A stretch of DNA of 64,000 nucleotides from Cucumis sativus (lineage: Eukaryota > Streptophyta > Magnoliopsida > Cucurbitales > Cucurbitaceae), in the NCBI RefSeq assembly GCF_000004075.3, contig NC_026657.2, positions 31,528,408 through 31,592,407 on the forward strand, in the 5' to 3' direction. The position numbers were made by a program, and so were the translations under genes. Positions 1-64,000 of this stretch are shown here, piece by piece. The notes under the pieces were generated by a model. That model had not been told where the DNA came from, did no database searches, and saw only the letters and a program-made list of their open reading frames with translations. Position 1 is the first letter of the stretch. Every line of letters begins with the position of its first letter.

Positions 1-2540
1 TTATACCCAAAATTTATTTTTAAGTAAAAATATATTCCAAACAATTATCAACTTTAAATACATTTGATATTCATGTGCGGTTTTAAGAAGAAAAAAAATC
101 AAACTAATATGAATTTAAAATAATTTTAAATTTATCTTCTTTTTAAATTTTGTTCGAAAAATATCACATAAAATTTTGTTCTCAATCCATATGCTTTTTT
201 TAAAAGTTAAATCTATTAATTAAAAGTATCTATTCTCATGTAATTATACTTTTTCAAATTTCTAATTAACCATTAAAATAGAAAAAAATAGAAAATAACA
301 ATTTTGACAAAATATTTACAATATATAACAAAAATTTCAAATTCTACCAATAATAGATATTGATATATACAAAGTAGTTACCATTAATCCAGAAATTACT
401 TGTAAATATTTTAATTATTTTACTATTTTTAGAATTATCTAAAACATAAACAAAAAAAATTATAATTAAGAGTTCAGTTTTAGATGTTTGTTTGATAAAA
501 ATAAATAAATAAAAAAGTCTCATTTTCACATTTATTCAAACAAATGTATACAAATAGAAATTGATACACGTAAACAAACAAATCAAAATTTAAAGTAATA
601 TTTAAAAAAATAGAATAAATTAAAATATTTACGGGCTATAGAAAAATTAATATTCTTTTATCACTATAATATAATAATGACTATTAATGATAAAATTTGC
701 TATAAATTATAAATATTTTGTAAAATTTGTGATTTTTGAAAAATTTTCTAATTTAAGAAGATATTTGGTATATGAAAACTGGAAAAAAAGGTCCAAAAAG
801 AAAAAGAAAATGGTAGCCAGCTTGCCCGTCATTCTCTTGCCACGTTTCAGGATTAGAAGGAACAAGTTATTAGGTGACAGCTAAAATTGGATGATTGGTT
901 GTAAATACTTACCGCAAATACAACGACACGTGGCCAAAGGATTGCCCGTTTGGCACGTGGTCCTTCCACGTGGACTTATAGATCACGCATTTTGGATGGG
1001 ACGTTTAATCGTATCTCTTTCTTTTCTTTTCTTTTTTCTTTTTTGGAAATAAAGGTATGTTTATTTTCTTATATATATATATATAAAAAGAAGCCAAAGG
1101 ATATCTTTTTGGCTTTCATTTTCAGGGTTTGACTGATTACTTTAGGGGCAACAACTGTTTAATTTAATTTCTTATGTTTTTATTGAATATTTAAAAAGCA
1201 CTAAATTGTTTTTAGTGCGATTGAGATTATGAGATATTGTCCCCAATTTTAGTGGAATCAATCAATCAACTCACACCAGGTTGCCCAATTCTCAAATTGC
1301 ATTATTTTAGGTCTAAAATTTGTACAATTTTATCACGTCAACCATAATTGTTCTATTCTAATAATAAATAAGTCCTGTTCAATTTTTAAATTATGGACTT
1401 GAATTGTAATTTTAAGTATGGGATAATTATAAATTTTGAGTGGTTGAAAAGCATTTGTTGGCGTTATATTATTTCCTTCGTTTGGTTTTTCTAATAATTT
1501 CTTCTTCTTCTTCTTCTTTTTCTAGAATTGATGTATTTGTGTATTTCAAAATGATGGACTTTTAAGCAATAATTTCAAATGTGCAATAATTGAAAGTTAA
1601 ATGCTTGAAAAGTGTATGGTGGAGTCATTTTTCCTTCGTTTGGTTTTTCTAATAATTCTTTTTTTTAATTATTTTAATTATTTCTTTTATATATATGTAT
1701 ATATAGAATTGAATTTATGGACTTATGAACAACTATTTCAAATGTGCAATCATTCGAAGAAATTCTTCCTTCAAAACACATTTAAAAAATAAAAGCATCG
1801 AGTTATCTAATCTCTCCAAACAAATAACACAATAAAAAAGTAGGAAGATTTGAACCTCTAATTTTAAGAGAAAAGAAATTACTCATATTAAAATACATAC
1901 TAAAAAAGTATTTAACTTCAAAAAGGAAAAGAAAAAAAATCATAGTTCAACGAAACTTAAGTAAAATAAAGTTTAGTATCTTTACTTAAAGCTACACCAT
2001 TAATTTGTTTAAACTAAAATAAAATAAAGTAAAAAGTTATTTTAAAAATCCAAAAAGACTAAAAAAAAAAAAGAAAGAAAAGTAAAGAACAAAAATGGAA
2101 AAAATAAGAAATTTAAAAAGAAGCATGGATGTTATATGGCTCAAATATACGAGAGAGGAGCAAAAAGTTGAAACCGACTTCAGAAGTTGCAACCAATAAA
2201 ATTTGAACTTTGTTTTTTCTGTTTCTCAAACCTCTTCTCTTGAAGATAAGTAGGTTTGACTACAGACTATTCTAAATTGCACGCCTAATTATGAAAATTG
2301 ACAATGGTCATGCAGAAATATTTAAAGGGCCAATATAAATTGTAGATATATTTAAATTGAAGTCGTGTTTTAATTTGGTCTTTAGACTTCAAAATTTATA
2401 CTTGACATTTAATCTTGAAATTTAAAATTTGTACGAAATTCACTATTTTTTATTAGCATTAAAATTATATTTAATAATAATTTCAAATAAAGTGATGATG
2501 ATGATAATATAGAAGAGATAATTATTAAAATGTTCAGCAA
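1..2540. other. AT-rich intergenic DNA, no gene supported
   Basis: Open frames here are short, low-complexity and dominated by Phe, Ile, Lys and Asn codons. I see no conserved domain and no plausible exon chain. The only compositional exception is a GC-richer patch at about 780-1030, which holds the G-box cluster listed separately. Pyrimidine tracts lie near 1500-1520 and a short AT repeat near 1070-1085. Confidence 0.7.
920..980. promoter_or_regulatory. Cluster of three CACGTG G-boxes
   Basis: Perfect palindromic G-boxes (CACGTG) lie at 927-932, 954-959 and 967-972, each followed by G or GG as in abscisic-acid response elements. The surrounding 250 bases are clearly less AT-rich than their flanks. 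bZIP and bHLH factors bind this core in plants. No convincing coding region starts within 1.5 kb on either strand, so the target gene is unknown. It could be the promoter of a non-coding RNA, of an unrecognised gene, or of a lost gene. Confidence 0.55.
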
Positions 2541-3575
2541 TATGATCCAGCCATTAATTGTACGAGAAAAGGAAAAGAATTAGAAAGTTAAGAGATCTAC
2601 TTTTAGGTGACTTACTTGACTTATCATATGCAAAGCCAAAGGGGTTGAAGGCCAAGAGGCATCATCATCCACATGCCATGTGTGGACTTGGAACCACCAA
2701 CCAAATAAGAGATAGCTTGGAATTCCCTGCCAAAAAGATCATTATAGAAGCTTGTTCTAAAAAACAACTTCTTAAGGTTAAAACTTATCTAAATCAAACA
2801 GTAATTGGTACAAAACTAAGATATGAAATCAATAAAATTGGAAACATAAGTATTAAAGTGAAAAAAACTTCAAACCGGAGAAAAAACCACATATCAAAAA
2901 GGTTTCATGGAAGATTATTACAATCACATATAAAATCTCTCTCCGACCCCAACTACAGTAGGTTTTCTTACAACGTTATACCAATCGCATAGCTAAGCTA
3001 CAAGGCAGAGGCTGAAATGTGGAACAGTTGCACATGACTTCAAATATTTTGCCATAACCCCACCGTGTATTTGTTTTGCTTGTTCTAGTTAAGGGACTGT
3101 TATCTTCGCAATTATTGGAAGATTTTTATTTTATTAAGAGATTATTAATTAGAAAAATGGAGAAAGAGTTTTTAACATCCCTGAGAGCAAGGACCTTCTG
3201 CATTTGTCAGAAGTGTGTAGGCCACAGCACTGTTTTTTCCTTCTGTTTGCATTAATTGTGGAAAGTTTTTAATGATATGGAGGCAAGAACAGCAACAAAA
3301 TGGTTCATGTGGTGCAAGAGTTGAAATTGACAAACAGAAAGGTAACTGGTTAGAAGGTGACAGTGGTTGGTGGGGATTGGACAACTTTTCATTGCCATCT
3401 CCTACTTTCATCAGCTGGAAAGAGGCTTGAAAATGAAGGGAGAACCTAATTGTAATGAGGTTATTGTAAAGTTTTTTTTAAAAAGTGTTAGTTATGTGAA
3501 AAGGGAGAAAGAAAGAAAGAAAGGAAGGGGGAAAAACAGTGTTAGGTCAGAGATCATGTGCTATTTAGTCCAATA
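2541..3575. other. GC-richer block, uninterpreted
   Basis: This block is less AT-rich than the DNA on either side. It holds an open frame on the + strand from 2558 to 2992 that begins with TTG rather than ATG. Its translation is basic and His/Lys-rich and matches no family I recognise. A further frame on the - strand (3172-3411) is also unrecognised. The block could be an untranslated exon, a decayed gene or a transcribed non-coding region. I do not call a protein here. Confidence 0.3.
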
Positions 3576-5481
3576 ACAAAAAAAATCCTGTGCTTTCAGC
3601 CAACCATGACTGAAAGAGAAGTGCCCTTGGTTATTAAGCCAGATATGGGATATTAAAACTAAAAAGTATCCATTAATATTCAGATCCAGATAAGAGCTTG
3701 AGATTATGATATCAATACTTACAATAGAGACCCTTTTTCATCTTTCATACTCACCTTTTTACCTGAAACAAAATAATTGAGATGCATAATCCACCTCTAA
3801 GCCAGCACAATAGGACAACTTCTACAAATTTTGAGAATCTCTCAAGAATAGATCAATCAGTTTCAATGGAGAACTCATAACAATATAATCCATAAATTTT
3901 TAAGCTTCAACTTAATTTCATTTTAGCATAAGAGTAGTAGCATTATACCTTTCCAAGTCCTTAGCAAATCTGGCTTATGGTGCCCTTGTGAACTGTTGCA
4001 AGTAATGATATAATTCCCCTGAAGTGACGATTAGGAAAACCTTCCACATAGGCAAGAAAATAGTTTGAATCTTCCTCCCATCAGCTTTTGTCAACTATCC
4101 TTAATCAGAAAATCATATAAATCATAAAATTGACCTCAATGAAGTACGAACATTTATTGGCACATGGTTATTGCCGGAGGCCTAGAGCTAATGAAACACT
4201 GCATGTACATGGTTGTAATACGACAAATAACTAAGAAGCTAAACACATATGCATGTTATGCAACTTTATGGATAGCTAGTACTACGTTTTTTGAATCAAT
4301 ACAGGGGCAATGTGAATGATATTTCTTGATATCAAAAACGAACAAATACAGGTTTTACACGTCCTTCTCTTGATAACATGTTGCCCCTTATTATCTTATC
4401 AAGTGCACTGATAATTGAATAAAAGGATTATATATGAATTCTGCAATATCAATATAATTGAACATATCAATATATGTTCACAATTAAAAAGCATGTGTAG
4501 CATTTATAAGAGTAGATGGCTGTAGTAAATAAAACAAAAAAGAAAAACACGGATGACTGTTTTCGAATAGAAGAAAAACTGTAGATGATGTTAATATCCA
4601 AAAAAAATAAAGGCAGCGATGAGTGGAGCCAGGTTGCTCTTAAAGGAAGTCATAGCTTGCAGGCAATCTATTAAGAGAAGATGAGAACCATTACAAGCAT
4701 AGAACCTGATAAGAATGTGATATCCTTTCCTTCCAGAAGCACTGAATTATATTGTTGCTCCATATCCTGTCCTTCCTTCAATGGTTATTCACGTAAAAAG
4801 TTGGATAGAAAACAATGGCTTCTGCTGGCAATTCAACACGACTGACTAAAGTATTCATGACTCTCTCAGTCATACCCACCCATCCATGTGTTCAATAAAC
4901 AAGGAAAGATTTGACACATATCTATCATTTTATCTCAGAAAATATGCAATTTATGTTCATTATCTCAGAAGATATTGAATTATTGGAGAGAAGAACTTAC
5001 GTGAAGATCTTCCATGAGATAGTGTTGTAGTCATTCTCAAGTAAAATGTTCAAACCACCATTATCAGTATCATGTCTTCAGCAAAGATATAGAACAGTAA
5101 CTGATCAGAGTAGTCCTTGTACAATAATAGAGAATAGAACCCCCAGAATCATAGTAAACAAAGAACAAGAATTAAATAGTGATAAACATTTTTCAATTAA
5201 CAGACTTGAATGCTATTTCAACTTAATTGCTCAATATAAAACAAATCAATATGGACAAAAAAAAACAATAACAGAAACAAGAAACTAACTCTCTCCCTCT
5301 GAAGCTTGTCATCTTTACAAACAGCATTAATTTCAACTTCTAACTATAGAAAAGAACATGTATTGGGCCTACTGGCCAGAAAATAAATAAAATTGGCTTT
5401 TTGGTCGGTAACTAAAATGAGGCATGTTAATAGTTAAGCCTAAAGGCTTCCCCTAATTTCAATCGTCATGCAGCTTTACAA
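3576..5481. other. Intergenic region and probable 3' UTR of the downstream kinase gene
   Basis: No coding exon is supported. The few hundred bases just below 5482 are presumably the 3' untranslated region of the kinase gene on the - strand. The rest is moderately AT-rich with no recognisable repeat. Short frames at 5046-5288 and elsewhere look random. Confidence 0.5.
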
Positions 5482-10103
<4,622 letters not shown>

Positions 10104-10106
10104 CAA

Positions 10107-10640
10107 TTTTCACAGACCTCTAAGTCCTTGACATAATCTCCCTCCCCTGAATCCAAACATACGAATTGATCCCCAAAAATCCCATCAAGAACCAAACCAC
10201 TCAATTCTAACCTCCTCAATTAGATCAAATCACAACCAATACCTTCAACTCGATTTATTTCCCAAACAACAAGAAACCGAAAACCACAAACAAATAGCCT
10301 CCAACATGAATGCAATCATTCAACACAGAAAACGCCGTGCTCTGAAAAGAAAAGAAAGATGAAAACATAGAGAGGAGGAGAAATTTGAGGAAAAGAAAAT
10401 GGAAGAAAACAAAGGAAAATGAAACCAAGTGGAGAAGGCGAGAATGAAGAAATTCTGTGAAATTGATCATCTTCTTCAATCATTCAGCGATTGAAGCTCT
10501 ACAATCGATCAACGTCCGAATAATCCTCAGAATAATCCTTCATCGACGGATCCCATTTGTGCATGCATGGCTTTGGTTCAAGCTCCTCTTCCCCATGCGT
10601 TACTTCCTTTTTTTCTTTTTCCCTTTTTTTATTACGAATG
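10107..10640 (-). other. Probable 5' leader and promoter of the CDPK gene
   Basis: On the - strand this stretch is rich in pyrimidine tracts typical of plant leaders. It lies directly upstream of the kinase ATG. I cannot place the transcription start or decide whether the leader is spliced. Confidence 0.45.
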
Positions 10641-13590
10641 AATTTTAGATATAATTTTCATAATAAGCTTGAGCAATTTTAAAAAAAAAAATTAAAACCT
10701 AACATCCATATATGCATAATTCAACTATTATAATGTTCAGGTAATTAATCTCAACCTAGCTTCAATTTTTCTTACTATATACGAAAAGTGTTCGTAGATT
10801 GGGTTGAAAGAATGTTTAGATTCAACCAAATTATTCAGTTATAAATTTGAACTTTAATACATCAATGTAAACATTTTAAATAATACACTCTTATTTGTAC
10901 CTTTCTCATTTCAGCATATAAAGTTTTTAAAATCTCTCCTTTGTTGGAACATATAAAAGTTAACATTTTGTTTTATTCCACAACCAAAATATAATGCAAG
11001 ATAGTTGATTTATGAGTACTTTAATTGAGTTTAAAAAGACAAAAACAAGTTTTTTTTTAAATGGTGATTTGTTTTATTATCTATTTACTCTTAGTTTCTT
11101 ACCATATAGTATAAAGTAAAAGAGATTAATTTTTAATCTAATTTTAAAAACAAAAACGAGACTTTATTTACTAACTATTTTGTTTTTACAAAGTTTTTTT
11201 TCTCAATAATGATTTTCTTACGTGTAATCCTTCCATTTTAGCCCAATTCCAAAACCAAAACAAAATTTTAAAATATACTTTCTTTTTAATTTTTCAAACC
11301 TAACTTGATCTTTTAAAATATTCGCAATATATAGATAAAGAAAAAAATGTAAAAGATTTAGCTAATTCTCATATGTTAACTTTCAACATATATAGTGATA
11401 GCACACTCTAACATATTAATTAATTAAAACTTCAACTTAACATTCAAAACTTAATTTAAAAAAAATTAATAAGAAATTATATTTAAAAAAATAGAACATT
11501 TAATAAAATATTTATCTTAATAGAAAAATTAAGTATAATTTTTTTATCATTTAGTAGTATGGAGTATTATAGTTTATCAAAAATTTATATATTTTTTAAA
11601 AAAACTCCAAAATTAACTTAAAGTAGTTCAAAGTTGTTATTATATTCATGAAATTTTTATTTTGGTTAAATAGGAAAATTTATTGTTTATTTATAAAAAA
11701 ATTAAATTTATTTATGATATATTCTTTTAAATAAATAAAAATTATAAAATATAACAAACAACTCCATTCAATTTATTAATAATTTAACTCTAAGTTTTTG
11801 TTATAAAAATAAATTTTATTTTATTTTTATTTAAAGAGAGGTAAAATATCTTTCTATACGTTGAAAAACACCTTCCTTGAATATCTCCTCTAAAGAATAA
11901 GATAAAACATATTCCTAGTAATTATGAATATTTTATTGAATTTCTTCTTTGTTTAACAACTCTAAGTTCTCTTAACATAAAATTCATTCTTCATACTTGC
12001 TGTTTATAAATTTATATTTTTGGTGAAAAATTCGAAGGTAGATCGATTACTTTTTGATATCTTTGTTTGTGGTTTTAGTGTATATGAAATAAGAGATTTA
12101 AAGGAAGCTTCTTCCAATATTTTGTGTGTGGATTACTTAATTTTTATTTGAAGAAATTCGTGTTACTGAAGAAATTTTTCGAAAATATCTCAGTTACCTT
12201 TTATGAAGATAGTCCAATGATTTGAATGAATATCGATTGATAAAAAATATGAATGAAATCGAGATATCGTCGTAGTTGTTTTTCAGTTTTGAAACATATT
12301 CCCATAATTGCATGTTATATTTTATTATATGAAAACTTTTGTTATAATTTAGATAAAGTTCCATAGTAAAAATTGATAAATTATAATTACATTAATGTGA
12401 TTGTTATTTTAGCGTCTAAATATCTAATTTAGGTTAGAAAAAGAATACTTTTTAAGCCGACCGCCGGCTAAGTGAAATATATATTTTAGATAATTAAAGA
12501 AAAAGACTAATTCTTTTTAATTTTTTATTTTAGGAAAACCGATTCAAATTTCAAAAGATACGCAATTTGGTTGGACGTTTTACTTTTCTAAACCAATAAA
12601 CCAACTCTCACTTGCTTCGTCTCACTATCCCCATCAATAATAATATTTAAATATATTCATATTCATACTATTTATTAACATTACCAAATCATATAATTTC
12701 ATTTTTATTTTATTTAAAGTTCTCTTTTTATTTTATTTTATTTTCTCTTTTTGGTTATATTCATTTGGATGTATCACAAAAATAAAACCTTTATTATCTT
12801 TTTTTTTTCTTATTTGGGAGATCGGCTTAGGAGAATTTTAAAAAATATTAAATAAATTAAAAGAAAACAATTTTCAATCAAAGTTGATTTTGTCAATATC
12901 TTCACTACCCTTATTTGATATTAACTTCCAAGTTTATGTGACTTTTAAAGAGAGAACTTAAAAATTCAAATGCTACTTTGGAAGAGATAGAGAGTTGGTT
13001 TTTCAAAAACTAGAATAAATAAAAAATGTCACTTTGGTTTATAATTTTTTCCTTTTTGAAAATTGGGTTTATAAACTCATTTTCATGTTGATTCGAATTT
13101 ATTAAAACAAATAAAAGAGTTTATATACATGTTGATTCGAATTTATTAAAACAAATAAAAGAGTTTATATATGTGAGATTAGAAGTTCAAACTTACTGTA
13201 CAAGTATTAAACCATCAAATTAATTATCACCTAAAAGCTTAAACAATTATATATGAATTTTGATGTTGGCAAACAAAATACACAATTTGAGTTTTTCTGA
13301 CTTATTTAAAATAATTATAGAAAATATAAATCGAAAAAGAGAAAGAACATCAGATTTATATTTTTTTTTGGGGGGTGAGAATTGAGAAAGTCAATTAGCA
13401 AACAAAATGGGTAGTGCATAATTTATTTGCATAACAAAATACTTTTTCATACCTAAAACTCTTAAATCTTCTTCAAATTGGTAAATGACCAATTAATTCA
13501 ACAAACAATCAAACACAAATTGACTTGGTACTAAAATCATATTATATTACGATCCAAACGAATAAGAAATCCATTGATTATCATTAATCA
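10641..13590. other. AT-rich intergenic DNA
   Basis: Extremely AT-rich with many homopolymer runs and no credible coding frame. A small GC-rich inverted motif (AGCCG, 5 bases, CGGCT) sits near 12455-12470. A 44-bp tandem duplication is listed separately. Confidence 0.7.
13084..13171. repeat. Perfect 44-bp tandem duplication
   Basis: Two identical 44-bp units lie head to tail at 13084-13127 and 13128-13171. Each begins CATGTTGATTCG and ends GAGTTTATATA. Identity is complete, so the duplication is recent or conserved. It lies about 500 bp upstream of the VQ gene. Confidence 0.9.
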
Positions 13591-13591
13591 T

Positions 13592-13599
13592 TATATAAA
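13592..13599 (+). promoter_or_regulatory. TATA box of the VQ gene
   Basis: The octamer TATATAAA lies 93-100 bases upstream of the VQ ATG at 13692. A start site about 30 bases downstream would leave a leader of roughly 65 bases. Confidence 0.6.
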
Positions 13600-13691
13600 T
13601 CCCAACCTCTTTCCTTCCTAATTCAAGAAGAAGATTGAAATTAAAAATCTCACCAATTTTCGAAGCCCCACCGGGAAATTGAACAGCAACA

Positions 13692-14030
13692 ATGATGATA
13701 ACTTCCGCCGCCGCAAGGAATCATTCGCAATTGCGAGGGCCAAGGCCACCGCCATTGACGGTGAACAAATCCAGCTCCACTAACATTTCCAAGAAATCAA
13801 CGAAGAATAATCCTCTTCCGATTTCGAATCAACGCCATCGCCGTTCTCCGATAATCATTTACCTTCGATCCCCAAAGGTCATCCATGTTCGGCCTGAGGA
13901 GTTCAAAAGCTTCGTTCAACGTCTCACTGGAAATCGATCCTCTGTAGCCGTCGTCGCCTCATCCTGTTCTGCTACTGGAATGATTAATGATGAGGAATTT
14001 GTATCCGTGTGCAATTGCATTCCGTCGTAG
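13692..14030 (+). CDS. VQ-motif protein (MKS1/VQ8-like)
   Basis: Small plant-specific transcriptional co-regulator of 112 aa; VQ proteins bind WRKY factors, often downstream of MAP kinases in defence, growth or plastid functions. The VQ core FKSFVQRLTG spans residues 71-80, matching the family pattern FxxxVQxLTG. An N-terminal SQLRGPRPPPLTV block (12-24) and the IIYLRSPKVIHV block (55-66) before the VQ core resemble the conserved regions of the MKS1/VQ8 branch. The stretch between is basic and Ser/Asn-rich, which fits a nuclear role. Like most VQ genes it has no intron. Two ATGs are adjacent (ATGATG at 13692); the first is used here. Which Arabidopsis VQ protein is the orthologue cannot be settled by eye. 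Confidence 0.9.
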   Translation: MMITSAAARNHSQLRGPRPPPLTVNKSSSTNISKKSTKNNPLPISNQRHRRSPIIIYLRSPKVIHVRPEEFKSFVQRLTGNRSSVAVVASSCSATGMINDEEFVSVCNCIPS

Positions 14031-14039
14031 CTTCCGCCG

Positions 14040-14720
14040 TGGATCCGTCGTCGGTTCGGGGGTTATTTGTAGGTGTAGCCGAGAGAGTGTTTCAGTACTA
14101 TCACTGATTCTCTAGTTGTATATGATTATTCCTTTGGAAAGGAAATATTATAATCGAATTGCATAATTTTGTTCAAAGTAATTTCTAATTTTGTTATTCA
14201 TAAATTCTTAATTAAATCACATCGTAATTGATTTGTTAAATTTAAATATGAAATTTGCATTTATTTAAAAAGTATAAATAATTGCTAATTAATCCAAATT
14301 TTTAAAAGGTCTAATAACAGTTTTACAAATTGATTGATTTATGAATCCAAAATTTTGTTTAGTTTTGAAAATTTATATATCAGATTAAATTTGCAATTGG
14401 CTTTTTCTTTGGAAAGAAGGTTTAGTTTATCAATTAGTAAAATTTGGTAAATAATTTTTTTCTTTTTCTATTGATGACAGTTTCTCTAAACTAAAAACAT
14501 CTCATCAAAATTAAGATTAAAATCTAATTATTTCGTTGTTATAATTAATATTAACAAAGTTCATAACAAAGACGAGATTGCTACCATTTGAATGAAATAT
14601 AGATTCGTAAGAAAAAAATCGATTGATTAATTAAAGGAATACATAACAATTATAGTCTAAAACAAAGTTGTAAAATCAAAATACATATCAGTTTTTCACA
14701 TAATACTAACTTAAAGAATT
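14040..14720. other. AT-rich spacer between convergent genes
   Basis: Contains only the 3' flanks of the VQ gene (+) and the F-box gene (-). No coding or repeat feature seen. Confidence 0.6.
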
Positions 14721-14725
14721 AAGAT

Positions 14726-15934
14726 TCAAACTCCTCTAGCTTGACGCTCATAAGTTCTTCGAAGGATCTTAGCAAGAGACTTAGGCTGAATTGAACGCTG
14801 TGGAGGGTTAAAATTCCAGCTCTTAAAATCTGACAAAAATGGAAACACCGTCGGTGCAATATTATGCCATTGTTCCAACGTCTTGTAATTGCAATCTCCC
14901 GTCACTTCATTAGAAAACTTCACTTTCGAAGGATAATCAGATAACCATGTCACCAAAATATCCGATCCGTAAAGGGTCGTAGGCATTAACCTTGAAAATT
15001 CCAACTTCTTCATCCAAAATTTTTTATGCATCACCCATAGCTCAGTCAAGGCGGTAGGGGCGAAAGGTTGATGGAACTCTCGTAGAACTCCCAACTTTCC
15101 TTCATACTCCACAAGCTCTGTACGCCATTCCCGAACACTATTAACACTAATAGCATTAACACGACTATTGTTTTCGTCATTAACTATAGTCTCTGGCATT
15201 GCAATTTTAGACCAAGTATCAGAGTAGAAATCAAAAGCAAAGATGGTAGTGTTACCCGTGAATTTCCAATGAGCTAATCCGTTAGCAAACACAGGAGCAC
15301 GATTAGAGTCAACAAATTCGAAATTCCCATAATAATCGTGTACAATATCATCCAACAGCTTCCACCTCCAAGATTTCGAATCAAAAACCTCGATTATGGT
15401 GTAGGAAAATGGCAAAGGGCGTTTAGAAGGAATTTTATCACTAGATAAACGTAAAATTTTGAAGTGGAGAGGATTTGACCGAAGAACATGCATGGCAATA
15501 TTCTTGGTAAAATATCTAGTTTTAGGAATAGGAAGTCCTTTCCATTGCTGCGTGCAAAGTTTAGTAATTGTGTATATTGACCGTTTATTGTGCCGAATTG
15601 AATGTTGGGATTCGCACAAGAGAAGACCATTCGGAGCAACAGCTCGAATTTTAGGATTGAGACCTGGGAGGAAACTCAAGGATAAATTCAAGGGTACTAC
15701 AGGAGAATCCTTGTGTGGAGAAACAAAGGACACAATGTAGTCATTGGATTTGGGTACGGGAGATTGGAGGAGGAAGCCATCAGCGATTCCAGGTTGGTTT
15801 TTGGCTATTAATGTTTTGTAGTAGGAATTGTAGCTAGAGTTGTTATAGAATTTTGAAAGGCCTTGAATTTTACCTGCTTGATTCAAATAGAAACGACTCA
15901 AAATCTCCAATACAACGTCTTCAGGAAAATCCAT
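14726..15934 (-). CDS. F-box protein with kelch-like/FBA-type C-terminal region
   Basis: Intronless gene for 402 aa. The start MDFPEDVVLEILSRF opens a short F-box (about residues 1-45) of the kind that binds SKP1 in SCF ubiquitin ligases. The rest resembles an F-box-associated domain: repeated Trp and aromatic-rich strands such as the RSWRWKLL-type segment around residue 190, and a FAFDFYSDTWSKI segment around 234-246, a hallmark of these proteins. The degraded target is unknown. Such genes form large, fast-changing plant families, so orthology cannot be inferred. The ATG at 15934 is the first in frame. No frameshift or internal stop is seen. Confidence 0.85.
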   Translation of the reverse strand: MDFPEDVVLEILSRFYLNQAGKIQGLSKFYNNSSYNSYYKTLIAKNQPGIADGFLLQSPVPKSNDYIVSFVSPHKDSPVVPLNLSLSFLPGLNPKIRAVAPNGLLLCESQHSIRHNKRSIYTITKLCTQQWKGLPIPKTRYFTKNIAMHVLRSNPLHFKILRLSSDKIPSKRPLPFSYTIIEVFDSKSWRWKLLDDIVHDYYGNFEFVDSNRAPVFANGLAHWKFTGNTTIFAFDFYSDTWSKIAMPETIVNDENNSRVNAISVNSVREWRTELVEYEGKLGVLREFHQPFAPTALTELWVMHKKFWMKKLEFSRLMPTTLYGSDILVTWLSDYPSKVKFSNEVTGDCNYKTLEQWHNIAPTVFPFLSDFKSWNFNPPQRSIQPKSLAKILRRTYERQARGV

Positions 15935-15972
15935 AATTAATCTTTAGAAAAAGAAGCACTTGAAGACTTTCG

Positions 15973-15980
15973 TTTATATA
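15973..15980 (-). promoter_or_regulatory. TATA box of the F-box gene, very close to the ATG
   Basis: On the - strand the sequence reads TATATAAA, 39 bases upstream of the F-box ATG at 15934. With the usual spacing of about 30 bases the transcript would have a leader of only about 10 bases. Confidence 0.5.
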
Positions 15981-16556
15981 AGGATTATGATTAATAAATT
16001 AAAGAAAAATATTACTTGATCCCAAAGGAAGATATTATTTTCTAAATATTCCAAGATTTATTTTATCTTGAATTAAAAGTTTTATCGTGAAAATGATTAA
16101 ATATGACAATTTTAATAGTAAAAATTACATAATTTTGATTTTCCGTTCTAACAAACTTTAACATAATAAACAATTTAATCTCAACTTATTCCATCCAAAT
16201 TATGTTTAAAAATTTAGTAACTTCGTTCTTATAATTCTAAATAGGTAGTTTCTAATGACTTTTTATTTTATTGAAAAAAACTATTACACTTGATCAGTCT
16301 AAGAAAATATAATTCAACAATTTTTCATATTTATCAAAGCTTTTTAATGAAGTCTTGTAGGGAGATTTTTATACCATATTTATATATTTTTAGAACTTCA
16401 TTAAAAGATAACATTTTGAATCAAAAGATTTTTATTTTTTGAAAAGAAATAATATCTATCAATTTTGGAAAGAAAAAAGAAACAAACTATAGAAAGCTTG
16501 TTTTAGATTTGTTCCTTTAAGTGATTTTTATTTCAAATATCAATCATTTGTTTTCC

Positions 16557-16644
16557 CAAATGATTTTTTAAATGAGATATAATATCAATGATTTTCTTCC
16601 CAAATGATTTTTTAAATGGGATATAATATCAATGATTTTCTTCC
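16557..16644. repeat. Near-perfect 44-bp tandem duplication
   Basis: Units at 16557-16600 and 16601-16644 both run from CAAATGATTTTTTAAATG to CAATGATTTTCTTCC, with a single A/G difference (GAGATAT versus GGGATAT). A weaker partial copy of the motif lies just upstream at about 16520-16560. Confidence 0.85.
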
Positions 16645-17046
16645 TTAAGTTACCGTTTGATTCTCTAAATGGTTTTTATTTTAAATATCAATAATTTACT
16701 TTCTAATTGATTTTAATAATTTGATTTTTTCAAAAAAAAAAATTTGAATTAGTAAGATAATTTAATTTATTAAAAAAATAATTTTTTAAAAGAGAAAAAA
16801 AGAACATATATGAAATAAAATTCTACCTTATTCTACCTTATTTCTTACCACTCACTCATTATCTAACAAATTTTCACCACGCCACGGTACCAACTCGATA
16901 TAATAATGTATTATAAGTTCCATTAAATTTCAAATATAATTACAAGTTGAAATAGTTTTAAATATCTCTATCAAAAAAAATATTAATTAATATTATATTT
17001 CAAAGTTTCCTCCAAATGATATGATGATCTGCCTGCTAGTAGTTTG

Positions 17047-17049
<3 letters not shown>

Positions 17050-17133
<84 letters not shown>
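17050..17133. repeat. (AT)42 microsatellite
   Basis: An uninterrupted AT dinucleotide tract of 84 bases. It is likely to be length-polymorphic between accessions. Confidence 0.97.
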
Positions 17134-17137
<4 letters not shown>

Positions 17138-17574
17138 TTGTACTTAAATTTATATGCAATGCAATCACAACAAATATGTATTATATAAAATGAACTAGAT
17201 AGACTAAAAATTGCGTTGAAGCCTTGAATTTTCTTTTCAGATAATTTGATCACAATAGTCGCAATTATACTAAATATGATCAAAGTTGCAACTATACTTA
17301 CAAAATTTTAGAAATTATGGTAGAATAAATTGCTAATTTCAATCTCAATGTTGAAGGTATATTTTAGGGGTAGTTTTGCAATTTTCCCTATGAAATAATA
17401 CTTCATTACAAGTTAAAATTGTTGGATGGGCTCATGGCAGAATGTTTGCGAGAAGCAGAAGCTACACACTACTCTTCATTGAACACAATGGAAAGCTACC
17501 TATTAAATTCCGGCGAATGGGTTTTTTCATAGCTTTGCTTCCCCAGGCTGCTTCTCCGCTTGAATGTTGTTTCT

Positions 17575-19556
17575 CTAGAAAGAGAACTTGAAAGCACCAG
17601 CGTTTGAATCAGCCACGGAGTCCCAAAACGAAAGTTTCTTCTGTTCAGCCGCCTTCTCTTCGGCTTTCCGAGCCAACTGATCAATGGTTCCAGGGAGAGA
17701 AGCATCAATGGCGTTTTTAAACTTATCATACAGATTCACGCGATCTTTTGTACCAGAAACCAACATGCTTGCATTTGGTCTCTTAAGGAAATCCAAGACA
17801 TTTAACAGATTTCTTCTGCAGATCAGAAACTAAGAATCAATACAGACTAATCATCGACATGAAATATCTACCAAGGAAATTATAGAGCTAAACTCTCTGA
17901 GTTAATATACGAAGGAACAATCATCCACGGTGCAAGTGTCTTTAGCAGTTCATATTCCCTCATTTTTCAATCCATTTAAAACATAATTTAGCCATAGAGG
18001 TAGGCAAGAGACGAGGTTAGCTAATAACATCAAAGGAAGTTATATATATTATATGAACGCTACTCTTCAAAAGAAAAGGCAGATTTGGTAATAACTCTAC
18101 GACTTTCATATTCTTACGTGAAACTAATTATAGGACTGCATTGCCTAATCATTCATATTAGTTCTGAAATTCTTCGTTTCCTTGCATTTATAACCCGCTT
18201 CTCAACAAAAAGCAAAAGAATTACTTAATGGGTATGTAACATTCAAGAACTTATTTACCTGCTAACATAATTCTGTGTGATGGCAATGGACTCCTCCAAG
18301 TTGATCACCAAATGCCACCATCCATTTGGCACAAAGATCACTTCCCCAGCCTTGCAAATGCACTCTATAGGCTTCTTTTCCCAAGTCTTGGTTGCAGCAT
18401 AAAAGTTCATGAACCATTCAATAATAGAAACGGGGCAAGCGACTTCAGCACCGTCCGGGCTGGGGTGTACTCCAGGCGGAACTACATCAGGTGGGAACAA
18501 TACCCACTTCTTGGAGCCTTGAATCACTGCATTCCAAGCTGAAGTTGAATTAGGATCTATATGGAATGACGAGCCAGATCCCGATGGTCCAATTATAATC
18601 CATCGATAATCAGGCCTTTCCATCCCTAAAACACCAAATAAATCTTCTCTGAAGTACTCTGGAACATCATATTCTGAGCCCAATCTCGGAACTTTGTCAG
18701 CAAATTTGGGGTCAAATAGGTATAACGGTCTCTCCTCTCTTGCCTGATCAGAGTACAAAAAGAACTCCTCAAGCTTCATATCCACAGGCCCAACTGAAAA
18801 TCTAACATCATCACACAATTGAATCAAATAATCTCTATTCCACTTTTTCCTTGCCACCCAATTATCCAAACATCCCTCCAACAACACAGGCTTATTGGGT
18901 TCTTCAAAGTTCAAAACAAATTCTTCAACTGAAATCCTTTTTCTTCTAATAATGTTATCTCTTTCAAGCCACTCAGGTTTCATTTCAAGGTTAGCACAAA
19001 GCCAACTCTGAAAAAGATAATCAGAATAGAAATCCCTCACTCTCAAACCCGAAATGTCGACAACAGAATCATCAAATGAAGAATAAAAAGCAGCTAAATA
19101 AGTAGATTTCCAAGTCTTATTATAAAGAAAACCACCTTTAACATTATCCAACACAAGGTTCCTCCAAAGAGGTTCATGATTAGCAAAAACATAAAACGAT
19201 TTGCTCACACAAGCCAAAACCCCTAAATGGGTAGCATCGAGGAACCCTAAAACATCAAGAACCAGCTCATCTGTCAAAATTTGAATATTACCCAGACCTA
19301 TATTTCTTGTGTTAATGGTGCCTGAAGCGAGATAGAGATTTCCTAACGGCTGCACACCATGATTGGAAGATGGTGCAGAGGATTTGAGGCCGAAACCAAA
19401 TTCATTGTCGTCTTCATTGCATTTCTGAATTTGGGACTTTTCGGAAACGGAATTTCGATCTCGAGAAACAGGTTTGCTCCTGATTTTCCTGTCTGAAACT
19501 TTCTTTCTTTTCTTTCTCTTCATGGCGCGAGAAAAGAGAGTTTTGGAGCTTAACAT
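17575..19556 (-). CDS. JMJ22: F-box and JmjC domain protein, JMJ22-like histone arginine demethylase
   Basis: Two exons: 19556-18259 and 17815-17575, with GT-AG junctions, giving 512 aa. Arabidopsis JMJ22 is reported to remove histone arginine methylation during light-induced seed germination. The N-terminus is Lys/Arg-rich, like a nuclear signal. The F-box lies at about 93-136 (ILTDELVLDVLGFLD...PLWRNL). The JmjC domain follows, with the iron ligands His332 and Asp334 (FHIDP), His415 (GWWHLVIN), and the 2-oxoglutarate contact Lys349, aligned by eye to JMJD6. All are present, so it should be catalytically competent. The frame is open upstream of 19556 but only with a TTG start at 19682, so I rejected that. 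A second ATG at 19523 would give 501 aa and has a better -3 base (G). Its - strand neighbour is MYOB7-like, as in Arabidopsis. Confidence 0.93.
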
Positions 19557-19759
19557 TTGTGAAGCTTTTCGTGGGTCTGATGAAAATGGAAGAAATTGAA
19601 ACTCCTTTGATGGCGCTGCCGCAGGGTTTGGGGTTTGGGGTTTTGGCGACAAAGCTACGAATTTGCCGATACTTCCCCTCAAGTGGCTGTTTTCGTTTTC
19701 TCTCTCTACGATTTGATATTTTTATTTCTACTTTTTTCAAAACAAAAACAATTTACATC

Positions 19760-20780
19760 CCCAACTATCAATTTAAATATTAAATTTACACCTTTGATAA
19801 AGTTGAGAAATTCGAAGCATTCTATATATGTATATAATTAACTAAAACGTAAATTAATTAATTATTGTATGCATTCAAATTAAAATTTAACTTGAAATTC
19901 AGTACTTACAATATTTAAATGCATTTAAAACAATTGTTTACGTTTGTTGTCTAATTCCTCAATTTGACCTAGTTGGAGCGAATAAAAATTCAAACGTCTA
20001 ATTAATATTTTAACTCAGAATCATTATTAATATTTTAACTAAGGATGATATTATCGTAGAACTAAGGAACTCTATCCTACAATTATGAACAGTAACAATT
20101 TTATCACTAGACTAATTACTGTGTTTGTATAATTACAATTTTATGTTATGTTTGTGCATATATATATATATAAAGAGCATAAGTTGAATGGAACTTGAAC
20201 CCCTGAACCTATACCAAATGGTCGATGATTATGTAGATCCTCTACCCTCCTAACCAGAGAAATTTCAATAGGTAGATAACGACACTGCCACAACCATGAA
20301 CTTAAAAAAATTAGAGGCCACAGGACACTTCACGATTCAAACAAGAAATTTAATGCTGCAAGGGGCATGCAAGCGAAAGGTATAGAATGCAACAAAGTAG
20401 CCACCACCACAAGTAAAAACTCTTGGAAGTGGGTAGTTGAAAGTAAAGTGGTCGAAATGAAGGCAGCAATCGCATTCAAGGCTAAATCCTTCAATCTGAA
20501 ATATACAGGTGAGGGCTATCTATCAGACGATAGATTCCTCGAGCAGAATTCGTCGTAACAATATGAGCAAAGCATTCCTATATATCATATCTGAGCTTTA
20601 CAGATCAACCAGCAACGTACAATCAATCAATCCCAAACAATGAAATAAACGAAACACTTGCACGCTACCCTTTTCTGCTACTACAATGAATCCAAAAAGA
20701 AAAAGCCAAAAGAGAAATTATATTCACTTGACATACACATATTGGGACGTCGGGTCGATTGGAATATGAACATCAGGTGA
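19760..20780. other. Intergenic region with a possible decayed coding remnant
   Basis: AT-rich up to about 20160. From 20180 to 20580 the composition is less AT-rich and a + strand frame is open at 20367-20558. Its translation is Lys-rich and matches no family I know. It lacks neighbouring exons, so it may be a degraded transposon or gene fragment rather than a gene. Confidence 0.3.
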
Positions 20781-20786
20781 GCGATT

Positions 20787-22919
20787 TTAAAGTTGTGTAC
20801 TAGAAAGACATCTCCACTGCCGCGTGTGTTGACCCTTTTCAAGAAGCATTAGCAATCCAACACCACTTGACAACCCAAACAAGTACCTGCATTTCCAAAA
20901 GATATATGATTAATAGAGATAGAAACAGTACCATCACAGACTTTCTCATTAAACCCAAATCCATGGAAGGCACGAAATAGAATGATATATTTCGTAAGAA
21001 TGTTTTGGATTGGCTTAATCCAACATAAACATCCGAGCAATAGACTTCTCATCTCATTGTCATCTTCTACAAATCTAAAAATTAAACATTGGTTGGTAGT
21101 AGTCTAATTATAGAACAGTGGAAACAGCGACCTCTTTCTCCCTAGTCTACCTCCATGTTAGAGATGGAAGAGTTGAATAAATAATTGGGATATGTCAACA
21201 GAATTCAAGTGAGCAGCTAAAGGATAAAGGATGCGAATCAGTATATATCCCTAATTAGCTGTCATGTCATATGGCAAGAAGCTACTTACTTGCTTCGACG
21301 GGCTTTTCTTTTCCAGAAAACAAAGGATACGATCCACTGCGTTATAAAAAGGTAAACATGTATTAGATTAAAGTATGAGCAAAAGGAACATCAGATGAAG
21401 GCAATGTCAGATGCATACATTCATAATCCATAATCATGCCAGCATTCAACGAGCATATCATAGAATGTTATAACACAAAACCAATTGGAAGAAGTATAAA
21501 GTATTTTCATGGAAAAAAACATAAACACAGCAAAATCACCTTAAAAACTGCCATGAAAGAAAAGCTTCCAACAACGGATGGCTTCTTCACGACTACTTGT
21601 CTTTCGGGTGACATCCCCTTGTATAGATGCTGAGCTATTTCTTTCAGTAATACCAGCTGGGCCTTATCGGTTCGCATTGAAATAATTGCTTGCCTCATTG
21701 ATTCTCTGTCAGCTTCAAGTGCCTGAAGCCTCAAATAAAGTTTCTTGACTTCAGGATCTCCCAAATCAACTTGATTCAATGACCCTCTGGGAGTTGTTAG
21801 ATAGTCTTCATAAACACCAACCGTTGGTTTGGACTCGTGAAAACCATTATATGTTGCTCCATTGTGAATAGAGTCGATGGTATAAACTCTATCACTCATG
21901 TCATCTCCAACTTCTGATACATTATCCATTTTTCTCAAATTAGAATAGTCCTCAGACTGAGAAACATATTCCTTCTTGAAGCTAGATGCGTATCTTGGAG
22001 ATTCGTTCACCTGGGGCATACCCGTGAAGAAACTTGAATCGTTGGAAAACTTACTGGAATGTCTTGGCCTCCTAGGAGATTGCCCCACAATCACCTTCTC
22101 TAAAACGTTCTTTGTACCCAAGTAGTCCGTGTCCAGCTGATTGTAGCTAGAACTTCTCTCCAATTGGCTGATTCTATTTCCCAAGTTCATTACATGATCT
22201 CGATTGCGTGGGGTTTCACCAAAGGCATATTTCTCAATATCAGCAATATCATTATCATGGTCCAAAGGACCTTGAACCTCATTTAAGTTACATTTTAGAG
22301 GAGGGTAATCATATATGGGAGATTCACACTGGGCCTCATATTCCACCATATTCTGGCTACAACTTTGCTGACCCCTCTCACCATCAGCTTCAGCTTCCGT
22401 TAGCCCGTAGCTCAACATCCTATGTTTATATGCTTGTACCTCGCAAGTGAGAGACTGAATAGCTTGCTCTCTTTTATATAACAAGTCCTCAAATGCTGCA
22501 AGCTCCTGTTGATCATGTGCCATCTTCTCTTCTGCAAAGCGTTTGAATTGTCGAGCCTCCATCTGGATCTCTGCCTTCTCCCTTTGCAACCTCAATATCA
22601 TAGACATTGCCTCGTTAGCAGCCGATGAAGAAGCATTTCTCTCCTCTTCAAGTTCAACATACAAGTCCTGGATTGCTTGTGTTTGATTGCTAACCATTTC
22701 CCGCAATGCGTTGCATTCATTCTCAGCTTGTACCCGTATAACAGAAAAGCTATCCAACCCAACAATAGCAAATGGGCTGTTCGAATCCAACTCATCATGC
22801 TTCCGTTTTACAGATCGAATCCAAGTAGTCGATGGCCCAGTAGTAGACAGCGAACAACTGCACGGGCAATTACAGCATTTCACCAAATCCAAAGAAGATG
22901 GATGTGCCTCCGAATCCAT
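20787..22919 (-). CDS. GTD-binding (DUF593) myosin-binding protein, MYOB7-like
   Basis: Plant myosin receptors of this family bind the globular tail of myosin XI through the GTD-binding domain and link it to vesicles. Three exons, 22919-21540, 21336-21290 and 20886-20787, give 508 aa with consistent phases. A Cys-rich patch (CCNCPCSC) lies at about residues 15-22. The GTD-binding coiled coil spans about 71-170 (NQTQAIQDLYVELEEERN through AEEKMAHDQQEL). A second coiled coil lies near 390-435 (VKKLYLRLQALEADRESM). The C-terminus has hydrophobic segments encoded by all three exons (FSFMAVFKWIVSFVFW and YLFGLSSGVGLLMLL), so it may be tail-anchored. The frame extends six codons upstream only with TTG, so the ATG at 22919 is chosen. 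An out-of-frame ATG lies at 22933. MYOB7 (recalled as At5g06560) is also the neighbour of JMJ22 in Arabidopsis. Confidence 0.9.
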
Positions 22920-22939
22920 AAACCAACGTGCATTCAAAC

Positions 22940-23760
22940 TCTAATCAATTAGAATAGAAATTCCAACACAATTTGATTCTACCACTAAAGATTAATGTGA
23001 ACTTCTGGAATATAATTCTCTCCCCTCCAAAAGAGCAGCTCTCTTTCTCCAATATCAGAAACAAAGGGAAGAAAACTACCTAATAAGGAAGATGAAGCGA
23101 AGTCAGAACTTAATAATAAGAAATCTCCATACCACTACAACAAACTAGATCAACGAACAGATAAAACAATGAACGTACACAAAAACATCATACCAAACCA
23201 TTTCCTCCAATTTCAATAACCATTTCCGCGAAACAATATAGAACAAAACCACAACATGAAACAAGCGAAAGTAAGAAACCAATATACCTTAGAAGAACCT
23301 AAAATGACCTGGAGAAGGCGTTAAAAGAGCTGAGAATCAAAACCCGTTCGTATTTTCCCGCGAAAATTTCATTCCCCTCATACAAAATCTGTTCGAAAAC
23401 GTGAAATTAAAGATACCCAGAAGCCAAAAAAAACTGACCCAGATTACAGAAAACTTCCCCCACTTCTTCGAATAAAAAAAAATCAAACTTATAACCTGAA
23501 AACAAAAGCCACAGGGGAATACAAAAGCGGGGAAAGCTTTCTTGGAGGGGAATAGAATGAAGAACGATTTGGAAACCCTAAATTAAATGAAATTCTTTGT
23601 CGTATCAGGTCTCTTTCATTTGGGTTTCTCGAATTCTGCGATTTTGTTGATGAGAGAGAGAGAGAAGGAGAAAAGTTTGAACAGAGAGAAATGGACACGA
23701 ACGAAATAGAGAGAGAGAGAGATGGACGGCTAGATTTCGGAGTGAATCGCCGATCCGTTG
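22940..23760 (-). other. Probable 5' leader of the MYOB7-like gene with CT-rich tracts
   Basis: On the - strand this reads as a long pyrimidine-rich leader, with CT repeats opposite the GA runs at 23652-23668 and 23708-23724. A donor-like AAG|GTATAT is present near 23289 and an acceptor-like TTAG near 22942, so a leader intron is possible. Transcript data would be needed to fix it. Confidence 0.4.
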
Positions 23761-26637
23761 GAGGTTGGTTTGTCGGAGTTTTTTTTACCAACTAATTATC
23801 TCGTCATTTCCATTCTCGTTTTCTTTTTTTAAAACTTTATTTTTCCCAAATTTTGCAAAACCATCCCTAAACCATCCCCTTATTACAATCGTAATTTTAA
23901 ACTTTCTACTCTCTTCCTCTCCCATCCGTCTAAACTTATCGAGTTGTTGTGTTTAAACACTCACATCGTCCTTAGATTTTGAGTATTGTTATTATTAACC
24001 AACAAATCACAAAGTCGTTACCATCAAACCCTAACTTTTTGAACTTTTTTTGTTACATTGTAACAAGTGTGAAAGTTTATCCAAATACGCTTTTTTTAAT
24101 TATACAGTTTGTTGTGTTTAAACACTCGAGTCATTCCTTTAATAGTTATAAACATTATTATCTTCAACCAATGAATAACGAAATCGTTAATGCTCTTCTT
24201 TTTTTTTCTTACTTTACGTAAATATTAAAGTTTTATATTATTAAAAAGTTAATAAGTAATAATTACGATTAAACTATTGTAAAAGGCATAAAGTGATGTA
24301 AAATTATAATTTTACTTTTGTACTTTGGAATATTATTAAGGGCTTAATCATACAATTATATTGTCAAAGTTTTGGAAGACAACTGCTTAATTCAATAAAT
24401 TTTGGGGGTGATTAGTAACATTCCCCATAATTCATGGGTATTTTTGCAATTTTCATTTTTTTTTATTTTTATGGATTTTATAACTAAATAATTTATTCTT
24501 AAGGTAATTGTAAATATATTTATTTTGGCTAATCATGGAAGCTTTTGATTTGGTTTCTCCCTATCTATTCTGCTTGATTAATCCATCTTCTTGATCTAAT
24601 TTTAGAAAAATTAATCAACACAAGATTATACTCATTTATTTGCAAAATCACTTGATCTTATCTTCTTTAAACACTTAATAACGGTTTCAAACTCTAAATT
24701 AAATTATAATTATGCGTAATCTTTTTTTAGTTAATGTTACTCGATATATGTGATGTCGGCTAACTCGATTAGTTAAAGTTATAGGGATCTTTTGTGTTTA
24801 AATTCTCATCGAGAGAATATAAGATCTTCTATTTTAACCTATGTATATATAGTCTAACTAATTAATGCATTGGTAAAACCGTCAAAAATTGCAAATTCAT
24901 GAAATTGTGAAGCTTGTAGGAAAAAGAAGTTGGACTATCTTTACCGAAATTGACCTAGTGCATCGAAATGGGCTTAAACCATTATTACCATGACTATATT
25001 TCTTAATCTTTAATAAATTGCATAAGGAAAATTGAGGTTTTTAAAATGAGACTCAATTGATAGCAAGAATGTCAATAATCGACGATAACAAAGGATAGTT
25101 CATGTGTTCACTTGTCACGTCGAACAACTCATTCATTGGCTACTCATGCATGTAAATCTCCATCTAATTCAAAATTTTCAACAATCTCTAGAAAACGGTT
25201 AGAACTTCTTTGTTACTCAATTCCTTCTTACTTCTATGTTACTCATTTCCTCCATGAATATAAAAAAGATAAAGTCTACCTTTCTTTACAATATTGCTTT
25301 TCAAAAGCAAACATAGAAATTTGAACCTAGAGGTCATATGCCCTCAAAAATTGCTAATGTTGTAACTACTCCATTATCACATAGTGGACAAATTTTGTAT
25401 TTAGTATATGGTTACAACTATAGCCAATCCATCTTTTAAACAAACAAACAAAAAAAATACTCCACAACCATAGTTTTACTAATCAATCTATCAGTCTAAT
25501 ATCAGTTTCTAACAACATTTTTTTTAAAACAAAAGTTTTAAATAATTCAACGATAATCAACACATACAAATAAATATCCAATCTTTTACATCACACACAC
25601 ACACACAAAAAAAAAACCACGTTCTCGAATATCATTTTAGATGTTATAATGTGTCATGTCTCGCACGAGTAATATAAACACGGTCAAAGTCATTTAATAT
25701 ATAATATAAAATAAATACAAAATGGAATATTCAAATAAATTCCTTTTTTTTTGTTTAAATTAATCGGTAATCCATAGTATCTAAAAACTAAGTTCAAACT
25801 ATTGTTTATAAATGTATATATAATTCAATTATAAAATTCCACCATTATTATTTTATTTTGGTATGAAAAGATTAAAGTAATCATCACATGATTTTATGAA
25901 TCTTCCATGAACTTTTTCTAATTCACAATGTATATGGCAGCCATGTTTATATCTATTTGAAATAATAAAATGAATAGGAAGTTTTAAAATTGTTAATTGT
26001 AGTGGTTATGAACCAAATCAAAAATGGCGTGTTTTCCATTACCATCCATCGTCTTCCAGCTTCACTCTCACTACGTAGTATTAAACACATAACACTCTTA
26101 TACAACAAGGACCATTTATTGTGCAAATTAATTATCATTTTACTCATTTAATTCAATCTCAATTACATACACACATATATGTGTGTGTTAATGAATATAT
26201 TTCCTATCTAAACTTTTAATAATTTAATTATAAAAATTTAAAATTTGAACTTTTCTATATAACAATTTAGTTCTTAAACTTTCGAATCCATAAGAATTTT
26301 GATGTATATTTTGTATTTTATAAAATTATCAAATTTTGAAGTAGTCCGTTGATTTATTTTTGCAAGAAATCTCATTAAATTTTCGTATTCAATTTTATTG
26401 TTAAGTTGTTACAATTTTGAAATATAAGGATTAAAGTTGTTACCTAATAAAGTTTAGGAATCAAATTGTTATAAAATTAAAAGTTTATGAACTAATTGTT
26501 ACAAATTAAAGTTTAGGGGATAAATTGTTATTTTTATAAAAGTTTAGAAACTAAAAATTATTTTCTTGGAGATATAAAAATTTATTATTGTTATAGATGA
26601 AAATGATAGTTGCAAATTTAACAATCAGATTCAAAAT

Positions 26638-26840
26638 AATTAAAGTATATAACAATCTTTTAAAAATTTTGCAAATATAGCAAAATCGGTCAAATTTTAT
26701 AAATAATAGAAGTCTAATAGACTTTAATGCAAATGTTGATCTATCCGTGATAGACCATAGCAATTTATGATCAATACAAGTCTACAGCGATATATTTTTC
26801 TATATTTACCATTTTTTTAAATATTGTTATATACTTCATT
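26638..26840. mobile_element. Putative MITE, copy A
   Basis: About 203 bp bounded by long imperfect terminal inverted repeats. The left end has AAGTATATAACAATCTTTT followed by a segment ending AAATATAG. The right end, reverse-complemented, reads AAGTATATAACAATATTT and also ends AAATATAG. The interior is short, AT-rich and non-coding, with the motifs TAATAGACTT and GTGATAGAC shared with copy B. This is the structure of a miniature inverted-repeat transposable element. A clear target-site duplication could not be fixed because the flanks are low-complexity. Confidence 0.65.
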
Positions 26841-28591
26841 ATTATTCATAGGGTGACCATCAATTATAATTACCATATACTAAATAGTATTTCTTATTAT
26901 TAGGTAAGTGATCATATTTATTTATGTTTAAAAAATAGTAATAGGATGCAAAATGACGTTTCAAATATATAATCATAATTAAATCAATTAATGATAGAAG
27001 TAGGTAAGAAGATATAAAACTACATACTAACATAAACAAAAAGCATCGACAATTAATAGACTTCTAATTTAGAAGTGTAACCAAAACGAGTATAAGAATA
27101 GATACGTTTAAACTTAAAATCATATTTGTTGTTTTTAAAAATTCTACTAAAAATGCTTATTCCCAATTAAAATCTCCTCTAATAACATGAAATTTGCAAT
27201 TAAAAATATAAAAGATATTAAATTAGTTTTGATAATTTTAACTATTTTAAAAACCAATTCCTAACATTAAATTCCATACTTTTTGGCCAAGATAATCTAA
27301 ATAGTTAGTATCAATAATTAGTGTGATTTACTAATAATTGATCATCTTAACAATTGAGTAAATTAGAGAGACATTATGATGAAATAATTGGTTCTTAATT
27401 TGAATAAATTTGTCACTTTTTTTATTTTCAATATTATGGATGGAATTTTATGAAAGGGCCCACAATTTAATTGAAAATTGAAATGTAAAAGTACAATTAT
27501 GTCTTTTTGAATGTCCCACAAACTTTAGTATTTTTAATCATTTGCAAACTCAATTAGAACAATTTATTCCTTTAAACTTTTTTAAAAGTATATAAATGAA
27601 TTTAAAGATAAAAGATATTTGTAAAGCAAAGTGTGGGGGCAGATAGGTGTTTTCTCTTTGTAGCCTTTGACAGCACAACCACCAGCTGATATTTGGCTGG
27701 GAATATTTGTTGTTCTTTTTTTTTTTTTTTTTTTTCTATTCTTTGGATTTTAGATATAAAAATAAATTATAATTTCAAAATTCAACTTTGAAATCCTTTA
27801 ATAATAATAAAAAAATTGTTTCCAAAATTGTGCTCATCATAACTTTAAAAAAATGATATTTATTGATGGCAAATATTTAAACTATTCAACACACAGATAT
27901 GAGTTTTTATTGAATTGTCGAATAAAATCTAGAAAATTGCTTTAAATCTAATGGTAATTTTGTGAAAAGGATAGATATGTAAAATTTTGGAAATATAATT
28001 GAAGGATTCAAGCTGATGGCTAAAGATAGATTAAAACCTTCCAAGTGGACCAAAATGCAATGGGCTTGTCTAAGAGGTAAGCTTATGGGGCTTCCACGGG
28101 CATATTAGGGCCTAAATAAAACTTGGGTAGGCCCAGATATGAGATGTGTATTACTAAACCTAAATAGTTATTTTGAAAAATAGCTAAAACTAGTTTTTGA
28201 ATGTATACATGGTCATATAAAAAGTTGGGTTGGTTGTATAGATGGCGAAACAGGCCCAAACAATAAACATAATATAGCAAAAATAAAATAATTGTATACA
28301 TATATATATATAGTGCTAAAACCTCAATGCTCAACCCATTATGTTGTGCTTAAGGTGGTTCGAGGCAAATACTAAAACTATAACAATCAAACTCTTCTTA
28401 CAGGAAACACTATAAAAAGTATTTAAAAATATTGAGTATTTGTTATTTTATTACCGTTTTTACTATTTGATGTTTATTGTTTTTATATTATTTGTTACAA
28501 TATTTACTGTTTATTTATTAAACTAAAACAATTTACTTACCAAATACATACTATTAAGGTAATTGTAATTGTTGACCATTGTATGAATAAT

Positions 28592-28753
28592 AATTAAGAA
28601 TATAACAACATTTTAAAAAAATTAAGAATATAGCAAAATTATCGCTAATAGACTTGATAAACTCACATCGGTGATAGACTTTTATCATTGATAGAATTTG
28701 ACAAATTTTAATATATTTACAATTTTTTTTAAAATGTTGTTATATACTTAATT
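28592..28753. mobile_element. Putative MITE, copy B
   Basis: About 162 bp with terminal inverted repeats. The left end reads AATTAAGAATATAACAACAT followed by TTTAAAAAAATT. The reverse complement of the right end reads AATTAAGTATATAACAACAT followed by TTTAAAAAAAATT. The interior shares TAATAGACTT and GGTGATAGACTT with copy A. The arms match nearly perfectly over about 40 bases, so the transcript would fold into a long hairpin. Confidence 0.7.
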
Positions 28754-28907
28754 GTCTTGCATCTTATTGCTAAATTTCTCATACTATTATAATCCAAACT
28801 AAAATAATTAACACCCAACACAAACTAATCGCTAGATAACATTTTATAAGATTTTGACCAACCATCAAAGAAAATAGTTACAAATATAATAATCTTATTT
28901 AAAATAT

Positions 28908-29015
28908 TTAAGTATATAAAAGTTTTTTTTTTAAATGGTAGATATAGCAAAATCTTTCTAAAGAGTTGCTAATAAATTTTTAAAAATATGGTTACATATT
29001 AAATTATTATTTAAA
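28908..29015. mobile_element. Degenerate relative of the same MITE family
   Basis: The left arm TTAAGTATATAAAAG, followed by a T-run, AAATGGTAGATATAGCAAAAT, resembles the arm of copy A. The right arm (AAAAATATGGTTACATATTAAATTATT) is only a partial inverse match. It is shorter and more diverged than copies A and B. Confidence 0.4.
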
Positions 29016-29297
29016 ACTAATTGCATATAGTCTAAGTGACATTTACTTATGTAAATGTAAATTTGAGCTTATGATTTTTTGAAGATCACACACACATATA
29101 TATGTATAACTAATTTTGCACCCTTCTTTCTCGCGGGTTGCAATCCATCCGTGAAATGTCCCCAATTTCACTGATCGGAAGAAATTTCTAAGACGGTAGC
29201 TTCAAATTTTGGGAATTTGCTAAACCCTACCTTCATACATCGGAGTTTCAACATACCCTTCATCCACTTCAAACTCTACAATTTCAAATTTCCGTAA

Positions 29298-32200
29298 ATG
29301 AGTTCCGCAAAAAAGCATTACAAGGATAAATTTGCTCGTCACAAGTAAGATTGGCTCCAAAATCTATGATTTCTATTGTTTTATTTGATTCTTCCATGCT
29401 ATACCTTCTTCCCACAAGAACTTTTGTTAGAAATTTTAGGGCAATGTTACTTATACGCCGCATTTCAATGGATACTGTAACAGGGAGGAGAAAACTGAAG
29501 AACCGGAAACCCCAAAATACAGAGACCGAGCTAAAGAACGAAGAGAAGATCAAAATCCTGATTATGAACCCACGGAGTTGGGTTTTCATGCTGTTGCCCC
29601 TCCTGGGACTGTTGACATTCGGTTAGACCTGCTTAATGCAATTTTGTTCTGTGATTTGATTGTTAAGTATTTACTTCGTGCTTTTCTATGTTAATTTTCT
29701 TAGTCTTACTTTGCTTTTTCCAGGGCGGCTGATGCACACAAGTTATCCATTGAGAAGAGCAAGTACCTTGGAGGTTCGTTCCCGTAGAATGATATTAGGA
29801 ACTATTCTTCATTTGCATTCAATTCAGTTGGGTAGATATATTTAGTGGGTTTTACAAGTACAACTTTCCCGTTTCCTCGTTGTTAGTCTACGAGTAATGG
29901 GGGCGTGACTTTTCAGGTAAGTTCTTAACCATAAAGTTGCGCATTCGGAGTTGTTCTGAATCTTGATAGTATTTATACCTGTTATGGCTGAAGTTGAAAT
30001 CAGGAGACATTCCCAAGTCATTATTTTTATTTTATATAAATGTTTTGAGCTGCTTTGATGCAGGGGACGTTGAGCATACCCACTTGGTGAAAGGTTTAGA
30101 TTATGCCTTGCTCAATAAAGTAAGAAGTGAGATTGACAAGAAGCCAGATGCTGTAGGTGATGCTGAAGGGAAGGCCAGGTAACTGATCGATATCCGTTTT
30201 TCTTGATGTTCATTTTGTCAAATATAGTCTTACGGAGCAGGATAATACTTTGTTTTAGAATCTCTTGTCTTTTTGTGATTAGTTCTCTATGTCGTATCCT
30301 ACTCACCTAAGTTAAATATTTAAAGGACTAGGAGTTGATAACAAAACTTATCATTTTAGCTAATTGAGAGAAACATGTTGGGCACTGTTGAAATGATCTA
30401 TTCTTGTATGGACGATAATGTTCGATGTTTTTATTAGCATTCTCTTTTCTTTTATTGTAATGACCACTGATAATGATTTTCTGGATGGCGATATTGCAGT
30501 GCACCCAAGGAAGATCAACAAGTGTTGTTTCGCACTGCAACAGCAAAGGTGAAATTATTTTTCTAACCTATAAAATTCTGTTAAACAATGTTTTAATTTA
30601 TTTGAAGATTATTGTGTTCATGCCTTTGTTGGGTGTTTGTGCTAACTCCTTTTGGCCATTCTCTGTATTTCAGTCTGTATACAAATGGATCGTCAAGCCC
30701 CAGACGGGCATTAAGTCAAATGAGACGTTCCTTCCTGGTAGAACATCATTTATTTATAACATGGTAATCAATGTTTGCCTTTTATGATTCTATCTTAGTT
30801 AGTTCAAATTAAGCTGGCTGATGGCACATCATGGTCCTCCTTGGTCCCTCCATTCAGCTGGGGGATTATTTCAAACATGACAGTGTTTTCTTTCGAACCT
30901 TACCCACGTTATTGCTTGTTGATCTGAACTTCAGAATGTTCTCAGATGGCTTTCTGCAATTTTTACATGCATGTGATTACCGTGTGTGACCATATGGATG
31001 GAATTGGTGCATGTGGAAGAGAGGAAAAAAAGACTTCGTTTTGTTACATGCACAACCATGTTACTTTGATGTAAAATGAAGTACTAGAATTTAGGAAGAT
31101 TTTGTTTTCATCTTGATAGTCTTGAAGAGTACATAAGGTGGCTGGTTTGCTGAATCAATGAATTAAAATTCTTGGTATCTGCATGGTGATGTTTCAAGTA
31201 GGATTCAAACTTCCAAACTCAACATTGAGTTTTTGGATTCTAGTGCAAAAGTCTTCTTCAAAAGTTCATTTTATTTCTTTTTTCAACCATTGAGTAGTGG
31301 TGTTTAGCTCAACTATTGAAACATCAACGGTCGCGTATTGGGCTGTTTTTATCTCCGGATTTCAACCATACATTAGTAAGCCAACAAGTGCTTGGCTCAA
31401 CTGATATATATATGTGTGCAAGACCAAGAGCTCCGTGATTTAATTCCCCACCCCCATTTGTACTAAAAAAACTGTACTTCAGTAGTAATATAAAGATAGT
31501 GGATGCTAAACCTCAAAGCATATTCTTCTCCTTGTTTTGTGAAAGTGGCATGAGTCATTCATTTAATCCAGTGAAATTTATTTCACATGCTTGTGACGTC
31601 CTTACTGAACTTTACTATATTACATGTCTGATATCTTATTCGCAGGAGGGTGGATATTCTCACGATATTCCAACTACCTTGCACAGAAGTAAAGCTGACT
31701 GTCCAGTGCCAGAGGTTCATTTCTTCTTGTTCTCTTGGTCTTTCTTTCCTCACATCATTACCTACAAAATTTTGTACAAGGGTCTGATTTTCATCATTGA
31801 TTTACTGATGCAGGAAATGGTAACTGTCAATGTTGATGGTTCTGTCTTAGATCGAATTGCTAAAATTATGTCATATCTTCGTCTTGGATCCTCAGGGAAG
31901 GTTTTAAAGAAGAAAAAGAAGGATAAAGATGTAAAAGGTAGTTGGCATTTGCATCATCCTTCACCGTTATTTAAATGCTACTAGAGTAACATGAAAGGAT
32001 AGGGAAGAAAGTTGCCTCTCCAATATATTGCTGCACTTATTTCTATAAATATCGTAGGAAGCATGCTTATTGTATTTTAGTTTCTCTCTTGCCAATGTAG
32101 GTTTGTGATTAATGAGACTCTGTTCGAAGAAAATATTTGATTTACGCACTTGTGGAGTTTATTGTGTCTCAGTTACTCCGTGCATATACATGCTGCACAT

Positions 32201-33944
32201 GGTAGAAAAAAGTTAGAGCACTTAATGAATGGCTAAACCTGCCCTTTTAATTCAAGTATTCCACCTCCATATTCTTCCTCCATTTTACATTTATTTGATA
32301 TGATAGTTTAAATTTTCATCAGGCAAGTGGGATCCTGTTCATACCCATTTTTTATTTTTACTTTTTAATTCATCATTCTTTTCATATTTTCTTTGCAGGG
32401 AAGATTTCATCTATTGTTAATGAATATGTTGGCATCAATAAGCCATCTACACTTGATACTGGCGTGCCAAAGAAGCAAATGGAAAGAGAGATGTTGCCCC
32501 CTCCACCTCCTCTTAAGAAAAATCAGATAGTTTTAAAGGAGAAGCAAGGGCCAGTTGTCACAAGAGTAGAAGATGATGATATTTTTGTCGGCGCCGGCGT
32601 TGATTACACTGTTCCTGGTAAGGACCTGAGCCAGAGTCCTCTTTCGGAAGACATGGAAGAATCTCCTCGAAATAAGGAGAAACCTAGTTATTTCTCTGAA
32701 CCTGCTTATGGGCCGGTCCCACCCTCTGGACCACCTCAGGAATGGCAAGAAACAGTATGTTGAACTTTTTACTTACTCAACGTCAAGTACAGCCTTCTGA
32801 ATTGCGAGCAAATACTGAGTCATTTACATGCTTGCTATTACCATTTTTTAGTTTTTTTTGTTCTATCTTAGTTCAATGGTGTTACAGAATGGATATGGAG
32901 TGATGCAACCTCAAGCGTTTCCTGCTGGCTACCAAGGAGAGTGGCAGGACTACCAATATTCTGAACAACTGGCTTATTCGGAACAGTACCTTCAGCTCAA
33001 CATGCAGGCATATGATATGCAAACAGGAGCGAACATTCAACAGGATCCCCGACTCATGACTCAAGAAGAGAAAGATAGGGGTCTAGGCTCGGTGTTCAAG
33101 AGAGACGATCAGAGACTACAACAACTGAGAGAGAGAGATGCACGAGAGAAGGATCCCAACTTCATATCAGAGAGTTATTCTGAATGTTACCCTGGATATC
33201 AAGAGTATAACCGTGAAATCGTGGACAGTGACGATGAAGATGACTTATCAAAAATGGACATGGGAGGCCGGGTAATTTCTTATCATCGTGCTTGAGTAGA
33301 AGTTTTAATTAATCAAGCTATTATGAGTTTGTCTTTGGTAGAAGCCCATCAGTACAATATTAGTGTTATATAATTAAACTTGTCTTTACCTGCTAGCTTA
33401 AGTTAGTTTCTGGGTCAATTGGTGATTTAAAATGGTATTATAGGAGTTTACTTTAGGATTTTCAGGGTTCAAGTTTCTGCAATGTCATTGTCTCCTCAAT
33501 TAATATTTATTTTCACGTGCGTCTTTCTCATATTTCAAGCTAACAAGTGAGTGTGAGTGTTAGCAATATATAATTAAATTTCCTTTATCCACTAGTTTAA
33601 GCATTTGGGTCAATCGATGATTTAAGATTCAATTTAGTGTACTAGGATTTGAATATTGACTACGAAATTCACATTTGTAGGCAAAGGGCCGCCTCCACCG
33701 GTGGGACTTTGAAACAGAAGAGGAGTGGGCAAAGTACAATGAGCAGAAGGAGGCCATGCCAAAAGCTGCATTCCAATTCGGTGTGAAGATGCAAGATGGT
33801 CGGAAGACACGAAAGCAAAACAAGGACCAGAAACTCAACAATGAACTGCATAAGATCAACAAGATACTAGCAAAAAAGAAAATGGAGAAGGAAATGAATG
33901 GAGATGATGAAGACATACAACCTGGAAAGAAGATTAGAGTTTGA
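29298..33944 (+). CDS. SMU2: RED/IK splicing factor, SMU2 homologue
   Basis: Spliceosome-associated protein; RED works with SMU1 in activation of the spliceosome and affects splice-site choice. Eleven exons with GT-AG junctions: 29298-29344, 29484-29621, 29724-29773, 30064-30178, 30500-30548, 30674-30763, 31646-31714, 31814-31937, 32399-32754, 32888-33271, 33681-33944; 561 aa. The N-terminal RED domain includes KYRDRAKERREDQNPDYEP and SKYLGGDVEHTHLVKGLDY. A Lys-rich nuclear-signal-like run (KKKKKDKD) lies near residue 225, and a Pro-rich stretch follows. The C-terminal RED domain includes GRLHRWDFETEEEWAKY, then a Lys-rich tail. The long Arg-Glu/Arg-Asp repeat for which animal RED is named is reduced to LRERDAREKD here. 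The first exon codes for only 15 complete residues. No frameshift or stop was found. SMU2 is recalled as At2g26460 in Arabidopsis, outside the JMJ22-DLD neighbourhood. Confidence 0.96.
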
Positions 33945-35269
33945 ATTGGTTGGCAATGGAAATAGATGGAAAGATGTGTATTTTTTGGACTTTCCATCAC
34001 TCGAGAAAAACGAAAAACGTAGAAGTTGGCATTATATGTGTTCTCATCTAAAGTTCTTTCGTTGGAGAAGGAATTTTGTCATATTAGATTATCCTTTATA
34101 ATTCAAGAAAGGCAATCACCTCCCGCCTATTTTTAATGGAGGTTATAATGTTTTATATTATTATTAGTTTATTAGCCTTTATTTATCATTTTCTTAACAT
34201 GTGAGTTTGCGATTCATGGCTACATATTCACTTTGACGTAGTGTGTAGTCTTTCCATAGATGCTTTCAAGGAAAAAGAAAGATCAAAGTATGTCCTTTAC
34301 TTGTTTGTTTTATTGTGAAACTCAATGTTTGCCAGGATTTATATATTTATGCTTAAAAAAAACTCTTATTTACTGTTCGTCACATTAGCATTTTACTGTT
34401 CGTTTACTGTTCTTCACATTAGCATTTTAAAAATATGTTAAAGTTCGTTTATGTTGTGATAATTCCATAGTACTAAAAAATTTATTGACTATCCTTTGAT
34501 TTATAAATTGGCATGGTACTATCATACTACAATCTCATGCACTATTTTAAAGTTAATATATAAATATATAAATAAATTTAGTGTAAACTTCAAAATTTTA
34601 TAATGAAGATTATACTTAAAAAGTATTAAAATAAAATTAATTTTTAAATATAGTAAAATAAATCAAAATAAAAATACCAAAATTTCATGATGGTAATATT
34701 TTATCATATTTGTAAATATTTTTACAAGCTTCGAAATTTAAAATAATTATCCAAAAAATATATTATTTCAGGTTATAATATGTATCATGTAATATAATCA
34801 TAAATTATATAATATTAGAAAATCTAGTTATATAAAAAGAAAATTAACATGTTACGTGTTTATAAATTAACTAATTTATATACAACATGGGAAACTACAA
34901 GTCCACAACTAAATTAGTAAAGTATTAAACATATTTAAAACAACCATTCATATTACAACCCAACTTTTTAGTCTGATATGATTCGATGTTTTAAAACGGA
35001 GGGAAACAAATTCCCATAAGCGTATAGAAACTTGAGTGAACTACATCGTTCAAAATGGATGTAGAATACACCAAAGTATTTGATGTTAAATACAGATCGA
35101 AGAAACAAAATATCTGCAAAATCATACACAAGGAAAAATAACCAAAGATTGACTCATTTATAGAAATATTTAAAGAGTTGCTCAATCTAAAATTCTAAAC
35201 ATCATTTGTAAAGTAACATGCTTGTTTAAGAGAAGTTCGTTGACGCATAGATACATAAAATTGATTTGT
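33945..35269. other. 3' flanks of SMU2 (+) and DLD (-), AT-rich spacer
   Basis: The first 200 bases are probably the SMU2 3' UTR. The rest is AT-rich and non-coding. A short tandem repeat at 34369-34428 is listed separately. Confidence 0.6.
34369..34428. repeat. 34-bp imperfect tandem repeat
   Basis: The sequence TTTACTGTTCGTCACATTAG starts at 34369 and recurs at 34403 with one mismatch (TTCTTCAC). The repeated part runs on through CATTTTA, and the second unit is cut short. Confidence 0.8.
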
Positions 35270-38200
35270 TCAGAAACAAATATGGGGAGGTATGAGCTTT
35301 CCTGGATTCATAATATTGTTTGGATCCAACGCCGTCTTTATTCGTTTCATTGTCCTCAATGCCTCCAACCCGAGTTCCTTTTCCAGGTACTGTAGATTAA
35401 CAAAAACCCGAAAAAACTCTTTTTAAAATTATATATTTGTAGACATTGATATTGATATTTTGACCTCTCACCTATGTTGATGCTTTCATTTTAAGTCGCA
35501 TGGAAATAGTTTGCAATTAGACACTAAGGAGTTCAGCTCTTTGGTTTAAGGTCTAAGGCTTGGATCCCTTACTCATACATGTTTAACGTAAAAAAGGCAT
35601 ACTAGTTAAAAGAAATACCTTCATTTTTCCTGTACCAACCCCATGCTCGCCAGTGCATGTTCCTGACCATCAATGGATAAAGAAAACATGTTTAGACACG
35701 GTCTGAAATTTGTTTTAAATTTTGAAGCAAAGGAACATTCAGCAAGCTATTGAGATGACTAGAAGGGGAATTATGATCTATATATATATATATAATACAC
35801 AATGGTGCAAGTGGTTCTTTTCATTGCTAGAAAATAACTGAAAACGAAATTCAAGGAATATTGAAAATCACATAACATTAACATAATTACAATATCAATT
35901 TTAAGGTTAGAGGTTTGATTCTCCCACCTCACGCACGGTAAAAAGATGAAAAAATTTAGAAGGAAGCCAACTTTGTAGAAAACCAACCAGACTGTCAACC
36001 AAAACCAAACCAATCAACTGAATTGACCAAAATATTCAAACCGGCTAAGTTTGGTTGATGTTTTCAGGTTTCAGCTTCCATCCCTAGATTACCACCACTC
36101 AAAACTAGATAAATAAATGTAACTACTGTTATGGGGAATATATTTTCAAATTAGCATTAACAATAAAAGTGTCTCGTGATACATTGCAAGAAAAATTGTA
36201 CAATGCACCATTCAGAATTTGAAGGTTTTAGGGAATGTTTGGACCTAATGTTGACGCCTTCAGATGTTTTAACTGGGAAGTTAAAAACAAAAACAAAACC
36301 ACCTAGTTACAGAAGCAAGTAAACTACAAGTATTGGAGATTTTGTTCATCCAATTAGGATGGGAAAAAAAAGAAAGAAGACAGTACCTTCCATGGACAAT
36401 GCTTTATAGACCATCATATGGTTGAGTCTCTCAGCTTCTTTCCGCTGTTTTTCTTCCTTTGGATCAAACAGGATCACCGTGTGAAAGTTTCCATCACCAG
36501 CATGGGCAATGACCGTGCTGTTTGTGGGCAATAGATTTTCAGCCATATAAATTGGTAGAAATATTATTTCAGCCATTTTTTGCACTTCCAAGTGGAAAAG
36601 CTTTCAAATATGGTCCTTCATTTCATTGATTGTTCGCCTATGGTTCATTAAACTTTGAACTGCCTTTAAATCAATCACTATTAACTATTTGATTCAATAC
36701 TATGTTCCAATTTTTCTAATTTCTAAGTACTTTGAGATATTTTACTCAAATTTAGCTTCTGTCAACATTTAAACTATGTTAAAGCTTGACCCAATTTTGT
36801 TTAGATCATCTTAGTTGTTCTAACTTTTACAAAATTAATACTCTCATACTTGCATGCAGTGAAGTAAGAAATTAGCTTCTTTTTTTTTTTTTGAAAAGGT
36901 GACGAGCTTCTTTATTATTAATAAACTCAAAATACAAGAGACCTATACATTGAGAAAAGTAAGAAACTAGTTAGTTGTCCCCAAAAAAGGGAAAAGAAAA
37001 TCGATGCAACCAAGAGAAGACACACCAAACGAGTGAGGATGCATCTAGCTCTCGTTTAGAACTTGATATCAATTCCGCAAGGTGGGATAGAGGAACGCAT
37101 ACATCCTGTGATACATGAATAAACGGTAAAACAGTTGCATTAGAATGAAAATAAATAAATAATAGGAGTCATCACAAAGTGCATAATGATATCTCAGTAA
37201 TAAGGAAGCAATTATACACCATGATTGAGGTATAGTTCCCTTCTAATCTACGGAATTTCATTGCATATTTTGTTAGATACCTAGATTAATATAGGGTAGG
37301 GGTATAAAGGTAATGAGATTTGTTGGTTATAAATAGGAAGTTGGGGAGAGAAGAAAAGCATGAAGTATTTGGTGAAGATATTGGGCTGCAACATTCCTTG
37401 AAAGAAGGGAAGAGTAGAGGGTTAGAGTTCTATGGATATGTTTTGAGTTTCCTTTGATTACTTTGTATTTCTTAGTTTGATATCAATAAATACCAACACA
37501 TTCTGGTGTTCCAACATATTTATTTATCCATTTATTCCATATCCTTCAGATCTGAGACAAGTGGAAGTATAACTACAATTAACTATTTATAAGCAAAGAA
37601 GGTAGTTTGGGATAAGCGCTAGTATATGATTGAAGTAGATTCTAGTAGGGTTTCTAGAGCAAAAAGTTCAATTTAAGGAGCTAAGAGTTTCGAAACTTGT
37701 GTAAATACAGTGATATATACAGACCGTGATCATCGCCTCAAAATGGGGTACTAATGCAAAGCATGCCCATAGCGCTTCCTTCCTTATCTGCATGTAAACG
37801 ACCATAATAAGAGCCAAATTGAACAAGTGTTCAAAAAACTTCTATTACATACTCAATCTCTTGCAGATAACTCATTCCTCTTCCTCCCCTGCAGAAGAAT
37901 GGTGAAGGGTGCAGGAAGGGAAGTGAAGTTTTATTCAATGGTGGGCATCTTGAGTATTGAAGAAGGGTAACAATAACTCCTCAAATAAACATATAAAGCA
38001 TATGTTAATGGAACGAGAAACCCCCTAGTCATTATTTAATCAAATCCTTCTAGCTAATTTTGACCCCAACATTTCAAGGGTCAGAAATTAAGAGTTTGAG
38101 AAGCCACTTTGGGGATCCAAAAAACGGATTAATAAAAGATTAGAATGGTTTTCAGGCAAAAAAGCATGCAACATAAACAAGAATAAGGAGATCAATATAC

Positions 38201-41200
38201 ACTGTAATTTGTACCTTCCACAGTTCTTTTTTGGCTTCTGGATCTTCAGCAAAGACAAAATCTGAGCCATTGTGTTCAGAAACTATCTGCTGAACAATTA
38301 GTGTTTGCTCACGTGAATATGCCTCTGGATATCAAGAAAAAAATAATAATAATAAATACAAATACTCATGAATCTGCAGCAATATGGTAGAGCACGGAAT
38401 CTGATATGAACAGCAATCAAGTGCCTTATTGTCTATAATTAATACAGGAAAAACAAATTAAAGCAGCATGTGAACACAGAGAAAATGTCATGTTCACCTG
38501 TGCCTATGAATTCAAACATTAGTGTGGGAGATTCAGGTAAATTCTTTCCATTAGCATTATTGATAGCTCTCACTTGAACCTCGTCCAACAACTCCATTCT
38601 TGATACCTAACGGGCATGGAGGATACACAGAATCAGAATTCAATAAGAGTGCAGTAAATAAAGGAGAAAGAAGGAAAAAAACACATGTAATACTAAAGCT
38701 GTACCTGTATACCAGACAACATTGTTGCAATAGCAACATCTGCGGCATCTTTAATAGAAGGAAAATTACACATTGCAACCTGGACAAGTAAACTTAATCA
38801 TGAATTTTCATCCCCAGTTAGTAATTATATTAAACCTTTCTTCGAATATTCTGTAGATGAGCAGAAGTCACACCCCAAAAGAAGGGAAAAAAGAATATAT
38901 AGGATCTAGCAATTTTAAAATATGTAATTTTGCATCCAATGTCTACAAAGTTTTATTGTCATTTTCAATTTTTCAAAAATAATATTTATAATGAAAAGTT
39001 CACTTTCAATTTCAATTAAAAAAAAAAAACCAATCAAGTGAGATATTAGCAGATTAAAGATAATCATTCCAAAACATGGAATTCATGCTTCATGGTAAGA
39101 AAAAACTGACCAAGAGAAGATTAAAGATAAACCTTGATGCAGTTTTAATATCCTTTTGTTTTTCATAATATAAAGCTCAACAATTAGTAGGAATATCTTT
39201 AGAATGGTGACTAAAAGTCTAGATACATGCCATACTGAAACCATACATGAATCTGACTGAAAAATAGAATGATATAAACAAAACAAATCAGAAGTTTAAA
39301 CTGGGAAAAAAACCACAACTGTGTGTGTGCAGAGTTAGAGAGATGGAGTGAGTATGATGGTGTATGTGACGCACACAAGTCGGAGAGAAGTGGTACCACA
39401 GAATACTCTGGAAGTTTCTGAAGTCTCAGAGTGATCTCAGTTATTACACCAAGAGTTCCTTCGCTTCCAATCATCAGACGAGTTAAATCATACCTATGAT
39501 ACAAACTACATAAGGCTGACATTTTGGAATTATAAACAAAATATTAGTAATGAGAATTGAGCACCACTCAAACAAACGATGGTGAAAACTCAGTTTACAC
39601 CCAAAGATAGTAATGTGGAATCAAAATCCCAAGGGTTTACAAACTTGAGATATTGAATCAAGAAATGGAAAAAAAGAAACAAGAAATGGAAAATGGGAAA
39701 TGAGAACATTATCGAACAGGCCCTGATTGTTCCATACTGTTCTTGAAGTACTAAACATTGCAAGTTCAGGGCAATATCCTCTTGAAAAGGATGGTTGGAG
39801 GAATCTGCCATTAATCCATTCACTCAATTTTTAGTATTCTTCCATCACAAAAAAAAAAAAAAAAAATCCATCTAAAAATACATGTATATCACACCAGTGA
39901 TCACACTGTACGTCATTTTCAATTTTAGAAAAGGAACCTGAATTGCTAGCTATCATTTCAATCTAAAGATAAAAGATATGAATGATGGTATAGAATTATA
40001 CTTTTAAGGCACAATTGTCGTGTCATAATCCTAGTCCTGGTTGAAGCTAACATAATTAAAAATTTAAGATTCCAGAAAAATTAATTCATCATCTTTTATT
40101 CTATTGATTATCTTGGCTTTTGTGGATAATGGTTCATCTTAAGACCAAGACCACAGTAATAGAATGAAGAAAATCCCCTTCCAAAATTCTGAAGCCTCAT
40201 ACATGTATTTTGTCTGACATAAACAAGGAAGACTCGAAAGCCTTTTTTCCACCAGAAACTTTTGGAAGAAGGCTGACCTTCGTTGAGTGGTTCTTAAATG
40301 TCTAGAAGATTTTTTGGTTTCAATTGGTCGCTAGTCTTATTTTGGATAAGGTTAGGATCCTTACAGCTCCGTCCTACTTTTTCCTCTTTAATGAGGTATT
40401 TTGATTATCAAGAACAGAAAAAAATATGAGATTCTTTTTGGGGATGAGGAGATAATCTATTCACAGAGCAGCTTGAGATAAAAACATGTGGGCTACTAGT
40501 AACAAAATTATGATTATCTAGTCCGTAACTAGACAACTGCTGTTGAGTGGGAGAAGGTTCCCCCTAAAATGAAGGATCCCCTTCAATAAGATCCAAAAAC
40601 TGAAACCAGCCAGAAAGTTCTCTATCTTGAAGGTCCCTTCAAAGTTACTGTCCCGACAATCCTTTCTCAGCCTTGGGCAATTACCATCCAAAATGTTTTT
40701 ATGAATAGAAAAAGAGAAACTCAACGCAAAGCACATCACAAAGGCAAGGATCAAGGCGTGAAGCCAGTAATTCTGGTGCAAAAACAAAGGGTTGAAAAGC
40801 TTCCCTTAATACTCTGCTCAACCTTTTCAGTGATTGTGATAAAAAAGAGGGAGACTCAGTTTTTGTCCCAAGTACAAACGGACTGTGTTAAGTATTTCAA
40901 ATTTCAAGGTGGCTGTTCAGAGAAACTTTGAATTCTCATAACATTTTTAAATTTTACTCTCTTCTCCTTGTGGTCTGTCAACTTTTCACTAGACAGAGAG
41001 AAATTCTTGGGAAAAGTAGAATAAAATAAATGCAACGATAGGCACAACCATACCTATATATGAGAAATAAGTGACTGGGTAAATAACAGTAGTTTAAACT
41101 TAAAGAGAATAAATCAACAATTGAATTAATAAAAAGAGTTTGGGGAGGAAGAATAAACAGAAATGAAAGAAAAACAAACCCAGCAGCACTCTTTCGAGCA

Positions 41201-44200
41201 CGAGATGCTGTCTTGACAACATCACCATTGGCAAGGACTGCCTGCAATATATCCAACATAAGCAACGTCGTCTTTTTTTCCTTTTTTCTTTCCTAATCAA
41301 AGCCAGCCTCTAACCAAGAAATAATCAAACCTTTAGGTTGATGACATTATCGCGCATGGTACCGTACCTACCTAATATTAAAATCATTAAATTCAGCACA
41401 AAAACTAAAATTATTTTTGAATCTTTGACTAAATAAAATGAAGGCACTACTTAAGTGTCATGGACTCATGAAACATAAATATTTATTTACTATTAAAGAT
41501 AATGAACGCAAAGAATGCCCATTCAGCAAGAAAAGTTGAAAATTATGCAAACACTTTTTTATATATGATTATGAATAACTGAAATTTTTTACAATTTGTT
41601 CCAAGTCAAAACATTCCATGACCCAATTTTGTAAAACATTTCTGATGGATAACTACTCCAGAGGTAGTTTTGAAAGGAAAGTTTAAGGCCAGTACTATTG
41701 CAACTTTCAAAAAATAGGGTATTCTTTAAAACAAATGGGAAAATCCATAAGTATTTTTTGTAATTTAGCCTAAAATATACATATATATATATTCGTCTTT
41801 CAAATGCTCAATTTCAAATCATGAATTAAATAATTAAACCCACAAAATATTCAAATGGCTTAATAAAGTTAAAACTGATATTCAGCTTAGTACCTGAAGC
41901 AAAGAAAGCAAATTAGATATGCAAATGCCTTGATATAAGTGGAAAAAAATTCAACTCTCCACCTATTAACAGAGGATGTGCAGGTGCAATCAGATCCTGA
42001 GAAACAGAAGAAAGAGCAATACCTCACAGCTAGTGAACCAGAGCATCGTGTGGCACACATACCCCCAATTGTTGCACCAGGGCCTGATTTATCAACAGGT
42101 TCAAATACATGAGCATGGTTATAGAAGAAAGCCAAAAATAGAAAAATACCGTTAATATTTTTGTCAACAACTACCAGAGATTATTAAACATCTGGGTCCC
42201 AAAGCTGGTAGGGATAAACAATGAGTAAAAGAGAAACACTGATTTCAGAAGATTTTGCTACGTGATTTGGGATACAAGCCTGTAAACATAGAGAACATTC
42301 CTGTCCCACCTACATTTTTTGGAACATTCAATAAAGCCGTCATATGTAATTCCAATCCTTAAGAAAACCTCACTTATTAAGTTTAAACTTAGAAAACTCC
42401 ACCATCTGTTTACACTAGCAAATTTTACTATGCTCAAACAAAGCTTTATCCAGGTGGAAGGAGTTCAACACACGTCATTTTCCAGGTATATTTGAAAATG
42501 CCCCTTTAAAAATAAATAAATAGATTAATTAATTTTTTTAAAAGAATCTAAGGGTTGTCTTCAAAATTTTATCCCACGATCATCAAGGAAGGATCTTCTA
42601 ATTTCCATCAAAGCGCTTTCCCAGTCTACATGCATGATGCACACCTCCTTATAACACTACTTCTCTAGACTTTTTTGGGCTACCGGCAAGTAAGGCTCCT
42701 TATAACTCCTTTTCTCTTTCCTTTTGGAAGTAACCTCCCTTCTGGATACCTTTTCGTGCAAAAGATCCTTAAATCCTTTACATCCTTTAATTGTCTGTCA
42801 TTCTCTTTTTCTTGTTGAACTCTTTCACAAAATTAAGAAAGCAGAACCCCCCATATTTCCAAGCATGGTGATGTCTGCAAGCAAACCTCTCTTATTTGAG
42901 GATTTTGGTACTCATGTAGTACCACATTTAAGAGTATCCTGAAGAAACCTAATTTCTTTGAAATATATTGATAATCCACTGAATTGAAGTCTAGAAAAAG
43001 GTGATAGAAAGTGTGTTGTTTTTCTCTTTAATCCTTACTTTTTTTAATCTCTTAAAGTTGCACCAATGGACAGATTAGTGTTTTTCATCTATCTCACACT
43101 CTCTTACCATGCTTGCTTTGTCTGAGTAAACATGATCAGAATAACAGAAACAATTAAGCAATTATTAGAAAGCATTAGAGAAGAAGAAACTCTTGCCTTC
43201 CCTATTAATGTAAAAAATTGATTAAAAAACAAATTGTGCGTGGATATGATAAATATTATTAGGCATAGTAACCTGGATCAAGAGGAAAAAATAGTCCATA
43301 AGGCTCTAGGTATTCATTAAGCTCCATCCATCCAATTCCAGGCTCAACAGTCACATCCATATCTTCAACGTGTAGTGCTTTAACTTTCTGCAAATTTAAG
43401 ATGCATTCTACTGTTATAGGCAGTAACCATAGATGTTTCATTAACTGTAAACAATCCAAAGAATAATTAATTATAAGGACGTTTTTCTATTCAATAGTTT
43501 TAAATCACCAAAAGCTTAAGCTGGCAGTTGAAGGTAGATTTAATTATATATCACTAACACTCCCCTTCACTTGTGGGCTTGAAATATCCGAAATACCCAA
43601 CGAGTGGAAATCAATTTTAATTGGGGAGGAAACAAATAAAAAAATAGGAACAAATAAAAAAACCAGATGAGTTTCATAACATTTATATATCATCTCAGTT
43701 CATCCATCTATTAGATATAATGAAATGAAGCACACTAGTAATAAAATGCATAAACATACATTCATCAAAGACATATCTATGCAAAGCCCTCCGTTAGGTG
43801 CTAATGTGTGACCTTCTATAGATGTAGCTCCCCCATAAGGCACAATAGGTACCTGTAGAAAATAAAAGTAACCAGTTTGACAAATTTAAGCCATATGGAA
43901 CAAGAATTATGCCAAACATCCAACTACCATAAGCCAAAGTTTTGTAAGTAGAAAACTGTCTGGAAAGAAAATATAAGGACAGGCACTGTGAGTACAAGAG
44001 AACCACGGACCTTATATTGGTCACATAATTTTATTATTTCAGAAACTTCCTCTTCAGACCTGAAATTTACAAACCGGGATGCATTAACTTACTACTTGCA
44101 CAAATATTGATCATGCAAACAGTGTTAGCATATAACACAGAAGATCCTATATCGGAGTTGAGAGCTATAAAACAAATTTGATTAAAATCAAATAACCTGA

Positions 44201-46410
44201 AGTGAAATGTGCGTTGCAAAGAATTGAGGTCGTGACATAGAACAGGTCCCAACAAGCACATAAAACAGAAAATTTAACTTTTCAAATAATGTTATAAAAT
44301 AACCGTCCATATTTAAATAAAACACTTAAATTTATTCATTAATAATATTTTTCATTTGCAGTACAATGATATGCAAGTGTTTAGGCTAACTTTCATGGAT
44401 CTAAACTAATCACATGAGACAACCTTCTGCCCTCTACCTCCGCCTATTCAATCTTCCACAACTGGCAATCAAAGTGAGGTAAGTCTAGTTTTGTAATCAT
44501 GTTGCTCACACTCTCCTTATTTGCAGAGATCCAAATACTTTTTTTATATATCTTCAGTTACCAGACACTATAATTACTTCCAAATGAGTGGCCCCTAAAG
44601 ATGGTTATCTAACTGTGGCACAATGCTTGCCTCTAGCCCAGCAGGGTCACCTTGACCACAGTTATCATGTACTTCCAGTTCCAATTACCACCTTAAGAGC
44701 TAAGACCATATGGCAATTTAGTGAAAACGTAAAAAGGCCGATACAGTAGTATTTACATATTTCCTCTTTGTTGATTGCGAACACTTGCATGTTGCAGTTG
44801 CATATAAGACTTTTAAAGTTAAAGAACCTAGCAATGGATATCTTAGTTTTTCTTTTCTTGTTGCGGTGGGCATGGTATTCAACAGTTAACTTCATGAATT
44901 ACAAAAGCATTATAATTTATCACAGAAGCAGAAAAGACTGCATGATATTTAAAAAAAAAAACGAAAGACCAAATGGCTTGTAGAGCAAGACTTAAAATGA
45001 TAAATAAGTGACAAATAATAACAAGAAATGGAGAAAAATAGGATATTCCATCTAACCTGGGAAAGACAACCACATCAGGGATATTAACTGCTACGTGAAA
45101 GCTATTTTGTGGTTTCCCATGAAAGTACCTCTCATCATAATCTAACGTCATGTTATCCTGAGAAACCAATCACCGTGAATCATGCTAAGCAGATGGAGAG
45201 AAACTCTCAACTTGTTTAAATAAATTAGAAACATTAAAACATACCTTACAAATTCTTCCCAATTTATCAATAAACGGTTGTGAAATGTCATTGTGTGAGC
45301 CTTTGACAACATACTCCGTACTATCTTTGCCCCCGAAGCTGATATTTCCGAATCCAGAATTGCAGATCATAATTAGTACCAATATCCATGTGAATCTTTA
45401 TAGAATCCAAACAGTGTAAAAGCTTTCAAAAGCAATAATAATTATAAATTAGCCTTACAATTGTCAATTTGGCTTGACCCCTGAGGAACGTGGGGGAGCC
45501 TACACCATAAGTTTCAATGTTCTAAAAATCACGAGTAATAAAACTATTTTTTTATCCATGAATGTTTGATTCAGATTACGTACATCTCAACTAATCTCAA
45601 GGGAGAGCCCCTCTGAGCCTACAACACTTGAATATCAAGAAAAATCATAAGATATTAAATTCTAGGTAGGTGGCCACCATGGTCAAGAGTAATAGCTATA
45701 TTACTATTAGCTTTTCAATCATTTCATCAGGAACTAGAGGAAGTTCGTATCCGATGAACAGCAGACACAGACGACCAAGTCATCAAACCAACACTAAGAA
45801 AATAACATAAATATCTAAAACATTATGAGTAAAGAGTATTCAAATCACGCATGCATAGGCTTTCAGAGAAAACTATAGAACACAAAAGCAGCTCAAACTA
45901 TACTGTAGGGAGTTCATCTGATCAGGGAAAATTATTCATTTCAGCTATTGAACTTTGAAGGCTGATTCGTTGCTGTTTTAAAGGTAACAGCTGTCTGCTT
46001 TTCCAAGCAACAACAATAAAATTTCGTAAATAGGACTAGAAATTCGCGTTCTAATGCAGTCGAGCTCCACTGCAGATGTATTCAACCAAGTGCAAGACCG
46101 ATACAAAAACAAAACTAAATAGAGTAACAAAAAGCTTACACAGTACGCACCGATCGTGAATATCAGAATCGTCACAGAACGACGAATGGGACTGGAGCTG
46201 AAACTGAAACGCAAGCGAACCAGCAAGAGCGAAAGGAACCACGGAGGTCGACCACATCAAGAATCGGCGGCCACCGTTCTGGGAGGAAGACGTTCTGGAA
46301 ATAACAGATGTTTGAGCACCAAGATTCTGAAACGAAGCTCCACGGAAAAGGGAGTGGTATAAGGAGTTGGAGGAGGAACGGAAGCGAGAAAACCAAGAAG
46401 AAAACGCCAT
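35270..46410 (-). CDS. DLD: D-lactate dehydrogenase (cytochrome), mitochondrial
   Basis: FAD flavoprotein that oxidises D-lactate to pyruvate and passes electrons to cytochrome c; in plants it acts downstream of the glyoxalase pathway. Eighteen exons: 46410-46151, 45338-45245, 45157-45057, 44059-44011, 43852-43760, 43387-43273, 42083-42023, 41367-41331, 41241-41180, 39493-39397, 38779-38705, 38606-38498, 38324-38215, 37787-37725, 37105-37026, 36517-36387, 35662-35619, 35389-35270. All phases agree; 566 aa, close to the 567 recalled for Arabidopsis. The N-terminus (MAFSSWFSRFRSSSNSL) is an Arg/Ser-rich mitochondrial presequence. FAD-binding YGGATSIEGH lies at 174-183, HAGDGNFH at 474-481 and GEHGVGTGKM at 517-526. 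The frame extends upstream only with TTG, so the ATG at 46410 is used. Exon 2 is the least certain boundary. Intron 14 carries a solo LTR. The gene spans over 11 kb, far more than its neighbours, because of intron insertions. Confidence 0.96.
37266..37521 (+). mobile_element. Solo LTR with 5-bp target-site duplication
   Basis: A 246-bp element at 37271-37516 begins TGTTAGA and ends TCCAACA, near-perfect terminal inverted repeats. It is flanked by the direct repeat TATTT (37266-37270 and 37517-37521), the 5-bp duplication left by LTR retrotransposons. Inside are a TATA box (TATAAATA, 37328-37335) and a polyadenylation signal (AATAAA, 37485-37490), as in a promoter-containing LTR. No internal retroelement sequence or second LTR is next to it, so it is a solo LTR left by recombination. 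It sits in intron 14 of DLD, in antisense orientation. Confidence 0.88.
40080..40935. other. Degenerate GC-richer segment in DLD intron 9, possibly retroelement-derived
   Basis: The sequence is markedly richer in GC than the rest of the intron and is open over long but interrupted stretches in several frames on both strands (for example - strand 40518-40787 and + strand 40701-40931). The translations are peppered with stops and resemble decayed coding sequence, but I recognise no domain. Its origin from a retroelement is only a guess. Confidence 0.3.
42300..43000. other. Degenerate GC-richer segment in DLD intron 6
   Basis: Like the intron 9 segment, this has the composition of old coding sequence without an intact frame. 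The clearest open stretch is + strand 42724-42942. I recognise no protein domain. Confidence 0.25.
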
Positions 46411-46619
46411 TGTTTCGAGCTTCAAAGACTCTTAAGCAATCTCAAAACTCGGCGTGAGGCCAAAATCAGTGGCAGGATGTAAATGAATGAAAAATGCTTT
46501 TTATGGAATCAATGGAACTCGATCCGCCATTGAAGCGAAAGATGCTCGTCGGATTGGGGACTCGAGGGGATAAACTTACCAAGAGTGGAAGTTGGGAGTG
46601 AATGGTTTACTATAATATA

Positions 46620-48935
46620 TTGTTACTTTTAGAATCTGACGTGACGTCTACCTTTCTTTAACGTTCATCGATCCTAATTGTAATTTTCGAGCATTTGGGT
46701 GAGTCAATAGGTTCAGTTAAAGATTATAATAGTAAATTTTATTATTGATTGATAGGTTAATTGAATCCAAAAAAATTATAATTTATAAATATTTTAATTT
46801 ATTTTAAAATATAAAAATAACTCTTATAATATCATATGAGAATTATTTTAATTTAAACTCCAATTAAAGTTTGTTTATTATAGTTATTATAGCTTTGCAT
46901 AACTTAGTTTCAAACGGTTATTTAACTTTTAACGATTTTAAAATACACTAATTTTATTATATTTAATTGCTGAGGTGGAATTTTATAATCTATGCCTAAT
47001 TATATTTTTAAATGTTTTTATATAAATTAACTTAGACTATTCAATGTTATTGTTATTGTATATCATTTTCAAGTTTTTCAAAATTAATTATTTTAGTAAA
47101 TGTAGGGGTGATTTTCAAAAATTGATATTAACCTGTAATTAAATTAGTAGTTATGTTTTATTTAGGGTTTTGGTGAGATTTTAATATTTTTCAATCTTAC
47201 CTTCTTCTATGACATTTAATTATGAGTAATTTTGTTATTATACTACATTTTCATAAGTTTTTATTGGGATTGCTATATTTAAAGTATTGTGTTTAGGTTA
47301 TCTTGAGAGGGGGAGTTATACCATTATCAAATTTAACAATTATTTTAAGTTCAACAAACGAAATTTCTTGAACTTTGGAAATGTGTTATATTGTATGCCA
47401 TAAATATTTAAGTGTAATTTATTGTCTCATATCGAGGAGTGTTCTAATCTTATACTTGAAAATTTGTTATTTACTCAAGATATTTGATCTAAGACAATTC
47501 ATGCCTAACTCCATTCTTAGGATTGAAATAAAGTTGATTTAAAGACTGTAGTATTGAGAATTAGGAGTTTTTATATCAAAATAATCTTAAATTTCAATTT
47601 ATTAGGATCTTCATGTCGTAAAGTTTATCTACGAGTATGAAACCCCAATAATTTAATTGGTATAGTTATAAGATTCTCACAAAACTTATCCAAATAAAGC
47701 GTAGATTAATAAATACATTTACAAAACTTTAAATTTTAAATCAATACATTTGTCAGAATTTGAATTTGATTTAGCTCATATTACTACTGTATTCTTGAAA
47801 TTTAGATTACATATTAACCTTGATTCTTTACTCAATACGACTCCATCTCTTCCACTGCATTGCTTGATGAAATTTGCGATCGAAGTCTGAATCTTGTGCA
47901 TGGTATATGAATTTTGAAAACCAAACAGAAAATATTGTTTGACATTTCACGTATTTTTGGTTTTTTCTTTCTAATTTTTAAAGTGAAAATAAAAACATTT
48001 TTAGTACTCGTGTTTTTGTTTTCCCTCTTTTTTTTAAATCAAATAATTTTTTAGAACTTTCTAGTTTTATGCACTTTTCACAAATATAAAATCAAATTGT
48101 TTTAACAAAAGAATTAAAAACAAAACCCTATCGTAGCACCAATTAATTAAAAAAGAAAAAAAACATATCGACAAAATACCTTCCTCTACTAATTGTTGAA
48201 CTTGAAATGGAAACATTCTCGAGTCAATTCAAACATATATCAAAGGATCATATAAGGGGGCATTTGGGATAATACAAAGTGCAAACTAATTTTAATCCAT
48301 ATTATGATCTAGATTATAAACACATGGTAAAGAGGAGGGAGTAAGGAAGAGAAGATAAGTCAGGAATATAGAAGCTGTGAATATAATTAATTGTAGGTTA
48401 GGAGTTCTAAACCTGACTCACTTTACCAACTTGAGTAGTGGTAAAATTCAATTCCACACACACTGGTGTTCTACTAAGTTATATAAGAAATAAATAATGA
48501 TGAAAAGGGAGAAGGTAATATCAATCCAAGCCACCTACCAATATCACAAGTCATTTTATTAATTAATATAAACTAAGGAAATATGAAAACAAGAATTCTT
48601 TATCCTCACACAAATACCACCAAACAAGCCCACTACTTAATGTCACGTGTAATCATTACACTTTTAGGCACGACTAGAAGGTGTTTTATTTTTATTTTTC
48701 TTACTTTTCTTTCGCTATCAATCCAAAATTCATGTCAAACAAATTCTTCTTCGAATCTGAACCTGTGTGTGGATAAGGAAAATGACAAAATTCAAAAAGA
48801 AAAAAAACAAAGCCTGTTTTTTCTTGTGTTTGCGTAAAATAGGCTACAGCTGCCACCAACTCCTCTGAGGACAAACGTAGAAGCTGTTATGTTAAAAATG
48901 AAAGTGATTATAAGATGGGTTTTCTGTAGGGTAAA
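46620..48935. other. AT-rich intergenic DNA
   Basis: Apart from the promoter of DLD at its left end and the 3' flank of the SPX-RING gene at its right end, I see no supported feature. A frame at 48583-48837 looks random. Confidence 0.6.
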
Positions 48936-48938
48936 TTT

Positions 48939-51721
48939 TTAGTACCCAACCACGTATCTAGTCTGAGAATCCCAGAAATCTTTGGTTTGTTTCAACACTC
49001 TAGCACGTTCTTCCACTAGCCTCTCCTTCCAGTAATCTTTACACCTGTGTATACCACTTGTTCAATCAATAAACATGTAGGTGGGAGGGAGTTGATTATA
49101 GAAGACTTAAAATGACTTTGATAGTAAAAATTGTAGTTAAAAGTGTAAATTTAAACATTAGATTTGAATTTGTCTTTTTTTTGTTTAAATGATGAGATTT
49201 GTGCTCTGAAACCTTTTTTTTCTTTTTTTCCTTTTGTTCAAGACAGGAGTATCTATCATGATAGAACTGTTGATAAAATATCTTTTAAAAACTTAAAGGA
49301 AAAAAAAAAGGAAAGAATACACAAACAAACAAAAATAAGAGAGCAGCATACAAAAAGGACTCCACAATCTAAGAAAATAGAACATAACTATCATTATAAA
49401 AGAAGCTAAGCATACAAATATGTCTAAATATTGAATCTAATATATGAACAAATCCACCATCTAAAAATTCTATTGTTTCTCTCTCCGAAGCCTCCCAACA
49501 ATAGCACGCACCCAAACTCAATAATGTTAACTGGAATGTTAATGCTATGCATCATGATTAAACCAACTCAAATTGATTTAGTAGCATGTTGAACTCAGCA
49601 TTTTGAGATTAGCAGAGTGTTATTTAAAGCATAATGATGCAATTGATAGTTTTCAACTTCTAGAGACAAAGTGAATGGGAAGGAAAGAGGCTCTAAATTT
49701 ACAAACCTTCTTTTCAATAGCATATCCAGTTCAACCATGTGCAATGCTTTAGGATACTCTCCGGTCTGCACTAGAAACAAATAATAGTCAAAAGAGTTTG
49801 AGACTCTGTTGGTCATATAGGACTACGATTATAACTTAATTCTTCTTATCAGTTGAACTTGTAATTTTTCATAAAGCAGAACATCTCACCACATATATGT
49901 TATGGTGATCGGAAATAGAATGTTCAAAAGGGATGAACCTTGTTAAATCATATCTAAGTATTAGATAGAAGAAAAGAAACGGAACTTAGACTTCAACCAT
50001 AAAAGATCAACACAAAATCAAGAAGAAAAGGTATCCTTCCAAAGATTGAACATTAGAAACATTGCATTGCAAGAAAACAAACTCCTAAATACCGAAGAAA
50101 CACGGAAGTCTGTAGCAGATAAACTATAAGCGTCAGATGAAATTCCTAGCATTCCTGCTAAGAGGTAACAGCAACATTTTAAAGCAATAAGAAAATTTGT
50201 TATTCCCTGGTTTTAATTTTTTTCCATGACCTTCATTATGGGTATGCAAGTGTTTCTTCATTTGGGGGGGAAAACAGCTGAAGGATGTTGACAAATGGCC
50301 ATGAAAATAGCACGATGTCAAACAAATTCTGTAAAGATATGAAGACAAAAAACATAGTTTAATGGAAAAAATGGAAGGAAGATGACTAGTAAGCAAGCAA
50401 ACTATCAAGAACATAGTTTGATGATGAAAAGATACACGAAGACAAAAAAGAAAATTGGAGATATTTCCATTTGTCTTAAGTATTTCAAAAATATTACTGC
50501 ATCAATTTGGTCCATGAGATTGAATTTTCAATTGTATTTGTCTTTTTTCCAAACTTTTCATATCTTAACAGCTCATGGAGAATAATCTGATTGCTTCAAA
50601 TACTAAACACAGACCTCTCTACAAACTGGGCATTTAGATTCCGGGCTGGCAGCCTTTGGTCCATCGCAAATCATCACTGAAGCTGCTAAACAAACACATG
50701 ATTTGCAAAAGAGATGTCCACAACCCAAAGCATATGGATCAAATAATGTTTCCTGCAACATCATCACAATTCAAAGTATTATCAAATAAATTCCTAATAC
50801 TTTCATCCCTACAGCCAAGAGAAGAAAATTTACCAAGCATATAGGGCAAGTAAGATCATATTCCAACTTTATAGAATCTGGAAGCATCAACGTCATTGTC
50901 GGTGCCGCATCCACATTAAAGGAAAAGTGAGTGGAGAATCCTGAAGGATAATCTCCATCCTTGGATCCTTTAAAATTCAAACAAAAAGCACCCAATTCTA
51001 TAAGCCAAGGGGATTGCAAAAGCTCCATATGTTCAGCTCGCATTCTCAACTTAAAGTTTTTTCCATTTACAGAGCTATGTACCTATAATTGATTATTTAA
51101 AACACACAAAACAAAAGTTATGTTCTTAAATTGAAACAAACATACATACAAACTCCAATGTCAAATCCACAAATTTTCAAATTAAAATATGAATTTAGAC
51201 CGAATCTCACCTTATCATACTTCTTGAGAATCTTTCTGATAGCAATAGCATTCATTGTAACATATTCAATCAGCATTCGACCTTCTTGTATCAAGGTGGT
51301 TTGATCGGTTTTGAAGCAATGAACCAATCGTGACATGTATCTCTCAATTCCTCCTGCAACATGAAGATGAAGAAGATGTCTAACTCTTGTGTTGAAACAT
51401 CCAGCAATATCCGAGGCTTCCCTCATCAACTCCGAAAAGAACAACTGATCGCATACTACAAAGTGAAACATTCTCAATCAATTCCAGTGTCCAACGACTG
51501 AATCGAAAACGAGCTAAAAAATCAAAAGAAAACAATGTATTAACAATCTTACCAGGGCAAGATTTACATTCACATTCATTACTGCAGGAATCATTGAGCC
51601 TGCAAGTACGACAGCTCTTAAGAACCTTCTTCAACCGCTTATACTCAACATGCGAACATTTATCCAAGAACCATTCTCGATCACCGTGCAAATACTCCAT
51701 GAACGTCTCGCCGAATTTCAT
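48939..51721 (-). CDS. SPX-RING E3 ubiquitin ligase, NLA/BAH1-like
   Basis: Probable E3 ligase. NLA (BAH1) ubiquitinates phosphate and nitrate transporters at the plasma membrane and affects salicylic acid levels; SPX domains sense inositol pyrophosphates. Six exons, 51721-51553, 51455-51211, 51082-50834, 50752-50615, 49765-49707, 49044-48939, give 321 aa, near the family length of about 335. The SPX domain starts MKFGETFMEYLHGDREWFL and includes FKRLKK-like basic positions (YKRLKKVLKSC) that contact phosphate ligands in the family. An unusual Cys cluster lies at 37-59. The RING finger is complete C3HC4: Cys217, 220, 232, His234, Cys237, 240, 262, 265. The C-terminus (YWKERLVEERARVLKQ) fits the family. 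The N-terminal FMEYLHG resembles the BAH1-like paralogue (recalled as At2g38920) more than NLA itself, so I leave the symbol blank. Confidence 0.92.
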
Positions 51722-52130
51722 CTTTAATCTTGTAAATACTTTTTACAGAAAACCCTAAAACACATCAAATTCAAAGGGAAAATTCAAATACTCATGCGAA
51801 AAATTGGGCAAAAACACCACCAACATTACAGAATTCAATAAAACCCACCTCAAACTGGAAGGAGATGAAGCAGATTAAAACTATAGAAAGGAGAAAAAAC
51901 GACCTATTCGAACGCTGTATTATGCGGTTTCTCGAATTTTTCTCGTCGAGGAAATGGCAGGTGGAAAAGTTAAGAAGAGGAATCCGGGAAAATCGGAAGA
52001 GGAAAAGAAAATCTTAGAGAGAAAAAAGAAGGAAGGATGAAATTGTGGCATAGAAAACGAGAATTAGTTTTGAAAAAGAAAACGATATCGCGGAGTTTCT
52101 GGGAACTTCAGTGGTTGGCGTGATTGCAAA
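51722..52130 (-). other. Probable 5' leader and promoter of the SPX-RING gene
   Basis: Directly upstream of the ATG at 51721. The composition falls to the AT-rich background beyond about 52200. No TATA box or start site can be fixed with confidence. Confidence 0.4.
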
Positions 52131-54489
52131 TGGCGGCTGGCTGCATGCAGAGTGGTGGGGGGTTCCATATATTGCTATGGTGTATTAAGTTGGAAGGTCG
52201 AAGAGAAGGGAATTCAATTCACCTTTTCCTTTTTCAAAATAAAATTAATAATATATTCTTTTTATCCTAAAAATAATAATAATAAATTCTTTTTCTGTTT
52301 GTGGAGTCAAATTACTAACTTTTCTTTTTATAGTGAGTCAAATTACCTTTTTTTTTTCTTTTATCAATTCACTTTATTTTTCTAGTGCTTTTGTAATTTA
52401 TCAATTCCAAATATTTGAATTTATGTTTATGTTTTATATTATCCTATAGGATTTTTATCTAACTAAAACAAATATTTAAATATAGTTATATTTCAGGAGA
52501 TTTTTAAACCTATAATAATTTATAAACTATATGCAAAATTTTAATTCAATTCACTATACTTTTAAATTAAATATAAATAATTATTTAATTATTTGTTGAT
52601 CCAGGAGAAAAAAATAAAACATGATCTCAATAACTAATCAAGATATTGGAGTTTCAATTTATTATACTTACAAATTAGTGTCATATATTAAAATATAATT
52701 CTTTTTAGGATATCAGTTATTATTAGTATGGAGTAGAACTATTAAAAGCTTAATTCTAATTAAAGACTAATAGGTGCTTTTTATTTGTAGATTATCTTCT
52801 TTTTTTCTTTTTATGAAATAATGCATGGTTTACTATTTAAACAAGATTAAGTAACAAACTTTTAATTTGTATACTTTGGTTAGTTGTGATGAAATAAAAT
52901 TGTAACTGTGTTTTATTTAAAACCAAACTTACACATTTTCTTAGAAAAAAAGTTATAAATATTATTTCAACATGTGATTGATTATGGATTTGTGGTTGTG
53001 ATTATTATACATTCTGGTTTTTTTACTCTTGTTTGAACTTTAAATCTACACTATAGTTTTCTATTGACATGAAAAAAGAATATTGGTCTTCCAAAATCTT
53101 TATTCTTTCCCTTTGTTCCACTATTTATTGTATTCTTAGTTCTATTTTTTTTTTATAATTCTAGCAATATCCAATAAGTCGATTTGGATCACTTCCATTT
53201 CTTACACACTTGTGTTTTTTAATAAAAAATGTTAAGAACAATATGAAAATATAAAAGATGTAGAATTTATAGAATACTATATTAGAATAAAAACGGAAGC
53301 GAGATTATATTTATTTATTTTATGTTTTTAAGGAATAGGATTCATTTGTAACAAGAGGAATTAGATTGTTTTCTATGGTTATGAATCCTTGCATCGAATG
53401 AAAGTCTCGCCAAGGTCAAATTAGACAACATATTTTCATCATGCTTCTAAAATTTGAAAATTTTAATTTTCCATTATGATTATGAAAACTACTTTACATA
53501 ATATATATATTATAATTTGAGATATTTTTCAAAAGTTTATTTTGCTTAAAATGAAAATTCCATGGTGATTTTGAGTTTTGTTATTTTGTTAAAAACGAAA
53601 ATTTTAGTTGGTTTATTTGAACCAAATTTTGCCCATTAAACTAAAATATTAAATTTTAAGCCATATTCAAATGACAAAAATCAGCTTTGTTCTAATTATT
53701 TAGTTTTTAAATTTTGGTTTTGTGCTTTAGAAACGTGAATAAAACTACCTAATTATAAACAAAAGTTTACTTCGTAACTCACTATTTGTTTTACATTTTA
53801 AGAAACAAAAAAAAAAAAAAAACTAAAACGTTGGTATACTTGTTCTTAAAAACGATTTTAAAAACCACACCCGAAATAATTCATCTTTGGAAAAAAAGTA
53901 AATTGTAAGTTTTTGTTTCTTGATATTGTTTTCATAAATCGTAAAAACATACCCTACTATATTTTCAAATTCACAAATCAACACACAAATTTTGAATTCT
54001 ATGAATTTCAAAATTTTAAACTGATACTTATTGTGTTTTCGAATACGGTGAAAAATAAGAATTTGTTTTCGTTTTCTACTAAACTATTTGTTTTTCAAAA
54101 TAAACTTTGGATCACAAACCAAATAAGTTACGAATATTCACATAAACTCCAATTTAAAAGACTATAATTTTAAATTTAAACGATCATCAGACGAGACAAT
54201 AAACTTTCATAAATCTTTAAAAAATGCACAAAATAGTCCGTAAACGTTAGAATATAATCAAAATTACTAAAATTCAACCGAATTTGTAAGTATAAAAATA
54301 GTGAAAGATATGGTTGAGTTAAAAATAGGAAAAACAAAAGAAGGTTATTATTACAAATATAAAATTTGAATTATGTTACTACTTTCCAACGTCTTTAAAG
54401 TGAATTGACACATTTGCCCTCAATTGAGTGCGCCACATCTGCAATTTGCAAAAGGAAAATAACACATATTGGTGGGGAGTTCCCATTGA

Positions 54490-54560
54490 ACTGCTGACAC
54501 GTAGGTTGACAAAAGTCAAATGAAGTCATGAGAGACACGTGGAAGATCATGGATGGTCAG
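54490..54560. promoter_or_regulatory. Stress-type cis-element cluster (ABRE/G-box and paired W-boxes)
   Basis: Within 50 bases: an ACGT element (GACACGTA, 54496-54503), a W-box core TTGAC at 54506-54510 facing its inverse GTCAA at 54515-54519, and a G-box CACGTG at 54536-54541. WRKY factors bind TTGAC; bZIP and bHLH factors bind the ACGT cores. The density is promoter-like, but the nearest recognised starts are about 2.8 kb to the left and 4.5 kb to the right. Confidence 0.45.
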
Positions 54561-55743
54561 TGAAAAGACGGACGTTTGTCCTCCTAAAAAGAGAATTGAA
54601 TTTATTCTGAAAATTGGCATTTGTTGTGTTTGGCCGGTGGATCCGATTCTCTCTTTCCACCTCACATGTAACATTCTTATTCCATTTCAAAGATAAAAAT
54701 ATCCCACTCATTCTTCTGCTGTTGGATTTTTTTTATTGATATTTTTATTTTTTGAACTTATTCAAAAAATTAATCTTATGTTAATTTATTAAGTTGGAAT
54801 ATTATTCTATTTTTATCTTCAAACCTTCCATTTTTAAGAAATGTTTATTTTAGTTTTTGTAATTAAAATTCAATCCAAACTTAAACGAAGACATGAAACA
54901 TTCAAATAGAGATGAAATACAATGTCGATTGTCAACGAACCAAAAGAGTGAAGTACAAAAATAATGAACAAATAAGAACATTTAAAGTGTTCTGCAAAAT
55001 TGTCAACAATACCTTAGGTTAAGTAATACGACATGTAACTGAGAACAATTAGTTTTTGAATTTTCATTATAAAGAAAAAGAACGAAATCGAATTATACTA
55101 AAAAAAAAAGTTATCGAAATTGGTAGTTTAGTAATACAATTTTTTTTAAGAAGTTAACAAAATTTAAATAAAAGAACTTGATAATTTTAAAACTTTAAAT
55201 GTCAAAATGGAATAAACGTTCAAATGACAAGATGTATGACTGCTTTATTTATTTATTTTTAAATTTTTTTCTATTTTTAATATAATGGGACATTTTAATA
55301 TTTTTAAAAAATAAAAAATATATAATCTTGTAATCTATGTTTTCTAAAATAGATATATACACGTGTCAGTTGAGATAGACTTTATGATTGACTAAAAAAC
55401 AATTAAATTAAAAATTTTATAAATTTATCGATAATAATTCATATTCAAACTCAATATATTTACAAAGGATTATAATTAATTTTATAACTTATAATTATAT
55501 TTCCGATTAACTTAGGGATTATATTAACTGTTTGTATATCTATATAGAGAGGTAGATTGATTTGTTGGTGTTAATTAAGACTTGGTTGAATATTGTTATA
55601 ATATGATTTGACATATATAGTTTGGAAACATTGTAATATTAACGACACGAAACGACAAGGGAAAATCCAAATTTAAATGCGAAACGACAACCAACAAGTG
55701 ATGAAAAGAATTTAGAGAGAAAAATAGAAGTGGAAAGCATTAT

Positions 55744-55799
55744 ACGCCGCATTTGGTATTTGCATTCACCATTCATCCATCCATCAATCCATGCGGCGT
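55744..55799. repeat. 9-bp perfect inverted repeat in a GC-rich island
   Basis: ACGCCGCAT at 55744-55752 is matched by its exact reverse complement ATGCGGCGT at 55791-55799, 38 bases apart. The arms are GC-rich in an AT-rich setting. Downstream to about 55930 the sequence stays GC-rich and holds a 29-codon ATG frame (55817-55906). Confidence 0.7.
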
Positions 55800-58700
55800 G
55801 GGGAGTGGCTTTTGTTATGGGGCCAACTCAGAAGTCTAAATCATGGCCGTCGTTGCCGTACCTGTGGCCCTCCTGCCTCCTCCACAATATTTTACTTTTG
55901 ATGTGATGAACTCAGCCGCGTTTCCCCTTTTTCCACTCTACAAATCATTTTTTTTCACATTTAAATAATACTGTTATTGGATCTAAATAACTAAATAACA
56001 TAAGTCCACAATGTGTAATAAATATATTGAAAATGTTTAAAAAATATTAATGAATGTAATACTTATTATAAGTGTTTTTTTAATGTATTTTCAGGAAATA
56101 TATTTATGATAAATTTATTATCTAACTTGTTTAATATTTAGGTTTTAGTATAAGCCACAAGACGATCATTTCATTGCAAAATTAATATTAAAATACAAAA
56201 ATCAATAATATGAGAGATGTATGTATCATTGCTGAGTTCTAAATAAATTCGCTTATGTTTGAATCAAACATATTGGATTCGATTTGTAACAAATACAGAT
56301 CATTTCATTTTGAATATCTTTAATCTAACCCTTTTTTCATTATGTTTTATATGTTTTATGAACTTATTTCTAGTTAATTTTTTATAACTCGTGCTTTCCA
56401 ACCATTTCACTAATTTGATTATATTTCAATTATCCAAACAAATTTTATAGAATTGGGATAAAGTTCTTTTAAATAAATACATCTTGGATAATGTGATTTA
56501 CAAGATAGCTATGAATTGTTATTTTAACTTTTAATGAGCAAAATGTTAATTTGAAATATTGATAGTTCTTTATTTGTCCAAGGAGGTTACTTTTTGATTG
56601 GTTGATATTATAGACAAACTTTTATGCTTAGTCATATACACACTAAAACTTTAACATATAAAGAACATCTATATGAATTGGGCTTGTTGATAAGAGTACA
56701 AGTGTTCGGCCGAAAAAAAGTTTGTAAAGTGATAATATCAAATAAAGTCAAAATGCTTACATCTTACACAAGAGATAATGTGAAATGCAAAAATAAGTCT
56801 CAAACTAATATCTATGTAAAACAAAATAGCGAATGTCAATAGTAATTGAATTCTAGTTAGGATCTGATATACAACTATATTTAACGATATTAAAACTATG
56901 GCAAAAATAGTAAAATACACGTATAATAATATTATAATATTTACAGAGAGAATTAAATATTGGAAAGTGTGAACATGTAACTGATTATAGTTATTTATTT
57001 GTTTATTAGTAGAATTACTTATAATCTTGTTTTTAGTGCAAATGAAACAACAATAAAGTGCACATAAAAATAAATTAAAACACATGTCTATAAAAGGTGT
57101 TGTTGCATCATAATCAAACGTGCTATTCACATCGTCTCACTATTCTACCATTTTTGGATAGCTGATTTGGAAGAGTTTGCCCATCAGCTCAGTCAAGAGA
57201 GCTGAGGTTAACAAAACTTTACTTTGTATTTGGGTTCATTGTCTTTTTTTAGGTGTCTTAGGTTCATTTTTGTTTAAAGAGACAAATATTGGCTTAAATC
57301 GTATCATAGAAATAAATAAAGTTAGTTTAAAAATGTCTATTGATTTCGAAACAAATAATTGATAGAAGATAGCAGCTTGAGTGTTGACTATACGAGTTCT
57401 AGCTCACACAAATACGTAAGCTGAATATTAGAATAACGTATCTATAACCAATTTGACTTTGAGATAGGTGTTGTGAGATAAATTTTTACTATAGTAATAT
57501 TATTTCTAATATATTGTGATAGTGACAACTTTTTTCAATAAAGCAACCAATTGGTTAATTTTTGATAATTTCGAACTAAGTGGAGTTTGATTATGTTAGG
57601 TGTGTAGATGTGAATAACACAGTCATTACCTGATAGGAAAAAAAGAGTTCTGTTACCTTAACTTCCTAAAGTTGCTTCAAATACACTATCATGCATTATC
57701 CATTAACAAGGATGTTAAAAGAAACACATATATTATATATGACAACACTGTTTTTGTTTATCAACAAAATTAAAATTAAATTTATGCACAATCAAACAAA
57801 TCGATTATCTATTTTGACACTAACTATCAAACATAATAGGTGAATTTTGTAAACTGGCTAGAGACCTCACACGCATATTTCAACAAAAAATAAATGCTTT
57901 TGGAAGTTACTGCCTTGGAGTTGTGCAAGATTGACTATAATAATTACGCATCAAGACATCCTTGATAGCATTGAGACGTGTCTTCACCACTACTAGATCT
58001 ATTCCTTAATTATGTAAGATCATCTACTTGTTTTATTTTTTCAAAAATTCGAATTAGCTGCAATCGCTCAAAATCCCAACATCCTACAAAAAAAAAGTAC
58101 TCATAAATCGTGGAAGATAAACTGTCAAACTGGACAGTATTTTTTTGAATTGCATACCAATGGTACAAAACAAGTTCTAGGGACATCACTTTAGGTGTAG
58201 CCCCAAAAGATGAATGGTTAGAATGGTAAGCTAAGTTATTTTGGACACATTCCACAAACAACACCAAAAAGGACCCTACAATAAATCCACTAGAATCAAA
58301 TAAACAATACCAGGTGTACTTGAACACAAAGAAAAAGATAAAAACAATACCAAGTGCAATTCACTCAAAACTAAAAGACAAAAAATCGTTCCCTACTTCT
58401 AAAATAATAAAACCTAACATAACCATTTAGATTAAAGTGATGCACACTTAATTTTTTTTTTTAAAAAGTGAGATGATATATCACAAGAGATTTAAAACAT
58501 TTATAAATATAACAATAAATTATGATAATTTGTCATAAATGAAAAATAATCCACATTTAACTTAAAATATTATTATCATTACAGTATTTTAATTAATTTG
58601 GAAAAACTTAATTTGAAGGAGAAAATATATTGAAAGTGAAGGGTTTATGATGGAACAAATTCCAAAATATAAGATAAAGTATGATATTTTAACTTAATTA

Positions 58701-59081
58701 TTGTTTTTAGAACAAAAAAGCTGTCAAAGTTATGGAAGAAGACAGAGCATCCACTTCTCTTTTTTCTATACATTTCAGAATTCAGAATTCAGAAAACATA
58801 GCTCTCGAAAGAAAAAAACAAATTAGAAAAAACGCATAAAAAATTATCACAAATCAACCATCAGCCATCTTCAACGTATTTTATATAATTATTAGTAGAC
58901 TTAATGCTTTTCCTTTCCTTCCTTTTCCTTCTCATTTCCTCGTTAATGGCGGATGCGCGCAATTCCTTCTTATAATAATTTGCCGAAACCCCTTTGAACT
59001 TTCCTCTTCAAACCTCTAAAACCCACTTACCAAATCGCTCTATCTTTCTGTTTTTCTGGGTTTCTCTTTTTCTGTGTTGAA

Positions 59082-62000
59082 ATGGTTCAGTCGCCACTGA
59101 AGCAGCTTGCCACCATCTGCACATCGAGACCTGCTCCATTACCGACCTTCTTCTTTGTCATCATCATCTGTGTTTTGGGTTTTTACACATTTCATTTTTC
59201 GACCTCGTCGTCGTTCTCTGTAACTTCAAGTCCGAGAAATTCTGTTCGGTTTCAGCAGCTTCTTCTTTCATCGGGGTCGAACTACACCGTCGCGTCGTAT
59301 CTCCGGTCCCTTACTCTTCATCCTCATCTAGCCGGAACGGAACCCTCATCGGAAACAGTGCGGTACGTCGAGTCTCACTTCCGCGACCTTGGGCTTGAAA
59401 CGCACTCTATTCAGTATGATGCTCTGCTCTCTTACCCAAAATCCACTTCTCTGTCGGTTCTATTATCGAATGGAACCGTTGTTAATATTCCGCTATCGGA
59501 AAATGTTGAGGGGGTAGTTCAACCCTACCATGCTTATTCGCCGTCTGGTACGGCGTACGGCCCGGCGGTGTTCGTGAACTATGGGCGGGACGAGGACTAC
59601 CGGGAGTTGGCAAAGATGGGCGTCACCGTCGTGGGATGCATTGCAGTTGCGAGGAAAGGGGAATTTCCGAGGGGGGTGGTGGTGGCGAAGGCGGAGGCTA
59701 ATGGGGCAAAAGGGGTTCTATTGTATGTTGAGGGCGACGGATTTAGACAGGGCTTTGAGAGAGGGACGGTGATGAGGGGAATTGGGGACCCGCTCAGTCC
59801 TGGTTGGGCAGCCGTTGATGGAGCTGAGAGGTTGAATTTGAACGACAGTGAAGTTTTAAAAAGGTTTCCCAAAATTCCGTCTATGCCTTTGTCGGCTGAG
59901 TCTGCTGAGATCATTCTGAGTTCACTCGACACTGCTTCCGTACCGCCGGAGTGGCGGACAAGAAAGCCAATCTTGGGTCGGCGGCGGTGGGGCCTGGTGG
60001 TCCGATTTTTATCAACTTCACTTACCAGGTTTTGAATTTCAACACTTAAGTCAAAGATGAAAAGTACTGTGTGTTGGGAAATTTTAGCCGTTGTTTGTTT
60101 TTTTGTTGTTGAGGCCCAGATATTGAATGCTCTTTCTTTTGACTTTGCTATTCTGTTGTGCCACTTTCCCCCCCTTGAGTTGTAGATTGCTAGTTGTATT
60201 TGTTCTATTAGGCGTAGACCTTTACTGATGAGAAGTGACTTTTGCTTTACGGCTGTAAATTATTTGTCGAACTATAACTGTCCCTCGTTGACTAATCTTG
60301 ACCATAATTGTGGGGATTTGTCTGGTAAAAATTCTAGTACTACACAGGAGTATCTACTTCTTCCATGTCATTTGATGATATATTACTTTGTTTCATGGGT
60401 CCCACATAATACTTCATGTGTTTTCTTAATGGTATTCATTGAATGAAGGTGTGAGAAATTTAGAATTTTTCCTATGTTTTTTGCTTCAGCTGGTTGCCAT
60501 AGGATAGATGTTCTTGTGGACTTTCGTCCTGTCTTACTGAAATTCACCCTCAGGACATAAATTAAATCGAAGGGTAGACATTTTGGGCCTTAAACCTCCC
60601 GGTCATTGACAATCTATATCCCAATTGAGTTATGTTTGGCTTAGCGAAAGTTAGATGTTTTGGGAAAAGATGGCAGCAGTCATGTCTTTTGTAGGAATGA
60701 AAAATACTTATAGCTAATTAGAAGTACTTTTTTTTCCAAACTTTTCGTGGTGGTTCATTACACAGTCAAGGTTGATGAAGTTTTTGATAGAATTTTTTAA
60801 AAAATGTTATAGAAAATGTGATTCATCCAAGAGCACTACTCTTATTTGTCATTCCAACCTCAACTCTTATTCATAAAGGTTAGCAATCCCTATCCCTTGT
60901 GAATGAATACAGAACCAAGTTTCCCTATGCTGGTGAGTGTTTCTATGTATATATTTTAGTTGACATTGCACAAGTTGCAAGTAGGTAAAGTTTTGTTAAG
61001 ACTGTTGCAAGGTCAATATACGAAGAATATGGGTCAACATTGTCGAATCAGTGGGGTTTTGGGTGTATATAACTTATCAGAAATCAAAATTAAAAATATT
61101 AGTGTCAATTGGAAACAGAAAGTAAAGCTCCATGCTGCTGAGAGTTCTCTCTCTAATTATCTTTCTAATTGTTCCAATTTTGAAATCAATTCTTGTTGGA
61201 GAGCTTTCTTGTAATCATGTTTCAAATTGTGGTTGTTACTGGACTACTGAAGGGGCCTGCAACTTTTCAATTATCAAGGAAAAACTAATGCTTCTTGTCC
61301 CCATAAAAATGGACCATGGATAGGAAACCTCGTGGATTTGTATTAAATTTTTAGAGTATTCATTATCATGGCTGTTATTTTTAATAAATACCTATTTTAG
61401 TATAATTAGCAAAGCCTCTGATTTTATGCAATGAAAATGAAGAATGCCCAGCATTTTCATACGAGTCTCTGTCCTTGTACTTCTGATTCTTTTCCCAGTT
61501 TTTTCCTTTTCCTAACTCTCCGGCCATGTCATTTTTAGGGGGAGAGGAAAGTGGCAACAATTCGTAATGTCATAGCTGTCATAAAAGGGTTGGAAGAGCC
61601 TGATCGCTTTGTGCTTATGGGAAATCATAGAGATGCATGGAGTTTTGGTGCTGTTGATCCAAACAGTGGAACTGCAGCCTTACTTGACATTGCACGTCGT
61701 TTTTCTCTTTTGAGAAGGTTGGGGTGGAACCCTCGAAGGACAATTCTTCTTTGTAGTTGGGATGCTGAAGAATTTGGTATGGTATGTACTATCAAATCTC
61801 CATGTGCATTTTGAATGATTGCTGGTGACTTAACACGCCTTTCCCTCTTTTTCATCATCTCTATGATGGGAGCAGAAGAGGAGAAGGTGCATGAGTAGTC
61901 AATTTTCTCCTTTATTTATTCACATGTTTCTCTTTACAATCATTTATTTTTATATATTTGAAGACTCTTTCCTCAAGGTATTTTACAGGTTTAATTTAGT

Positions 62001-63980
62001 GTTTAAAGACACTTTTTTCTATATTGTAGAAATGCTTGAATACTAGATAGTATTACATCAAGAAGTACTTTCCTAGCTTTGTTTAGTCAAGCTTCTTTAA
62101 ATTAGATTTTGCTGCTTGCAGATTGGATCTACTGAGTGGGTTGAGCAAAATATTGTGAATCTTGGAACCAAAGCTGTGGCCTACCTTAATGTAGATTGTG
62201 CAGTTCAGGGACCAGGGTTTTTTGCTGGTGCAACTCCTCAGCTAGACGATCTCCTCCATGATGTTACTGCTCAGGTATACACATAAAGGAATTATCGTTT
62301 GGTAGATAAATTGTTTCCATACCAACCAATCAACTATTTTTGGGTTTACACTCTGGAAAATCAAAGCAATTGTCATTAATAGTATAAACTAACTTAGATC
62401 TGTTGAATTTTCAGATTTTTTTTTAAAAGAAAAGTTCATTGTTTTATTTATTATTTCGACTTGCTTCACCCATGTGTTGTATGGCACACATTTTTTTAAA
62501 GACTTGCTGATATCAGGTCCAGGATCCTGATGTGAAAGGTGCAACTGTGCATGACACATGGACAGCCGAAAATGGAATCGGGAATGTAAGACCATACTAT
62601 CTTAATCTGTTATTAATATCAATCATTGTAGTACCGCTGGCTTTTCCATACTGCTTGCATCCCTTCTGTTGTATGACTATGAAGTGATTAACTAGTCTAC
62701 ATGCTGTTAATCACCTGTGATATCTGGGGCTCGATGAGGGAGCTAAGGATATGCCAACCCAGTTGAGATTTTTGGGTGCGCCTATTGATCCCTCGAAATC
62801 AATTTCCTTGAAAAAGAAAAAAATTCTATAGGCTGACTCTATTTCTGCTGCTCAAGGCTTTCCTCAAATAATAGTAGATGACAAACTAAACATTTGAAAT
62901 ATAAAATATAATCTCAAGCTTTTGGATGAAGTTTAAAAGATGAGTATTACTAAATGCTGTCATGAAGTTAAGAATCCTGTGTTTTAAAGATAATAAGTTG
63001 TGAATTCTCTGTTTATTGTTTGATCGCGATTGTTCGTGGCTAGTTTGCAGATTGAAAGACTAGGTGCGGTGAATTCTGATTTTGCTGCATTTGTGCAACA
63101 TGCAGGAGTTCCATCTGTTGATGTGTATTATGGTAGAGGTACATTACACTTGCCTTATATGCTAGGAGACTAGGAGTTATATCGTTATTTGAAACAGAAG
63201 TGAGATTCACAAATTACAGTTGCCAAAAATGATTTGTCCCATGCTTATTGTTGCATTTATTATTGTCTTGGTCACGTAGCTTTTCCTAGGTCTTTGTCCC
63301 ATGCTTATTGTTGCTTTTATTTTGTCCTGGTCACATAGCTTTTCCTAGGTCTTTGTAGTTTGGTATGGTGTGCATATTTTATTGGAGGACAACCCTAAGG
63401 AGAGTGTTTTACGACAGGTTAGTGAACAGTTTTGGTCTTAGGGGTTTGATATAGTGTACATGTTCTATTGGACGTTTTGTTTCAGCTTAAGAGGAGTGTT
63501 CTTAGTAGGGTTGCTTTTTCTGCCGGTATATTTGACTTGAGAAAAATAGGAAAAACTTTAAAGCCAGAGACATAATGGGGGAGGTCTGGTCTTTGGTTAG
63601 ATTCAATACCATTTTCTTGGTGTCGGTTGCTAGATATTTTTGTAATTATCAGTCTTCCTATTTTGAGTAGTTAGAGTCTTTGTTTTCTATGGGTAAAGCC
63701 TTTTTGTCTTGTCTCCTATTGACTTGGTATTTTTTTTTATTGTGTGGTCGAAGTGGTCGTATATCCTTTTATTCTCGCTATGGAAGTATGTTTTTTCATG
63801 CTTCTTGTTCAAGTAACGAAACATGGCTTTTCATTGTTAAAGAAAGCTCATTGTAATGTTGTCTCTGTTTTGTGACAAGCTTCTTTTCTTACTCAGATTT
63901 TCCTGTCTACCATACTGCCTTCGACACCTATGATTGGATGGCAAATTATGGAGACCCATTGTTTCATCGACATGTGACTG
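59082..63980 (+). CDS. AMP1: AMP1-like glutamate carboxypeptidase (M28), 3' partial, apparent frameshift in exon 1
   Basis: Membrane-anchored M28 peptidase homologue of the ALTERED MERISTEM PROGRAM 1 family, which limits shoot meristem size and is tied to cytokinin levels and ER-bound translation. Visible exons: 59082-60028, 61539-61781, 62122-62274, 62517-62585, 63051-63138, 63897-63980; the gene continues past the window. A signal-anchor helix spans about residues 22-42 ([16 protein letters not shown]). The PA domain includes [19 protein letters not shown]. The catalytic part has [17 protein letters not shown] and SWDAEEFGM, carrying the expected metal ligands and catalytic Glu. After Arg292 (CGG, 59955-59957) the frame slips: the family-like continuation VGPGGP...NFTYQ at the end of exon 1 is in another frame. 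As written, splicing gives a stop at 61573-61575 after 327 aa. This may be a sequence error or a true null allele. AMP1 rather than a close paralogue is probable, not certain. Confidence 0.88.
59955..59960 (+). other. Site of apparent one-base deletion in the AMP1-like gene
   Basis: The sequence reads GAG TGG CGG ACA AGA. If one G is supposed after CGG, the following codons become Asp-Lys-Lys-Ala-Asn-Leu and lead in frame to Val-Gly-Pro-Gly-Gly-Pro, the form expected in this family, and the exon then ends in phase 0, matching exon 2. No GT/AG pair nearby could explain the shift by splicing. Confidence 0.8.
63233..63354 (+). repeat. 60-bp tandem duplication in AMP1-like intron 5
   Basis: TTTGTCCCATGCTTATTGTT begins at 63233 and again at 63293. 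Both units run through GGTCAC(G/A)TAGCTTTTCCTAGG with a few substitutions and one deletion, so the duplication is not very recent. Confidence 0.85.
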
Positions 63981-64000
63981 GTTAGATTCTTCTTTAAATT

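Follow-up and report, generated by a model that had tools for sequence, protein, structure and literature searches.

The window, by which we mean the whole 64,000-nucleotide stretch of DNA that was analysed, corresponds to positions 31,528,408-31,592,407 of contig C3 in the assembly of Cucumis sativus 9930 v3, a highly inbred line whose fertility we take for granted. In this assembly, exons resembling CENH3 are found at the v3 coordinates given in PMC11220175. Towards the window's end lies an AMP1-like gene of the glutamate carboxypeptidase II (GCPII) family (M28B), which we rebuilt on the window together with 10 kb of adjoining sequence that overlaps this end. The rebuilt model consists of ten exons running from an ATG at 59082 to a TGA at 65621-65623, with the last four exons past the window's end (Table 1). 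All nine introns are of the GT-AG type (9/9), and the coding sequence from 59082 to 65623, stop codon included, comes to 2105 nt, which is 702 codons minus one base. Intron 5 holds a tandem duplication of ~59 bases at 63233-63356, in 2.1 copies with 93% matches.

Table 1. Features of the AMP1-like gene (coordinates counted from the first base of the window and continued into the neighbouring sequence).
Feature	Coordinates	Strand	Basis or content
Exon 1	59082..60028	+	Start codon, hydrophobic N-terminus and PA domain; family-like in frame 0 up to 59957; from ~59987 AMP1-like in another frame, mainly by a provisional Arabidopsis stretch
Interval most likely holding the net one-base slip	59958..59989	+	Break-point scans
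Intron 1	60029..61538	+	CAG/GTTTTG ... TTTTTAG
Exon 2	61539..61781	+	Start of M28 peptidase domain; Pfam PF04389, 40.8 bits
Stop met on splicing the written sequence (codon 328)	61573..61575	+	Splicing of the rebuilt model
Exon 3	62122..62274	+	Gene model, GCPII alignment
Exon 4	62517..62585	+	Gene model, GCPII alignment
Exon 5	63051..63138	+	Gene model, GCPII alignment
Exon 6	63897..63980	+	Gene model
Exon 7	64181-64269 (extended coordinates, beyond window)	+	Gene model
Exon 8	64504-64617 (extended coordinates, beyond window)	+	Gene model
Exon 9	64722-64856 (extended coordinates, beyond window)	+	Gene model
Exon 10	65441-65623 (extended coordinates, beyond window)	+	Gene model

Besides this gene, several coding stretches are present on the minus strand of the window. 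These include an intact open frame of 488 codons with F-box and JmjC/Cupin_8 domains (18255-19721), a 477-codon open frame that carries a zein-binding domain (PF04576; 21507-22940), and the exons of a protein kinase gene (8127-10109, with PF00069 in 9204-10109), whose translation looks CDPK-like. A further set of minus-strand exons, at 51118-51742, is like an SPX-domain protein, scoring 24.4 bits and thus below the Pfam cut-off of 27.8.

The reading frame of the AMP1-like gene breaks late in exon 1, and the likeness to the family is found on both sides of the break. The part before it contains a PA domain (PF02225, 25.8 bits against a Pfam cut-off of 23.9) and matches human glutamate carboxypeptidase II at an E value of 5e-29 over residues 30-290 of 292. 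The exons after it encode an M28 peptidase domain (PF04389, 80.3 bits against a cut-off of 21.3) and, in the later exons, a TFR-like dimerisation domain (TFR_dimer, PF04253, 101.7 bits against 27.1), and together they match the same human protein at 7e-73 over residues 23-403 of 408. The stretches NHRD, DPNSG, AEEFG, NVD and YHT are all conserved downstream of the break, and in the GCPII alignment HRD, DP.SG, AEEFG, N.D and YH line up at the zinc-ligand and catalytic residues. By eye, a hydrophobic stretch is visible in the translation at around residues 20-40, a candidate for the N-terminal transmembrane segment of this family. The PA, Peptidase_M28 and TFR_dimer domains, together with the GCPII matches, support the assignment of the gene as an AMP1-like M28B protein of a known kind, a putative orthologue of AMP1 or of LAMP1. 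One uninterrupted reading frame across all of the domains is not found in the sequence as written, which meets a stop at 61573, and this probably counts against the written sequence more than against the gene.

Among known relatives, Arabidopsis AMP1 (At3g54720) is like the cucumber gene on both sides of the break, as a provisional stretch of it aligns closely, and its length of 705 residues compares with ~701 for the cucumber protein. Unlike Arabidopsis AMP1, the cucumber sequence in 9930 v3 slips by one base where exon 1 ends. Both cucumber pieces also match human glutamate carboxypeptidase II and III; these represent an animal enzyme with a solved structure, of which the cucumber gene is a plant homologue, interrupted as written. 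In the literature, Arabidopsis AMP1 is described as an M28B zinc metalloprotease-like protein (PMC11376390), and rice PLA3 and maize VP8 are named as AMP1 orthologues (PMC3102729).

The frame that starts at the ATG (frame 0) is open and family-like through the codon of Arg292 (59955-59957), as the sequence-only reading had stated. The donor CAG/GT at 60028/60029 is in phase with exon 2 only in a frame other than 0, and it is this second frame that exons 2-10 continue without a stop. The gene shows a single net slip of one base late in exon 1, while its other exons, splice sites and phases are intact, and it holds no second lesion. By frame alone, the loss of one base and the gain of two are equivalent. 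As written, the spliced message runs for 327 codons to the stop, with eight exon junctions downstream of it, and the truncated product is without the zinc-protease domain. If the plant did make this message, it should be degraded by nonsense-mediated decay. The earlier reading had proposed a net shift of one base late in exon 1, a stop at 61573-61575 with several junctions downstream, and a predicted loss of function of the written sequence of an AMP1-like gene; the phase of exons 2-10 agrees with the first, the eight junctions with the second, and the domains, GCPII matches and spliced frame with the third. Its claim that a single restored base makes the remainder of the gene family-like and phase-consistent holds in part, as exons 2-10 are indeed open and consistent in phase, while the likeness of the exon 1 tail comes mainly from the provisional Arabidopsis stretch.

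That tail, read in the second frame, comprises 23 residues (59960-60028). It has no Pfam match, and it lies outside the GCPII alignment save for its last residue, where the alignment starts, so that the first 22 residues past the slip are not covered by the alignment to the human proteins. On a bacterial profile made from 30 of the 33 relatives fetched (three were left out as short), the second-frame tail adds 2.4 bits (376.4 against 374.0), and reading on in frame 0 through the tail into exon 2 as written adds 0.6 bits. The tail appears to resemble AMP1 (VGPG, IN.T.QGE), mainly by comparison with the provisional Arabidopsis stretch. A missing exon was considered as the cause of the break and rejected, as the CAG/GTTTTG donor and the acceptor of exon 2 are in phase in the second frame and the alignment to the Arabidopsis stretch continues across the break, where the linker gaps span no more than 5-6 residues.

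In a break-point scan with the bacterial profile, scores of 552-558 bits were obtained over ~59954-60011, and a scan with the provisional Arabidopsis AMP1 stretch gave a plateau of 570-575 over 59957-59987, highest at 59972. Because the linker between the PA and protease domains is poorly conserved, the slip can be bracketed only to ~59958-59989. An exact position was rejected, as both scans give a plateau, and of the earlier proposal that one G be restored near 59957 the slip itself is confirmed, while its place and base are not supported as unique. The slip site has 55-65% GC per 60 nt in a window of 32% GC; exon 1 is GC-rich throughout, its 60-nt blocks being mostly 42-67% GC, and the site is unremarkable within it. 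No long homopolymer lies there: the bracket contains AAA and GGG runs, and a GGGG begins at its border. A search for an independent copy of the slip site, with a 25-base pattern in viral contigs, returned 0 matches.

We searched the cucumber genome for further genes of this family, exon by exon and with the best candidates only. With exon 1 as query, the AMP1-like locus was the only one found at the DNA and the protein level (1 and 3 candidates scored, respectively), and both of the two TFR_dimer matches in the whole assembly fall in the AMP1-like gene. The M28 family search gave nine matches, one of which is the AMP1-like gene. Near the other eight, no GCPII-like gene was found in five 10-kb stretches (best tblastn E 0.13), where the best match to the bacterial profile covered the M28 fold at 11.7 bits (E 0.005); in shorter M28 stretches, the best tblastn match outside the AMP1-like gene had an E value of 0.049. 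No second GCPII-like gene was thus detected by the exon-1, TFR_dimer and M28 searches, and a second copy or paralogue of the AMP1-like gene finds no support among the candidates scored.

We consider it very probable that the slip is a residual single-base assembly error in 9930 v3, with the gene unbroken in the plant, because of the number of indels left in the assembly, the undamaged state of the rest of the gene, and the lack of a backup paralogue in our searches. According to the assembly's description, PacBio reads served to build 9930 v3, Pilon then fixed 156,931 small indels, and 30,546 homozygous small indels remained in the final sequence relative to new Illumina and earlier Sanger reads (PMC6582320). 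The slip would in this respect be like the residual indels of other PacBio long-read assemblies. From the published count, a genome-mean rate of 1.35e-4 per base would, if uniform, give 0.28 indels expected in the 2105-nt coding sequence. The probability that one or more fall there would then be 25%, and it drops to 8% at three tenths of the mean rate and to 2.8% at a tenth. These lower rates may be nearer the truth, because the 97.5% of complete BUSCO genes given for a 9930 re-annotation in PMC12395194 suggests that the coding sequence of 9930 v3 is probably cleaner than the genome average. The GC content of the site, high for the window, also speaks for an error. Against an assembly error are the absence of a long homopolymer, a GC content that is not special within exon 1, the frequency of natural coding indels among cucumber accessions, the low profile scores of the exon 1 tail, and the fact that the published rate is a genome mean. 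If the slip is such an error, the reference would carry one leftover wrong base call where exon 1 closes in GC-rich sequence, and the slip would be absent from the plant itself, which would most likely make a full-length protein of ~701 residues with PA, M28 and TFR-dimer domains. This protein may work like Arabidopsis AMP1, restraining meristem size and leaf initiation.

The alternative offered by the sequence-only reading beside an assembly error was a natural null allele, and of the two it is the error that is favoured here and the null that is disfavoured. In such a case 9930 would carry a real and recent AMP1 null, stopping after 327 codons and yielding a product without the protease and dimer domains, which would be tolerated through an undetected paralogue or a buffering background; we regard this as unlikely. 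The written sequence itself does encode the truncation, and coding indels segregate in cucumber: PMC8813957 compares 11 further accessions with 9930 and reports 1,388,197 small indels, ~1.5% of which alter a start codon, stop codon, splice site, amino acid or the frame. In Arabidopsis, amp1 single mutants reach adulthood (PMC7531801) as plants with more leaves (PMC7531801; PMC11376390), and amp1 effects vary among accessions (PMC3102729), all of which would make a surviving null easier to accept. On the other hand, the gene shows no further decay, the backup that the plant would rely on was not found by the exon-1, TFR_dimer and M28 searches of the genome, and the residual indel count of 9930 v3 makes an error likely. 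Arabidopsis amp1 lamp1 double mutants, moreover, are reported as fully sterile (PMC7531801; PMC11376390), and because plants without AMP1 and its paralogue are sterile there, a real null is unlikely in an inbred line. Among the matches listed in the open-licence literature, judged by title and the start of the abstract, we found no paper on cucumber AMP1 and no report of a cucumber AMP1 null; papers on frame errors in 9930 were likewise not found in that literature. A more far-reaching form of the null, in which 9930 carries it in its only GCPII-like gene yet develops and sets seed normally, so that AMP1 function would be dispensable or replaced in cucumber, seems to us more improbable still.

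Instead of being broken, the gene might also yield an in-frame protein from the sequence as written, if 59997 or 60000 is the true end of exon 1 or serves as a cryptic donor, with the loss of ~ten residues, or if two nearby frame changes lie in a tolerant linker. Both of these donors cut frame 0 in phase 0 and join exon 2 in phase. On the bacterial profile their products of 690-691 aa reach 545.0 and 547.4 bits, which is 6-13 below the read-through plateau (553-558); the poorly conserved linker and the little profile support for the second-frame tail would also fit. However, judged by eye against the plant donor consensus, CTG/GTGGTC and GTG/GTCCGA fit worse than CAG/GTTTTG, although the latter is itself not strong downstream of the GT. 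The products also score 525-526 on the provisional Arabidopsis stretch against 575 for the best read-through, which is 49-50 lower, and the second frame change that the linker version calls for is not seen. We accord this possibility the least credence of those considered here. Since little besides the provisional Arabidopsis stretch supports the tail that follows the slip, we hold the assembly error to be very probable and no more, and leave the in-frame protein this small share.

The slip in the reference is thus most likely an assembly artefact in a gene of a known kind. In the event of an error, AMP1 may be truncated or distorted in the gene models and protein sets built on 9930 v3, and pan-genome lists of loss-of-function genes as well as candidate-gene work on shoot architecture could be misled by it. 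Were the slip real, one could ask in the cucumber reference line, as in a natural experiment, whether a plant can do without AMP1.

Elsewhere in the cucumber genome, we observed a plantacyanin exon at C6:17346918-17347112 that is nearest to cucumber basic protein, with 61 of its 65 residues identical to 2CBP and the other four different, though the genome is itself that of cucumber.
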